A stretch of 64,000 bases of DNA. It comes from Prorocentrum cordatum. Lineage: Eukaryota > Sar > Dinophyceae > Prorocentrales > Prorocentraceae. The stretch spans positions 77,501-141,500 of the forward strand of contig CAUYUJ010014263.1 in assembly GCA_963575745.1 (NCBI GenBank). Reading direction: 5' to 3'. The notes below the pieces were generated by a model that was not told where the DNA came from, made no database searches, and saw only the letters and a list, made by a program, of their open reading frames with translations. Positions 1 to 64,000 of this stretch are shown one piece after another. Position 1 is the first letter of the stretch. Every line of letters starts with the position of its first letter. The position numbers were made by a program, and so were the translations under genes.

Positions 1-437
1 GGCTCGGAGCTGAAGCTCTTGCTGCGGCTCCTTGTAGCTCACACGCTGGATCGGCGGATTGCTTTGTGTGTGTCTTTGGGCCCCTTCATCCGGGGCGCAC
101 GTGAGCGGGGTCGGCGCTGACGGGCGCTCGTCCAGCCCCACCCGATCCCTATGGCTGACCCCGGTTTGGCCAGGGCGGGAGAACCACCCAGACCCGACCT
201 TTGGCGTTTTCTGCACGGCCCTGGGCGGTTCCGGCGCAGCCCTGCGCCCCGTTCGATGCCTTCTTTGGGTACGCTTGCTGAACGGCTCCGCGTGCCGGGG
301 TGCCTGTTGCGAGGGTGGATTCTCCGCTCTCTGGCCCGGGAGCCACGTGGGACCGACGCCGACCTCGCCCCCTCCCCCCCGTGCTTCCGCTGGCACGGGT
401 TCCGGGAGCTGCCGCGCGGCCGGCGGAGTTCGCCTTT
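1..437. other. Unassigned GC-rich sequence
   Basis: I see no gene, repeat or recognisable RNA. The overlapping open frames on both strands are what high GC content produces and none shows a domain. Confidence 0.5.
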
Positions 438-605
438 GTGGCCTTGAGTCGGGCCTGTCCCTCCACAGGAGGACTATTCAAGAATTGTCACAAAATACTC
501 TTGGGGCGATGTCTTGACCATTTTGGAAAATTTTAGGATATGTTTGTTGACTATTTTTTATGTTTCGTCCAAAATCCCCCTGTAGGGGGACAGGCCAGAC
601 TTAAA
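438..605 (+). mobile_element. TIR element, family 'GTCGGGC', copy 1
   Basis: An AT-richer core is flanked by imperfect terminal inverted repeats. The left arm contains GAGTCGGGCCTGTCCCTCC and the right arm contains GGGGGACAGGCCAGACTTAAA. The same arms and core (for example TATGTTTCGTCCAAAATCC) recur near 2078, 38463, 57860 and 61780. It encodes nothing, so it is probably a non-autonomous DNA element. Confidence 0.65.
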
Positions 606-1063
606 CGTGGCCGTGGGGCCGACCCCGAGGGGAGCGCCGGCCCCGGCTGGGAGTCCCCGACCGCCTCCCCTGGCGTACTGTCAGTTCGTGTCGTGTCGAC
701 CAGCGTCGGAGGGAGGAGGAGCGATGCCAACACCACCAGGGGGCCCACGTCCAGCGAGGAGGTCCAGGACGCCTCCCCGAGCTGGATGCTGGGGATGTCT
801 CGAGCGAGAGGGGGGCACCACACCACCAGGGAGACCCCCCTTGCCTCCTCGCACCTCCTCGCCCCGCTGGTGCTGGTGTCGCCTCTCCTTGTTCCCATAG
901 CGGCGACCCCGCCAGCGGCGTTCCATTGTTAACGCCGCGGACGACCCAGAATCGTTCACAGTGGAACGATGTGGACACGTCGGAAACGGCCGATCGTTGA
1001 AGGTTCAACGATCCCCGCGGTGTCGGAAATCAACGCCGAAGTCGGCACGACACGAACCTGACG
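606..1063. other. Unassigned sequence
   Basis: No coding or repeat signal recognised. Confidence 0.4.
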
Positions 1064-1242
1064 TACAGTGGAGGTCCATGCCAAGAAGCACCCTGCTCGC
1101 CTCCAGGGTGCCCTTGGTTTCTTGGGCTTCGATGGTTTTGCGATGGAAGGCGTGACGCTCCAACACCAAAAATCAATGGACGTCCTGGGGTTTCAGGTTT
1201 GGGTTTCTGTGGAAGTTGTCTTGTGGTCCAGGCCCTATTGTA
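1064..1242 (+). mobile_element. Tc1/mariner-like MITE, family 'TACAGT-GGGGCCC', copy 1
   Basis: A 179-bp non-coding unit starting TACAGTGGAGGTCCATGCC and ending GGCCCTATTGTA. Its body (CTGCTCGCCTCCAGGGTGCC, then AATCAATGGACGTCCTGGGG) recurs at 21076, 34550, 36234 and 50525. CAGT at the tips, inside TA, is the usual signature of Tc1/mariner-type elements. No transposase is present. Confidence 0.75.
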
Positions 1243-1651
1243 TTTGTCCGCATGTTGCACCCAGATCTGTTGAAGGCCATTCGATATCGCGGATGGCGTG
1301 ACCCAGATGCCATTGTTTCCCTTCAGTCATGTTGTAGGCTTTTGCCGTCAACGCTGTTTGGAAGATGTTGCGCCCCAGACGCACAAGTATGACTTGTTTG
1401 CGAGGTGGTTGTTGTCTTATTCTCTCTCTCAACTTCCTTTTTGCGATGCTCTCTCTCTCCCTCTGCGCTCCTTCCCTCGCTCCCCTGCCCACCCCCCGTC
1501 CTCTTGTGTTCCCGCCTCCTCGCCTTCCCGCTCCCCACCTGGCCCCTCGATTCGGGGGGGGGGAAGTGAGGAGGGGCGGGCCTTCTCAGAAGGTTGGGAA
1601 GCCCCACCTGGCCTTCTGAGAAGGTCTCCGCGCCAGTAGGAGGAGGATCAG
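1243..1651. other. Unassigned, with a fragment of the GGGGAAGTGAG element
   Basis: About 1552-1625 repeats one arm of the TIR element at 1652 (GGGAAGTGAGGAGGGGCGGG, then CCTTCTCAGAAGG). The rest shows nothing recognisable. Confidence 0.45.
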
Positions 1652-1864
1652 CGGCGAGGCCAGGGGGGAAGTGAGAACTAGCGGGCCTTGTCAGCAGGTT
1701 CGGAAGCCCCCTCTGACTTTCTGAGAGGTTCTCTACGCCTTAGCCTTCCCCGAAGACACACAGAACCTCGCACAACCTCTCGGAAGGCCAGCGCCACTCC
1801 GAGAAGCTCCTCCGCTGTCTGGGAAGGCCTTCTTCTTTTCACTTCCCCCCGTCGCTCGTCGCCG
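1652..1864 (+). mobile_element. TIR element, family 'CGGCGGCGA', copy 1
   Basis: Inverted ends: CGGCGAGGCCAGGGGGGAAG on the left and CACTTCCCCCCGTCG...CGCCG on the right. The interior is palindromic and rich in CTTCTSAGAAGG motifs. Related copies at 21442 and 38945 have clear target-site duplications. Non-coding. Confidence 0.65.
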
Positions 1865-1874
1865 AGAGGAGGAG

Positions 1875-1985
1875 GGAGGTGGAGGAGGAGGAGGAGGACG
1901 ACGAGGACGACGACGACGACGACGATTGACGACGATGACGACGACGACGACGACGATTGACGACGATGACGACTACGACCACGGC
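1875..1985. repeat. GAG/GAC/GAT trinucleotide tract
   Basis: GGAGGA units grade into GACGAC and GACGAT units. Open frames through it are simple Arg/Asp/Thr runs. Confidence 0.9.
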
Positions 1986-2077
1986 TGGCGCTGGCGGTGG
2001 CGACAAGGGGGGGGAGATCCCCGAAGGTCTCCCCGCAGGCCCGGAGGCCCAGAAGCAGGCCAGGACCTCCAGAAGCG

Positions 2078-2247
2078 CCCAGGAGTACGTCGGGCACGTC
2101 CTCCTACAGGAGAAGGATCATCAAAAATCAAACAGACAGTCTGGGCACGTGCTTCTGTTATGTCCTTGATGTGTTTGATCATTTGTTCGGCTGTTTGTCA
2201 TGTTTCTTCCAACACCTGTAGGAGGACATGCCCGCCCTAAGCCCAGG
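2078..2247 (+). mobile_element. TIR element, family 'GTCGGGC', copy 2
   Basis: Left arm AGTACGTCGGGCACGTCCTC; right arm AGGAGGACATGCCCGCCCTA. The core is AT-richer and contains GTTTGATCATTTG. Same family as the element at 438. Confidence 0.65.
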
Positions 2248-2387
2248 ACGAGGAGGACAACCGCGAGGACGAGGACGAGCCGAACCTGGGGCGAGGGGCT
2301 CTCCACCGAGACACACCGGCCACTCGTGCGCACCGCGTGCGAGCAGGACAGACACACTGCAGAGCGCTGGTCAGGGAGGCGAAAGAG

Positions 2388-2462
2388 GAGGAGGAGGAGG
2401 AGGAGGAGGAGGAGGAGGAGGAGGAGGAGGAGGGGGAGGGGGAGGGGGAGGAGGAGTGGGAC
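2388..2462. repeat. GGA trinucleotide tract
   Basis: Near-pure GGA units interrupted by GGGGGA. Confidence 0.95.
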
Positions 2463-2909
2463 GAGGAAGGAGGAAAAGGTTTTTATCAGCGATCCCATGG
2501 GGACATGACCATGGTGCACACAGGCGTGCAACAGCCGCCCATCATAGGTGGGCGAGCGTAAGGCAGCTATGCGAGCCGCCGCGCGGGCCGGAACGCGCGC
2601 CAGCATGGCCAGCATCCCGGGTGTGTCGATAGTTGTTCTGGACAGCGCGGGAACGAAATTGAAGTCTTCTTGTGGCGGCAAAGCGGCGGCGTTGCGCAGA
2701 AACGACGCACCGCGACGCGTACACACACTGACCGTCGACTGTTCACGATAGAGTGGATATATACCCAAACCGAATCGTCTGCAGATCGTCGGAGAACCCG
2801 AAAGCTTACGTTGCGAGCGCTCGTTGCCGAGGAGATGGCACCGCTGTGCAGTGTACCCAACGCACACTACACCAACAAACACATAGTTACAACCTTGTTT
2901 TTTTGTTTC
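2463..2909. other. Unassigned sequence
   Basis: Mixed-composition DNA with no recognised coding domain or repeat. Confidence 0.4.
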
Positions 2910-2961
2910 GCTCTCTCTCTCTCTCTGGCGCTCTCTCTCTATCTCTCTCTCTCTCTCTCTC
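2910..2961. repeat. CT dinucleotide tract
   Basis: CTCTCTCT run with three short interruptions. Confidence 0.95.
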
Positions 2962-3695
2962 CTGAACTACTCACTGGGCCAACTCGTGGCCGATCGTGAG
3001 GTCTAGCACCGACCCGCAGGTTTTGAAGAGGCCCTTGCATCCAAACAGTCGCACCGAGGGATCAGAGGAATACTGGAGGCAACGGAGACAACGCGCACGT
3101 CCTTGGCCAAGCTCGTCCCAGGCGTGTCAGCCCCCCGATTTCAAAAACTTGGCCCTCGGGCCATTAGGAGGACGACCGAATGTCTCCTGAGGGAAAACCG
3201 CCACCGTCTTGCCGAGGACGCTGGCCGCCAAACCAAGCTTTTCACACATCCCGTCCACCTGTTCACTCCCGTGCACAGAGGGTTCAGGGTGGAGGAGGAG
3301 CGCCTGCTTGGCGTGAACATTTGCAGTCCAGTTATCCACACCGGTACGTTGTTCTGGCCCAGACAGATCCCGGGACTCGTCCAGAGGCCTTTGGGCCAAG
3401 AGCGTTACAGAATTGATTGTTCGTGCCTCGGCCATCGATCTACGATGGTGGCCTCGGTGGCGACGGCAGCGGCAGTAGCAGCGTGTGCGGGCAGTGTTTT
3501 CTTACTCGCTCCCAGTACGTGTGCGGCAGGCTTGTGCGCACGACGACTCTCCCGATGCCGCCTCTCTCCCCACCCTATTCTCTCGCATCCGTCACAATTC
3601 GCAGTGCCCTCGCCAGGCCTACTGAACGCGCGTGCAGCTTGCCTCTGTCGCGCTGCAACGTAAGACTGTGCGCACGGCAACAGCGACTGCGACGT
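2962..3695. other. Unassigned sequence
   Basis: About 730 bases without a feature I can support. Confidence 0.4.
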
Positions 3696-3699
3696 CGAC

Positions 3700-5570
<1,871 letters not shown>

Positions 5571-5589
5571 CTGCCAGTGCCTGCCCGAA

Positions 5590-5920
5590 TCAGGGGGCCT
5601 CCCCGAGGAGGCCTCCCCGGAGAGGGCCTCCCCGAAGAGGGCCCCTCCGAGGGGCCTCCGGAGGGGGCTTCCCCGATGGGGCCTCCGAGGGCTTCTCCAG
5701 AGGGCTTCCCGAGGGGCAGGGCCTCCAGAGGGTCTCCAGGGCCCTCCGGAGGGCCCCTCCAAGGGGCCCCCGAGGCGCCTCCGAGGTTCTCTCCGATGAG
5801 GGCCTCTGGAGAGTGCCTCTCCGAAGAGGGCCTCTCAGATGAGGGCCTCTAAGAAGAGCGCCTCCCCGAGGGGCCTCCGAAGAGCGCCTCTCCGAAGAGG
5901 GCCCATCCGAGGGGCAGGGC
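5590..5920. repeat. Degenerate GGGCCTCCCCGAGGA minisatellite
   Basis: About 20 imperfect copies of a 15-bp, partly palindromic unit (CCTCCCCGAAGAGGG). Non-coding. Confidence 0.85.
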
Positions 5921-6319
5921 CGCTGGGTCCGCCGGCGCCGGCGGCGGGGAGGACGGCGGCGGTCGGGAGATCTGAGATAGGGGTTGACGCAAGCGGTCGG
6001 TGGTTCAGAGATGGGGTCTTGAGGGATGGTGTCCGAAGGACAGGAAGGGGTCCAAGGGTAATTCGATTGACATTGTTTGAGGCACTTCGTCCGTAGGACC
6101 CCATCCTTCAGGACCTCACCTTTGGACCGCGGATCGTGCAGTATCCTGCAGAGCTAGGGCGCCAGGTGTTTAATGCAAGTGGAGGTCAGCAAGGGTGCCA
6201 GCTCTTGGATCCTGCAGACCCAGGACGCCGGATTTTGCAGGATTTTGCAGAGCCAGGGCTGCACTCACCCGGGTTAGGGTGCAGGGTAGGATCTTGCATC
6301 GACTACTCCTGACTCCTGA
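5921..6319. other. Dispersed-repeat fragment and CCTGCAG-rich DNA
   Basis: About 5925-6030 resembles 6560-6660 and 10720-10835 (GGGCCGCTGGG, a GGCGGC-rich stretch, then GGTGGTTCAGAGATGGGGTC). About 6130-6300 carries scattered CCTGCAG and GGATCCTGCAG motifs. No gene seen. Confidence 0.5.
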
Positions 6320-6476
6320 GAGTGACCCTCGGCAAGAGTGACCTTTGGTGCGGGTTCATCGGGACCTCCCCGAGCGCTAAAAGCGAAGCGATAGCAGCTG
6401 CATGCGCGCTCGGATTTGGCCCTTTTGTGCCTCCTTTTTCCGCGCACCAAAGGTCACTCCTGCTTAGGGTCACTCT
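6320..6476 (+). mobile_element. TIR element with doubled GAGTGACC ends
   Basis: A 157-bp unit with about 37-bp inverted ends. The left arm carries GAGTGACCCTCGG then GAGTGACCTTTGGTGCG. The right arm carries CGCACCAAAGGTCACTC then AGGGTCACTC. Each arm holds two copies of GAGTGACC, the layout of terminal plus subterminal binding sites. No coding capacity and no second copy in the window. Confidence 0.65.
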
Positions 6477-6549
6477 TGCGTGTGGCCAACTGCAGGATCC
6501 TGCAGGATCCTGCAAAGTCTGACTGACCTGGATTTGCGTAGACGCGGAC

Positions 6550-6725
6550 CAGTGCGTCCCCGACGGGCCGCTGGGGGCTGCTGGCGGCGGCAGCGGCGGC
6601 GGCAACGGCCACGAGCCCCCGAGCGGTGGTTCAAAGATGGGGTCCTGAAGGATGAACAGAAAACGGAATAAACATGAGCTTTTGACGGTCCTCGCGGATT
6701 CGCTGGATCTGCGATGGGCCCCCCT
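6550..6725. repeat. Dispersed repeat plus one arm of the AAACAT/CCGCGCGGATT foldback family
   Basis: 6560-6650 matches 10720-10835. 6655-6710 (AATAAACATGAGCTTTTGAC, then CGCGGATTCGCTGGATC) matches one arm of the foldback elements at 22057 and 33941, but no opposing arm is evident here. Confidence 0.5.
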
Positions 6726-6784
6726 GACGGGGCCACGCCACGTATTCTTGGCGCCGCTGGCGGGAATCTGGGGAGCAGGGGCAG

Positions 6785-7020
6785 AAGGATTTGGATGAGG
6801 TGGAGATGGAGGAGGGGGAGCCTGAGGAGGAGGAGGAGCTGGAGGAGGCTGAGGAGCAGGAGGAGGAGGAAGGAGGAATAAGGAGGAGGAGGAGGAAGTG
6901 AGGAGGAAGTGTGGAGGAGGACGAGGAGGAGGAGGGAGAGTGGAGGAGGACGACGAGGGAGGAAGAGGAGGAGGAGGAGGAGGAGGAGGAGGAGGTGGAA
7001 CAGGAGGAGGAGGAGGAGTT
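6785..7020. repeat. GGA trinucleotide tract
   Basis: GGAGGA units with occasional CTG, AAG and GAC interruptions. Confidence 0.9.
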
Positions 7021-7500
7021 CGGCGCCCTCTGTGTATTGCACACGCGCAGCCAACGAACTACCGCCTGGAGAGAAGCAACAGCTGCGCAGGAATGGCATA
7101 GGGGGTGACCACGGCGCTTGTGAAGACTCGCGGCCCAGCGGTTCCGACATGGTGCGTTGGGAGCCAAAGGCATCCCAGTCAGAACAGCTGGCACGGCATA
7201 CTGAGGAGCACAAGCTCCCGAGCCTTGGGTGGGCACAAGGCCCCTTGGGACTTACGTGGCACAAGCAACCGCCTCCCGAGGAAATGCCGATCCCTGAGGG
7301 TCAGATCACAAAGAAATGACCGTCAACAGCAGGGCCAGGCTGAGACGGGGGCCGTGCTACACCCAACGACGGGAGACCCGTCGATACAGGTTTCGCAACG
7401 TCCACCCCAAGCCCCAGAGCCCGCAGTTCCAGAAACATCGGCTGGTTGCACCCGAGGGTGCACGGCACTGACACCATGAAAACAGGTGCCAGGCCCCCCC
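7021..7500. other. Unassigned sequence
   Basis: No feature recognised between the two GGA tracts. Confidence 0.4.
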
Positions 7501-7503
7501 CTC

Positions 7504-7746
7504 GGGGCGGAGGAGGAGGAGGAGGAGGAGGAGGAGGAGGAGGAGCAGGAGGAGCAGGAGGAGCAAGAGGAGGAGGAGGAGGAGGAGGAGGGGGAGGAGG
7601 AGGAGGAGGAGGAGGAGGAGGAGGAGAGGAGGAGGAGGAGGAGGAGGAGGGGGAGGAGGAGGGGGAGAGGAGGAAGAGGAGGAGGAGGAGAGATGAGGAG
7701 GAAGGAGGAGGAGGAGGAGGAGGAGGAGGAGGAGGAGGAGGAGCAG
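7504..7746. repeat. GGA trinucleotide tract
   Basis: Almost uninterrupted GGA/GAG. Long open frames here are Gly, Glu or Arg runs (Pro, Ser or Leu on the other strand). Confidence 0.95.
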
Positions 7747-7995
7747 TGACGACCCAGTAGGAGGCGGAGCAGCGGACGCAGGGGAGGAGAGCGGCGGGCA
7801 GGGCCACGAGCCCACGGGCATGCCGCCCGCCCTCGGGGCGAGCTGGCCGGGCACCCTGGGCGGCCTGGGCACGCCGATGCCGCCCTGGGGCGGGGGCGGG
7901 GGTGGGGCGGGGAGGGCCGCCGCGCGGCGCCCGAGCGTGCTGGAGCTGGTGGGCCGACGTTCCACTGCCACTGCCAGGAGGGAGGATGGGCAGGT

Positions 7996-8130
7996 CCTCC
8001 TTCTGCTCCTCCTCCTTCTCCTCCTCCCCCTCCTCCTCCTGCTCCTGCTTTCCTCCTCCTCCTCCTCCTCCTGCTCCCTCTCCTCCTGCTCCTCCTCCTC
8101 TTCCTTCTCCTCCTCCTTCCCCTCCATTCC
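7996..8130. repeat. CTC trinucleotide tract
   Basis: CTCCTC units, polarity opposite to the GGA tract at 7504. The GC-rich 7747-7995 between them shows nothing. Confidence 0.9.
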
Positions 8131-8234
8131 TGTTCCTTCTGACGAACTTCTCCCCGTCGCACCCCGGGGCAAGTTTTTATGGCGTGCCGGGCGTTCCCCA
8201 TGAGACCCCTCCCCATTTATGATTCTGAAACTCA

Positions 8235-8575
8235 GAAAGTGGCAGCAGTTTCACAGATGGAGAGGGTGGTTTTTCTAAATGTGGCTCTCGCCCTAGCGCC
8301 GCGCAAATTCGTTCTCAACATGAGCAAGAGCTTCACGGATTGAGGGTCACCCGTTTTCAAACTGTGGTTCTCGCCCTTGCGCCGTGCATAGTCGTTTTAA
8401 ACATGTGCAAGAGTTACACGGATTGAGGATCACTCGTTTTCAATATGTGATTCTCGCCTTAGCGCCGCGCACATCCGTCCTAAAACATGGCAAGAGCTTC
8501 ACGGACTGGGGGCGGCTCCTTTTCAATATGTGGTTCTCGTTTCAGCGCCGCACACATTCGTTTCATAAAATTCAG
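8235..8575. repeat. 83-bp tandem repeat, about 4 copies
   Basis: GCAAGAGCTTCACGG at 8324 recurs at 8407 (GCAAGAGTTACACGG) and 8490, an exact 83-bp spacing. Each unit also carries a TGTGGTTCTCGCC...GCGCCGCGCA block. The period is not a multiple of three, so it is unlikely to be coding. Confidence 0.85.
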
Positions 8576-8731
8576 AAGATGTTCGCAGATTCCCGTGATC
8601 AACGTACCAGGCTGGCGTTTTGGAAGGATTCCGGATTTTGCAGGTGCACCAGTTACGTTGATTCGCGGCACGATCCAGGATCGTCAAGACGCAACAATCA
8701 GGGTGATCCGTGGCGATGGAATCCCGCGACA

Positions 8732-8748
8732 ATGTTTTGGCATGCTTC
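8732..8748. repeat. Target-site duplication, left copy (17 bp)
   Basis: ATGTTTTGGCATGCTTC, immediately before the first base of the SL at 8749. It is identical in all 17 bases to 10381-10397. Confidence 0.92.
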
Positions 8749-8770
8749 TCCGTAGCCATTTTGGCTCAAG
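8749..8770 (+). other. Dinoflagellate spliced-leader sequence, complete
   Basis: All 22 bases match the dinoflagellate SL consensus (D)CCGTAGCC...TTGGCTCAAG, here with T at the variable first position. In the genome this exon normally appears only in SL RNA genes, where a donor site follows. Here it runs straight into transcript sequence, so it was carried in by reverse transcription. Confidence 0.95.
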
Positions 8771-8785
8771 CCATCCTGGCTCAAG
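8771..8785 (+). other. Relict spliced leader, partial and mutated
   Basis: CCATCCTGGCTCAAG matches the last 15 bases of the SL at 13 positions (TT to CC inside). It begins exactly after the position of the internal AG in CCGTAG. That is what remains when a genomic SL copy is used as a trans-splice acceptor and a new SL is joined on. It records an earlier round of retroposition. Confidence 0.9.
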
Positions 8786-8808
8786 GGTCGTTTTTTTCTC
8801 AAACGACT

Positions 8809-8853
8809 ATGGCTTGCACTTTTCCTGCCTGGGCTCACCACGTGGCTCGATGA
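8809..8853 (+). CDS. Short upstream ORF in the retrocopy leader
   Basis: The first ATG after the SL, at 8809, opens 14 codons and stops with TGA at 8851. It is out of frame with the main ORF. It may be chance, but an ATG here would be read first and could reduce translation of the downstream gene. Confidence 0.3.
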   Translation: MACTFPAWAHHVAR

Positions 8854-8911
8854 TGTGCGGCCGAGTCAGGTGCCACGCTGGAGGCAGAATACCAGTACAG
8901 TCCTTACTACC

Positions 8912-10090
8912 ATGTTGAAGGGTGCTCATTGTGCACACATCCAAGGCGGTCATCGCATATTTCAAGCGTTACGGTTTTGTTGCTCGCCCACAGAAGTCGT
9001 GGATTCTCGAACGCAGCTCGTGTTTTGTTCCGATCGGATTCCTGCGGTTAGCTCTTTGGGCAGGGTCAAGTCTGCATATGGGAAGATATCTTATGGATGT
9101 ATCACAGCAGCTGGATATTGTGTCACTTCCGTGGGAAGACAACGCGCCATGGTTCATCGTTTGGTGGCCCGTGCATTCCTTGGCCCACCACCAACAGCCC
9201 AGCACTCCGATGTGCACCACATTGACGGCGTTCGCAGCAACAACAAATCGCAGAATTTGCAGTATGTGACGCGCAGCCAGAACATTTGGTTCTCTTGGCG
9301 GAATCCCAATCGGGGTGTTCCTGCAGGTGCTCTTTCGCTGCCAGTGAGGGGTAGACCTCGCGGAGCTGAAGTATGGCATCATTTCAAGTCCATGCGAGAA
9401 GCAGAGCGGATGAGCAGTGCGTCCCATGTTAGATTTCGTTGTAATGGGATGTATAAGCAAGTTGGAGGGTGGGAGTTCCAGCGCGTGGAGCCCAATGTTG
9501 TCAACACGCTACAAGGAGAGCAGTGGCTAGATGCGCTTTATCCAGACACTGGTGTTCTTATACGTGGGTGGGAGGTCAGTTCCCTCGGGCGAGTACGTTC
9601 ATCGCGTGCCCCAGCCTCTTGGGGAACTTTGACTGCCTGTGGTTACCGTTCCGTCGGGATTTCAATAAAAGGCCACGCGAAACGATTCTTGGTCCACCGC
9701 ATTGTCGCGCGCTCGTTCCTGATTCCAGGTCCCCCGTCAGGCAGCTGGGTAGTCAACCATAAAGACAGTGACCGAAACAATAATCATGTTGATAATTTAG
9801 AGTACGCGACACCTTCCGAGAATTTACGTCATTCGTACCGAAACAATCCGAGACGGCGGACCAATCGCGAGGCGCTCGCAAAGCCTATTTTGGGTCGACC
9901 GCTTGGAGGTGATGTTTGGCAACGGTATCCTTCTGGAGCGGACGCGGCCAAGCTTCTAGGTCTCTCGCAAAGTGCAATTTCAAAATGTTGCATGGGCAAA
10001 TCTCGCCAAACAAAAGGCTTTGAATTTGAATTTGCAGCTCCAGTTCTTCCTGATGTGCTGGAAGGCGAGGAGTGGAGAAACATAGTATAG
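8912..10090 (+). CDS. Tandem NUMOD4-HNH homing-endonuclease-like protein
   Basis: 392 residues from the first in-frame ATG. It holds two related units of about 183 residues. Unit 1 has a VSSLGRVKS NUMOD4 motif near residue 30, then an HNH core with VHHIDG at 101-106, N110-N111 and N115-L116. Unit 2 has a NUMOD4 start (LQGEQW at 200-205, then VSSLGRVRS), an HNH core with VNHKD at 281-285, N289-N291 and N295-L296, and a NUMOD1-like helix-turn-helix near 345-370 (AAKLLGLSQSAISKCCMG). The last residues, LEGEEWRNIV, begin a third NUMOD4 unit that is cut off by TAG. HNH domains of this family bind a metal and nick DNA, and NUMODs are DNA-binding modules. Whether this protein cuts DNA is unknown. 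The frame is also open upstream without an ATG. The gene lies inside the retroposed SL-mRNA, so it is intronless and any promoter must lie outside the insertion. Confidence 0.85.
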   Translation: MLKGAHCAHIQGGHRIFQALRFCCSPTEVVDSRTQLVFCSDRIPAVSSLGRVKSAYGKISYGCITAAGYCVTSVGRQRAMVHRLVARAFLGPPPTAQHSDVHHIDGVRSNNKSQNLQYVTRSQNIWFSWRNPNRGVPAGALSLPVRGRPRGAEVWHHFKSMREAERMSSASHVRFRCNGMYKQVGGWEFQRVEPNVVNTLQGEQWLDALYPDTGVLIRGWEVSSLGRVRSSRAPASWGTLTACGYRSVGISIKGHAKRFLVHRIVARSFLIPGPPSGSWVVNHKDSDRNNNHVDNLEYATPSENLRHSYRNNPRRRTNREALAKPILGRPLGGDVWQRYPSGADAAKLLGLSQSAISKCCMGKSRQTKGFEFEFAAPVLPDVLEGEEWRNIV

Positions 10091-10380
10091 GATCTCCGCT
10101 TCTCCCCATAAGCGCCGCCGTGTCGTCGGATCACGAGTCCTTCCTTTGCAGCTTTGGCTCGGTGCTGCTTTGCCACATTGCACCTCGCGCGGCTCCGAGA
10201 CGACTCCTCTCCGCGAGGCTAGGCGAGGCGGGAAGTTTTCAAGCGTGGGGCAGGGAGAGGGGCAAACATCTCCCCGAAGGTCGAGCTTACAGAGGGGGGA
10301 AGGGCGTGTCGTCCAGAGAGGCGCTGCATAGCCGCGAGTACACGTTACGATGTTGTTCTGCGCGCGACCAGGAGAAAAAC

Positions 10381-10397
10381 ATGTTTTGGCATGCTTC
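10381..10397. repeat. Target-site duplication, right copy (17 bp)
   Basis: Identical to 8732-8748 and directly follows the GAGAAAAAC end of the retrocopy. Joining 8748 to 10398 gives the presumed empty site. Confidence 0.92.
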
Positions 10398-11225
10398 AGG
10401 GGGGTCAAACGGTTGTTTTCCAACAAGGCAGGTCCCTCAATGGCAATGAACCGTTGTAGGAGCCTATGAAGATGGAGCTTAGAGGATGGGTGTATTCCAA
10501 TATCGTTGATGGCTCTCGGGTTAACACTGGTTCTCCTTCTCCTCCTCGTCCTCCACCTCCTCGTGCTCCTCCCTCTCCTGCCTATGGCGGTAGTGATGGA
10601 AGATCGGCCCACCATGAGCTCGAAGCAGACCTCAACGGCAGAAGCAGGAGCTTTCGGAGCTCCGCGGGTTCTTCTCGCCGTCGCCGCCGCCGCCGCCGTC
10701 GACGTCGAGCGCCCTCCGAGGGGCAGGGCCGCGGGGGGTTGCCGGCGACGGCAAGGGCGGCGGCGGCGGCAACGGCCACGGGCCCCTGATGGGCGGTTCA
10801 AGGAGGGGGCCAGAACCATGATGCCATCCCAGGCGGTCGATGTTGGTGTCCCGATGTTAGGCAATGTCCGCGTGCACGCGCCATGGCAACGACATTGAGG
10901 TTGTTTCACTGCGGTGAAAATACGAGACTGTGCAATACCAATGCTTTACGATGCCCGAGAGCCCCTATCAGGGCCAGGACAACTACGTTGCAATCGAACT
11001 ATGGGAGTTGTGTGTTTCTGCTGTCGCCAACTGCATGCTCAGGGCTGCAGTCCGCAGATTGGCAGAATTTGCGACAGTAGTGTTGGCTATTGTCTAATGG
11101 CTCTAGGTACAGGGTCCACCAACAACCCAGCTCCTCCTCTTGCTAAGACCGCGGGGTTTATTTGTTGTGCCTATACAGCTTGTCTGTCTCGCTTCTAAGG
11201 CGATGGTTGCTTTCACCATGTTCGA
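10398..11225. other. Unassigned sequence with a short CTC tract and a dispersed-repeat copy
   Basis: 10535-10580 is CTCCTC-rich. 10720-10835 (GAGGGGCAGGGCCGCGGGG, GGCGGC repeats, GGGCGGTTCAAGGAGGGGG) matches 6560-6660. Nothing else recognised. Confidence 0.5.
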
Positions 11226-11229
11226 ATTC

Positions 11230-11948
11230 GGTAACCCGTGGTCTCTGTATGGTCGGCCGTATGGTCTCCCGCATGGTGTCTCGTATGGTTTCCCGCATGG
11301 CCACCCGTATGTTTTTGTCCGTCTGTCCTCCAGTATGTCTTCCCGTATGTTTTTTGTCCGCGTGGTTTTCCATGTGGTTTCTTTACATGGTCTCCCGTTC
11401 GGTCTTCCGTACGATCTCTTTCAGGAGGGAAAAAAACCACACAGACACTATGAATCGTCGATTCCCAGGAAAATATGGGAAACTATGGGAAGTGGGGGGA
11501 AGACAGAAGCCCCACAAATATTGGAAAATATGGGGAATATGTTTATTTGTGTGTATTTATATGTATGTCCTGGGGCCCCTTCACTCCTGTCTAGTTTCGC
11601 GCATGGCCTCCCACACGGTCTCCCGTCTCCCGCATGGCCTCCCACTTGGTATCTTGTTGCGCAGTCTCCCGCGCGGTCTCCCATGCCACTGTCCCTTGGC
11701 GATGGTCTCCTCGTCTCCCGCATGTTCCTTCGAATGGTCTCCCGTAGGGTCTCCCGAATCTGTGTTGTGTATGGTCTCCCGAACGGTTTCTCCTATTGTC
11801 TCCCGCGTAGAACCCCGCACAACACTCCGCATCATCTCTCGCAGGGTCCCCCTCATGAGCTCCCGTATGGTCTTCCGTATGGCCCCCTGGTTGGTTCCCC
11901 GCAGTGGTTGTGTGTGTGTGTGTGGTTTGTTTGTTTGTATGTTCTCCC
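11230..11948. repeat. GGTCTCCCGYATGG minisatellite
   Basis: Dozens of degenerate copies of about 14-17 bp (GTATGGTCTCCCGCATGG and variants). All frames open into repetitive Gly/Leu/Pro or Met/Val/Ser strings. It continues as a GC-richer form (CACGGCCTCCCGC) at 12110-12300, beyond the TIR element at 11950. Confidence 0.85.
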
Positions 11949-11949
11949 G

Positions 11950-12106
11950 TACAGTCGGCCGGGATTAGTAGGTTGACCCTGCCAAGTCAAGGGTACCCTT
12001 GTGTCCTGTCGTCAGAGGCCCGTGCCCTTTGCATTCCTAGGGCGATGCAGCCCTCGGAAGGGTCTTGTGTCCTCTCGCGTGTCCTGTCCAATCGGGTCCG
12101 ACCGCA
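11950..12106 (+). mobile_element. Tc1/mariner-like MITE, family 'TACAGTCGGCC', copy 1
   Basis: Starts TACAGTCGGCCGGGATTAG and ends near GGGTCCGACCGCA. It shares its whole body (GTTGACCCTGCC, AAGGGTACCC, GGAAGGGTC, TGTGTCCTCTCGCG) with the element at 12335. It appears inserted in the surrounding minisatellite. Confidence 0.65.
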
Positions 12107-12109
12107 TGC

Positions 12110-12300
12110 GACATGGCCTTCCGCCTGTGGCTTCCCGCGCGGTCTCCCGCACGGCCTCCCGCGGGCTCTCCCGCACGTGGCCTCCCGCGCATGGCCTCCC
12201 GCAGTGGTCTCCCCCCCCGCACGTGGCCTCCCGCGTGCTCTCGCTCCCGCGCGGCTCTCCGCACGGCGTCCAGCACGGTCGCCCGCGTGGTTGTTTCCGT
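12110..12300. repeat. CTCCCGCACGGC minisatellite
   Basis: GC-rich continuation of the 11230 array: CTCCCGCGCGGT, CTCCCGCACGGC and similar units. Confidence 0.75.
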
Positions 12301-12334
12301 GTGTGATGCAGCGAGCGGCTTGAGCAAGGAACAC

Positions 12335-12494
12335 TTACAGTCGGCCCGGATGAGTAGGTCGACCCTGCCAGCTCAAGGGTACCCTCGTTTTTCTTGTGTC
12401 TCGCGACCCGTGCCTCCCGCATGCCTATGGCAATGTGGCCCTTGGAAGGGTCATGTGTCCTCTCGCGCGTCCTGTCCACTCAAGTCCGACTGTA
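12335..12494 (+). mobile_element. Tc1/mariner-like MITE, family 'TACAGTCGGCC', copy 2
   Basis: 160 bp, begins TACAGTCGGCCCGGATGAG and ends TCAAGTCCGACTGTA, so TACAGTCGG is exactly inverted at the ends. No coding capacity. Confidence 0.75.
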
Positions 12495-13536
12495 CGTTTC
12501 AAAAGGGGCTCGGCTGTTCCTTAGGCTTGTTTGCGTCATGCTTCTTCCTCTGCCGTAAAAGTGTTCCCCTCTCTCCCCCCCTACCTCCCTACGTTCCCGC
12601 TGCGCTTCCGCGTGTTACGTATCTTGCCACACGGCCTCCCCTTCCACCCCTTACCTCCCTTTCCCCCCAGTATTGTTTCAGTTGCCCTTCCTCTTGGTTT
12701 TCAGTGGGCACCAGCAAACTGTGGCACACACGGGGTGGTGAAGGCCGACGGCTCCATCGAAGATTTGCTCGGCAACACGTGGACACATTTCTTCGCCGCC
12801 TAAATGAAGGATGGTCTCGCGCATGGTGGCCGAGTCAGTCAGCGAGAGCATACGTATCGCGCTGGCTGAACACAAGACGGCGTTGGGCCATGTAGCGTGG
12901 AATGCAGCAGGTCATGGTGCCCCCGAGGTATGGTCCAGACGATTCCCCACAGCCAGAGAGGCCCCAGAGCTCGTACACCATGTTGTGTGTTTCAGCGGGC
13001 ACACGATCGTGGGATGTGGTGGTGCACACGCGTGGGGATCTGCAGGTGCCGTGCCTGTGGGTTCTCTAAGCGCACGGAGGCGGCTCTTGGGCATCTCTCT
13101 GGCGGGTTTCTTCGCCCAGGGTCTCCAGGGGCGGTGGTTTTTCTGGGGCCCCGCTCCCTGCCGGACCCGGTGTCTGGCCATTCGGCCCCCCAGGTTGTTT
13201 CTGCTTTGTCCCGAGGTGCGCTCGTTCGGTCGTTCGTCGCACGCCCTCCTTCGGCTCGCTCGCTCCCCCCGATTCCCTCCCTTTGCCTCCCTGTCCGTCT
13301 TCTCCTCTCTGCTCTTTCCCCTCCGGCCCCCGCTTTCCCCCGCCCTCTTCCCCTCGCCTCCCCTCCGCCCGCCTGATGTCTTGAGCTTGTTCGAGGCAGG
13401 GCCCACGCAGGTCCCGACCCTCTCCCCTGGGCCAGTTTCCTGTGGTGTTGGGTCGTTCCTCCTCTTCCCCCTCCTCCCCCTCCTCCCTCCTCACATCCCT
13501 GCCTCTCTTCTCCGCATGCCCATCCCATTCAGGCAG
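12495..13536. other. Unassigned sequence
   Basis: About 1 kb of mixed and pyrimidine-rich DNA. Open frames on both strands are long only because of GC bias and show no domain. Confidence 0.4.
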
Positions 13537-14545
13537 AGCACTCACACCGTTCGTGGCCCCATAGGGAGCTCCACCGAAGGCCCCAGCAGCAAGGTCCGCA
13601 TGCGTCCCCCCGCCCATTTCGGCACACCCCCAACGAGGATCGTGGCCCCACAGGGAGCTCCACCGAAGGCCCCAGCGGCAGGGTCCGCATGCGTCCCCCC
13701 GCGCATTTCGGCACACCCCCCACGAGGATCGTGTCCCCATAGGGAGCTCCACCGAAGGCCCCAGCGGCAGGGTCCGCATGCGTCCCCCCGCGCATTTCGG
13801 CGCACCCCCCACGAGGATCGTGTCCCCATAGGGAGCTCCACCGAAGGCCCCAGCAGCAGGGTCCGCATGCGTCCCCCCGCCCATTTCGGCACACCCCCAA
13901 CGAGGATCGTGGCCCCACAGGGAGCTCCACCGAAGGCCCCAGCGGCAGGGTCCGCATGCGTCCCCCCGCGCATTTCGGCACACCCCTCTCGAGGATCGTG
14001 GCCCCACAGGGAGCCCAACCGAAGGCCCCAGATGCAGGGTCCGCATGCTCATTTCGGCACACCTCTCACGAAGATCGTGGCCCCATAGGGAGCTCCACCG
14101 AAGGCTCTAGTGGCAGAGTCCGCATGCGTCCCCCCACCCATTTCGGCACACCCCTCACGAGGATCGTGTCCCCATAGGGAGCTCCACCGAAGGCCCCAGC
14201 AGCAGGGTCCGCATGTGTCCCCCAGCTCATTTCCGCACACACCTCACGAGGATCGTGACCCCATAGGGAGCTCCACCGAAAGCCTCCGCGGCAGGGCGTC
14301 CCCCTGCCCATTTCGGCACACCCCTCACTAAGATGGTGGCCCCATAGGAAGCCCCACCGAAGGCCCCAGCGGCTGGGTCCACATGCGTCCCCCTGCCCAT
14401 TTCGGCACGTCCCTCACGAGGACCGTGTCCCCATAGGAAGCTCAACCGAAGGCCCCCGCGGCAGGGTCCGCATGCGCCCCCCCGCCCATTTCGGCACACC
14501 CCTCACGAGGGTCGTGGCCCTGGAGGGAGCTCCACCGAGAGCGGT
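13537..14545. repeat. 89-bp satellite, 12 copies
   Basis: The block GTGGCCCCATAGGGAGCTCC recurs at 13553, 13642, 13731, 13820, 13909 and 13998, each 89 bp apart. It then recurs at 14077, 14166, 14255, 14336, 14425 and 14514, where two units are short (79 and 81 bp). Eighty-nine is not divisible by three, so the frames it leaves open are accidental. Confidence 0.95.
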
Positions 14546-15049
14546 ACCCACAACGCGGCACTCACAAGTGCATGTGGTTGGGTCCTTCGCCAGGATAATT
14601 AATTCATTGTTGTGCCGATCGGCGCGGGCCCTCGCACCCCCCCTCCCCCCCCCCTCCACGGAGTAGATCTTGGCTGTTTTTCGGCGCCTACTTCAGGCAG
14701 GTGGAGTCTCCCCCACAGGACGCACGGTTGCAAACAGTCGTACTAAGCAGAGGTTCAGAGCCAGACCCCCCGTTCCCCTCCCCTTCGACTGTCAAGTGTC
14801 GAAACGCCGAATAAGAAAACGCTCCCCGAACACGAGGCAACACATGTGCGCATCGAATCAATTGAATGCGATAGGGGTTCCGGACTGGGGTGTGGAAAGG
14901 TGACTTCTGGACCCATCCTGGGCTGCGTTTGGATCCGAATGTCGCGGCGGATATCCAGCCGTGGTGGCGAGACCGCCTGCCCCTGGTGGCCCCAGAATGG
15001 CCAGAAACTGCCAGCACCAAAATTCGTGCCGTGCACAAAGGAACTCAAG
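14546..15049. other. Unassigned sequence
   Basis: No gene or repeat recognised. Confidence 0.4.
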
Positions 15050-15180
15050 TGCTGTTCCCCACGCGACAGGTTGGGGCTGCTAGATCTTAAGAAGACCCGC
15101 CCACTCCTCATACCGCGGCCGCCAGATCCCCAGGTCAACCGGGCATCCCCCGAGTATCCCGCCCCCCACGCTTTTAGCAA
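15050..15180. repeat. Dispersed repeat 'GACAGGTTGGGGCTG', copy 1
   Basis: Contains GCGACAGGTTGGGGCTGCTAG, AAGACCCGCCC, CATACCGCGGCCGCCAGATC and CCCCGAGTATCCCGC. The same order occurs near 16447, 16700, 17990 and 18275. Confidence 0.7.
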
Positions 15181-15489
15181 GCATGACAGAACAAAACTAC
15201 CATAATGTATCATGCCAGAACAGACCATGAGAGACAAATAACACTACTTAGCATGGCAGAACAGAGTATGATTGAAAATTATGCTACCGGAGTTCCCCAC
15301 AGAAGGCTGAGGCGGGGCCTCCGCTGGACGGGTGGACGGGGCACGAAACCTGGGAGACAGCTTGTCGCTCAGGGGAGGCATCTTTGGAGACACGGGAGGG
15401 CACGAAGCCTGCGAAATTTAACGAAAGCTGAGCTCGGCAGCGTGCTTATTTGCAGCGCAGAGAAGCTATTGGGGCGAGCAAGAGACGAT

Positions 15490-16240
15490 CTACGGCACGT
15501 AACCTGATGAATCACATGGTATCCGAATACTGTCCTCGCTCAGGCGGGGCGTTCTTGGACGGGTGCGAGGGGCACGTAACCTGATAAACCACATGGTATC
15601 CGAATACTGTCCTCGCTCCGGCGGGGCCTCCCTGGAGGGGTGGGAGGGGCACGTAACCTGATAAATCACATGGTATCTGAATACTGCCCTCGCTCAGGCG
15701 GGCCCTCCCTGGACGGGTGGGAGGGGCACGTGACTTGATAAATCACATGGTATCCGAATACTGTCCTCGTTCAGGCGGGGACTCCCTGGACAGATGGGAG
15801 GGACAAAAAAACTGATAAATCACATGGTATCCGAATACTGTCCTCGCTCAGGCGGGGCGTTCCTGGACGGGTGCGAGGGGCACGTAACCTGATAAACCAC
15901 ATGGTATCCGAATACTGCCCTCGCTCAGGCGGGGCCTCCCTGTAGGTGTGGGAGGGGCACGTAACCCGGTAAATCACATGGTATGCGAATATTGTCCTCG
16001 CTCAGGCGGGGCCTCCCTGGACGGGTGGGAGGGGCACGTGACTTGATAAATCACATAGCATCCGAATACCGTCCTCGTTCAGGCGGGGCCTCCCTGGACG
16101 GGTGGGAGGGGCACGTAACTTGATGAATCACATGGTATCCGAATACTGTCCTTGCTCAGGCGGGGCCTCCCTGGCCGGTTCGATGGGCACGTGACATGAT
16201 ATTTCACATGGTATCCGAATCTTGTCCTCGCTCAGGTATT
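15490..16240. repeat. 77-bp satellite, about 10 copies
   Basis: CATGGTATCCGAATACTGTC recurs at 15515, 15592, 15669, 15746, 15823, 15900, 15977, 16054 and 16131, all 77 bp apart, and at 16207. Each unit also has CTCAGGCGGGGCCTCCCTGG. There are no non-repetitive spacers. Confidence 0.95.
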
Positions 16241-16310
16241 GTTATGTTTTGGTATGGTATGGTATGTTATTGTATGGTATGGCATGGTATGGTATGTATG
16301 GTTTTGCGAT
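16241..16310. repeat. TATGG microsatellite
   Basis: TATGGTATGG units abut the end of the 77-bp satellite. Confidence 0.85.
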
Positions 16311-16446
16311 GGCCTGTGGAACAGGAAGCGGGAGAAGGAGAGGGAGAATAATAGGGTGTTCTGGGAAAACAAGGACCCCACTCAGGATGTGGGGAATCAA
16401 CTAGCATAACATCACATACTATACCAGAGCATACCATGTCATACCA

Positions 16447-16545
16447 CATCATATGTGCTCCCTACTCGACAGGTTGGGGCTGTGAGGTTTTCAGAACAGA
16501 TTTCCCGACCCGCCAACCCTGCATACCGCAGCCGCCGGATCCCTT
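16447..16545. repeat. Dispersed repeat 'GACAGGTTGGGGCTG', copy 2
   Basis: TCGACAGGTTGGGGCTGTGAG, then TGCATACCGCAGCCGCCGGA. Confidence 0.7.
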
Positions 16546-16559
16546 AATAGGATCGAGTA

Positions 16560-16990
16560 GGAGATCTAATGCCATCACATGGCATGGCAGTCACATAGCA
16601 TAACATACCATAACATGGCATGCGAGAGCATGACAGACGAGAGCATCACATACCATCACATAATGTACAAGAGCAGAACATGACAGAGCACCTCATACTT
16701 GGCTTCTTCCTCGAAGGTCTGGGTTAATAGGTTTTAAGAGCAGACCTCTCGACCCGCCCTGCATACCGCGGCCGCCAGATCCCCGGGTCCACGGGGTGCC
16801 CCCCGAGTTGCCCCCCCCCCCCCCTCCGCGCGTTCGAAGAAGTTGACGTAACAAACTTGACAAGATCATGACAGACCAGAGCATGACAGGCGCATGACAT
16901 ACCATGGCATGGCAGATCAGAGCAGCATGCCATAATGTAGCATACCGCAATATCACAACATACCATAGCAGACCATGACATACCATATTT
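16560..16990. repeat. CATACCATGACAG-type low-complexity DNA with dispersed-repeat copy 3
   Basis: 16560-16690 and 16850-16990 consist of CATACCAT, AGAGCATGACAG and similar 5-9 bp words. About 16700-16830 between them is a third copy of the GGTTGGGG...GCATACCGCGGCCGCCAGAT repeat. Confidence 0.7.
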
Positions 16991-17299
16991 TTTTTAAGCG
17001 CTTCGCTCATTCCGCCGGTCCATTTCGCACCACGGTGGCTGCATGGTGGTGTGTTCGTGCCCATGGGGAATAGTTGGGCAGGCAGGATTGTCCTCGAGGA
17101 GGTTTTTTGAGATGCGGATCGCACCCTGTCGAAGTGAGCCGATAGACTGCCCCAGAAAGCGCCAAGATGTCTCACGAAAGCTCCAACAGAGTTTCGAGAC
17201 GTATCTGGGTTGTGGGTCAGAGTCCTCTGGGACGCTTCTTGGGATGAGCGGGCTCGGGAGGATGCAGCAAGGTCAAATGACGCCTATCGCCATTTCATT
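16991..17299. other. Unassigned sequence
   Basis: Nothing recognised. Confidence 0.4.
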
Positions 17300-17810
17300 G
17301 CCTACGCTTGTTGGGGTCTCTTCGGAGGGCTCTCGGGAGCCTCTGGGGAGCAGTTTCGAGGCCTCTGGGAGGAGTCTTGGAGGCCCCTTAGGGCTTCTTA
17401 GGGGCTTGTTGGGGGTATTAGGAGCTCCTTTTCGGGCCTCTTTGGGGCCTCCTGGGGCCTCTTTAGGGGCTCTTTGGGACCTCTGGGGGCTTCCTGGGCG
17501 CCTCTTGGAGCCGAGAGTTCGAAATGTATGTTCGGGTTCCCCCTCTGGACTCTGGGGGCCATTCATCGGGCCGTTTGGGAGCCCTCCTGGAGGCTTTCTG
17601 TACCGTTTTGGAGCGATCTTGTGGCCTATTGGGCCGTCCAGGGTGGTCGGCAGCTCGAAAAGGTGGTACCGCCAACATCGATCGAACATCCAAGCAACAT
17701 CAATGTTTTCTGGTCTTGCGGAGCCTCTCGAAGTTCTTGGAGCGTCTTGGGCGCTTCTTCGGCCGTCTTGTGACAAACGTGGGCCATCTTAGAACGTGCT
17801 TGGCCTGAGG
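17300..17810. repeat. Degenerate GGGGCCTCTTGGG repeat
   Basis: Loosely repeated TCTTGGGG and GGGCCTCTTTGGGG words. The same style recurs at 33180-33700 and, in opposite orientation, at 40590-41050. Confidence 0.6.
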
Positions 17811-17989
17811 CCGTGGGGCGTGTCATTCTTTTGGCGCTTCACTGGGGCGCACGAGGGGGCCCCGAGGCCGCGCCCAGGAGTTCCGACATCTCTGACCCGA
17901 TCTTGCCCGGACCCTGGTCGGACCTGCCGGGACCTTGCCCGGACCTGCTGGGACCTTGCCAGGTTTCTTCATCCGCGGACCCCCAGGGG

Positions 17990-18340
17990 CTACCACCCGA
18001 CAGGTTGAGGCTCTCGGATTTCAAGAAACGTCCGCCCGACCCGCCTACCCTGCACGCCGCGGCCGCCCGATCTTCAGGTCCACCAACTGTCCCTCGAGTA
18101 TCCCGCTCCCCGCGCCTTCGATGAGACAGAACAGAGCAGAGAAGAGCATGACAGTAGAGAACAAGGTAGACAGAACAGAGCATGTCATGACATACACAGC
18201 ATGACAGAACAGAAAAAACATCGCACAACATCACGTAATATACCAGAGCAGAACGTGACAGAACACACCAGTCCTGTTCCCCACCCTACGGGTTGGGCTT
18301 GTTAGGTTCTAAGGACAGGCCTCCCGACCCGCCGACCCCG
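17990..18340. repeat. Dispersed repeat copies 4 and 5 around GACAGAACAGAGC-rich DNA
   Basis: 17990-18120 (CCGACAGGTTGAGGCTCTC, CACGCCGCGGCCGCCCGATC) and 18275-18340 (TACGGGTTGGGCTTGTTAGG) are copies of the repeat at 15050. 18125-18275 is built of ACAGAACAGAGCATGACAG-like words. Confidence 0.65.
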
Positions 18341-18341
18341 C

Positions 18342-18632
18342 ATACAGTCAGCCCGCACTGCAAGGATGCACAGTAAGGCTGCAAGCGCCTTGGACTTGGC
18401 ATCGCTCAGACGTGTGCATTTTTTCTAGGCGGGAACCATCGAGGACCATCCTGGACCATCGAGCAAAAAAAACACGCACGAAACCGAAACATGCACGGGA
18501 AATGGACTTCCGATCGACGGCAAGTGGAGGGCCCACAGTGAAAGTCGCCAAGGCTGGCCCGCAGGGGCAAGGCTGCAAAGGGGGGTTCCCTTGGGAAGGC
18601 TGCCCATCCTTCCTGTGCGGGCCGACTGCACC
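18342..18632 (+). mobile_element. TIR element 'TACAGTCAGCCCGCA' with a second element nested inside
   Basis: Left end TACAGTCAGCCCGCACTGCAA; right end CATCCTTCCTGTGCGGGCCGACTGCA, giving inverted CAGTCRGCCCGCA tips. A smaller TIR element occupies 18395-18524. Related to the element at 52841. Confidence 0.65.
18395..18524 (+). mobile_element. TIR element 'CTTGGCATCGCTC', copy 1 (nested)
   Basis: 130 bp with left end CTTGGCATCGCTCAGACGTG and right end GGACTTCCGATCGACGGCAAG, imperfectly inverted. The interior has GACCATCGAGGACCATCC. A second copy lies at 60583-60719 without the surrounding element. Confidence 0.65.
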
Positions 18633-18739
18633 ACGCCCGCCAGAGCCCACGTGTGCGGCCGCACCTCTGTCCGCACGGCGGCCTCCTCGCCCCCTGGCGC
18701 CCGGCCGCGCTCCCGCCCCCTGCGCCGGAGCCCTCCTTC

Positions 18740-18960
18740 GTCGTCGTCGTCGTCGTCACCGTCGTAATCGCCGTCGTCGTCGGCAAGGGGAGGAGGAGGA
18801 GGAAGAGGAGGAGGAGGAGGGAGGGAGAGGAGGCGAAAGCAGGAGGAGGACGGGACTCCCATTCTGCCACCTCTTCCGCTTCCTCCCATCATGGGAGGAG
18901 GAAGGAGGGATGAGGAGAATGGAGCAGGAGGAGGAGGAGGGGGACATGCGCCGAAGGTTT
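18740..18960. repeat. GTC and GGA trinucleotide tracts
   Basis: Short GTCGTC runs, then GGAGGA runs. Confidence 0.85.
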
Positions 18961-19271
18961 CGGTGGTGATTGCTTGAAGCAAAATATGTTTGCCAGTTCA
19001 CGGATACTGTTTGAAGTTAGTTAGTGATGAAGTCAGTTTTGGCCAGTTTTGGATACATTGTTATGGCAATATCAAAAGAAAATCGTTCGAGGGTCCTCCA
19101 TCTTTCCTCCCCCTCTGCCGGCCTTCGCCCGATCGCCCTACCACCCCCTCCTTCTCCCCGGCAGAGGGGTGGGGTGGGCAGCCGTTGCCCAAGCCGTGGC
19201 CGCCCAGATGGACGCCCCGCAGCAGGAGGGGCGGGTGGGGGTTCGGGTCACCCGACAATTTTGGTTTCCTA

Positions 19272-19462
19272 GGTGGGGTCAGAGTAGATGGGGTCGAAGG
19301 ATCGCTCCGGATGTGGGGCCCGATTTTCTCCACGCAGACGTCGCCGATGCATCGCCGACGTCGCCGATGCATCGCCAGTGAATTTCCCATGCATCGCCGA
19401 TGCATTGCCGATGCGGCGCGACCTCCGACCCCATCCACTCCGACCCCATGTAGGAGGCCCCT
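19272..19462 (+). mobile_element. TIR element 'GGGGTCSGAGTAGATGGGGTC', copy 1
   Basis: Left arm GTGGGGTCAGAGTAGATGG then GGTCGAAGGATCGC. Right arm GCGCGACCTCCGACCCCATC then CACTCCGACCCCATG. The centre is a cluster of self-complementary GATGCATCGCCGATGCATCG motifs. The flanks 18961-19270 and 19463-19710 show no feature. Confidence 0.7.
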
Positions 19463-19710
19463 AGACAAGGAAGGGGGGATGTTTGGAAGAGGGGTAACGA
19501 ATGGGTTTGAGGTTTCCTACGTTGGGGGAGGGAGGGGATGCGTTCCGATGAGGGTTCCTACGTTGGATCATGTTCTGGCCTCTGGATGGTCTCCATCAGC
19601 TGCCCGCCGAGGGCGTCCCCGGGGGCCTGCATCTCCCCGAACGGCCGCCGGCGAGCCGAGCTGCTGCCCGAAGCGGGGATCGCGTGACGGGGTCAGCGTC
19701 ATTGGGGGTC

Positions 19711-21011
<1,301 letters not shown>

Positions 21012-21012
21012 A

Positions 21013-21075
21013 TGGGTCGGGGGATCGCGCCGCATCCCCGACCGATGCATCGGTGGCGCGGCGCGATCCAAGGCC
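21013..21075. repeat. Fragment of the GATGCATCG palindromic element
   Basis: GGGGGATCGCGCCGCATCC, then GATGCATCGGTGGCGCGGCG, matching the core of the elements at 19272 and 60958. Confidence 0.5.
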
Positions 21076-21256
21076 TAGAGTGTAGACCCATGCCGAGAAA
21101 CACCCCGCTTGCCTCCAGGATGCCCTGGGCTTCTTTGGTTTCGATGGTCTTGCGATGGGGAGCGTGACGCTCCCACATCGAAAATCAATGGACGTCCTGG
21201 GGTCTCAGGCTTTGGTTTCTTGAGGCAGGTTCCTTGTGGATTGGCCTCCTACTGTG
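21076..21256 (+). mobile_element. Tc1/mariner-like MITE, family 'TACAGT-GGGGCCC', copy 2
   Basis: Starts TAGAGTGTAGACCCATGCC and ends GGCCTCCTACTGTG. Body as in the 1064 copy (CTTGCCTCCAGGATGCCCTG, AATCAATGGACGTCCTGGGG). Confidence 0.7.
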
Positions 21257-21441
21257 CACCGCCGATGCGTCCCGCGGTGCGGTGCGACCGTCCAGCCCCA
21301 TCTGCTGCGGCCCGTCTTCGGGGAGGGCTCTGGGAGCGGGAGCAGGGTGCCGGGCACAGAGCGGTCGCGCGGAGCAGGGAGGAGGCGGGGGGGGAGGCAG
21401 GGGGAAGGCAGGGGCGAGGAGGCGGGCAGGGGGGAGGCAAT

Positions 21442-21649
21442 CTCGGCGGCGACCGAGGGGGGGGGAAGGGAAAAGGAGAAGGCCTTCTCAGAAGGCGGCG
21501 GGGCTTCTCAGACGCCCTCGCGCCTTCTGAGAGGTTGTCTGTGTCGTCCAGGGAAGGCTCAGAATCTTTTTGTTCGGAAGGCCAGGGGACTCCCGGCCCT
21601 TCCGAGAAGGCCCGCCCCTTCTCATTTTTCCCCCCTGGGCTCGCCGCCG
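21442..21649 (+). mobile_element. TIR element, family 'CGGCGGCGA', copy 2, with target duplication
   Basis: Left end TCGGCGGCGACCGAGGGGG; right end CCCCCCTGGGCTCGCCGCCG. GCAATC flanks both sides (21436-21441 and 21650-21655). The interior is rich in CCTTCTCAGAAGG palindromes. Confidence 0.75.
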
Positions 21650-21691
21650 GCAATCGGTCAGCAGGGAAGCCGATCGACGCGAAGTGTCTCC

Positions 21692-21842
21692 AGCATGAGT
21701 CGCCAAGCGCGTTCCACTACTCGCAAACGTCCGAAAAACCCACGTTCGCCTCGATGCAATCTATCGTAAATCCCCACGGCGCATCCAGGCCAGTTGCGAG
21801 TAGTGACTTTGCGAGTAGCGGAACGCGCTTGCCTCATGAGCG
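21692..21842 (+). mobile_element. TIR element 'CAAGCGCGTTCCACTACTCGC'
   Basis: About 35-bp inverted ends: CCAAGCGCGTTCCACTACTC on the left and GAGTAGCGGAACGCGCTTG on the right. The central 80 bp is unique, with no coding capacity. No second copy seen in this window. Confidence 0.7.
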
Positions 21843-22056
21843 CGGCAGGAACGGCAAGGGGGAGGTGCCAGGGGGGGAGGTGCCCATGGGGGCGAGGGAG
21901 CGCGGCGGGGAGGGCGAACATGGGAGGAGGTGGACGGGGAGGGCCCGGGGAGCGGGCGCTCTCGCGCCGGCCGTGGCCCCTCCTTGCCGGCCACCTCTGC
22001 CGCTCAGGGCCTCTCCTCCTCGCATGGAGGAGGAGGGCCCAGAGCTTCGAAGAAGA

Positions 22057-22233
22057 AAGAGCACGTAAACATCAACTTTTGGCGCTCCGCGCGGATTCCT
22101 TGGATCCCCGCTGGGCCCCACCCGGCGGCGCCTCCGGCGCCGCCCCTGGCGCGCTGCGCGCTCCAGGGAGGGGGGGTCCAGCGCGGATCCAAGAAATCCG
22201 CGCGGAGCGCCAAAAGTGTATGTTTATGCTCTT
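22057..22233 (+). mobile_element. Foldback element 'AAACAT...CCGCGCGGATT', copy 1
   Basis: Left arm AAGAGCACGTAAACATCAAC then TTTTGGCGCTCCGCGCGG. Right arm CCGCGCGGAGCGCCAAAA then GTGTATGTTTATGCTCTT. The arms pair over roughly 55 bp. The loop is GGCGCC-rich. Related copies at 33941, 61565 and 62460. Confidence 0.75.
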
Positions 22234-22249
22234 GTTGAGGAGGGGGAGA

Positions 22250-22320
22250 GGAGGAGGCGGAGGAGGAGGAGGAAGAGGAGGAGGAGGAGGAGGAGGAGGA
22301 AATGGAGGAGGAGGAGGGCC
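22250..22320. repeat. GGA trinucleotide tract
   Basis: GGAGGA units. Confidence 0.9.
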
Positions 22321-22516
22321 CAGAGTTGCAACGTATGGAACAGTTCCGTGCGGCGATCTTTTTCGCAGGCATCTCGGCACACCTCGCCGGGCCCCGGTGG
22401 ACCGTCAAAGACAACGACGTCTCGGGAGGGGCGCGGCGGGCTCTCTCGGGGGAGAGGGTCTCGGGATTTGCCGGGGGCCCCGCGCACGTGGAGAACAAAT
22501 CAGGACATCGGGCTCC

Positions 22517-23004
22517 CGGGAGGGGGGAGAGGAGGAGGGAGGAGGGAAGAAGGAGCAGCGAGAGGGGGACGGAGTTGGGGGGCCAAGCCGACCTGCTTCT
22601 AGAAGACCAATATCTTCGGCCGATGCCAAATGCTCCTTGTGACCCAATCGGGGGTCCAGCTGGAAGGGGGTGGTGCAACAGATTTGGGGCAAGTTGATTG
22701 CAAATGTACTGCGCAGGAGAATGGTACTATTGCATTGTATGGCAAGGAATGTACTGCACGCGACAATCCAGCAATTCATTTGCGCCCCGGAAGGTATTGC
22801 ACGCCCCAAATGCATTGCAACCCCGCAAGTCAATTTCACCGAATCTATTGCATCACTTCTTGTCGCTGGACCCTCTTCTGGGTCAACCCGAGAAGAGGAG
22901 GAGGGAGGAGGGAAGAAGGAGCAGCAAGAGGGGGACGGAGTTGGAGGGGCAAGCCGACCTGCTTCTAGAAGACCCCAACATCTGGGGCCGATGCCAAATA
23001 CCGT
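22517..23004. repeat. 118-bp direct repeat flanking 250 bp of unique DNA
   Basis: 22517-22635 and 22889-23004 match closely (GGGAAGAAGGAGCAGCRAGA, CCGACCTGCTTCTAGAAGAC, GGCCGATGCCAAAT) and are 372 bp apart. The intervening DNA is AT-richer with several TGCATTG words. It could be a local duplication. I see no LTR features. Confidence 0.75.
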
Positions 23005-23199
23005 CCTCACGTTCTAGCCCAAGTCTATGGACACATTGGGTGCCATGTCGTTGATAGACACTTTCGGGGTGGATACCAGTATAGACGTCGCGGCCGTTGC
23101 GCTCGGCGCGGTGCAACGTCGGAGGAGGGGTAGATCCGTCTACGGCATATTTTCGTGCCAGAGCGGGTCCCAACATGGCACTCCAGGGACTGAGCAGGA

Positions 23200-23605
23200 C
23201 GAGGAGGAGGATGAGGTGGAGGAGACCCTCCTCCTTAGGATGGAGGGCCAGGAGGAGGAAGGAGGAGGAGGAGGAGGAGGAGGAGACGTCTGACCCTCCT
23301 CCTTACCCAGATCCCCGACGTCTTGCCCAGCTCCCCGACGTCGACACCCAGAGGTCTGGGCCCCTTTTCCCGAGGACCGGTGCTTCATGCCGAGCCGTTC
23401 TCTGACGGTCCCGCGGCCCAGTAGGGATCCCCAGAGGCCGAACACAGCGGAAAGCCTCGCGCCGTGATTTTTGTCATATTTCGAGGGGGTCTGGGTAGGA
23501 TGTAGGGCCAGGAGCAGGACGGGGAGGAGGACCTCCAGGGGGAGGAGGAGGAGGAGGAGGAGGAGGAGGAGGAGGAGGAGGAGGAGGAGGAGGAGGAGGT
23601 CATCG
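23200..23605. repeat. Two GGA tracts with unassigned DNA between
   Basis: GGA/GAG runs at about 23200-23285 and 23535-23600, then a short GAGAGA run to about 23641. Nothing else recognised. Confidence 0.85.
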
Positions 23606-23641
23606 CACGCCACTGAGGGAAACAGAGAGAGAGAGAGAGAG

Positions 23642-24058
23642 GGGATGCGACAAGTCCAGACTGCCCCCGGGGGGTGGGCCATCGGAGAGGGGGCCAAACC
23701 CTGCCAGGGGACACCGACAGGGCCCCCCCATAGGAAAAAACTCGTCATCATCCTCTACTAGCAGGTCGTTGGCCTGCTGCTTGACACGAAGCTTGCTGCC
23801 GAGGTTCAGTGCCTCCCCTTCGTTCAAGCCGAAAGCCTGGAGGCAATCAGACAGGCACAAATTGTGCCGATTGAGAAACCGTGGAGCAGGTTCGCTCCTC
23901 CCCCTTCCAGGCTGGGCCCCAACACCGCTTTCCACGAACCTCCCCGCGAGCAGCTCCCGCACCCGGCCCTGGGTTGGGATGCCTCAACCGAGAAATGCTG
24001 AACTTGTTTTTGCGGCCGGCCCCGACAAGGGCCACCTGCGTCCCCAGGCAACGGCCTA
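23642..24058. other. Unassigned sequence
   Basis: About 400 bp with no recognisable feature. Confidence 0.4.
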
Positions 24059-24059
24059 T

Positions 24060-24190
24060 CAAACCTCTTGAGGAGAAGGAGGAGGAGGAGGAAGAAAAGG
24101 AAGAATAAGAAGAGGAGGAGGAGAAGGAGGCGAATGAGGAGGGGGGGGAGAAGGGAGGGAGAAGGAGGAGGAAAAGGAGGATGGGGAGGA
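24060..24190. repeat. GGA tract
   Basis: GGAGGAGGA with AAG and GGG interruptions. GC-rich non-repetitive DNA to about 24320 follows. Confidence 0.85.
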
Positions 24191-24319
24191 GGAGAAGCAG
24201 GGCAAAGGGCGAGGGCCGGGGCCGCTTCTCGTCGCCCGCGCCCGCGGGGGGCAGGTGCCGCCGCCCTGGCAGGCGCAGGCGCACCTACCCATCGCCGCCG
24301 GCGCGGGGGACGCGGCGGC

Positions 24320-24992
24320 GGGGGAGCACCGAGGGCGAGGACGACGACGACGACGGCGGCGACGACGAGGACGACGACGAGGACGACGACGACGACGGCG
24401 GCGACGACGACGACGGCGGCGACGATGACGGCGAGGACGACGACGACGAGAAGGAGGATGACGACGAGAGGGAGGACGACGACGAGGAGGACGATGAGGA
24501 CGATGACGAGGACGACGAGGACGACGGCAGCTACGACGGCGACGACGACGAGGATGAGGACGACGACGACGACGAGGAGAACGACGACGACGAGGACGAC
24601 AACGACGAAGACGAGGACGACGACGACGAGGACGAGGACGACGACGACGACGACGAGGACGACGACGACGGCGACGAAGACAAGGACAACGACGACGAGG
24701 GCGAGGACTACGACGAGGACGACGACGACGAAGAGGACGACGAGGACGACGACGACGACGACGGCACCGACCACGGCGTCGACGGCGACGACGACTACGA
24801 GAAGGATGACGACGACGACGAGAAGAGGGACGAGGAGACGAGGTCGAGGACGACGACGACGACGGCAGCGTCGAGGACGACGACGAGGACAAGATCGACG
24901 ACGACGAGGTCGACGACGATGAGGACGACCACGAGGACGAGGACGACGACGAGGAGGACGGCGAGGACAAGGACGACGACCACGACCACGTC

Positions 24993-25027
<35 letters not shown>

Positions 25028-25727
25028 GAAGGATGACGACAATGACGAGAAGGATGAAGAGGTGACGAGGACGAGGACGACGAGGACGACGGCAGCGTCG
25101 ACGACGATGACGAGGACGAGAACGACGACGACGAGGACGACGACGTCGACGATGAGGGCAACGGCGAGGACGACGACGACGGGGACGAGGACGTCGACGA
25201 CGACGAAGACGACGACGACGGTGACGATGGCGAGGACGACGACGACGAAGACGAAGACGACGACGATGTCGACGACGACGACGACGTCAAGGAGGACGAC
25301 GACGACGAGGAGGACGAGGCTGACGACGAGAAGGAGGAAGCGAGGACGATGGCGGCGTCCACGACGACGACGAGGGCGAGCACCACGACGAGGACGAGGA
25401 CGACGACGAGGACGACGAGGACGAGGACGACGACGACGATGACGATGACGGCGACGACGACGGCGACGACGGCGACGAGGACGACGAGACGGAGGACTAC
25501 GGCGACAAGGAGGACGAGATGACGAGGACGAGGACGACGAGGACGACGGCAGCGTCGACGACGAGGACGAGGACGACGACGACGAGGACAAGGACGACGA
25601 CGACGACGAGGACGACGACAAAGACGAGGACGACGATGGCGACGACGACGAGGACGATGACGAGGACGAGGCCGACGACGACGACGAGGACGAGGACGAC
25701 CACGACGAAGGCGACGACGTCGACGAA

Positions 25728-25759
<32 letters not shown>

Positions 25760-27284
25760 CGACGACGAGGAGGATCACGACAACGAGGAGGAAGAGGTGA
25801 CGAGGACGAGGACGACGAGGACGACGGCAGCGCCGACGACGCCGACGAGGACGCGGACGTCGACGACGAGGACGAGGACGACGACGGCGAGGACGACGAC
25901 GACAGCGTCGACGACGACGCCAAGGACGCGGACGTCGACGAGGACGAGGATGAGCACGACGACGACGGGCACGAGGACGAGGACGATGACGTCGACGGCG
26001 ACCACGGAGACGCCGAGGACGACGACGGCGACGACGACAACGGCGACGACGAGAAGGAGGACGACGACAACGACGAGGACGAGGTGGCGAGGACGACGAC
26101 GAGGAGGTGGCGGTGACGAGGTGGCAGTGACGAGGAGGACCTGGACGACGACGACGAGGACGACGGAGTCGGAGACGAGGACGACGACGACGAGGACGAC
26201 GACGAGGACGACGACGACGACGACGTGGACGACGAGGACCAGAACGACGATGACGACGACGATGGCGTCGACGACGACGAGGATGCTGACCACGAGGACG
26301 AGGGATGTGGACGCCGACGAAGACGACGAGAACGAAGACGACGTCGACGAGGACGAGGATGACGGCCGCGAGAACGACGACGTTGACGAGTAGGACGAGG
26401 TAACGAGGACGAGGACGACGATGACGACGGCAGCGTCGACGACGTTGACGATCACGACGGCGTCGACGAGGCTGACGACGACGAAGACGAGGATGAGGAC
26501 GACGACGACGCGGACGAGAACGACGACGACGATGAGGTGACGAGGACGACGACGACGACGACGACGACGGCTTCAACGGCAGGACGAATTCAGCGAGGAC
26601 GATGACGACGAGGACGTTCGCGGCGACGGCGACGTCGTCGACGGTGGCGGCGACGACGGTGGCGGCGGCGACGACGTCGATGATCACGACGGCGTCGACG
26701 AGGCTGACGACGACGAAGACAGGGATGAGGACGACGACGACGCGGACAAGAACGACGACGACGACGACGATGAGGTGACGAGGACGACGACGACGACGGC
26801 TTCAACGGCAGGACGAATACGACGAGGACGATGACGACGAGGACGTTCGCGGCGACGGCGACGACGGCGATGGCGGCGGCGACGACGGTGGCGGCGGCGA
26901 CGACGTCGATGACGACGCGGAAATGACGCCGACGACGGCGGCGGTGGTGACGACGGCGGCGGCGGCGGCGACGATGTCGACGACGACGCGGACGACGACG
27001 CCGCCGTCAACGGCGGCGGTGGCGACGACGGTGGCGGTGGCGACGACGGCGGTTGCGTCCACGACGACGACAACGTCGGCGGAGGTGGCGACGACGACAG
27101 CAGTGGCGAAGACGACGACGACGTCAACGACGGCGACGACGACGATGGCGAAGACGAGGACGACGACGACGACAACGACGGTGGCGATGAAGGCGGCGAC
27201 GACGTTGAAGACACGACGACGACGAGGACGAGGACGACGACGACGGCGACGACGTGGGCGAGGATAAGGACGAGGACGGCGACA

Positions 27285-27338
<54 letters not shown>

Positions 27339-27545
27339 ACGACGACGACGAGAAGGAGGACGATGACGAGGAGAACGAGGGGACGAGGACGAGGACCACG
27401 AGGACGATGGCAGCGTGTACGACGACGACGAGGAAGACGACGACGATGATGAGGATGAGGACGACGACGACCCCGACGACGACGACGACGAGGACGACGC
27501 CGACGACAAGAAGGAGGACGACGACGACTACGAGAAGGAGGACGA

Positions 27546-27583
<38 letters not shown>

Positions 27584-29153
27584 TCGACGGCGGCGGCGGC
27601 GGCGACGGCGTCGAGGACGAGAAGGAGGCCGACCATGACGACGATGAGGAGAGGGTGACGAGGACGAGGACGACGAGGACGACGGCAGCGTCGACGACGA
27701 CGACGAGGACGAGAACGACGAGGACGTAGGCGGCGACGACGACGACGACGACGACGGCTGCGGCGACGACGACGGTGCAGCTGGGACGACGGCGGCGCCG
27801 GTTACGACGCCGACGACGACACGGACACGACGACGCCGACGACGGCGACGGTGGCGACGATGGCGGCTGTGGCGACGACGGCGGCTGCGCCCACGACGAC
27901 GACAAAGTCGGCGGTGGTGACGTCGACGCGGCGGCGGGGACGTGGACGACGGCAGCGACGACGACGAGGAGGACGACGACGAGGACGACGGTGGCGGCGG
28001 CGGCGACGCCGACGCCGACGCCTACACGACGCCGACGACGGCCGCGGCGGCGACGGCGGCGGCTGCGGCGGCGACGACGTCGACGACGACGCGGACGACG
28101 ACGACGCCGTCGACGGCGGCGGTGGCGACGATGGCGGCTGTGGCGACGACGGTGGCTGCGCCCACGACGACAGCGTCAGCGGCGGTGGCGGGGACGACGG
28201 CGGCGTCGGCGGCGGCGACGACGGCGGTGGCGGCGGAGACGGGGACGACGACGACACCGACGAGGACAACGACAGCGTAGACGAGGACGACGACAACGGC
28301 AACGACGGCGACGACGATGAGGACGACCACGACGAGGTCGACGACGACGACGACGTCGAGGACGAGGACGACGACGACGACGACGAGGACGACAACGAGG
28401 ACGACAACGAGGAGGACGAGGTGATGATGAGGACGAAGACGACGATGACGATGGCATCGCCGACGTCGACGACAAGGACGAGGACGAGGACGAGGACGAG
28501 AACGACGATGAGGACGAGGACGACGACGAGGACGACGAGGACCAGGACGAGGACAAGGACAACGAAGACGACGACCACGACTACGGCGAGGACGAGGACG
28601 ACGACGGCGACGACGAGGACGAGTATGACGACGACGACGATGACGACGACGACAAGAAGGAGGACGACGACGACGACTGCGAGAAGGAGGACGAGGTGAC
28701 GAGGACGAGACCGACGAGGACGACGGCAGCGGCGACGACAGCAGCGTCGACGACGATGACGACGAGGACGAGGACGACGACGACGACGGCAATGGCGACG
28801 ACGTCGACGACGACGTGGGCGACGAAGACGCCGTCGGCGGCGGCGGTGGCGACGCCAGCGCCCTTGGCGACGATGGCGGCTGCGCCCACGACGACGACAA
28901 CGTGGGTGGCGGTGGCGGCGACGGCGAAGACGACGACGACGTTCGTGGCGGCGACGACAATGACGACGACGATGCCGACGATGACGACGACGACGACGGC
29001 GACGACGAGGACGACGACGACGGCGGTGGCGATGGCGACGCCTATGATGGTTGCGGCGGGGACGACGGCCACGACGACGACACAGGTGACGGCGACGAGG
29101 ACGACGAGGAGGACGAGGACGAGGACGACGAGGACGACGACGACGACCGCGAC

Positions 29154-29206
<53 letters not shown>

Positions 29207-30240
29207 GAAGGAGGACGACGACGACGAGGAGGACGAGTTGACGAGGACGCCGACGACGAGGACGACGGCGAGGTCTTCGACGGCGATGACGACGAGGACG
29301 TTGGCGGCGACGACGACGACGACGACGACGGTGGCGGATACGACGGCGGCAGCGACGACGTCGAGGACAACGCGGACACGACGACGCCGACGACGGCGGC
29401 GGTGACGAAGACGGCGACGGCGGTGGCGACGACGTGACGACGTCGACGACGACGCGGTCGACCACGACGCCGACGACGGCGGCGGTGGCGACGACGGCGG
29501 CGGTGGCGACGACGGCGGCTCCGCCCACGACGACGTCAACGTCGGCGGCGGTGGCGATGACGACGGCGGCGGCGATGACGGCGGCTGTGGCGGCGACGAC
29601 GAGGACGACGACGCCGACGACGACGACGAGGGCGCAGACAAGGACGACGACGACGGTGGTGACGACCACGCCTAGGATGGTTGTGGCGGGGACGACGACG
29701 ACGACGAGGCCAGGGACGACGTCGACGGCGACGACAACGACGGCCAAAGACGACGAAGACAGAGAGAACGAAGACGAGGACGACGACGATTACGACGTCG
29801 ACGAGGACAACGACACGCGGATGACGACGCCGACCACGAGGACGACGGCAGCGACGACGACAAGGAGGACGAGGACGACGAGGACCACGGTGGCGGCGGC
29901 GACGACGACGACAAAGACGACGACGACAACGACGACGACGGGGGGAGGCGGTCGCGACGACGGTGGCTGCTGCGGCGACGACGACGCCGACGACGACCAG
30001 GACGACGATGACGACGACGACGACCACGGCGGCGACGACGACGGCGACGATGGTGGCGGCGGTTGAGACGACGGCGACGACGAAGTCGACATTTGTGGCG
30101 ACGGCGACCACGAATAAAACGGCGACACCGGTCACGACGACGATGGCGACGTCGACGGCGGCGGCGACGACGGCGACGACGACGACCACGACGACGACGA
30201 GGACGAGGATGACGACGAGGACGACGACGACGAGGACGGG
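24320..30240. repeat. 5.9-kb GAC/GAG trinucleotide array with higher-order repeats
   Basis: Almost entirely GAC, GAG, GGC and GAT triplets. Two marker sentences recur. A GTGACGAGGACGAGGACGAC...GGCAGCGTCGACG block appears near 25064, 25517, 25797, 26400, 27655 and 28695. A GGCGGCTGCGCCCACGACGAC block appears near 27045, 27885, 28150, 28875 and 29515. The array grew by duplicating segments of hundreds of bases as well as by slippage. Frames remain open for hundreds of codons on both strands without any domain. Confidence 0.97.
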
Positions 30241-30549
30241 TCGGTCCCCACCAAAGGAATATTGTAGCCAAGGTTTCTACGATAGGATTGCAAGGGAGGG
30301 GTACTTGTATTAACAAACAAGCAGCAGGCACACGTGTTGCCGGCTTTTTTCTCTTGAATGATGCCCAAACATGTTTTGTCATGTTTAACATGTTTTTTTC
30401 GTGCCCTTGGGCTCAAGGCGCCGCCACTGCAGATTCCTCATGTTCAAAATTCTTCTAGCAAGAACTTCACACGGAATCTCTGTGGAAAGGCTGCAACACA
30501 AGGATTTTCTATTGCAAGGTCCCCTTTAAGATTACTCTGGGTTTATTAA
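30241..30549. other. Unassigned, AT-richer sequence
   Basis: A composition break after the GAC array. Short ATGTTT words recur near 30360-30400. No gene recognised. Confidence 0.45.
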
Positions 30550-30697
30550 TAAGCGTTGGGGGGGTACCCCCGACGGGGGTCGACCTCGCGTCGTCGTCGC
30601 TCCGCGACAGGGGTCGGAGCGCCTTCGGCGCGCGGTGGTTGTCCGCGACGAGGGTCGATGTGGGTCTGTCGGCGGGGGTGCCTCCCCCCGACGCTTA
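30550..30697 (+). mobile_element. TIR element 'TAAGCGTYGGGGGG'
   Basis: 148 bp with inverted ends TAAGCGTTGGGGGGGTACCC and GTGCCTCCCCCCGACGCTTA. The interior carries further inverted GGGGGTCGAC words. Non-coding. Confidence 0.6.
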
Positions 30698-31380
30698 TTT
30701 GAGAAATTCGAAGTACATATTCTTGCTACACAGTCACTACAAAAATTAATTATCAAGCAACGCCGCCACAGGTGATGGCGATGTGGATGGTGAGGATGAT
30801 GAGGATGATCATGGTGGTTGTGATGATAATGGTGATGCTGGTGAAAGCGGTGCTTGGCGATTAGAGCTGATATCTCAGATCAACCTTGTTGCAATCGCAA
30901 GCGACGGGTCGCGCGGGGCGCGTTACTCTTGGCGCCTGGCCCCTGCCTGCCGAGAGCGACCAGCGCCCCGAATCCTCAGGGGTGGAGGTGGTCAGGGGTA
31001 GCTTGTGATTCGTGCCTGAGGGGCCTAAGCCGGACCGGAATTATCCTGGATAATTCGGGTGTCTCACTACTCCCGAAACATCGGGGCTGGGGATGGTCAG
31101 GGGTAATTCCTGGTTCGTGCGCTGGGGGCCCAAGCCGGGGTTACCCCAGACCGTTGGGAAGGTAGCGTGCGATGTGGCGCCCCCAGCCCACTGATTGCAC
31201 GCTATCCCCCACCTTAGGGATAGCATGCACCGAAGAAGCCCTGGGAGGGGGATAGAGCGCACAGAAAGGGCTCTCGTGGGGGGATCTCCTCACAGGGATG
31301 GCGTGCTTCTAGGAGGTAGACGTGGCACGCGTATCTCCCCAACGCAAAACCGAATCTCGGTCGCCCAAAGCGAGGGCCAA
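30698..31380. other. Unassigned, with a 106-bp imperfect tandem duplication
   Basis: 30972-31034 and 31078-31139 share a block with GGTGGTCAGGGGTA, TTCGTGC and AAGCCGG. Nothing coding is seen. Confidence 0.5.
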
Positions 31381-31384
31381 AACG

Positions 31385-31761
31385 CTGCCGCGGCTGCGGC
31401 TGCGGAGGCAGTGCTGCGGCGGCAGAGCAGAGCAGCTGCGGCGGGGCGGCGGCGGCAGCGTGGCGGCGGCGGCAGCGGCAGCGGCGGTTGTGGCGGTAGG
31501 AGGAGGAGGAGGAGGAGGAAGAGGAGGAGGAGGAGGAGGAAGAGGAGGAGGAGGAAGATGAGGAGGATGAGGAGGAGGAGGAGGAGGAGGAGCAGGATGA
31601 GGATGAAGATGAGGAATGAGGAATGATGATGATGACGGGGATGAGGATGATGATAGTGATGCTGATAGTGATGATGATAGTGATGCTGATGCTGATGATG
31701 ATGCTGATGATGATGATGATGATGATGGTGATGGTGGTGGTGGTGATGATGATTTTGGTGG

Positions 31762-31793
<32 letters not shown>

Positions 31794-32085
31794 CTGATTA
31801 TGAAGATGATGAAGATGATGATGAAGTTGATGACGATGACGATGATGATGCTGATGATGCTGATGCTGCTGATGATTAAACTGATGATAAAGCTGATGAA
31901 ACTGGTGATGGTGATGGTGGTGATGATGATGATTTTGGTGGTGATGATAATGATGATGACGATGATGATGATGGTGATGATGATAATGATGCTGATGATG
32001 CTGATGCTGCTGATGATGATGATTGTGATGATGTTGATGGTGATGATGATAATGATGGTGGTGGTGATGATGCTGATGCTGATGC

Positions 32086-32122
<37 letters not shown>

Positions 32123-32123
32123 C

Positions 32124-32170
<47 letters not shown>

Positions 32171-32362
32171 ACTGATGATGATACTGATGATGATGGTGAT
32201 GATGATGATGAGGAGGAGGAGGAGGAGGAGAAGGACGAGGAGGAGAAGGAGGAGGTTCACAGGAGGAGAAGGAGGAAGAGAAGGAGGAGGAGAAGGAGGA
32301 GTGGAGCTCCAGAGGAGGAGGAGGAGAAGGAGGAGTGGAGGCCCAGAGGCGGAGGAGGAGGA
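31385..32362. repeat. Composite GCG, GGA, GAT, GGA triplet array
   Basis: GCGGCG-rich to 31500, GGA to 31620, about 590 bp of GAT with GCT/GGT variants to 32212, then GGA to 32362. It repeats the GGA-next-to-GAT layout seen elsewhere. Confidence 0.95.
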
Positions 32363-32489
32363 CTGACTGACTGACTATGACTTGGATCCAACGTGTCGTC
32401 AACTGCCTCTGACACTACCTCTTGCAGTGTGGAATAAAAACTTGCAGCATCAATCTGGATCTGTCGGGGCAAGCCCCCTCGCTACGCAC

Positions 32490-32870
32490 AAGTGAGGAGG
32501 AGGAGGATGAGGAGGAGGAGCGGCGGCAGCGGCGGCGGCGGCCCGGCTCCCGACGTGCCGCCAGCCCCCGTGCGGCGAGGCCGACTCCTCGGCTGTGCTC
32601 TTGCGAGGCGCGCGAGCCCCTGCGGGGCCGAGCCTCCTCGTCCTCGCCCTCCTCTTCCTCCTCCTCCTCCTCCTCCTCCTGCTCCTCCTCGTCCCCCATC
32701 CTCCTCCTCCGCCCTCCTCTCCCTCCTCCTCCTCCTGCTCCTCCTTGTCCCCCATCCTCCTCCTCCGCCCTCCTCTTCCTCCTGCTCCTCCGTCTCCTCC
32801 TCCTCCTCCTCCTCCTCCTCCTCTTCCTCCTCCTCCTCCTGCTCCTCCTCGTCTTCATCCCCAACCTGCT
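32490..32870. repeat. CTC trinucleotide tract
   Basis: A short GGA/CGG start to about 32540, then CTCCTC runs from 32640. All long frames are Ser/Pro/Leu or Arg/Glu/Gly runs. Confidence 0.9.
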
Positions 32871-33014
32871 TCGACGCATGAATGTTCCGGGTGCTTCGCG
32901 TAGCCCCGCGGGCCGATCCAGAAGCGATGCCCAGACGAGTTGCCCTGAACAGGGATGTGGAGGATTCTGCAGTGGAATAAAGGGCTGTAAAAGACGTCAT
33001 ACCCCAAGAGGGGG

Positions 33015-33170
33015 AGGATGGAGGAGACATCGGAAGAGCAGGAGGAGGAGGAGGAGGGAAAGGGGGAGGAGGGAAAGGGGGAGGAGGGAAAGGGGGAGGA
33101 GGATGAGTGAGGCGGAAGGATGAGAAATAGGAGGATGAGGATTAGGAGAAGGAGGAGGGCGAGCCGAAAG
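33015..33170. repeat. GGA and GGGAAAGGGGGAGGA tandem tract
   Basis: Contains three exact GAGGGAAAGGGGGAG units. Confidence 0.85.
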
Positions 33171-33179
33171 GCCACCAGA

Positions 33180-33710
33180 GTCCTCATGATGCTTCTCGGA
33201 GTCTCTTCGGATGTCTTCCGAGAGCTTCTTTAAGTCCTTTTGGGGAGTCTTGGATGTTTTTTGGCAGTCCTGGGGGCCCGTGGGGCGTCTTGGGTGCCTC
33301 TGGGTGCCTCTTGGGGGTCTCTTGGGAGCCTCTTGGAGGCATCTTTGGGGCGTCTCGCGAGCTTCTTGGGGCCTCCTGAGCATCACTTGGGGCCGTCTTG
33401 GGGCACCCTTGGGGGCCTCGGGAGCCATAGTGGAGGTGATCGATCATATCAGAGTTGTTCTAAATTAGGGACTCCCCAGGAGGCCAACATGCAACCAACA
33501 CCTTGATAAAATCAATGATGTTGACGCTCTCGCCGAGGCCTCTTGGGCCGTCTTGGGTGCCTCTGGCTGGAGCCTCTTGGAAACTCTTGGGGGCCTCTTG
33601 GAGGCATATTTGGAGTGTTTCGGGTGCCTCTTGGGTCATCCTTGGCACCTCTTAGGGCCGTCTTTGGGCACCCTTGAGGGCCTCGGGGCCATCTCGGGGC
33701 CACATTGGGG
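33180..33710. repeat. Degenerate CTCTTGGGGGCC repeat
   Basis: Loose repetition of GCCTCTTGGGGG and GTCTTGGG words, like 17300-17810. Confidence 0.65.
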
Positions 33711-33935
33711 GAGATCGATCAAAGGAGGGGGGGGTCCTTGATTAGCCCCCCCCCCCTCCCCGGGAAGCCAAAATATGGCCCCCAGCTGCAGCGGTCATTC
33801 CTGCATGCTCCGTGCTCTTGCGCGCCCCGCCCGATGCTTGCTGGACGCAGAACCCCTCTCGGTCGTCGGCCCCCTTTTTTCCTGGCTCGTGCCGCGTCGC
33901 TCCCTTCTCTGGGCCCAGGTCTTCGGCCACGGGCC
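33711..33935. other. Unassigned sequence
   Basis: Nothing recognised. Confidence 0.4.
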
Positions 33936-33940
33936 AATCC

Positions 33941-34101
33941 TAGGGGAACAACAAGTGGCATAAACATAAAAACTCGGAGGTCCGCGCGGATTTCTCGGAT
34001 CGGGCGGCGCCAGAGGCGCCGCCGGAGGGCCCCAGCGCCGATCTGGGAAATCCTCGCGGGCCTCCGAGTTTTTATGTTTATGCCACTTTTTTGTTCCCCT
34101 A
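33941..34101 (+). mobile_element. Foldback element 'AAACAT...CCGCGCGGATT', copy 2, with target duplication
   Basis: 161 bp. Left end TAGGGGAACAACAAGTGGC then ATAAACATAAAAACTCGG; right end CCGAGTTTTTATGTTTATGC then CACTTTTTTGTTCCCCTA. The arms pair over about 65 bp around a GGCGCC-rich loop. AATCC flanks it on both sides (33936-33940 and 34102-34106), a 5-bp target duplication. The cleanest member of the family. Confidence 0.85.
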
Positions 34102-34106
34102 AATCC

Positions 34107-34549
34107 GTCGTCCGCGCCCCTCTCTCTCTCTCTCTCTCGTCTCCCTCCAGTGTCGCCCCCCCCCCCGACGCGCCACTGGCCCGCGCCGTGGCCCAAAGGT
34201 CCGAGGGCGGAGCCGGCCGATGCCGACGAGGGCGCTCTTCTGCATCATCCCCCCCCCCAGAAAAAGTACGGCGCGATCGTCGCACGGCGACCTCCGCCCT
34301 CGCAGCTCGAGCCTCCTCTCCCCGCCCCCTCCTGTGGAATCTTACAGCTCCCTCACGTCCTGTCTGCGCGGTGCTCGTTGTACTGTCTGTGCTGCCTGCG
34401 TGCGTTCGCGCTTTTGACTGATGTGCGTTTTGGCTCAAGGCATATCTGTCTGTGCTGAGTGAAACGCATTCTAGTCTGATTATCTTGCGATGGCCGCCTG
34501 AACCCGTCGTGCCCCCCCCCCCACACACACACACACACACCAGGCCGAG
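34107..34549. other. Unassigned sequence
   Basis: Contains a short CT tract (34118-34139) and a CA tract (34522-34540). No gene recognised. Confidence 0.45.
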
Positions 34550-34712
34550 TACGGTGGGGGCCCATGTCAGGAGACGCCCTGCTCGCCTCCAGGGTGCCCT
34601 GGGTTTCTTGCGCTTCGATTGCTTTGCCACGGAAAGCGCGACGCTCCCACACCAAAAAGCAACGAACGTTTTGGAGTCTCAGGGTTGGGCCTCCCGCTTC
34701 ACACACACCGAG
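34550..34712 (+). mobile_element. Tc1/mariner-like MITE, family 'TACAGT-GGGGCCC', copy 3 (3' truncated)
   Basis: Begins TACGGTGGGGGCCCATGTC and follows the family body to about 34712 (CTCAGGGTTGGGC), then diverges before the right inverted end. Confidence 0.65.
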
Positions 34713-35690
34713 GAGCCCCCAAGCTCCCGGGAGACCACCCGCGGGACGCGCGGCACCGCCGCCCGGGCCTGCGCGCGCAGAGGAAGGCGAGAGTAGAGGA
34801 TAGGGTGTCCGCGAAATCCGCGCTTCCCGAAAGCAGAGCCTCCTAAGATCGGGCTGGAAGGAAGGGGGGGATTGGGACAGGGGGGGGTACGAAATCTGCT
34901 GCCTGCAGCTGAGATCGGCCCTCTGAGGGGCCCACTCTTCGATAAGGAGACGCCTCCGGCGCCGGGAGGCGCCAGGAAACTCAGCTGCGCAAGCTCATTT
35001 GGACGCCCGAAATGGGTACGGAAAGAATGGGTACAATGCCCAACAGCAGTTCCTCACTAAACCGCGTTTTGCTAAAGGGGGTTCTGTCCATCCCCGAATT
35101 CTTGGACTGACAGATCCCAATCTGCTTCAAACGCTTTCCTGCTTCAAGAGGCGATACGCTTCAGCTGCGTGCTGATCTTCTCTGGGAGCCAAACCTACGT
35201 TTCCTGCCTGCCCTACTTCATGCTTGTACCTACTTTTTCCGACCAGTGTGCGTTCAGCGTCCCTTCTGTCAGCACGATTCTTGTAGCACGCACGTCGTGT
35301 GGGTCCTCCTCACCCCGCCTTGTGTCTACTGGCTTCGTTCGGTGGCAGTTCACGGGAGCCTTTTCTCTGCTCGCAAGCCCGGCCGTCGATTGCACCAGCG
35401 TGCGCCGGCGTCTGACACACGGTGGGAGAGCCCCGAAGTAGCGCCGATTCGCATCCATAAGCGTTCATGTAGCGTAGGCCATCGTCGGTTCGCAGGAGCG
35501 AGCAAAACGGGATGGGAGGCTCCCGTGGGTTACCACGTAAGCTGCGGTAGACGCGCACGCTGGCGCCAGCACGCCTTTTCCTGAGGACCACCACCGGCCA
35601 CGGCTCGGCCGCCGGTGGGCCGCCGCGCCCCAGGCCTCCCGCCCGACGCCACCGAGCAGGACCGCGGCCCGCGCCGCCGCCGCCAGCATC
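34713..35690. other. Unassigned sequence
   Basis: Nearly 1 kb of mixed DNA without recognisable domains, RNA genes or repeats. Confidence 0.4.
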
Positions 35691-35868
35691 GGTGACGGCG
35701 ACCGTGCCTGCGCTGACGGCAATGACGGCGGTCGCGGCGGGGCGGCAGCCGAGCTGAGCCGACGACGCCGGCGACGGTGGCAGTGGCAGCCTTTGGCGGC
35801 GCCGACAGCGACGGCGGTGGCGCCGACGACGCCGATGACGACGCCGACGCCAACGCCGACAACGACGA

Positions 35869-35903
<35 letters not shown>

Positions 35904-35960
35904 ACGACGACGACGACGACGGCGCCACGACGGCGCCACGACGGCGCCTAGCTGGGCCTC
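35690..35960. repeat. GCC/GAC trinucleotide tract
   Basis: GACGACGCCGACGCC-type units ending in three GGCGCCACGAC copies. Confidence 0.85.
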
Positions 35961-36233
35961 GCGCAGGCCACCAGAGACCTCGAGCCACGGGCTTCCCAGG
36001 ACGCGAGCCTCGGGGGCTCGGCGCCCACGGCGGTGATTTTTTTGAGAGGCGGCCCGCGGTGGTCCTTGGGCCAGGGACTTCCCAGGGCGCAAGCCTCGGG
36101 GCCCGAGGCCCACGGCAGTGACTTCTTTGAGTCGGCAGTGGCGACGGCGCCTGCGACGTCGGCGTCGTCGGCGTCGTTGTTTCGGCAATGGCTCCGTCGG
36201 CGCCATCGCTCGGGTGCACGTCTCGGACGGGGC

Positions 36234-36405
36234 TGCCGTGGAGACCCATGCCAAGAAACACCCTGCCTGCCTCCAGGGCGCCCTGGGTTTCGACGGTTCT
36301 GGGAGGAGAAGCGCAGCGTTCCCACACCAAAAATCCATGGACGTCCTGGGGTCTCAAGGTTGGGTTTCTTGTGGAAGGCTTCTTGTGGTCGGGCTCTCCT
36401 GCTGC
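36234..36405 (+). mobile_element. Tc1/mariner-like MITE, family 'TACAGT-GGGGCCC', copy 4 (diverged)
   Basis: Starts TGCCGTGGAGACCCATGCC and contains CCATGGACGTCCTGGGGTC. The ends have decayed. Confidence 0.6.
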
Positions 36406-36814
36406 AGCACTGGGATAAGTCCGCTCCAGAGCGTTCCAGAGCGCTCTGAGAGGCCGCGGCGCCCAAGACAGCCCCCAGAGTCGCCCGGTCTCGGAGCTTC
36501 TCGATCTCATCCTCACCCGATGTGATTTTCGCTCTAGCGTCGTCTTACTCACGAGTTGCCACAGAATCGTCGAGAATCGAGAGTCGAGAATCGAGGATCG
36601 AGCAATCGATGATTTTACCCGATTTCAGCCTCACCCGATGTTCTCCTCGCCCTGGCGTCGTTCTTCGCGCCAGAGTCTGCGCAGCCTTCGTGGAGCGCCG
36701 CGGGCGGCCCCAGTGCGCGCCGCCGCTGTCGTCGTCGCCGCGGGGCGCCGCCTCCCAGAAGCCGTCGCCGTCGTCGCCTGGAGGGTTTCTCCCAATTGTT
36801 TAGGCGGCCCGTCC
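36406..36814. other. Unassigned, with a GAGAATC/GAGTC microrepeat
   Basis: 36565-36610 repeats GAGAATCGAGAGTCGAG-like words. Nothing else recognised. Confidence 0.45.
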
Positions 36815-37110
36815 TCCTCCTCCTCCTCCTCCTCCTCCTCCTCCTCCTCCTCCTCCTTCTCTGCCCCCTCCTCCTCCTACTCCTCCTCCTCCTCCTCTCC
36901 CTCCTCCTCCTCCTCCTCCTCCTCCTCCTCCTCCTCCTCCTCCTCCTCCTCTCCTCCTCCTCCTCCTCCTCCTCCTCCTCCTCCTCCTCCTCCTCCTCCT
37001 CCTCCTCCTCCTCCTCCTCCTCCACCTCTCCTCCTCCTCCTCCTCCTCCTCCTCCTCCTCCTCCTCCTCCTCCTCCTCCTCCTCCTCCTCCTCCTCCTCC
37101 TCCTCCTCCT
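36815..37110. repeat. CTC trinucleotide tract
   Basis: About 300 bp of nearly pure CTC that abuts the LINE fragment with no intervening base. Confidence 0.95.
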
Positions 37111-37319
37111 CGAAGCAGTCCGAGGCGGAGACGGCGAAGCCGAAGGCGCCAGCTGCGGCGGCCCCCACGGCCGTGTCGGCTGGGCTGCGGGCAGCGATTG
37201 CCGCGGAGCTCGCCAGCCACGCGGCAGAGGCGCCTGAGCTGGTGGTCAAGCTTGGCGGGGCGCTGGGCGAGATTCTGGACAGCCACGCCAGCCAAGCGGC
37301 ACCTGAGGCGGCTGCTGCT
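37111..37319 (+). mobile_element. Fragment of LINE ORF1, running into the assembly gap
   Basis: All 209 bp match 42304-42512 of the LINE except for A instead of G at 37295. It covers the end of the ORF1 coiled coil (starting CGAAGCAGTCCGAGGCGG). It begins at a CTC tract and ends at the run of Ns. It may be a recent truncated copy or a misassembly. Confidence 0.9.
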
Positions 37320-37419
37320 NNNNNNNNNNNNNNNNNNNNNNNNNNNNNNNNNNNNNNNNNNNNNNNNNNNNNNNNNNNNNNNNNNNNNNNNNNNNNNNNN
37401 NNNNNNNNNNNNNNNNNNN
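37320..37419. other. Assembly gap (100 N)
   Basis: Exactly 100 undetermined bases, a conventional placeholder. True size unknown. Confidence 1.
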
Positions 37420-38385
37420 CCGGAGCCCATGGTTGAACACCCGGCCCAGGGCGGCCCCACCTTTGCCAGGGAGTGCTGGGTGGTCTCCAGGGCACCCCTC
37501 GCGGGGCGAAAACCACCCCAGGGGCGTCCAGAGTCAGGAAATGTCGCCTGACCACCCCGTCGATCCTGGCAGGGCCGATCCCGGGCCCAGGGTCGGTGTC
37601 TATACACGCCCCTCTTGGCACAGCCAGGGGGCGGAGGATGCGCTGGGCCAAAATCGGTGCGGTTATAGAAGGAGGAGGAGGAGGAGGAGCAGGACGAGGA
37701 GGAGAAGGGGGAGGATAAAAAACAATTAGGGGCGAGAAAATCCACCCTCCCGACACGAGAAGCAGTTCAGCAAACGCAGCCGCAGAAGGAATCAAGCGGG
37801 GCGGGCTGTTTAGCAGACGCCCAGGGCCGTTTCGTAAACGCCCAAGGCCGTTCAGCAAACGCCAACTATCAGGCCCTTGTGGTTTCTCCTCCCTGAGCTG
37901 AACAGTGCTGCACGCACGAACAATTCTGGAGAGCGGAGTCTCGGATCCGCTTGCGCGCCAGAGGGGGGCCCAGCGCAGGCCCACGGCCGCCGCCCTGACC
38001 TCCGACAAGCTGTGCTCAGGCAGCTTTCCGTCGCTCGGGTGTGAGTCCACGGGGGGCCCCTGACACGGGACGAAGAGACGCGCACCATTCGTGCACCTCT
38101 TCGGCCCGCGGTGGCAGTCTGAGGGCCACTCAGATCAATGTTCCTACGATCCTCGATCCCCCACGCCAGTTGCCCCGCTGCTGTCCGCGCGATCTGCCTC
38201 GCATGGTGCGAACGACGTCCCCCCGCACAAGGCGCGAACAGCTGAAGGGCCCCCATCTCGGGCCAGGGCCACCTCACCGGCAGCGCCCGGCTGAAGAACA
38301 CGAGTCGCCGCATCGGCCGGCAGGGCAGCCCCAAAGCGCCCGCAGGCTCTCACAAGAAAAAAAACACTGCACGACCACGGGGAAA
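37420..38385. other. Unassigned, with a short GGA tract and a GCAAACGCCC repeat
   Basis: GGA tract about 37670-37722. GGCCGTTYAGCAAACGCC-like units about 37770-37865. No gene recognised. Confidence 0.45.
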
Positions 38386-38462
38386 CACGGTCTCCACATC
38401 GAGCCGCATCGCCGATGCGTCGGCGATGCGGCGCGATCCTCCGACCCCATCTACCCGGACCC
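38385..38462. repeat. Partial 'GGGGTCSGAGTAGATGGGGTC' element (right arm and core)
   Basis: GCCGCATCGCCGATGCGTCG, then GCGCGATCCTCCGACCCCATC and TACCCGGACCCCATC, as in the elements at 19272 and 60958. Confidence 0.6.
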
Positions 38463-38620
38463 CATCCAAGATTAGGTCGGGCATGACCTCCTGCAGGCGG
38501 ATTTTGAAGGAAAAACAAAACGTAGTCGAAACATGCTCAACAGCTGTCAAAACTCGTTGAGACATCGTCGCCAGACCATTGTCCTGCTATTCTTGAGTAT
38601 TCCTCGTGGGGACAGCCTGG
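38463..38620 (-). mobile_element. TIR element, family 'GTCGGGC', copy 3 (reverse orientation)
   Basis: Reads in reverse relative to the 438 copy: AGGTCGGGCATGACCTCC and GCAGGCGGATTTTGAAGG on the left, CTTGAGTATTCCTCG and TGGGGACAGCCTGGA on the right. Confidence 0.6.
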
Positions 38621-38944
38621 ATCGCGTCCCCCATGGCGATCTTCCCCCGGCCCTGCCGCCCAGACCCGCCAGCTCGCGTCCAGAAGGAGCTGTACAGAAA
38701 AAACTGGCCGCACCCCGCGCGCTCTCGCGCGGGCCACGGTGGCGAGCTCCCGGCGACGCACCTCGCGCGCCTGCCTTCGGCAGGGCGCGAGCGGGGTTGC
38801 GGAGCCTGCCTGCCTTCGCAGGCGCCAGCCTTCGGAGGCAGGATGCCTCCGGAGGCCTCGCGCCACGTGCCTCGCGCGTCTGCCTTGGCAGGCGCTAGCA
38901 CAAAACAAAAACCAAGCAATCATGCAGCATGCCGCGCGGAATGA

Positions 38945-39121
38945 TCGGCGGCGGGCGAGGGGGGGAGTGAGAAGGCTCCGAAGGCGGCGGGGCTTCTCAA
39001 AAGCCGCCCGCTCCTGGCCCTCTGAGGAGCTTTCTGTCGAAAATTTCTCAGACGGCCGGAGGACCTCCGAGCCTCCTGCGAAGGTCCGCCCCTTCTCACT
39101 TCCCTTCGGGCTCGCCGCCGA
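38945..39121 (+). mobile_element. TIR element, family 'CGGCGGCGA', copy 3, with target duplication
   Basis: Left end TCGGCGGCGGGCGAGGGGGG; right end CCTTCGGGCTCGCCGCCGA. AATGA flanks both sides (38940-38944 and 39122-39126). Interior as in the 21442 copy (GGCGGCGGGGCTTCTCA). Confidence 0.8.
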
Positions 39122-39126
39122 AATGA

Positions 39127-39369
39127 GGCATCCTGAGACCATCGCGTGGCAACTTTTTCGCACCGGATATTTTCGCCCAAAACCGGGCTTCGGGACCCGC
39201 GCAGATCGCGAATCAAAACATATCTCCTTCGGGACCCGCGCAGATCGATCTGGCTCGACAATTGACGCAGAATGACTGGGTCGAGGGCTCTGGTCGTGAG
39301 CTCCACGATGTTGTACTGTTTTGCGACGTCGGATCTCAGAGAATGCACGCGAGCCTGCGCTGCGGCTTC
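39127..39369. other. Unassigned sequence downstream of the Cys-repeat gene
   Basis: No domain recognised. It could hold the 3' UTR or a further exon of the minus-strand gene. Confidence 0.35.
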
Positions 39370-40479
39370 CTACTCACATCCCATCTGCTCGTTCTGGCAG
39401 CACCACACCTTCTTGTCGTTTGACCACCCAGCGCGCCAATTGGAATACCCAGCCTGGCAGTCGAAAGGCTTTGACGTCGTCTCCGGACAGCCCACCCCCT
39501 TGTTGGGGCAACACCACGCTTTCTTGTCGTCCGACCACCCGGCCTTTACGGGGCCCAGAAATATACACCACCACCACCTCCCCTTCCCCCTCACTCTCCC
39601 TGAGGAGAAGAGGGCGAAGGAGGGAGAGAGTGGAGGTGGTGGCGTTGGTGGTATATTCTTGGGGCCCGCAGCCTTCCAATTTGCGAAACCGGCTGCGCAG
39701 TCGTACGGCTCGGACGTCGTGGCGGCTGGGCCAGGCACGAGCACCTGCTCCGGAACCAAGGTCGTCGTGCAACCCATCTTCTTGTTCTCGCAACACCACA
39801 CTTTTTTCGGCACGGACCAGCCCGCCTCCCAATTGGAGTAGCCCGCGGCGCAATCGTACGGCTCCGAGACTGGCTGCGGTGGGGGTGGGGGCGGAGGCGG
39901 CGCTGTGGGCGCAGGGGGCGGCGGAGGTGGCGCCACGGGCGCGGGTGGTGGCGGCGGGGGCGGCGGCGGGGGGGGCGGCGGGGGCGGCGGCGGGGGCGGC
40001 GGCGGGGTCGTGGGGCAGCCCCTGCCGGCTTGCAGGCAGCATGTCACCTTCTTCGGGATATCCCACGACAGGGGGTCGCCCTCACCGCAGTCGACCTTCT
40101 TCTTGGTGGTTGTGGGTGGCGGCGGGGGTGGCGGCGGTGGCGGCGGGGGCGGCGGCGGCGGCGGTGGCGGCGGCGGTGGGGGCGGAAAGGTCCTCTTGGT
40201 CGTTGTCTTGGACGTGGTCGTCGTTGGGACCACGTCGGGCGGAGGTGTCGTGAACACTGGAGGCAGAGTGACCGCCGATGTGGTCGTCGTCGTCGTGCTA
40301 GTAGAACCCATCAGCGCCCAGACGAGCAGAGGAAGCGCCAAGAGGGACAACAACAATGGGACGACGATGCAGACGCAGCAATTGGGCCCTCCCGCCGGCA
40401 GCCTGATTGGGGTAAACAGGTCCCGATACCTCTTCTCCCCAGACCTCTCCTGAATTGCGTTCTGAATAGAAACCCACAT
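39370..40479 (-). CDS. Single-pass membrane protein with Pro-rich stalk and four Cys repeats
   Basis: I do not know its function. From ATG at 40479 the frame runs 369 codons to TAG, or 326 residues once the 129-bp intron is removed. Residues 1-33 are charged and probably cytoplasmic. C34, C35 and C37 precede a hydrophobic segment at 36-57. Then come a Thr-rich stretch, two long poly-Pro runs and four repeats of the pattern [FYV]DCxAGxxNWxxGWSxxKKxWCCxxxxxGC. Repeat 1 is degenerate (VDCGEGDPLSW); repeats 2 and 4 are complete. Repeat 3 (YDCAAGFANWKA / GWSDDKKAWCC) is split by the intron. Each repeat supplies four Cys, suggesting disulphide-bonded extracellular or lumenal modules on a stalk. I recall this motif from predicted dinoflagellate proteins. 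The last codons read GGATGTGAGTAG, which contains a GTGAGT donor, so the gene may continue into another exon. The next upstream ATG is not in frame. Confidence 0.8.
   Translation of the reverse strand: MWVSIQNAIQERSGEKRYRDLFTPIRLPAGGPNCCVCIVVPLLLSLLALPLLVWALMGSTSTTTTTTSAVTLPPVFTTPPPDVVPTTTTSKTTTKRTFPPPPPPPPPPPPPPPPPPPPPPPPTTTKKKVDCGEGDPLSWDIPKKVTCCLQAGRGCPTTPPPPPPPPPPPPPPPPPPPPPAPVAPPPPPPAPTAPPPPPPPPQPVSEPYDCAAGYSNWEAGWSVPKKVWCCENKKMGCTTTLVPEQVLVPGPAATTSEPYDCAAGFANWKAAGPKNIPPTPPPPLSPSFALFSSGRVRGKGRWWWCIFLGPVKAGWSDDKKAWCCPNKGVGCPETTSKPFDCQAGYSNWRAGWSNDKKVWCCQNEQMGCE
39544..39672 (-). other. Introner-like 129-bp intron (GC-AG) with terminal inverted repeats
   Basis: On the minus strand it starts GCTGCGGGCCCC after exon end TGGAAG and ends GGGCCCCGTAAAG before GCCGGGTGG. 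Removing it restores NWKAGWSDDKKAWCC, matching the NWxxGWS spacing of repeats 2 and 4. The ends form long inverted repeats (GGGCCCCAAGAATATACC against GGTGTATATTTCTGGGCCCC) and most of the element can fold into one hairpin. AAGGC occurs at both junctions (39671-39675 and 39542-39546). The length is 43 codons with no in-frame stop, so retention would simply insert 43 residues. Confidence 0.8.
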
Positions 40480-40559
40480 GTGGTTTAACGTGTTCCGTCT
40501 TCTCTCTGTCAAACCTCCCTCCTTCCACTTTTCGGGGGACGGGTTTTCCCCTCCCCTTA

Positions 40560-41060
40560 CCCCCCTCCCCTGGGCCTGGGAGAGGAGCCCCGAGCGGTCA
40601 GAGCGTCCAAACTGGCTTCAGATGGCCCCACGAGAGCCTCAGAAAGCCCAGAATGGCTTCCGAGATGACTCAAGATGGCTACAGATGGGTCAAGGTAGCC
40701 TCCGACACACATCAAAGACGTCTCAAGACAGCCCCAAGACGGTTCCAAGTGCCATTCGGGCGTTCCAAAGCATCCCCCAAGAGGCCAAAATCCTTCAGGC
40801 ACCTACGGAAAACTAATGGTGGTTGCCTTCTAGCCACCTCGCTTCCGATGAGTTGTTGGAGCGTCAAGATGGCTCCACGATGGCACAACAGAGCCCCAAG
40901 AGGGGCCCATGAGTGCCCAAAGAGCGCCCAAGAGCGCTCAAGAGGGCCCAAAGACGCCCTTTTGGAACCTCCGATGAGGGACCTCAATTGAGGACCCCCC
41001 CGCATCTTTGATGCGTTGGGCCCCAGGTCGCCCCAAGAGGCCTCCAAAACTCAAATTTCG
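40560..41060. repeat. Degenerate CCAAGAGGGCCC repeat
   Basis: Loose repetition of AGAGCGCCCAAGAG, GCCTCAGAAAGCCC and CAAGATGGCT words; the reverse orientation of the style at 17300 and 33180. Confidence 0.6.
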
Positions 41061-41319
41061 CAGGGTGTTGCAGGGTTTCCCCCCTCCCTGCAAAGACCCA
41101 GGAAAGAGGGGCCGCTCGTTTGCTAGTCATGTAGCATGCTCGTGCCTCCTTCTTCCTGTTCGCCGCCTTCCTCCTCCTCCTCCTCCTTACCCATTCCATT
41201 AAACAATCGCTCCTCATCCTCCCTTCGTCCTCCCCACACCTCTTCCCCTCAATCAAATATAAATCCTACTACCTACTCCTCTCTTGCCTCCTCTAACCTC
41301 CTAGTTTCGGCTCTGAGAG
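41061..41319. other. Unassigned, with a short CTC run
   Basis: CTCCTCCTC at about 41168-41187. The transition to GC-rich DNA near 41320 may mark the LINE 5' end. Confidence 0.4.
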
Positions 41320-41594
41320 CTTGGGTGCGACAGCCAGCCTGTGCGCGAGCTCTCCTCGGCTGGGACCAATCGCGCACTTACGGAGGGAGGCGTGGCACAG
41401 GCGGGGCCGACAGGGGCGAGAGGGCGGTGAGGGCGCGCTGCCGCCAAGCGCTCCAGCGCGCGTCCTTTGCCGGCGCGCGCGCAAGTAAGGGGGGCTGCCC
41501 GCGCCGCCGCTGCTGACAGGCGCGCTACGTGCGAGGGACCAACCAGGCGCCGCCGCCTGCTGTGACGAATCACCACGGTGTACTCGGCTGAAGC

Positions 41595-42794
41595 ATGGAG
41601 GTCCGGGCGCTGGGCGTCGAGTGGGGTTGGCGGTGGCGCAGGGGCGGCAGCCTGGGGGTGCAGCGCGCGACTAGAGTGGGCTACTACAACTTCGGGGAGC
41701 GGGACACGTGCCGTGTGCCGGGGTGCAAAGGCAAGCGACCCCCCACGAGGCGGCCCGCGGAGCTGGGGGACTTCGTGGTGCGGCCGTGCCCACGCGCTCC
41801 TCGTGGACCTGGGGCAGGCGAGGGTGGGCAGCGCGCGGGCGGTGGTGGAGCGCCCAAGCGAGCCCCCTGGTGGCCTGACGTCCGTGCTGGTGCTGGTGGG
41901 GGTGGCACCGCAGCAGCTGGTGGTGGTGCAGGTGCAGGAGGTGAGGGCACTGGCATCAACGAGGAGCTGTGGCACAAGCTGGAGCAGTTGCCTGAAGACG
42001 CCTTCAAGGTCAGCGCCCAGCTGCTGGACGCCAAGACCAAGCGCGGGATTCTCCAAGCCAGGAGGTTGGCACAGGAGGGGCTGGGCGACCTCTCCAAGGT
42101 CAAGGAGGTCAAGGCGGCGCAGCTGCGGGCCGACGAGAAGTCCGTGCAGGTCACGAAGGCGGAGGGCCAGCTGGAGCAGGCCAAGGCGCGGGCTCATCGC
42201 GCTGTCGCTGAGATGGCGGAGCTGGGGGAAAAGCTGGTGCAGCTGCGGCGCGAACTGGAGGAGGCCACGGTGCAGGCCAAGGCGGCCGTGGCAGCCCAAG
42301 CCGCGAAGCAGTCCGAGGCGGAGACGGCGAAGCCGAAGGCGCCAGCTGCGGCGGCCCCCACGGCCGTGTCGGCTGGGCTGCGGGCAGCGATTGCCGCGGA
42401 GCTCGCCAGCCACGCGGCAGAGGCGCCTGAGCTGGTGGTCAAGCTTGGCGGGGCGCTGGGCGAGATTCTGGACAGCCACGCCAGCCAGGCGGCACCTGAG
42501 GCGGCTGCTGCTGGGCTTCCGCGGCAGCAGGAGGACGTGGGTGCTGGTGGTGCGGCTCATGCCCCTGCAGCTGCGGCCGCTAGCGTGGCGCCCGCTCCTG
42601 CAGCCGCGGCGGGCGAGCCAGCGGCAGGAGGAGCCAATGGGGCGACTGGGGTGGACCAGGCCTGGCGCGAGCTCGCCATGGAGATGGGGGACCCCGAGAA
42701 GCGGAAGTTCGCCGAGGTGCTCAGGGAGGAGCAGGCGGGGTCGGAGGCCAAGCGGCTCCGCACAGCGGCTGAGGCTGGTGCGCAAGACTCCTAG
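41595..42794 (+). CDS. LINE ORF1 protein (coiled-coil)
   Basis: 399 residues, intact from ATG to TAG. The N-terminus is basic and Gly/Arg-rich with one CRVPGC Cys pair. Residues about 130-235 have heptad-like, Ala/Glu/Lys/Leu-rich sequence (EELWHKLEQLP through RRELEEATVQAKAAVAAQ), consistent with a long coiled coil. An Ala-rich segment and an acidic/basic tail (GDPEKRKFAEVLREEQ) follow. LINE ORF1 proteins typically multimerise through a coiled coil and bind element RNA. I infer that role from position and coiled coil; I see no classical RRM or CCHC knuckle. ORF2 begins in another frame overlapping the last codons. Confidence 0.7.
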   Translation: MEVRALGVEWGWRWRRGGSLGVQRATRVGYYNFGERDTCRVPGCKGKRPPTRRPAELGDFVVRPCPRAPRGPGAGEGGQRAGGGGAPKRAPWWPDVRAGAGGGGTAAAGGGAGAGGEGTGINEELWHKLEQLPEDAFKVSAQLLDAKTKRGILQARRLAQEGLGDLSKVKEVKAAQLRADEKSVQVTKAEGQLEQAKARAHRAVAEMAELGEKLVQLRRELEEATVQAKAAVAAQAAKQSEAETAKPKAPAAAAPTAVSAGLRAAIAAELASHAAEAPELVVKLGGALGEILDSHASQAAPEAAAAGLPRQQEDVGAGGAAHAPAAAAASVAPAPAAAAGEPAAGGANGATGVDQAWRELAMEMGDPEKRKFAEVLREEQAGSEAKRLRTAAEAGAQDS

Positions 42795-42876
42795 CAGGCA
42801 GGGTGCCTGCTGGCGGTTCTGCACGGTCAACGTGAACGCGTTCTGCACCCTGGATGCGTGCCTGGCGGTGCAGGAG

Positions 42877-43083
42877 GTAAAAGGAGTTGCCCCCCCCCCC
42901 CCCCCGTAACGCGGATCTTCCCTTCTCCCTTTTTCGTTCTTCGTTCTCTCTTGCTCTTTTCTCATCTTTTTTTTCTTCCTCCTTTTTCCGTTTCGTTCCA
43001 TCTCCCCTACTTCTTACTTTCCCTTTCCTGTCCTGCGAATTTTCTCTCCCTTTCGTTTTTCTTTTTCGTTTTGCTCGTCAGAG
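42877..43083 (+). other. 207-bp intron-like insertion (GT-AG) inside the endonuclease QETRL motif
   Basis: The upstream exon ends GCGGTGCAGGAG and the insertion starts GTAAAAGGAG. It is very pyrimidine-rich (poly-C run, then CTTCTCCCTTTTTCG-like text) and ends GCTCGTCAGAG before ACCAGGCTG. Splicing would join Q-E to T-R-L-L. In-frame TAA at 42907 blocks read-through. Unlike the 39544 element it has no inverted ends that I can see. Confidence 0.6.
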
Positions 43084-46000
43084 ACCAGGCTGCTGGAGGG
43101 AAGGACCAGCGATGTGGAGGCTCAGCTTCGAGCCCAGGGATGGCGGGCGCGCGGCACGCCAGCCGTCCCGTCGTCGGCAGGAGGGCTCAGCTCTGGAGGA
43201 CTGATCTCCATGGTTCGGACCGCCTATGGGATGGCGGAGGTGGACGACCCGATGGGTGCCGTGGTCGTCCCAGGCAGAGTTCACGTCTGCTGGGTCGCAG
43301 GGGTGAGGAGAGGCGGTGTGCTTCTCGGCAACGTCTACCTCGAGGCGGGGGTCGGCCTGAACGCGAGTAACGTGCAGGCGCTCACGCTGCTGGCGAGGAG
43401 GCTCAAGCAGTACCAGAAGGAGTACCTGGTTGGTGGTGATTTTAACCTCACGGAGGAGGAGCTGAGGGACGGAGGTATGCTCGCCATGTTTGATGCGGTG
43501 GTGGTTCGTCCTTCGACTCCTACGTGCGCATCGTCGGGGAGGGTCATCGACTTCTTCCTGGTGTCCAAGGGCTTGAGGGCGTGCGAGGTCAGCGTGGTGC
43601 CTGCGTCGCCCGTCTACCCGCACTCCCCTGTCCTTGTCAAGGTCGGCGCGACGGGGCCCCGTGCGCCCTTCCGCGTGGCGCAGGCGCCGAAGCCCTTCCC
43701 TGTCCTGAGGCCCTCGGGGTGCTGCGAGTACGACCACGTGGGCAGATGGAAGCGGAGTCGGCAGGAGATGAGGAGGCTCCTCAGGCCGATGGTGGACTTC
43801 GTGGACGAGGAGGTTGAGGCAGGCGCGGGCTGCAGCCTGGGGGGCCCAGTCCCGTTGGGAGCGGGCCCCCAAGGCACGTGCACTGGGTCTGCCAGTTGGC
43901 CGCAGCCTGGGATAAATTGCGGCAGCCATCCTGGAGTGGAAGAGGTGGACGCGCGGGATGCGCAGTCCCACCCGGAGCCCCAGCCACAGGTCCGACCGGC
44001 GGGGCTTGCTGGAGGGAGCGCGGCAGGCTGCTGCGAGGAGGCTGGTGCTGGTGAGGTGGCTGCTGGTGCTGATGCCGCCTTGGGGCTGGGCCGCCTCGCA
44101 GGCTGCCGCAGTGTGCTCGCGCCGCCCCCTGCGCTGGCCACCGCGGCTTCGGCGGTCAGCCTTGGCCAGCTTTGCGGGCAGCTGGACGAGCAGTGGCAGG
44201 AGGCAGTGCGAGGATGCGGCTTGCTGCGGGAGCCTGAGGAAGCTGGGCCTCGTGGGGAGGCGAGGAGCACGCCTCGTCGGCGAGAGCCTGGGCCCAAGCA
44301 GCCACGAGAGGCACAGGCCCAAGAAAAAACAACCCCGCGAGGGCTCTCGAGGGTTAAAACTGAGGGGCCACGCCTGGGGAGCACGCCTGAGGAGCACGGG
44401 AGCGGGAGGCGAGGAGCACGCCTGAGGACCAGACCAGAGGCGCGGCGGAGCCCGTGGAGAGGGCTGGAGGAGCCAGCCGACCGCCTCCTTGGCGGGAAGT
44501 GCGTGCCAGCAGGAGGAGGATGCGACGAGGAGAAGGTCAAGGAGGGCCTCAGCATGGCCCTGGGCGCCTTCCTCCAGTGCGCGGAGGAGGAGTGGATCGA
44601 CGTGTACCAGCTGGGGGAGGAGCGCGACAGGTATTCTGGTAGAGCTGAAGGCTTCTCCACCAAGGTCGTCGTCAAGAGCGGGGTGCAGCAGGCGAGGTCG
44701 CCGAGGCTTACCCCTGAGGCGGCGTGGGTGGCCAGGGTGGCCAACGCGCTGCGCGCCGCCTCCAAGGTGGGCGCGCCACGCGCCAGGCAGGAGGCGCTCG
44801 GGTACTTGCCTGCGCTCGCGGCTCGCGTGCCGCAGCGGGTTCGGACGCTGCAGGAGGAGGATGAGGTTGAGGAGGCTGAGGGCAGTGTGGCCAGCTGCGG
44901 TGCAGTGGCAGGCAGATGGCACGGCTTCCTGCTGTACGGCGCGGTGGCGCTGTGGGACCCGTTCGCGCTGGCACACATGGCTGACCTCGCCAAGCGGCAT
45001 GCCAGCGAGCTAGCCCACCGAGATCTTGCCGAGCGAGGCAAGCGCTTTGACGAGTGGGTGGGTAAGCAGCTCAAGGGAGGAGCAGCAGGGCTGCACGCCG
45101 TCACTCGGGTGCCAGTAGGATGGCAGAGCAGCACTTGCAGTGGCAGCTCGGGCCCCGCAGGCCTCGGCAAGGAGATCGAACTCCTCGAGGCCGAGTGGGG
45201 CAAGCACTGGAGGATCGAGTGCGACCACGCCGAGCTGCAGTGGCCCTCAGATCTGGGCGAACGGCCTCCGCGGCCGTCCGTGGAGGACCTGCGCCGCTGC
45301 CTCCGCTCCTTCAAGAAGGACACGGCCTCGGGCTTCGAGGCCATCAAGCCCAGGCAGCTCCTCGAGCTCAGCAGCGAGGGGATAGAGGCTCTGATCGACC
45401 TGCTGATGGCCGTGGAGCAGATGGCGGAGTGGCCGCAGCTGCACACCAAGATCGTGTTCTTGGCTAAGCGGCTCGGGGGCGTTCGCCCTGTGGCCATCAT
45501 CCACGTGGTGGCCAGGGTCCAGGCGAGGCTGCGCAAGCCGCTGGCGGACGCCTGGGAGCGCAGGAACGACCGCCCCTACTTCTGGGCGTCCAGAGGCAAG
45601 GGCTGCGAGAGGGCGGTGTGGCAGCAGGCGGTAGAGTGCGAGTGGGCCTCGGCGAAGGGGCGTGAGGCTGGTGACGCCTCTAGCCGGGTGTCAGCGCTGG
45701 TGCTGCTCGACCTGCTCAAGGCGTACGAGCAGGTGCAGCACGGGCGCCTCATCCAGGCGGCGGTGCGAACGGGCTTCCCGCTGTGGCAGCTCAAGCTGCA
45801 GGTCAGCCTCTACAGATCTCCGAGGTGGCTTGCGCTGGGAGAGGCCTTGAGCAACCCCATCGCCACCAAGCAGGCGGTGCTGCCAGGCGACGGCTTCGCC
45901 ACGCTCATGCTCAAGATGATGCTGATCGAGCCCCTCGACAAGCTGCAAGCGCTGGTGCCCACCGTCTCCCTGTCGGTGGTGGTGGACGATCTCATCCTGA

Positions 46001-48212
46001 AGTTGTCGGAGGCCTGCGGCGCACGGTGGATGAGGTGGCGACGGCGACACGGCGCCTCAAGGAGCTCCTGGGGAAGGCCGACCTTCGCATCGCCACCAAG
46101 AAGTCCAGGGCCCTCTCCAACTACCCTGAGGCGAGGCACGAGCTGGAGCGGAGGCTGCAGAGGACGGCAGGCGTCACTGCGGCGAGGCAGGAGCGCAACC
46201 TGGGCGACGACTTCAGTGGAGGCAAGCGGCTCGGACGTGAAGTACGAGCAGGAAGGATGCAGCAGGCCCAGCAGCGCCTTCGGAGGGTGAAGATCGTCAA
46301 GATGACGAAAGGCAGGAAGCCCGCGACGAGGAGGCTCGCGAAGACCGCCCTGCACCCCAGCATCGGGTACGGCACGGCCATCACAGGCTGCACCACGACC
46401 GAGCTCGATCGTGCCAGGTCCCTGACGTTCGTGGCGGTGTCGAACACCACGGCGGAGAAGCCAAGGACCCTCACGATGATGCTCCAGCCAGGGCTCGACC
46501 CGATAGTCGACGCCACGTGCAAGCCCGTGCAGATGCTACTGCGCGCGGTGTGGGAGGGCTGGGTGCCACGCCACATGGTGGTCTTATGCCTGCAGGACGC
46601 GCGCACGGTCACGTGGGCCCACGTCCAGGGCCCTTGCGCGGCGACGCTTCTCTCGCTGCGGAGGATTGACTGGGAGGTCGTCACGGCCAATTGCTGGAGG
46701 ATGGACGATGGTGGCCTCCTTGCGCCGTTTGACATCTCCCCGTGGATCGTGATCAAGCTGGTGCAGCGGGCCATCGTGAAGTGGCAGTGGAGACAAGCCA
46801 GCCTGGCGCCTGGGTGCGCTCACCTGGCGGAGGGCGGGACGCTGGAGCCGCTCATCAGGCTCACCTCCACTGGCTGTGTCACGAGCGTGGCGGACAGGAG
46901 GGACGGTACCGCCGCGGGCACCAAGGTGCGGCTCACCCTCAAGGAGCGGGCGTACCTCCACTCCCTGGTGGTCAATGGGCAGTGGCCCCAGGCGCGCAAG
47001 GAGGAGAAGGGCCTTGCCGAGTGTGCTGAGTGCCTGCGGTGCGGGGGCAGAGGGACGCTCCTGCATCGCCACTGCGATTGCGAATGCTGGAGAGAGGTGC
47101 TGACGCTTCCGAAGGGGATCGCGGACCTCAGGAAGCGGAGCCACCTGCCCGAGGTCACCCTGCTGTTGGAACGGTGCCTGTGGCCGACGCCGCCTGGGCT
47201 ACGCAAGCCACGGGCCAGTGACCTGGTGTGCTGGCGCGGCGACCACGACGGCGGGGTCCTCCCTGGTGGCGAGTTCTTCCTCGACGGCTCCGCGTTCGAG
47301 GCCGACTTCGACGAGTTCGCATCGGTCGGCTGGAGCGTGGTCGCCTTGCAGCCCGATGCCGATTGCTACCTGGCCTCCGTTGCTGGGCAGTTGTGCGGCG
47401 CCTACGTCGACATCAACGGGGGCGAGCTCATGGCGGTGATCATGGCGCTGCGGTTCAGCATGGGCGTGGTCACGCTGGTGGTCGACTCGAAGTACGTGTA
47501 CGACGGCTTCTACAAGGCGGGTCGCACGAACACTGCCGCCTACGCGTACTCCTGGGCGCACCTGTGGCGGCTGGCGTGGGCCCTGGTGGACGACAGAGGA
47601 GGGCTTGGTCGTGCAGTGCACCTCCGATGGGTCCCTGCCCACCGCACCAGGAGGCAGGTCGTGGACGGCGCCATCAGCTACCGCGACTGGAAGGGCAACT
47701 CGTACGCCGACGCAGCTGCGAAGGCGGCGGCTGCCCAGGGCCGTGCCTCGGCCGCCGATCGCCGCAAGCTGCACCTGGCTCGGCAGCAGGTGGACTTGGT
47801 GGCCATGTGGTGCACTGCGGTCGGCACATGGGTGGATGGCAGCGACACCACCCATCGCAAGGAGCGGCCGAAGAGGGCGGTTCGGCGGCGCCGTAAAGCC
47901 TCCGCGTGGCTGAGCTGCAGCTGGCGCGGGAAGGGCAAGGACAGATGGTGTGAGGTCTGCAGGTGGACCAACCGCGCTGGCGAGTGCCCTGGCAGCATCC
48001 TGGAGGACGCGGTGAAGGCCAACGAGCTGCTGGTGCAGAAGGGGCTCGCGGCGCACGACCTGGTCGCCATCGCTCCTGTGCTGGACAGCGAGCTGGAGCG
48101 GAGGTTGCCGTTGGTCGCATGCACCAGGTGCGGGTTCACTGGAGCCGCTCGCGCCTGCAGCTTCGGGCTGGAGTGCAAGACGCCGCCCTCGGCCGCGGGC
48201 AGCGCGGCTATC

Positions 48213-48279
48213 GCGCCCAGGATCGCGCCCTCGGCCGCGGGCAGCGCGCCTGCGTGCTGGGCTCGCGCCCAGGATCGCG
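48213..48279 (+). repeat. 52-bp tandem duplication breaking the LINE ORF2 frame
   Basis: GCGCCCAGGATCGCG at 48213 recurs at 48265, and CCCTCGGCCGCGGGCAGCGC repeats in the same register. A 52-bp step equals +1 in frame. Reading from the first copy directly into the sequence after the second gives a continuous frame (RIASEVAVTLRRLGGGEP and onward). Confidence 0.85.
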
Positions 48280-49087
48280 AGCGAGGTTGCCGTCACGCTG
48301 CGGCGCCTTGGCGGTGGCGAGCCGACGGCAGCAGCAGAGGAGGTGGGCGCTGGCCCCGCCCCTCCTCCCGCCGAGCCCATCAGTGGGAGCCCCGTCGCTC
48401 GTGGCGAGGACGGTGGCCAGAGCGTGCCACCTATGAGAGGTGAGGACTGGGGCTCTGAGGCGGCGGAGGGCGTCAGAGGCGGCGACGGCGCTGGAGGTGA
48501 GGACTGGTGCGCCGCTGGAGCAGCTGCAGAGGCCGCGGCGACCCCCACGACCCCTGGGGAGGGCGAGGCCGATGGGGAAGGCCGAAGGGACGCCAGCGGC
48601 CCAAGAGGAGTGGAAGGGCCGCCAGCGCGGCGCCACCAGGGGCCTCCGCCGCGGGCTCACCGCCCTGCGGGCGGGGGCGAGGACGAGGGCGCGGACTCTG
48701 CTGAGGCGGCAGAGAGCGGCCCAATAGGGGTGGAAGAGCCGCCAGTGCGGCGCCACCAGGGGGCCCTGCCGCGGGCTCACCGCCCTGCTGGCGGGGGCGA
48801 GGAGGGAGAGGGAGCGGCCGCGGGCTCTGCGGAGGCGGCGGAGGCAGCGCGGCGGAGCTCCGTGGTCGCCTCGCTCCTGGCCGCCTACCGCCGCGGCTGT
48901 GACGCGGCGGGGCTGAGCGACGGCGCTGCTGCGCGTACGCCCCGCACTGGAGGCCCCCAGGGGGCCAAGCCAGGCGGGGCTGCTGGACTCGCCTCGGACC
49001 CTGGCGGCGGGGGGGCCCGTGTGGCCTCCGTGGCTCCCGTGCCTGTGGGTGCCGCCAGGCCCGAGGGCCTGGGGTGAGTGCGGCCGT

Positions 49088-49112
49088 CTAGGACCCCGCT
49101 TGCGGGGTGCTA
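49088..49112 (+). other. Stem-loop in the LINE 3' UTR
   Basis: GGACCCCGCTTGCGGGGTGC can form a stem of about seven GC-rich pairs with a short loop, just after the ORF2 stop. 3' hairpins serve as RT recognition sites in some LINE clades. That role here is inference. Confidence 0.45.
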
Positions 49113-49219
49113 GGGGCGGTCGCCCTCACGCGGCGGGGGGGCCTCGTCGCCACTGCGGCCTCGCGTGGGGCGCGAGGTCGCGCTCGGGGCGGTCCTGGCT
49201 CGACTGGACCGCTCTATGC

Positions 49220-50035
49220 CGCGCCGATCCTCCTCCTCCTCCTCCTCCTCCTCCTCCTCCTCCTCCTCCTCCTCCTCCTCCTCTTCCTCCTCCCCCCCCC
49301 CCTCCGCCTCCTCCTCCTCCTCCTCCTCCTCCTCCTCCTCCTCCTCCTCCTCCTCCTCCCCTACTCCTCGTCCTCCTCCTCCCCCTCCTCCTCCTCCTCC
49401 CTCCTCCTCCTCCTCCTCATCCTCCTCTCCTCCTCCTCTCCTCCTTCCTCCTCCACCTCCACCGCCACCTCCTCCTCCTCCTTTCCACGCTCCTCGCGGA
49501 CGCCTTCCTCTCCCCTCCCTCCTCCTCCTCCTCCTCCTCCTCCTCCTCCTCCTCCTTTTCCTCCTCTCCTCCTCCTCCTCACTCCTCCTCTCCTCCTCCT
49601 CCTCCTCCTCCTCCTCCTCTTCCTCCTCCCCCTCCACCTTCTCCTCCTCCTTCTCCCCTCCTCCCCCTCTTCCTCTCTTCCTCCTCCTCCTCCTCCTCTC
49701 CTCCTCCTCCTCTTCCTCCTCCTAATTGATCCTCCTCCTCCTCTTCCTCCTCCTAATCCTCCTCCCCTCCTTCCTCCTCCTCCTCCTCCTCCTCCTCCTC
49801 CTCCTCCTCCTCCTCCTCCTCCTCTTTCTCCTCCCCCCCTCCCCCGTCCTCCTCCTCCTCCTCCTCTTCCTCCTCCTCCTCCTCGTTCTCCTCCTCCTCC
49901 TCCTCCTCCTCCTCCTCCTCCTCCTCCTCCTCATTATCCTCCTTCTTTCTCCTCCTCCTCCTCCTCCTCCTCCTCCTCCTCCTCCTCCCCCTCCTCCTCC
50001 TCCTCCTCCTCCTCCTTCTCCTCCTTCTCCTCCTC
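49220..50035. repeat. 0.8-kb CTC trinucleotide tract at the LINE 3' end
   Basis: CTCCTC with CTT, CCC and CAC interruptions. It starts about 10 bp after the LINE 3' UTR. Long Leu/Pro/Ser frames are not genes. Confidence 0.95.
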
Positions 50036-50524
50036 GGGTTGCCTACGTCCCCCGGGGAAGCCGTCGTTTTCGTCGCCTTCGTCTCGGGCAGTGTTTTGGG
50101 GCGCTGCTTTCTGGCGGCGTCCGTCGCCGCGGCCGGCCGCGCGTCTCGAAGGTCTGGTTCGAGTGGTCCCCGCGAGGGGGCTCCAGCCAAGCAGGGGGGC
50201 GAAGCGTCTCGGCTTGCCTTTAATAGGGCCACCAAAGAGTGTTCTAAGAACCTGTGTGGTTCGCACGAGATGTTTTTCGAACATTTCTGGTCGAAACTGT
50301 CTTGCATTCAAACATCGGGTCTGTTGGTCAAGACAATTGCTTTTGCTCTTAGACCATGTTTTGGGTTCTAAGCCCCGGGGGCGCTCGCGGGTGAGTGTGG
50401 AACCTTTGGGGGGGCCCCCTGGAGGCACTCGGCCTCCCTCCCGGCGGCTCGCAGCAGGACGAGGAGGTCCCCAGGATCTATTGTGGGGTGCGCGCATCAA
50501 GAAACCATGTGTTTTTCGTAAGGG
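50036..50524. other. Unassigned sequence
   Basis: Nothing recognised. 50220-50380 is AT-richer. Confidence 0.4.
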
Positions 50525-50703
50525 TACAGTCGGGGCCCATGCCAAGAGACGCCCTGCTCGCCTCCAGGGTGCCCTGGGTTTCTTGGTTTTCGATGGTTTG
50601 CTATGGAAAGCGTGTCGTTCCCACACCAAATATCCATGGACGTCCTGGGGTCTCAGGGTTAGATTTCTTGTGGAAGGTTCCTTGAGGTCGGGCCCCCACT
50701 GTA
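50525..50703 (+). mobile_element. Tc1/mariner-like MITE, family 'TACAGT-GGGGCCC', copy 5 (best preserved)
   Basis: 179 bp from TACAGTCGGGGCCCATGCC to TCGGGCCCCCACTGTA. The terminal 14 bp are inverted with one mismatch. Same length as the 1064 copy. Confidence 0.85.
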
Positions 50704-50875
50704 TCCTGGGTTACTTGGCTCCGCGCGCTGCGCAGCGACTTCCCGCCGCCGTTCAAAGGAGCTGCTGCGTTCGGGGTGCTCCGGATTTTTCTCCTTCGGT
50801 GCCCCTCGCGCGCGGGTTTTCAGGGTCGGGCTTCTGCAGGGGTTTCTTGCGGCCGCGACCGCACTGGAGGTGATC

Positions 50876-51031
50876 ATCGGGCCCCACATCGCTGCGCATC
50901 GCCGATACATACTTTTTGGTACGCGGGCTCGCGAAGCAAGTCGAACGCCGTGCAAGGGATCGCCGATGCATACGCGATGCGGCGCGATCTTCCGACCGCG
51001 GCTACTCGGATCCCCTTGCGGAGGCCTCTAT
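50876..51031 (+). mobile_element. Partial 'GATGCATCG' palindromic TIR element
   Basis: Right arm GCGATGCGGCGCGATCTTCC, then GGCTACTCGGATCCCC, ending GGAGGCC before TCTA. The left arm is reduced to GGGCCCCACATCGCTGCGC. Confidence 0.55.
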
Positions 51032-51570
51032 AGGAGGGAGAGGCCGGGAGGGAGAGGCCGATAGTTCTCACGGCGCTGCGTGAATGAAGCCGCGTGTCCG
51101 TAAGCACACAAGCAATGGCACAAACGTGCGCTCGAGAGTATGACTTCGCACTGCTGCTTTCGAGGGTTCTCGCGGCGGACCGAACAGTGACCAGGCCTGC
51201 ACGGGATCAGCTTGTGGCAAGGCTGGCCTCGTCACGTTTTGCTCCGCCGTTCGGCCTGTGAGCCTGTCAATTGATAGTCCGCCGTATGGTGCGCCGTAAG
51301 CGAGCTGGCGCAGGCTGGCGGGGGGGAAAGGTGGACATTTGCCCTTCCATTATGGGGCTCGGGGATTTTCAAAACTGGCGCAAAGGATGTTGTTTCGCAA
51401 GGGTACCTGGCAGCCTTCGGTTATGGCCATCCCAGGGTGCCCTTCTCGATGCGATTGGTCGCGCGGGGGGGCAAGGATGCTGCCTGGCCAGGGCCCCTTG
51501 CATCTTTGAGCTGCTTGAGACTCCCTTGTTCCTCTGTTTTCTTCGTGTCGGCGCGGTCCACGGGTGGAGG
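51032..51570. other. Unassigned sequence
   Basis: No recognisable feature. Confidence 0.4.
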
Positions 51571-52080
51571 CGCAGGAGAGGCGGTGGCAGAGGCGGAGGC
51601 AGAGGCGGAGGTGGACCCAGAGGCAGAGGAGCGAGAGGAGGAGGAGGAACGCTTGAGCCGGCGACCTTCCGTGCTGGAGCCTCCGCAGGAAGAAGGAGGT
51701 GGCGGCGGCGCAGGGAGGAGGAGGAGGAGGAGGAGGAGGAGGAGGAGGAGGACTGAGGAGGCGGCGGCGGCGGGAGGAAGAGGAGGAAGGAGAGGAGGAG
51801 GAGAGGAGGAGAGGATAAGGAGGAGGAGGAGGAGGAGAGGAGGAGGGGAAGGAGGAGGAGGAGGAGGAGGAAGGGGGAGGAGGAGGAGGAGGAGGCGGAG
51901 GAGAGGAGGAGGAGAGGAGGGCGAGGAGGAGGAGGAGGAGGAGGAGGAGGAAGAGGAGGCGGAGGAGAGGAGGGGAGGAGGAGGGGGAGGGGGAAGGGGG
52001 GAGGAGGAGGAGGAGGGAGAGGAGGAGGAGGAGAGGAGGAGGAGGAGGAGGAGGAGGAGGAGGAAGAGGCAGCGGCGGAC
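51570..52080. repeat. GGA/GAG trinucleotide tract
   Basis: GCGGAGGCAGAGGC units grade into nearly pure GGA from 51715. Confidence 0.93.
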
Positions 52081-52500
52081 GACAAGAGCGACGATCGAGG
52101 AGGCGGAGGCGGAGGCGACACAGGGTGACAGCGGCCGCACACGCCAGTCTCGCAGGCTGGCCGACGGTGTCGGCATCAGGGTTGGATCTGCGCCTCGCCA
52201 GGGGGCGAAGTCCAGCCGCCGGCCATGCGAGCGTGAGGGGGCCGCCACGCTGCACACTCCCTCTTCCAGCCAATGCTGGCTGCCGCCTGCTGCGCAGAGA
52301 GGGGGGCTGCGGGCTCCACCTGTAGGGAGAGTCGTTGTTCTGAGGAGCAAGAGTTATGGTGATGCTGTGTTCCAAGATTTGCGAGCTCGCACGGGCTTCC
52401 TAGCTTCCCTGACGTTTCACACGGGCTGCAGGCACGAGCGTTGCTCCTTGGGAAGTTTTGGAATCGAGGGAGGCCGGCCGTGGGCGGAAGGGGGCTGATG
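52081..52500. other. Unassigned sequence
   Basis: No recognisable feature. Confidence 0.4.
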
Positions 52501-52760
52501 CTCATGACCGCGACGGCGACGTACGACGACCGCGGCGGCGATGTCGGAGACGCTGACGTCAACGGGGAGGACGATGACGACGGCGCAGACGCTGACGACG
52601 AGGCACGGCGGCGACGACGGCACCGGCGAAGACGACGAATACACCGACTACGATCGACGACCGACGACCACGACCACGAACGAGACGGACGAGCAGGAGG
52701 AGGAGAAGGAGGACGGGCTTTTTCTTGGAGGGGGGGGGGCCAAGGAGGCGGAGGACAGGG
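52500..52760. repeat. GAC then GGA trinucleotide tracts
   Basis: GACGACGGCG-type units to about 52690, then GGA-rich. Confidence 0.8.
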
Positions 52761-52840
52761 AGAAGGAGGCAGGCCGAGGAGGGAGGCCGCCGAGGATGGC
52801 CCGGTAGGAGAGGCTTCTGGCGGGCACCCACGAGGAGGAG

Positions 52841-53008
52841 TACAGTCAACCCGCATGGGAAGGATGGGCAATTGCCCCCGGGGTGCCCTTTGCATGGTTG
52901 GCCTCCTCGGCCCATCCTTGGGCCGCGCCTCGCTCGCAGATTGTCGAGCAGGACCTTCCAAGGCCCTTGCATCCTTGTCGCGCGTCCTTCTGATACGAGG
53001 TGGCTGTA
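52841..53008 (+). mobile_element. TIR element 'TACAGTCAGCCCGCA', copy 2
   Basis: Starts TACAGTCAACCCGCATGGG. The right end, CTTGCATCCTTGTCG through GGTGGCTGTA, is the decayed inverse of the left end at 18342 (GCAAGGATGC, CCTTGGA). Confidence 0.6.
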
Positions 53009-53034
53009 GGAGGAGGAGGAGGAGTAGATGATGG

Positions 53035-53380
53035 TGCTGCGCTGCTGCTGCTGCTGCTGACGAGGAGGAGGAGGAGGAGGAGGAGGAGGAGGAGGAGGAG
53101 GTGGAGCAGGCCCCGCGGAGGCGGAACCGCAGAGGACCGGAAGACGAAGGGGGGAGGAGGGCTGCAGGGGAGGCGGCGCATGCCAGCCGCGCCCATGCGC
53201 GGCAGCCGCGCCCCGCCCCCGCGCCGCCCCGAGGACGTGTTCGTCTTCTTCGCGATGCACAACATGGCCGATCTCATCGAGGAGGGAGAGGAGTAGGAGA
53301 GGGGGAGGAGGGGGAGGGAGGATGATGATGATGATGAGGAGGAGGAGGAGGAAGAGGAGGCGGAAGAAGAGAAAGAGCGA
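53035..53380. repeat. GCT and GGA tracts around GC-rich DNA
   Basis: GCTGCTGCTGCT at 53038-53058, GGA at 53062-53105 and GAT/GGA at 53315-53370, directly in front of the LINE fossil. Confidence 0.85.
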
Positions 53381-53815
53381 GTGTCGCGGTGTTTTTTTCG
53401 AAGTGCCAGGATCGGGACCATTGCATGCTACTCGCCGTACCTCAGAGACTCCGAGGGCATGGGACGAGGCAACAAGAAGGTGCTGGAGGCTATCTGGAAG
53501 GACTGCTTCCAGCACACTGTGCCGTTCATCGTCGGAGGGGGCTTCAACAGCAAGCCCTCCATTGCTCATCCTCATGTTCCTAAGCAACTTGGATGGTTGA
53601 TCAGAGCCACAGATGTGCCGACATACGTGGGCACGTGCTCAACGGTCATCGTTTTTTTCATGAACAGTTGGGTGCTGGACTACGCCTCGGGACAACTCGA
53701 GGTCGAGCTGGACCCCCCATTCAGCCCGCACAGGCCAGTATCGTTGCAGGTGAAAAGCATGATCGCAGACATCAAGGTGAGGGTACCCAAGCCCTACCAG
53801 CATGTTCGGCATTAG
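53381..53815 (+). pseudogene. LINE fossil: endonuclease C-terminal half
   Basis: CYSPYLRDSEGMGRGNKKVL leads to IVGGGFN at 53531-53548, where GGDFN is expected; a single G-for-A change (GGC for GAC) removes the catalytic Asp. The expected DYFLV motif is replaced by TVIVFFM. FSPHRPV near 53720 keeps the terminal His. Ends at TAG 53813. Confidence 0.8.
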
Positions 53816-53961
53816 CCAGCGATCGGCCCCAGGGAAGCCCCACTAGACTACAGAGATCCCGAGAGACCCCTGGGCGAGTTCCTCCAGAAGTGTAGTGACC
53901 ACGATGGGGCAAGCTTATATGGCCTCGGGGAGTCTCAAGGTGGAAGGCATAACAATTCTCA

Positions 53962-54806
53962 ATGAGATCTACGAGAAATGGGCCCCAAGAGCTTGGTAGG
54001 AGGTACCAGGAGCTGGTCAATGTCTGGGAGTCTCGGGACTTGCTGGTGGGGCCCCCTATGGAGTTCCAAGAGGTTGCCTTGTCCAAGTTGCTGGCCACGA
54101 AACATCTCCAAAATGCATATCCTGGGAGGCCTCTGTTCTGTGCTCAACAGACTCAAGGAGCTCAACGCGCTGCGCGTCAAAAGGGATCTGGGTAAGTACT
54201 ACTTGAGGGTCGTGGGCCAGTGGGAGAGGCTCCCGAAGGCAGGAGGACCTTTCCGTCGACACTGGCGTGAAGGAGGGGCTTCCTGGCATCCGCTATGTGC
54301 TTCGATTTCCAGGACCCTCCGAAGGACCACGGGGGATGAAGCTCAGGAGTTCTTGGACGTTTGTATTGAGTTCTCGGGCTCCTGGACCAAGTTTGGCTTC
54401 CTTGATGATTGGTCTAGGGCTAGGGCCGCGTGGGCCCAGTGGTGTTCAGAACCAGCGGGTTCCAGCATGAAGCAGGTGACTGTTACCTCAGAACAGGAGA
54501 ACCTGCGCAGGAGGAGTTTGCTACCAGTGGCGAGTCGCTCACCAGCTCTCTTCGTTGCCGTTTGGAACATAAGAGGGGGTTGTGGAAGACGGCTTTGGAT
54601 GCGCGTGAGGAGCCTGTGGTAGGAGATGCCATCTGCTTGCCCGCCATGGCCAATCCTATACCCAGGCCCAGTGAAATTGAGCAGTTACGTCACATCAGCA
54701 CTCGTTTGAAACATTCACATGCAAGCCAGACGGATTCCATCCGCGTCACTTCAATTTTCTCCTCAGTGATTCGAGTCTCGGGGTGCCAGCGGACCCCCTC
54801 CATCTA
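53962..54806 (+). pseudogene. LINE fossil: linker between endonuclease and RT
   Basis: Two overlapping frames carry the remains: FSGSWTKFGFLDDWSRARAAW near 54373 in one, and NPIPRPSEIEQLRHISTRLK near 54653 in the other. The latter resembles the segment that precedes RT motif 1 in dinoflagellate LINEs. No intact frame. Confidence 0.6.
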
Positions 54807-55141
54807 GTCGATGCGATTGGAGAGGTGCCTTGTCAGATGCAGCGGCTTATTGCTTTCTAGTGCGGGGGCCCGACAAGGGAGGATACCCATCGGACACTAT
54901 TGCGGGTTGGCTCGTTTGCGTGGGAAGGTGCATCGTGATCCATGTCGCCAGCGGGAGGAAGTTGTCGGACTAGGCCCAGAGGTTTCGATGGGAAAAGGGA
55001 AGGGGTGCGTCTGATATGGTCTGGCATCAGAGTGTCGCAGCAGAGCAGACGACCTGTCGTGACATGCATTACTGCACTGTGTCGTGGGATATTTTGCAGT
55101 TCTACGAGCAGACCTGGCGTCAATGGTAGCTGGATCAGAGT

Positions 55142-55860
55142 ATGCTGTCAAACTTTCCACATCATGTTTCAGCTTACACTTTGTCGACTTATCGGTGGCC
55201 CAGGGTCTTGCTGCTCGACGGGGCCTTCGGGGCCCTTTTGTGGCCGAAGCGAGGGGCGGGCAACACTTCAGCCGCGCGTGGACCTAAATCATTTTTAGTC
55301 CCCACTATTGTGAATCACAGGAGCGCGCCCAACACGACCCAAGGATTGCATGATGATGTCCTGTCGATGCACTCACGGGGTGCCAATGTGCACCAGGCGG
55401 TCGAGCAGTTGGGGGATATTGCGCGAGGTTTGGCAACTGTTACGACGCAAAACCTTTTTGCCCCTCTTGCCGAGAAGAAAATGGTTGCGGCATTGAGTAC
55501 TACCATGGCGCTACAATCGGTATGTTTGGGGCCCCTTGGGGGAAGAGGTGAAAAAGGCTGCTCCAAACCTGGGGGTCGCTGTCTCGGCTGGGAAGCACCA
55601 GGGTCACCGCGGGGCCAGGGCTGTTAGAACGCTTGCGGAAGTTCAGGTTCACGATCGCCGAGCTGCAGGGCATAAAATTTCCCAGGGTGAAAAAGGCGAG
55701 GTTGTTCAAGACAGGGATCCTGCCCACCATCTCGTTTGGCATGGAGAAGCAGGGCATCGCCCCGAGGGAGCTACTGACCATGCGTCGATCAGCGGCGCGT
55801 GCTGTAGGCATCAGTAAACGAGGATACAATTTGGATATGATGCGGGCGCTACATCCTAGA
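55142..55860 (+). pseudogene. LINE fossil: reverse transcriptase palm and thumb
   Basis: LSTYRWPRVLLLDGAFGALLWPKRG (about 55181-55255) is the RT segment before the active site. LHDDV at 55346-55360 stands where YxDD occurs. IARGLATVTTQNLFAPLAEKK follows. After a frameshift near 55600, RKFRFTIAELQGIKFPRVKKARLFKTG continues the thumb to about 55860. No LINE of this sequence could encode active RT here. Confidence 0.75.
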
Positions 55861-55861
55861 G

Positions 55862-56422
55862 ATGGTCCCAGAGTTTTGGCTGGGGGGAGGGGCCCTCAAG
55901 AGGTATGCGTGGGAATGGTGGCGCACTTCTGAGGCGTCTCGCGGCTTTCCGTCCGCGGGGGCCCTCAGCAAGGCTTGTAGTGCTGTCTTGGGCAGGCTGC
56001 GTGAGACCGAGGGGAAGTCTTGGCTCAGGAGGGCCCGAGAGCCTATCTCTTCCATGCTCCTATGGCCGCAAGAGGCCGGTGCGTCTTGGAAGAGCCCAGT
56101 TGTGTTCAAGAGCATGAGAGGCCAAAGGTATGTCCTGATTGAGTGCCCGCCACGGGCTGTAGTAGATATGTTCGTGCAGGACCTCCGTGGGGAGGTTTTA
56201 GGCGGGGATCTCTTGCAAGCCTCGCGAGGATTCGGGGCCCCTCCTCCCAGTGCTGCCCAAGGCTTCTGGCTTGACGTAGTTGCTTGGACGGCCAAAATCA
56301 AGGGCGGAGACGAGGCCCACTTGCATGGGCAATTTCTTCCAGGCGCACTTCCAACTGCAGAAGCGATGCACAACTGGGGATATGTGCCTAGAGTCTGCCC
56401 CCCTCTGCTAAGCCGCGTATGA
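55862..56422 (+). pseudogene. LINE fossil: connection region
   Basis: An open frame of 186 codons (LKRYAWEWWRTSEASRGFPS through HNWGYVPRVCPPLLSRV) ends with TGA at 56420. It lies between RT and RNase H, where LINE ORF2 has a poorly conserved connection domain. Confidence 0.65.
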
Positions 56423-56559
56423 CACCTCCTGGCGCAGGGCCCGGGAGTGCGCTTGCCCCGAGGCGGGGCGCAGAGCAGGCGAGAACTCGTTTATGGCCAA
56501 CGATGCCTGATGTGACCAGCCCAGCCGACGAGCAGGCGCTCCAGCTCGTTGGACCCAAT

Positions 56560-57612
56560 GGAGAGGGCGGCGAGCCCTTCCAGTTTACCACCTCGGACAA
56601 GTTCTTCTCTGACGGTTCGTGTTTTCCAGGGTGAGAGACCCGAGGTCGCCAGGGCTGGGTTTGGAATTGCTTCCATGACTGACGCGGGAACGGCGCTGCG
56701 TGGCATATATGGTCCGTTGCCCGCGAGTCGCCAGCAGTCCAGCAGCGACGCGGAACATGGTGGCCTGGTTGTTGCCATTTTACGTAGGGAAACCGTGACC
56801 CCGACAGCGTTCTTGAGCCCATTCGCGTTGATTACAGCGGACTGTTCGCGGGGATGAAGAGCCTCGCGAATGTTCTGTCGGGGAGGACTCGGTTCAGATT
56901 TCCCGGAAAGAAATGTGCCATAGTATTTGTGAAGGGCCGTGGCCGATTTTGTCTAAGATCAAGCTCCACAGGGAATTCCGTTGCGCAGCTGACCAGGAGG
57001 ACTATCTGAATATTGCTGGCCCCACGATGGCCGATGAGTTTGCCGAGAGAAGAGCCATGCTGCACAACATTTCGCCAGACGAGTTGTTTGCCATTTCTCA
57101 GGGCGAAGCTGAGCACCAGAGTCTTGTTGCAGGGGGCCCTTCACATCCTGAAAGCTTGGCCCACCTTCGATGGCCTGTTCGGGTGTGTCTCGAGACCCGC
57201 TAGGCCCAAAGAGGTCAAGCCACCTGCCTCTGCCAACCTCCCTGGCTGTCATGGGGAGGTCTCGAGGTGTCTCAGGTGTTTGCGGAGCGTCTCGAGTCGG
57301 ACCCGGACCTCCTGCCAATCCCCGAACCACACCCTCTGCGCTCCCCTGCGTGGGGTTGGCGGTGCTGGGCATAAGTTGCATTGGGCGAGGATGGTCGAGT
57401 CCGACGCGCCGATCAGTTTTTGTGTGCTGTGCGGGGGCACGGCGTCGTTGAAGGCCGACAAGCTACTGCAGCCCTGCACGAATCCGAGGCGGTCACCCGA
57501 GAGGTCGAAGTTCCTCCGTGGTGCCGTGCCTGGCTCGTCGGCCAGGTTTGGGCCCTCTTTTCCTCTGGCGACTTTCCCCATTGCTAGGGGGCCCCATTCG
57601 GATTCTATATAA
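56560..57612 (+). pseudogene. LINE fossil: RNase H and Cys-rich tail
   Basis: FFSDGSCF (Asp at 56611) opens RNase H. After a frameshift, AGFGIASMTDAG, DAEHGGLVVAI (catalytic Glu) and ITADCSRG (Asp) follow. Then IKLHREF, and PTMADEFAERRAMLH near 57027 supply the last His and Asp region. The tail HKLHWARMVESDAPISFCVLCGG (near 57370) keeps a CxxC pair like LINE C-terminal fingers. Confidence 0.75.
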
Positions 57613-57675
57613 TTTTGTTGTAGGTGCTCGGTGCTCATGGAGTTTCAGGACACCTTGTTGGGTCTTGTAGGAGGA

Positions 57676-57840
57676 TTCAGGCGGAGGAGGAGGAGGAGGG
57701 GGAGGAGGAGGAAGATGAGGAGGAGCAGGAGGAGGAAAAGGAGGAGGAGGAAGTGGAGGAGGAGGAGGAGGAGAAGGAGCAGGACGAGGACCAGGACGAG
57801 GACGAGGAGGAGGAGGAGGAGGAGGAAGACGGGGATGGGG
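57676..57840. repeat. GGA trinucleotide tract after the LINE fossil
   Basis: GGAGGAGGA with AAG and CAGGAC interruptions. Confidence 0.93.
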
Positions 57841-57859
57841 GGGTGGATCTTCTGTCTGT

Positions 57860-58035
57860 ACCAGTGGGTCGGGCATGTCCTCCTGGAGGCAGATCTGGGA
57901 AGAAAGATGGAAGACTGTCGAACCGTACGTAAGTCCAGGGTCGTCAACAGAGCACGACAGAGCGTCACCAAACAATGTTTTTACTTTTCTTCAGTTCTCC
58001 TCATGCCGAGCGACATGCCCGACTTAACCCTGACA
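57860..58035 (+). mobile_element. TIR element, family 'GTCGGGC', copy 4
   Basis: Left arm GTGGGTCGGGCATGTCCTCC; right arm CGACATGCCCGACTTAACCC. The core shares the T-rich TGTTTTTACTTTTCTTCAG style of the family. Confidence 0.65.
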
Positions 58036-58800
58036 GGGACGCCGAAACACTGACTATTGAGGGGCGACGTGAGGGCGGGACCGGCTCAGGGGTGTGGGGG
58101 GGGGGGCGTCGGGCTTGAATCGGCGATGCATCGCCGATAGATCGGCGATGACCATCGAGCGTTGAAAGTAGGTGTTTTGGGATTCCCAGATTCCAATCGA
58201 CTTTAAGCGCCTTCCTACCTCAATCACCGTGTGGCTTCCCCTCGCCCGTCCGCTGCAAGGGGCGGGCGGGCACCCAGTCTACGTCCAGCGCCTTCTGCTT
58301 TATGTTTCTACCTACTTCTTCCGACCGGTGGGTCTGCTCCCGATGGCGAGACCGCGCGTTCCCCGGCGGGGCGCGCTATCAGGCCCCTTATCGGCGATCC
58401 ACGGGCGAGTCGGGGTCGAGGCATCCCTTCCCTGAGTCCAGACCCCCTGCCGTTGCCCCCGACGTGCGTATAGGGCAGGTGGATTTGTCTTGTGGAGGAG
58501 CGCATCGGCCATCCCGCCCGTACGCAGTGGGGTCGCATACGAGAGTCTCGCCAAGATGCTGAACTGCGGAGGCTCGTGCTCTCGGGCCACTCCGTGGCTC
58601 CGTGTCGTGGAACCTGCTACGAAGCGGCCGAGGCACGCCGTGCACTGCCAGAAAAGCCCCGTTGTTCCTTCACGTGCGCTCCCTAAGTCAAGGGAGGACG
58701 AGCTTCAGCCGTGCCGACAGGGCTATGGTCTGCGCCGTCGGTCCGTGCTTCGCGTCCTCGGGACGTGCAGGGCGTTAGGCGGGCGGGCCCTTTTGCATAT
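58036..58800. other. Unassigned, with a small GATGCATCGCCGAT fragment
   Basis: 58118-58150 holds CGGCGATGCATCGCCGATAG, a fragment of the palindromic element at 60958. The rest shows nothing. Confidence 0.45.
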
Positions 58801-58805
58801 CTCTC

Positions 58806-58912
58806 TTGTTTTTTCTTTCTCTGTCTCTCTCTCTCTCTCTCGCTCTTTCGTTTTTCTCTCTCTCTCTCTCTCGCTTTCTCTCTCTCTCTCTCTTTCTTTC
58901 TCTTTGAATTCC
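58806..58912. repeat. CT microsatellite
   Basis: CTCTCTCT runs with TTT interruptions. Confidence 0.93.
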
Positions 58913-59368
58913 AGTTGCTTTACGCATATGTCGCCCCCCAAAGAAGCACAAAACAACTGGAAAAGACCCAGACTCGACAATCGGCGTTTCCTGAGCAGCC
59001 CTGCCCTGTCTGATTCCTCCTGTGGGTGCGTTCCCCGCACGGCTTCGCGCGTCGGGGTGACTCTTAATTGGGGGGATGGATCTTCTGTCTGCCTGTTCTG
59101 GCAGCACGCGGGCCGTGACCTCGACCGCGGGGCACGCTCGCGGCGATGCCTGTCCGCAGCGTGGGTGCTCGCGGCGCTCCGCGGGCACGTGCCGCGCCCG
59201 GGCCGCCCAGCTTGGGGGGTCCGGGCAGGCTCGCGAGGGGCAGACCACGGACGAAGAGTCGTCGATGCCCGGGAAGGCATGGGCACATTGGCGGAAGAGC
59301 ATGTTTTAGACCATTTTGAATTTTACTCAACATACCTACCAGGCAAACCGGGATTTGTGTCGATTTAC
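58913..59368. other. Unassigned sequence
   Basis: No recognisable feature. Confidence 0.4.
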
Positions 59369-59369
59369 A

Positions 59370-59477
59370 GGTGTATATATATAAATATACATACATACAT
59401 ACATACATACATACATACATACATGCATGCATACATACATACATACATACATACATACATACATACATACATACATG
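59370..59477. repeat. CATA tetranucleotide microsatellite
   Basis: About 22 CATA units with one CATGCATG interruption, preceded by a short TATATA run. Confidence 0.97.
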
Positions 59478-59830
59478 TGTGTGTCCATGGGCCATGTCAT
59501 AGAGGGTGTCGGAGGGTCGCGCCGCACCGCCGATGCACCGGCGACGCCGCCCGACGGAGGCCCCGACCTCCCGCCGCCCGTGCGTCGCCGGTGCGGCGCC
59601 GCCCTCTGGCCCCACCTCGCGCCGCAGCGCCGACGCGGCGGCGGTGCCGCCTCGATCTCCGGCCGCCGACGCATCCCCTTCGGCGGCGCGGCCCTGTGGC
59701 CCGAGCTCCTCGGACTGCTCTGCCCCGCCGGGGCGGGCGGCAGGGGCGCTCGAGCGCTGGCGGGCCGCCCGGGCAGGCGAGGGCGCGCGCAGGGAGGCTT
59801 CGGAGCGGTGCGCACGAGAGGATTTTTCGG

Positions 59831-59992
59831 GGTCGGACAGACTTCCTGCCCTGACGCGTCGATTGGCGAATTGGCTGCTTTCGGTGCGCGGGAGGGCGCC
59901 GCGGGCGTCATTTCTGCGGGTCCAGGCCCGTCGGTTTCGGTCCCAGGCCGTTTTCACTAAAGAGTGGTCTACTAAAGGGAGGTTTGTCCACC
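59831..59992 (+). mobile_element. TIR element 'GGTGGACAGACCTCC', copy 1
   Basis: Left GGTCGGACAGACTTCCTGCC; right GGGAGGTTTGTCCACC. The body matches the 62117 copy (GTCCAGGCCCGTCGGTTTCG, GCCGTTTTCACTAA). DNA at 59478-59830 is GC-rich and unassigned. Confidence 0.7.
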
Positions 59993-60576
59993 GCCGAGGA
60001 ACAGAAAGCACACGGACGCAAAGGCTGGGATTTGGCATTTGCTGACGTCGCTTCTCCCAACCCGTCGAGGCAACATGCAAGCGCGCCGCCGGAGGGCGAG
60101 ACCTGCACATCTGCGGAGGCCCAGCGCCGCGCAAAACCATGCAACATGCTTTACAAACTCGCGCGGCCCGCGTGAAAATGCATGACCACCACTGCCGCGG
60201 GAAAGACCCTGGACAATGCCGGGAAACGTCCGCGGACAATGCCGGGAAGATGTTTTCAATCCGGCGGACGAGGAGGAGGAGGAGGACGTGGAGGAGGGAG
60301 GGGGGACGAGGAGTGCAATGAAGGCTGCGCACAGCGTGCGGCGATCCCCAGGAGAGCAGAATGGGAAACTAGGGGAAATGGGGGGGTGTAAGACGAACAC
60401 CCATAAGATATGGATTCTGGGATGAGTTGTGTCTATTTCTTGTTGTGTCCCTTGGGCCACTTGACATGTGGGGTTGGGGCAGCGAGCCCGCCTCGAGGCC
60501 GAAGCTGCCCTCCTCCAGGGGCCGGCCACGGCGGTGTTTCTCGGACCCCACCGCTGGCCCTACCCAGACGGGGCTA
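59993..60576. other. Unassigned, with a short GGA run
   Basis: GGA run about 60268-60300; nothing else recognised. Confidence 0.4.
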
Positions 60577-60582
60577 GGACGA

Positions 60583-60719
60583 TTTGGCATCGCTCGAACG
60601 TGTGAGTTTTTCTTTTTTCTCGGCGATGACCATCGAGGAGCATCGCGGATCATTTCGGAAAAATGTCACCGCACGAAGCTAAGCAATGCACGGGAATTGG
60701 ACGTCCGAGCGATGGCAAG
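60583..60719 (+). mobile_element. TIR element 'CTTGGCATCGCTC', copy 2
   Basis: Left TTTGGCATCGCTCGAACGTG; right GGACGTCCGAGCGATGGCAAG. The body (GACCATCGAGGAGCATC) matches the nested copy at 18395. Confidence 0.7.
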
Positions 60720-60957
60720 GGGAGGGCCCGGAAAACCGATGTCTTGTGTTCTTCAGTGCTAGGTCCCCGGGGTCCCCAGGGCAGGCTTGGCACCCTGAGT
60801 CGTTTTAATTGGCGGCACCAGGGCCTGTCGACGGCCGCCAAGGGCAGAAAAAAGCAAACACAAACACAAACAAACTCCGCATGACATTTCTGGACAGGAG
60901 TTGTTGGCCTGGCGCCCCTCTCGTGCATCCGGGTGCAGCCAGGGCCACCAGAGTCTA

Positions 60958-61183
60958 GGCCTCCTAGACGGGGTCCGAGTAGATGAGGTCGGAGGATCGC
61001 GCCGCATCGCCGATGCACTGACGATGCGGCTCGATGTGGGGCCCGTGTTTCCCCACGCCCACGTTACCGATGCGTCGCCGACGTCACCGATGCATCGCCG
61101 ATGCATCGCCGACACATCGGCAATGCATTGGCGATGCGGCGCGGTCCTTCGACCCCATCTACTCGGACCCCATTCAGGCGGCC
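60958..61183 (+). mobile_element. TIR element 'GGGGTCSGAGTAGATGGGGTC', copy 2 (complete)
   Basis: 226 bp. Left end GGCCTCCTAGACGGGGTCC then GAGTAGATGAGGTCGGAGG. Right end CCTTCGACCCCATCTACTC then GGACCCCATTCAGGCGGCC. TCTA stands on both sides (60954-60957 and 61184-61187). The centre is a run of GATGCATCGCCGATGC palindromes. Confidence 0.8.
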
Positions 61184-61187
61184 TCTA

Positions 61188-61564
61188 CAGTGGCTCCCCT
61201 CTGCAAGCCATGCCCCCAACGCCGATACGCCACGCCGACTGCACACTCCTCAGGGGGCGCGGCCACCAGACCCCTTGCGCTCCTTGTGCCTGGGGATCCC
61301 CTCCCTGTGAGTGTCCTCCAGAGGGGCCATTTCGATCCGATCGATCAGACATTCGATGTCGCTTTCGGCCGTCTCGATCCGGTTTGATTTCTATGTTCCA
61401 GCGATCCGATGCGGCCAGACGCTTGCGATATGTGCATTGATGCCGTTCTCTATCCTGGCGCACACGATCTGATTCGTGTTCGACGCCGAGCCGATGCAGC
61501 CCGATCTGACCCACATTCCAATCCGATCCGATTTCTCGGTTCGATACTGGTTCATCTCGAAGGA
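61188..61564. other. Unassigned, with a degenerate GATCCGAT word repeat
   Basis: 61335-61545 repeats CGATCCGAT and CGATCTGAT words loosely. No gene recognised. Confidence 0.5.
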
Positions 61565-61747
61565 GAACCACTTGCATGTTCAGAAATGTTCGGAGGCCCG
61601 CGCGGAATTCTTAGATCGGCGATTGGACCCCTGGCGGCGCCTCCGGCGCCGCCCCCGGGCGCGCTCCGTGCGCCGCGGCGGCGCCTCTGGCGCCGATCCA
61701 AGAAGTCCGCGCGGAGTGTGAGAGTCAATGTTTACTAGTGGTTGTCA
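61565..61747 (+). mobile_element. Foldback element 'AAACAT...CCGCGCGGATT', copy 3
   Basis: Left GAACCACTTGCATGTTC then CGGAGGCCCGCGCGG. Right CCGCGCGGAGTGTGAGAGTC then AATGTTTACTAGTGGTTGTC. The loop is GGCGCCTCCGGCGCC-rich. Confidence 0.7.
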
Positions 61748-61779
61748 TCCTCTGCCATCCTGCTGTCGGCGAACGGGCC

Positions 61780-61951
61780 CAGGCTTACGTCGGGCGTGTC
61801 CCTTTAAAGGGGGAGTGTTAAAAATAGTTAAACAGTAGTCTGGTGACGATTTTTCTACTATGTTTGAACATTTGGAGGGCATTGTTTAAGTATTTTTTTT
61901 GTTTCGCCCACAATCCCCCTGTAGGGGGACACGCCCGACTTAAGCCCAGGC
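61780..61951 (+). mobile_element. TIR element, family 'GTCGGGC', copy 5
   Basis: Left GGCTTACGTCGGGCGTGTCC; right GGACACGCCCGACTTAAGCC. The two arms match except for one base over 20. T-rich core with TATGTTTGAACATTTGG. Best-preserved member. Confidence 0.8.
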
Positions 61952-62116
61952 TCCAGGACCGCGCGTTTTTGGGCCGTTGGCTCGCGGCTCCACTCTCGGG
62001 GCCGTGCCCCGGCGGCCGGCCGGCCCCGCCCTGGCGAGGAGGGCCAGGGCAAGGTGAGGATGCTCGCGAAGGCCGTCTCTTCTCTTCATTCAGATGATGG
62101 TCTCGTTCCTCCCGGG

Positions 62117-62277
62117 GGTGGACAGACCTCCTACCCTGACAAGTCGATTAAGGAATCGACCGTTTTCGGTTCGCGAGAGGACATCGCGGCCGTCATTTTT
62201 GCAGGTCCAGGTCCGTCGGTTTCGCTCCCAAGCCGTTTTCACTAATGGGAGGTCTACTAAAGGGAGGTTTATCCACC
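62117..62277 (+). mobile_element. TIR element 'GGTGGACAGACCTCC', copy 2
   Basis: 161 bp, left GGTGGACAGACCTCCTACC, right AAAGGGAGGTTTATCCACC. Same body as 59831. Confidence 0.75.
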
Positions 62278-62322
62278 GCCGATGTTCACCACCACCACCA
62301 GAAGTTAGCTGGCGAGGGGTCC

Positions 62323-62400
62323 TCCTCCTCCTCCTCCTCCTTCTCCTTCTCCTCCTCCTCCTTCTCTTCGTCCTCCTTCTCTTCGTCCTCCACCTCCTTC
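62323..62400. repeat. CTC trinucleotide tract
   Basis: CTCCTCCTCCTTCTC units. Confidence 0.9.
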
Positions 62401-62459
62401 CCCCCTCCAGCTCAGGGTGGTGGTGGTAGCAAACAGGCCCATCATACAATGCGGACATC

Positions 62460-62612
62460 CGAAGAACAACAAAAAGCCAAAACATGGATATGTAGTGCTC
62501 CGCGCTGATTTGTTGGATCGGCGCTGGGCCCCCCTCTCTGGCGCGCGGAGCGCGCCAGAGGTCCAATCGCCGAGCCAAGAATTCATGCTTATGTTTTTTT
62601 TGCTTGATCCTG
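62460..62612 (+). mobile_element. Foldback element 'AAACAT...CCGCGCGGATT', copy 4
   Basis: Left AAAACATGGATATGTAGTGC then TCCGCGCTGATTTGTTGGATC. Right GAGCCAAGAATTCATGC then TTATGTTTTTTTTGC. More diverged than the 33941 copy. Confidence 0.6.
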
Positions 62613-62965
62613 CAACCCGTAGCACAGCTCTCAGTACAGTTCACCACGCAGTTTTTAGTATAGCCCATGTAACAGCCAGTAGTGAGTTCCCCACAGCTCT
62701 CACTACATATCATGTCGCACGTATATGGATGCAGTTACTACTACACTCTCTGTTACAGCTATTCCACATATCATGTCGCAGTACAGTTTGTGATGCAGTC
62801 GGGAGAACAGCTCCCGCTACGGTTCCTACGGCAGCGCCGTCGACAGCTCCCATCAGTTACAGGTACTAGCACGACTTCTATGGGTCCTGTCCTCCAATCG
62901 CTCCCATCAGCTGATACTACAACCTGTAGCTTATCCGTACCAGAATCGTGCTACAGTTCCTAGCG
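62613..62965. repeat. Degenerate ACAGCTCYCACTACAG repeat
   Basis: About 15-18 bp words (ACAGCTCTCACTACA, GTTACAGCTATTCC) repeat loosely. The same style resumes at 63480-64000. Confidence 0.6.
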
Positions 62966-63089
62966 CAAAGTATGTTGAACATCCTACTGCATATGTCTAT
63001 ATCAGGGTGAGGGGGTCGAGCGGTCATTCATTGTGCCTGGGTGCGTGGCTGAAGTGGGGATCTGTGGTGAGGATATTGTTTGTTGCGTT

Positions 63090-63180
63090 GTTGTTAGTGT
63101 TGTTGTTGCTGTTGTTGTTGTTGTTGTTGTTGTTGTTGGTGGTGTTGGTGTTGGTGTTGGTGTTGGTGTTGTCGTTGTCG
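63090..63180. repeat. TTG then GTTGGT trinucleotide tract
   Basis: TTGTTGTTG followed by GTTGGTGTTGGT. Confidence 0.95.
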
Positions 63181-63183
63181 TCG

Positions 63184-63395
63184 TCCCACCCGCGACCCAC
63201 CCGCGACCCACCCCGCGACCCACCCCGCGACCAACCCCGCGACCCACCCCGCGACCCACCCCGCGACCCCCCCCGCGACCCACCCGCGCGACCCACCCGC
63301 GACCCACCCCGCGACCACCCCGCGACCAACCCCGCGACCCACCCGCGACCCACCCCATGACCCACCCCGCGACCCACCCCGCGACCCACCCTGGC
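63184..63395. repeat. CCCGCGACCCA minisatellite, about 17 copies
   Basis: 11-12 bp units (CCCGCGACCCAC and CCCCGCGACCCAC), with CCAAC and CCATGAC variants spaced through the array. Confidence 0.95.
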
Positions 63396-63479
63396 GCCTG
63401 CGGCGGGCTTCTCCAGAGTCTCGCAAACTGCCGACTTCCCCACCTCCCCCTCACTCTTATCCGCTGCGGGGTGCTATGG

Positions 63480-64000
63480 TAGTTATTTCTAGCGCAGTTC
63501 ATTGTCGCAGCCGTTAGTACAATTTCCGTTGCAGCTCCTGCTGCAGGCCGTAGCATTGTTATCCCTACAGCGCTTAGTGTTACCCCGTACTGCAGCCCCT
63601 ATAGAAGACCGTACCACATTTGTTCTATACCCAGGAGGACATTCCCCTCAAAGCCTGTCCTTCTACAGCTCTCACTACAGCTCCGACTAGAACTCCACAT
63701 CTTTCCATGCAGCTCGTACAGCAGTTCCTGCTACAGCCACGGGAACAGCTTTCGCTGCAACTGTTGATGCAGGCCCTACTACAACTGATGGAACGCATCC
63801 TACTACAGATCCTGCAGCTGTTCTGTTAAAAACCAGATCCTGCAGCTGATCTTTCAATTCACAGTGCAGCCATTCGTGCAGCTTTCTGTCATGTTCTGTC
63901 CCAGACTCTTACTACAAGTCCATCTGCAAAGAGTCGTACGTATCCAAACCTAATTCTCAATGAGTTGTCCACCGCAGCCCCCAATCCAGTTTCTACTGCA
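63480..64000. repeat. Degenerate CTACAGCTCC repeat
   Basis: CTACAGCTCC, GTACAGCAGTTCC and TACTACAGATCC words continue to the window end. No gene recognised. Confidence 0.6.

Follow-up and report, generated by a model that had tools for sequence, protein, structure and literature searches.

A spliced-leader mRNA retrocopy with both junctions intact in the dinoflagellate Prorocentrum cordatum, probably inserted by a LINE-type mechanism

We find that a 1632-bp insert in the genome of Prorocentrum cordatum very probably represents a trans-spliced mRNA retrocopied over its full length, the copy being made in trans by a LINE through target-primed reverse transcription. The core of this claim, retroposition of a trans-spliced mRNA with a target-site duplication (TSD) left behind, had been made in a sequence-only reading of the DNA, and it is borne out by an exact spliced leader (SL), 17-bp repeats at the two ends and copies of the target repeat that are paralogous empty sites.

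Anatomy of the insert and its target site

The window, that is the whole stretch of DNA that was analysed, is 64 kb long (C13414:77501-141500 of the 4.13-Gb P. cordatum assembly; C-numbers designate contigs there) and its sole full SL lies at 8749-8770. The features around it are, in order:

8006..8748, + strand: 5' flank, a dispersed repeat with 83-bp tandem units at ~8271-8563
8732..8748, + strand: 5' copy of the TSD, 17 bp, ATGTTTTGGCATGCTTC, exact; one copy in the paralogous empty sites
8749..10380, + strand: the probable retrocopy insert, 1632 bp
8749..8770, + strand: exact dinoflagellate SL, 22 nt, TCCGTAGCCATTTTGGCTCAAG
8771..8785, + strand: relict SL, CCATCCTGGCTCAAG, with 2 mismatches, directly 3' of the exact SL
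8912..10090, + strand: intact 392-codon open reading frame (ORF; ATG at 8912, stop at 10090) with two HNH_3 stretches and an I-HmuI NUMOD-like domain
10091..10380, + strand: 3' UTR, terminating in GGAGAAAAAC (A5 at 10375-10379, then C)
10381..10397, + strand: 3' copy of the TSD, 17 bp, ATGTTTTGGCATGCTTC, exact
10381..10579, + strand: 3' flank, where the dispersed repeat of the 5' flank resumes

The 22-nt SL at 8749-8770, the GGAGAAAAAC end at 10380 before the 3' 17-mer and the perfect 17-bp duplication (8732-8748 and 10381-10397) are all exactly as the sequence-only reading had claimed. That reading had also implied a single round of retroposition, which has to be revised: the relict SL behind the exact one means that the gene lineage went through RNA at least twice, and it is strongly implied that the template of the insert already carried the older relict. 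In the paralog C76, the stretch aligned to the relict (8771-8785) differs. At the other end, a long poly(A) is absent, the 3' tail consisting of A5C only, and the 3' UTR has just two short matches elsewhere in the assembly (56 and 72 query bases, at 86% and 78%).

The earlier reading had considered that the 17-mers might belong to a dispersed repeat unrelated to the insertion. A dispersed repeat is indeed there, but unrelated it is not. A search of the assembly with the flanks listed at least 80 matches (best 40 of 5849 first-look candidates scored), and we tabulated 34 other repeat copies, each with both flanks listed (up to 8748 and from 10381). The two flank pieces overlap by 17 bp in 31 of these copies, by 15 bp in 2 and by 18 bp in 1, and 11 distinct copies, from 10 fetched contigs, have one exact 17-mer apiece. 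Copies with abutting flanks are paralogous empty sites, and we regard the 17-mer as a true TSD because the flanks abut with this 17-bp overlap in all but three copies. Chance repeats were rejected as well: allowing up to 3 mismatches the 17-mer has 4 matches (those beyond the exact pair have 3 mismatches), a number reached in 0 of 100 shuffles. A 17-mer already doubled before the insertion was rejected on the single 17-mers and the flank overlaps. That the 17-mers arose by chance or were duplicated beforehand, the HNH gene having come by DNA recombination, is therefore hardly credible: the 17-mer does sit within a dispersed repeat, but the explanation is contradicted by the empty sites, by the one exact 17-mer in each fetched copy and by an insert that starts exactly at the SL.

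The cargo gene and its closest copy

The intact 392-codon gene claimed for the insert was confirmed, its coding region forming one open frame. This frame is open from the SL through to the stop at 10090, and the database entry of the ORF product is 444 residues long, starting with PFWLKPSWLK, the translated SL plus relict. The ORF matches HNH_3 (1.7e-21, in two stretches) and a NUMOD-like domain (3.6e-9), and its closest solved structure is I-HmuI (PDB 1u3e; 3.6e-10, residues 220-374); NCBIfam gave a single match, far under cut-off, and Rfam gave none on the window at gathering scores. H103, N110, N111, H283 and N291 show no variation across an alignment of 19 sequences, made up of the query plus 18 of the 120 homologs listed. 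The product is likely a DNA-cutting enzyme. HNH and NUMOD-like domains are common to the cargo and the I-HmuI-type HNH homing endonucleases. I-HmuI has its home in an intron; unlike it, the cargo is a gene of the dinoflagellate nucleus that has two HNH stretches and is not known to lie in an intron.

Homologous proteins are numerous, with 2155 of 7998 scored candidates matching; P. cordatum, Effrenium, Symbiodinium and Durusdinium are named among the 120 homologs listed. In its own genome, the HNH family has at least 109 matching stretches at many loci (best 105 of 194 first-look candidates scored). SL-coded peptides occur in two of 121 proteins (the 120 listed homologs and P0121), namely the insert's own (P0001) and P0038. 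The cargo gene family is large and repeatedly retroposed.

An intron-bearing parent in the same assembly, which the sequence-only reading had proposed to search for, did not emerge: with the insert as query, the 4.13 Gb yielded no near-identical parent, whether intron-bearing or intronless (all 13 first-look candidates scored). The best non-self match and closest copy is C76, 81% identical to the insert, with a coding region that aligns without an intron-sized gap; the homologous protein P0002 (P. cordatum), which corresponds to the gene on C76, is 72% identical. The SL of C76 is decayed (3 mismatches), an in-frame TAG lies close to its end, and ACAAAAGG is followed by a TSD of 15 bp that has a single mismatch, so that C76, too, reads as an SL retrocopy that lacks introns and carries a TSD. 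Between insert and C76, dS is 0.40 and dN/dS is 0.39, so the reading frame was under constraint during part of its history. The insertion had been claimed to be datable as recent; what stands is an upper bound of less than ~5.3% divergence per branch (intact SL and TSD, 56 sites, assuming that the SL copy evolves freely), not the date itself. Because of this bound, C76, at 81% identity, is not the direct parent, a role in which it was also rejected for its own SL-like start, TSD and in-frame TAG. The true parent is lost, diverged or unassembled; of an estimated 4.75 Gb of genome, 4.15 Gb is assembled (PMC10666404).

Sister insertions in the HNH family

We tested 36 HNH loci, 30 at first and 6 fetched later, with controls confined to the first 30. 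A sequence was called SL-like at up to 4 mismatches, and a locus passed if it had a TSD anchored at the SL and an A-rich stretch just before the downstream copy. SL-like sequences are present in 24 loci, exact in 8, and a TSD of 14-22 aligned columns (which in some loci take in the first 1-2 bases of the SL) together with an A-rich 3' end was found in 7 of these 24, given here as matches/aligned columns:

Window locus: TSD 17/17, after A5C
C76: TSD 14/15, after ACAAAAGG
C7546: TSD 15/17, after A5
C20532: TSD 14/14, after A8
C10735: TSD 18/20, after A7T
C736: TSD 20/22, after an A-rich tail
C15506: TSD 16/16, after GAAAACAT

Insert lengths at the TSD-bearing loci were 1348-1631 among the first 30 tested, and 1443 at C15506. 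Of the first 20 loci with an SL, 6 passed the combined TSD and A test, compared with 6 among 1883 shifted anchors (Fisher p ~5e-10, from controls that overlap and share loci, in flanks rich in simple repeats, and with the score cut and A rule set after the first cases were known); on the repeat score alone, 7/20 loci passed versus 174/1883 controls. In a cruder early control, the score of the locus was reached by 5/39 shifted anchors for C20532, 2/39 for C7546, 1/39 for C76 and 0/39 for the window and C736 (C10735 was not yet included). Out of sample, C15506 passes, as one of 4 SL-bearing loci among the six fetched after the criterion had been fixed.

The remaining 17 of the 24 SL-bearing loci fail the test, and no convincing TSD was found at C15015 or at the exact-SL loci C17266, C18243 and C16558. 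C7546 and C15015 share 94% identity between the SL and a common 3' end but occupy separate sites, as two insertions of one type of transcript would. Stacked SL relicts, two or more, can be read in several members, e.g. C736 and C17266. The sequence-only reading had held that both ends and the TSD are usually lost; within the HNH family, intact ends are not exceptional (7/24 SL-bearing loci). The family also includes an array, at ~13-51 kb of C18525 (assembly G000), of HNH gene matches ~5 kb apart with decayed SL relicts, and one of its members is 86% identical to the SL-tagged copy C736.

Mechanism of insertion

Long, length-variable TSDs joined to A tracts at the 3' junction characterise target-primed reverse transcription of the LINE type, and this part of the earlier claim is supported by the 14-22-column TSDs that follow A-rich ends at the six sister loci. 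The copy of the trans-spliced HNH/NUMOD mRNA starts with the very first SL base, ends in a short A run and sits in one copy of the dispersed repeat, of which 17 bp are duplicated. Reverse transcriptase and nicking activity would have been supplied in trans by a LINE (non-LTR) element, the 3' A tract serving to prime synthesis. The window contains LINE-like remains (43114-48443, + strand), whose matches are weak and split between two frames: sub-threshold endonuclease and reverse transcriptase matches lie in one ORF, and an RNase H match (6.6e-8) lies in a second ORF that overlaps it.

Integrase TSDs are short and fixed, at 4-6 bp. Those described here span 14-22 aligned columns, vary in length and adjoin A-rich ends, and in the window the TSD is 17 bp and the insert begins at the SL. 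It is thus very unlikely that the cDNA came from an LTR-retrotransposon reverse transcriptase and was placed by an integrase, the route preferred by a 2018 review that cites high Ty1/copia expression in dinoflagellates (PMC6050394); we favour a LINE-type mechanism over it because TSDs with A-rich 3' ends recur in the HNH family well above the shifted controls. Capture of a free cDNA at the staggered ends of a double-strand break, by repair and with no target-primed synthesis, would suit the short tails and the several SL family loci with no detectable TSD, such as C15015, but we give it a slim chance, since an A tract adjoining the TSD in seven loci better fits priming on the 3' end of an RNA. 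LINE-type retroposition could be extended to a semi-autonomous HNH family, in which the family's own nickase would open targets and a LINE reverse transcriptase would copy the SL mRNA, with relicts stacking up; in a milder form, each retrocopy would bring the acceptor AG of CCGTAG, and insertion next to a (CCT)n polypyrimidine tract would make it an instantly expressed gene, able to be retroposed again. We hold this extension to be rather unlikely, and nothing in the data indicates a role of the nuclease in retroposition.

Relation to known retrocopies

Processed pseudogenes made by LINE-1 in mammals are full-length mRNA copies with an A-rich 3' end and a TSD of variable length, all of which the insert shares; unlike them, it has a trans-spliced leader as its 5' end, and its A tract is short. 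Of the traits of LINE-mediated retrocopies, it has a TSD that is variable and beyond integrase length and a (short) A-rich end adjoining it. DinoSL-tagged retrogenes of dinoflagellates were reportedly described by Slamovits and Keeling in 2008. With these the insert has in common a 5' SL, a stacked relict SL and an apparently intronless copy, the SL and relict lying at the 5' edge of the gene (8749-8770 and 8771-8785), and it is an unusually complete member of this known kind. Compared with such retrogenes as treated in the portions drawn on of PMC6050394 and PMC12014239, both junctions, an A-rich end, a TSD and paralogous empty sites are resolved here.

Dinoflagellate genomes hold thousands of recycled mRNAs, whose LTR or LINE origin is left open in those same portions: the review of Song et al. 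(2018; PMC6050394) gives the element type as unknown and LTR elements as more likely, and the 2025 survey (PMC12014239) names both kinds. For virus-derived inserts that carry SLs, a further paper proposes LINEs as one of the routes (PMC10235124). The words 'target site' are absent from the main text of PMC6050394, PMC12014239 and a 2024 review (PMC11453091), and no description of TSDs at dinoflagellate retrogenes was found in the literature searched, largely by titles and abstract starts. With TSDs intact and A-rich ends and empty sites to hand, the LTR-versus-LINE question can be tested directly on sequence, and the HNH family offers seven such junctions.

Spliced-leader tags across the genome and in other contigs

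The exact SL occurs at 14,218 places in the assembly, a count that may include SL RNA genes, and the SL followed by an exact relict at 1,202. Immediately 3' of 12 pyrimidines, the exact SL is found at 4,055 of the 14,218 places (28.5%), against a background of 1.3-2.2% of positions for such a tract (fetched loci and window); reversed-pattern controls for all three counts gave 0. Most of the ~100 pyrimidine-SL sites listed are (CCT)n, and in the contig range common to both listings 12 of 32 SL-plus-relict places also appear among them. Such a tract precedes the SL at none of the 8 HNH loci whose SL is exact. The AG inside CCGTAG likely acts as a trans-splice acceptor, which would account for relicts starting at CCATTTTGG, and an upstream polypyrimidine tract may let a retrocopy be expressed and help it become a gene. 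The surplus of SL tags next to pyrimidine tracts suggests a rule, open to testing, by which retrocopies that lack a promoter become genes; a rival explanation is target preference for (CCT)n. At the first five of the 1,202 SL-plus-relict loci (L071-L075) no clean TSD was found, because all five adjoin CCT or GGA microsatellites, an outcome that speaks against easy generalisation beyond the HNH family.

Exact SLs also occur outside the P. cordatum assembly. The sole IMG/VR contig with one (L060, IMGVR_UViG_3300045993_001077; 22% GC, giant-virus-like by reading) has at 1738-2992 on the minus strand, between two low-GC genes of its own, an insert that starts with an SL, holds a 254-codon ORF and ends in GGGAAAAAA; a second exact SL lies 147 bp upstream. 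The ORF matches only itself among 126 candidates, and the neighbouring genes match this contig only among the IMG/VR matches listed, with no empty site. This insert is possibly a host mRNA retroposed into a viral genome; a chimeric assembly might also explain it. Two Dehalococcoidia MAG contigs (L061 and L062) bring the exact SL into two bacterial bins, in one case followed by GTACG, the sequence that follows the SL in SL RNA genes; both SLs are probably dinoflagellate contamination.
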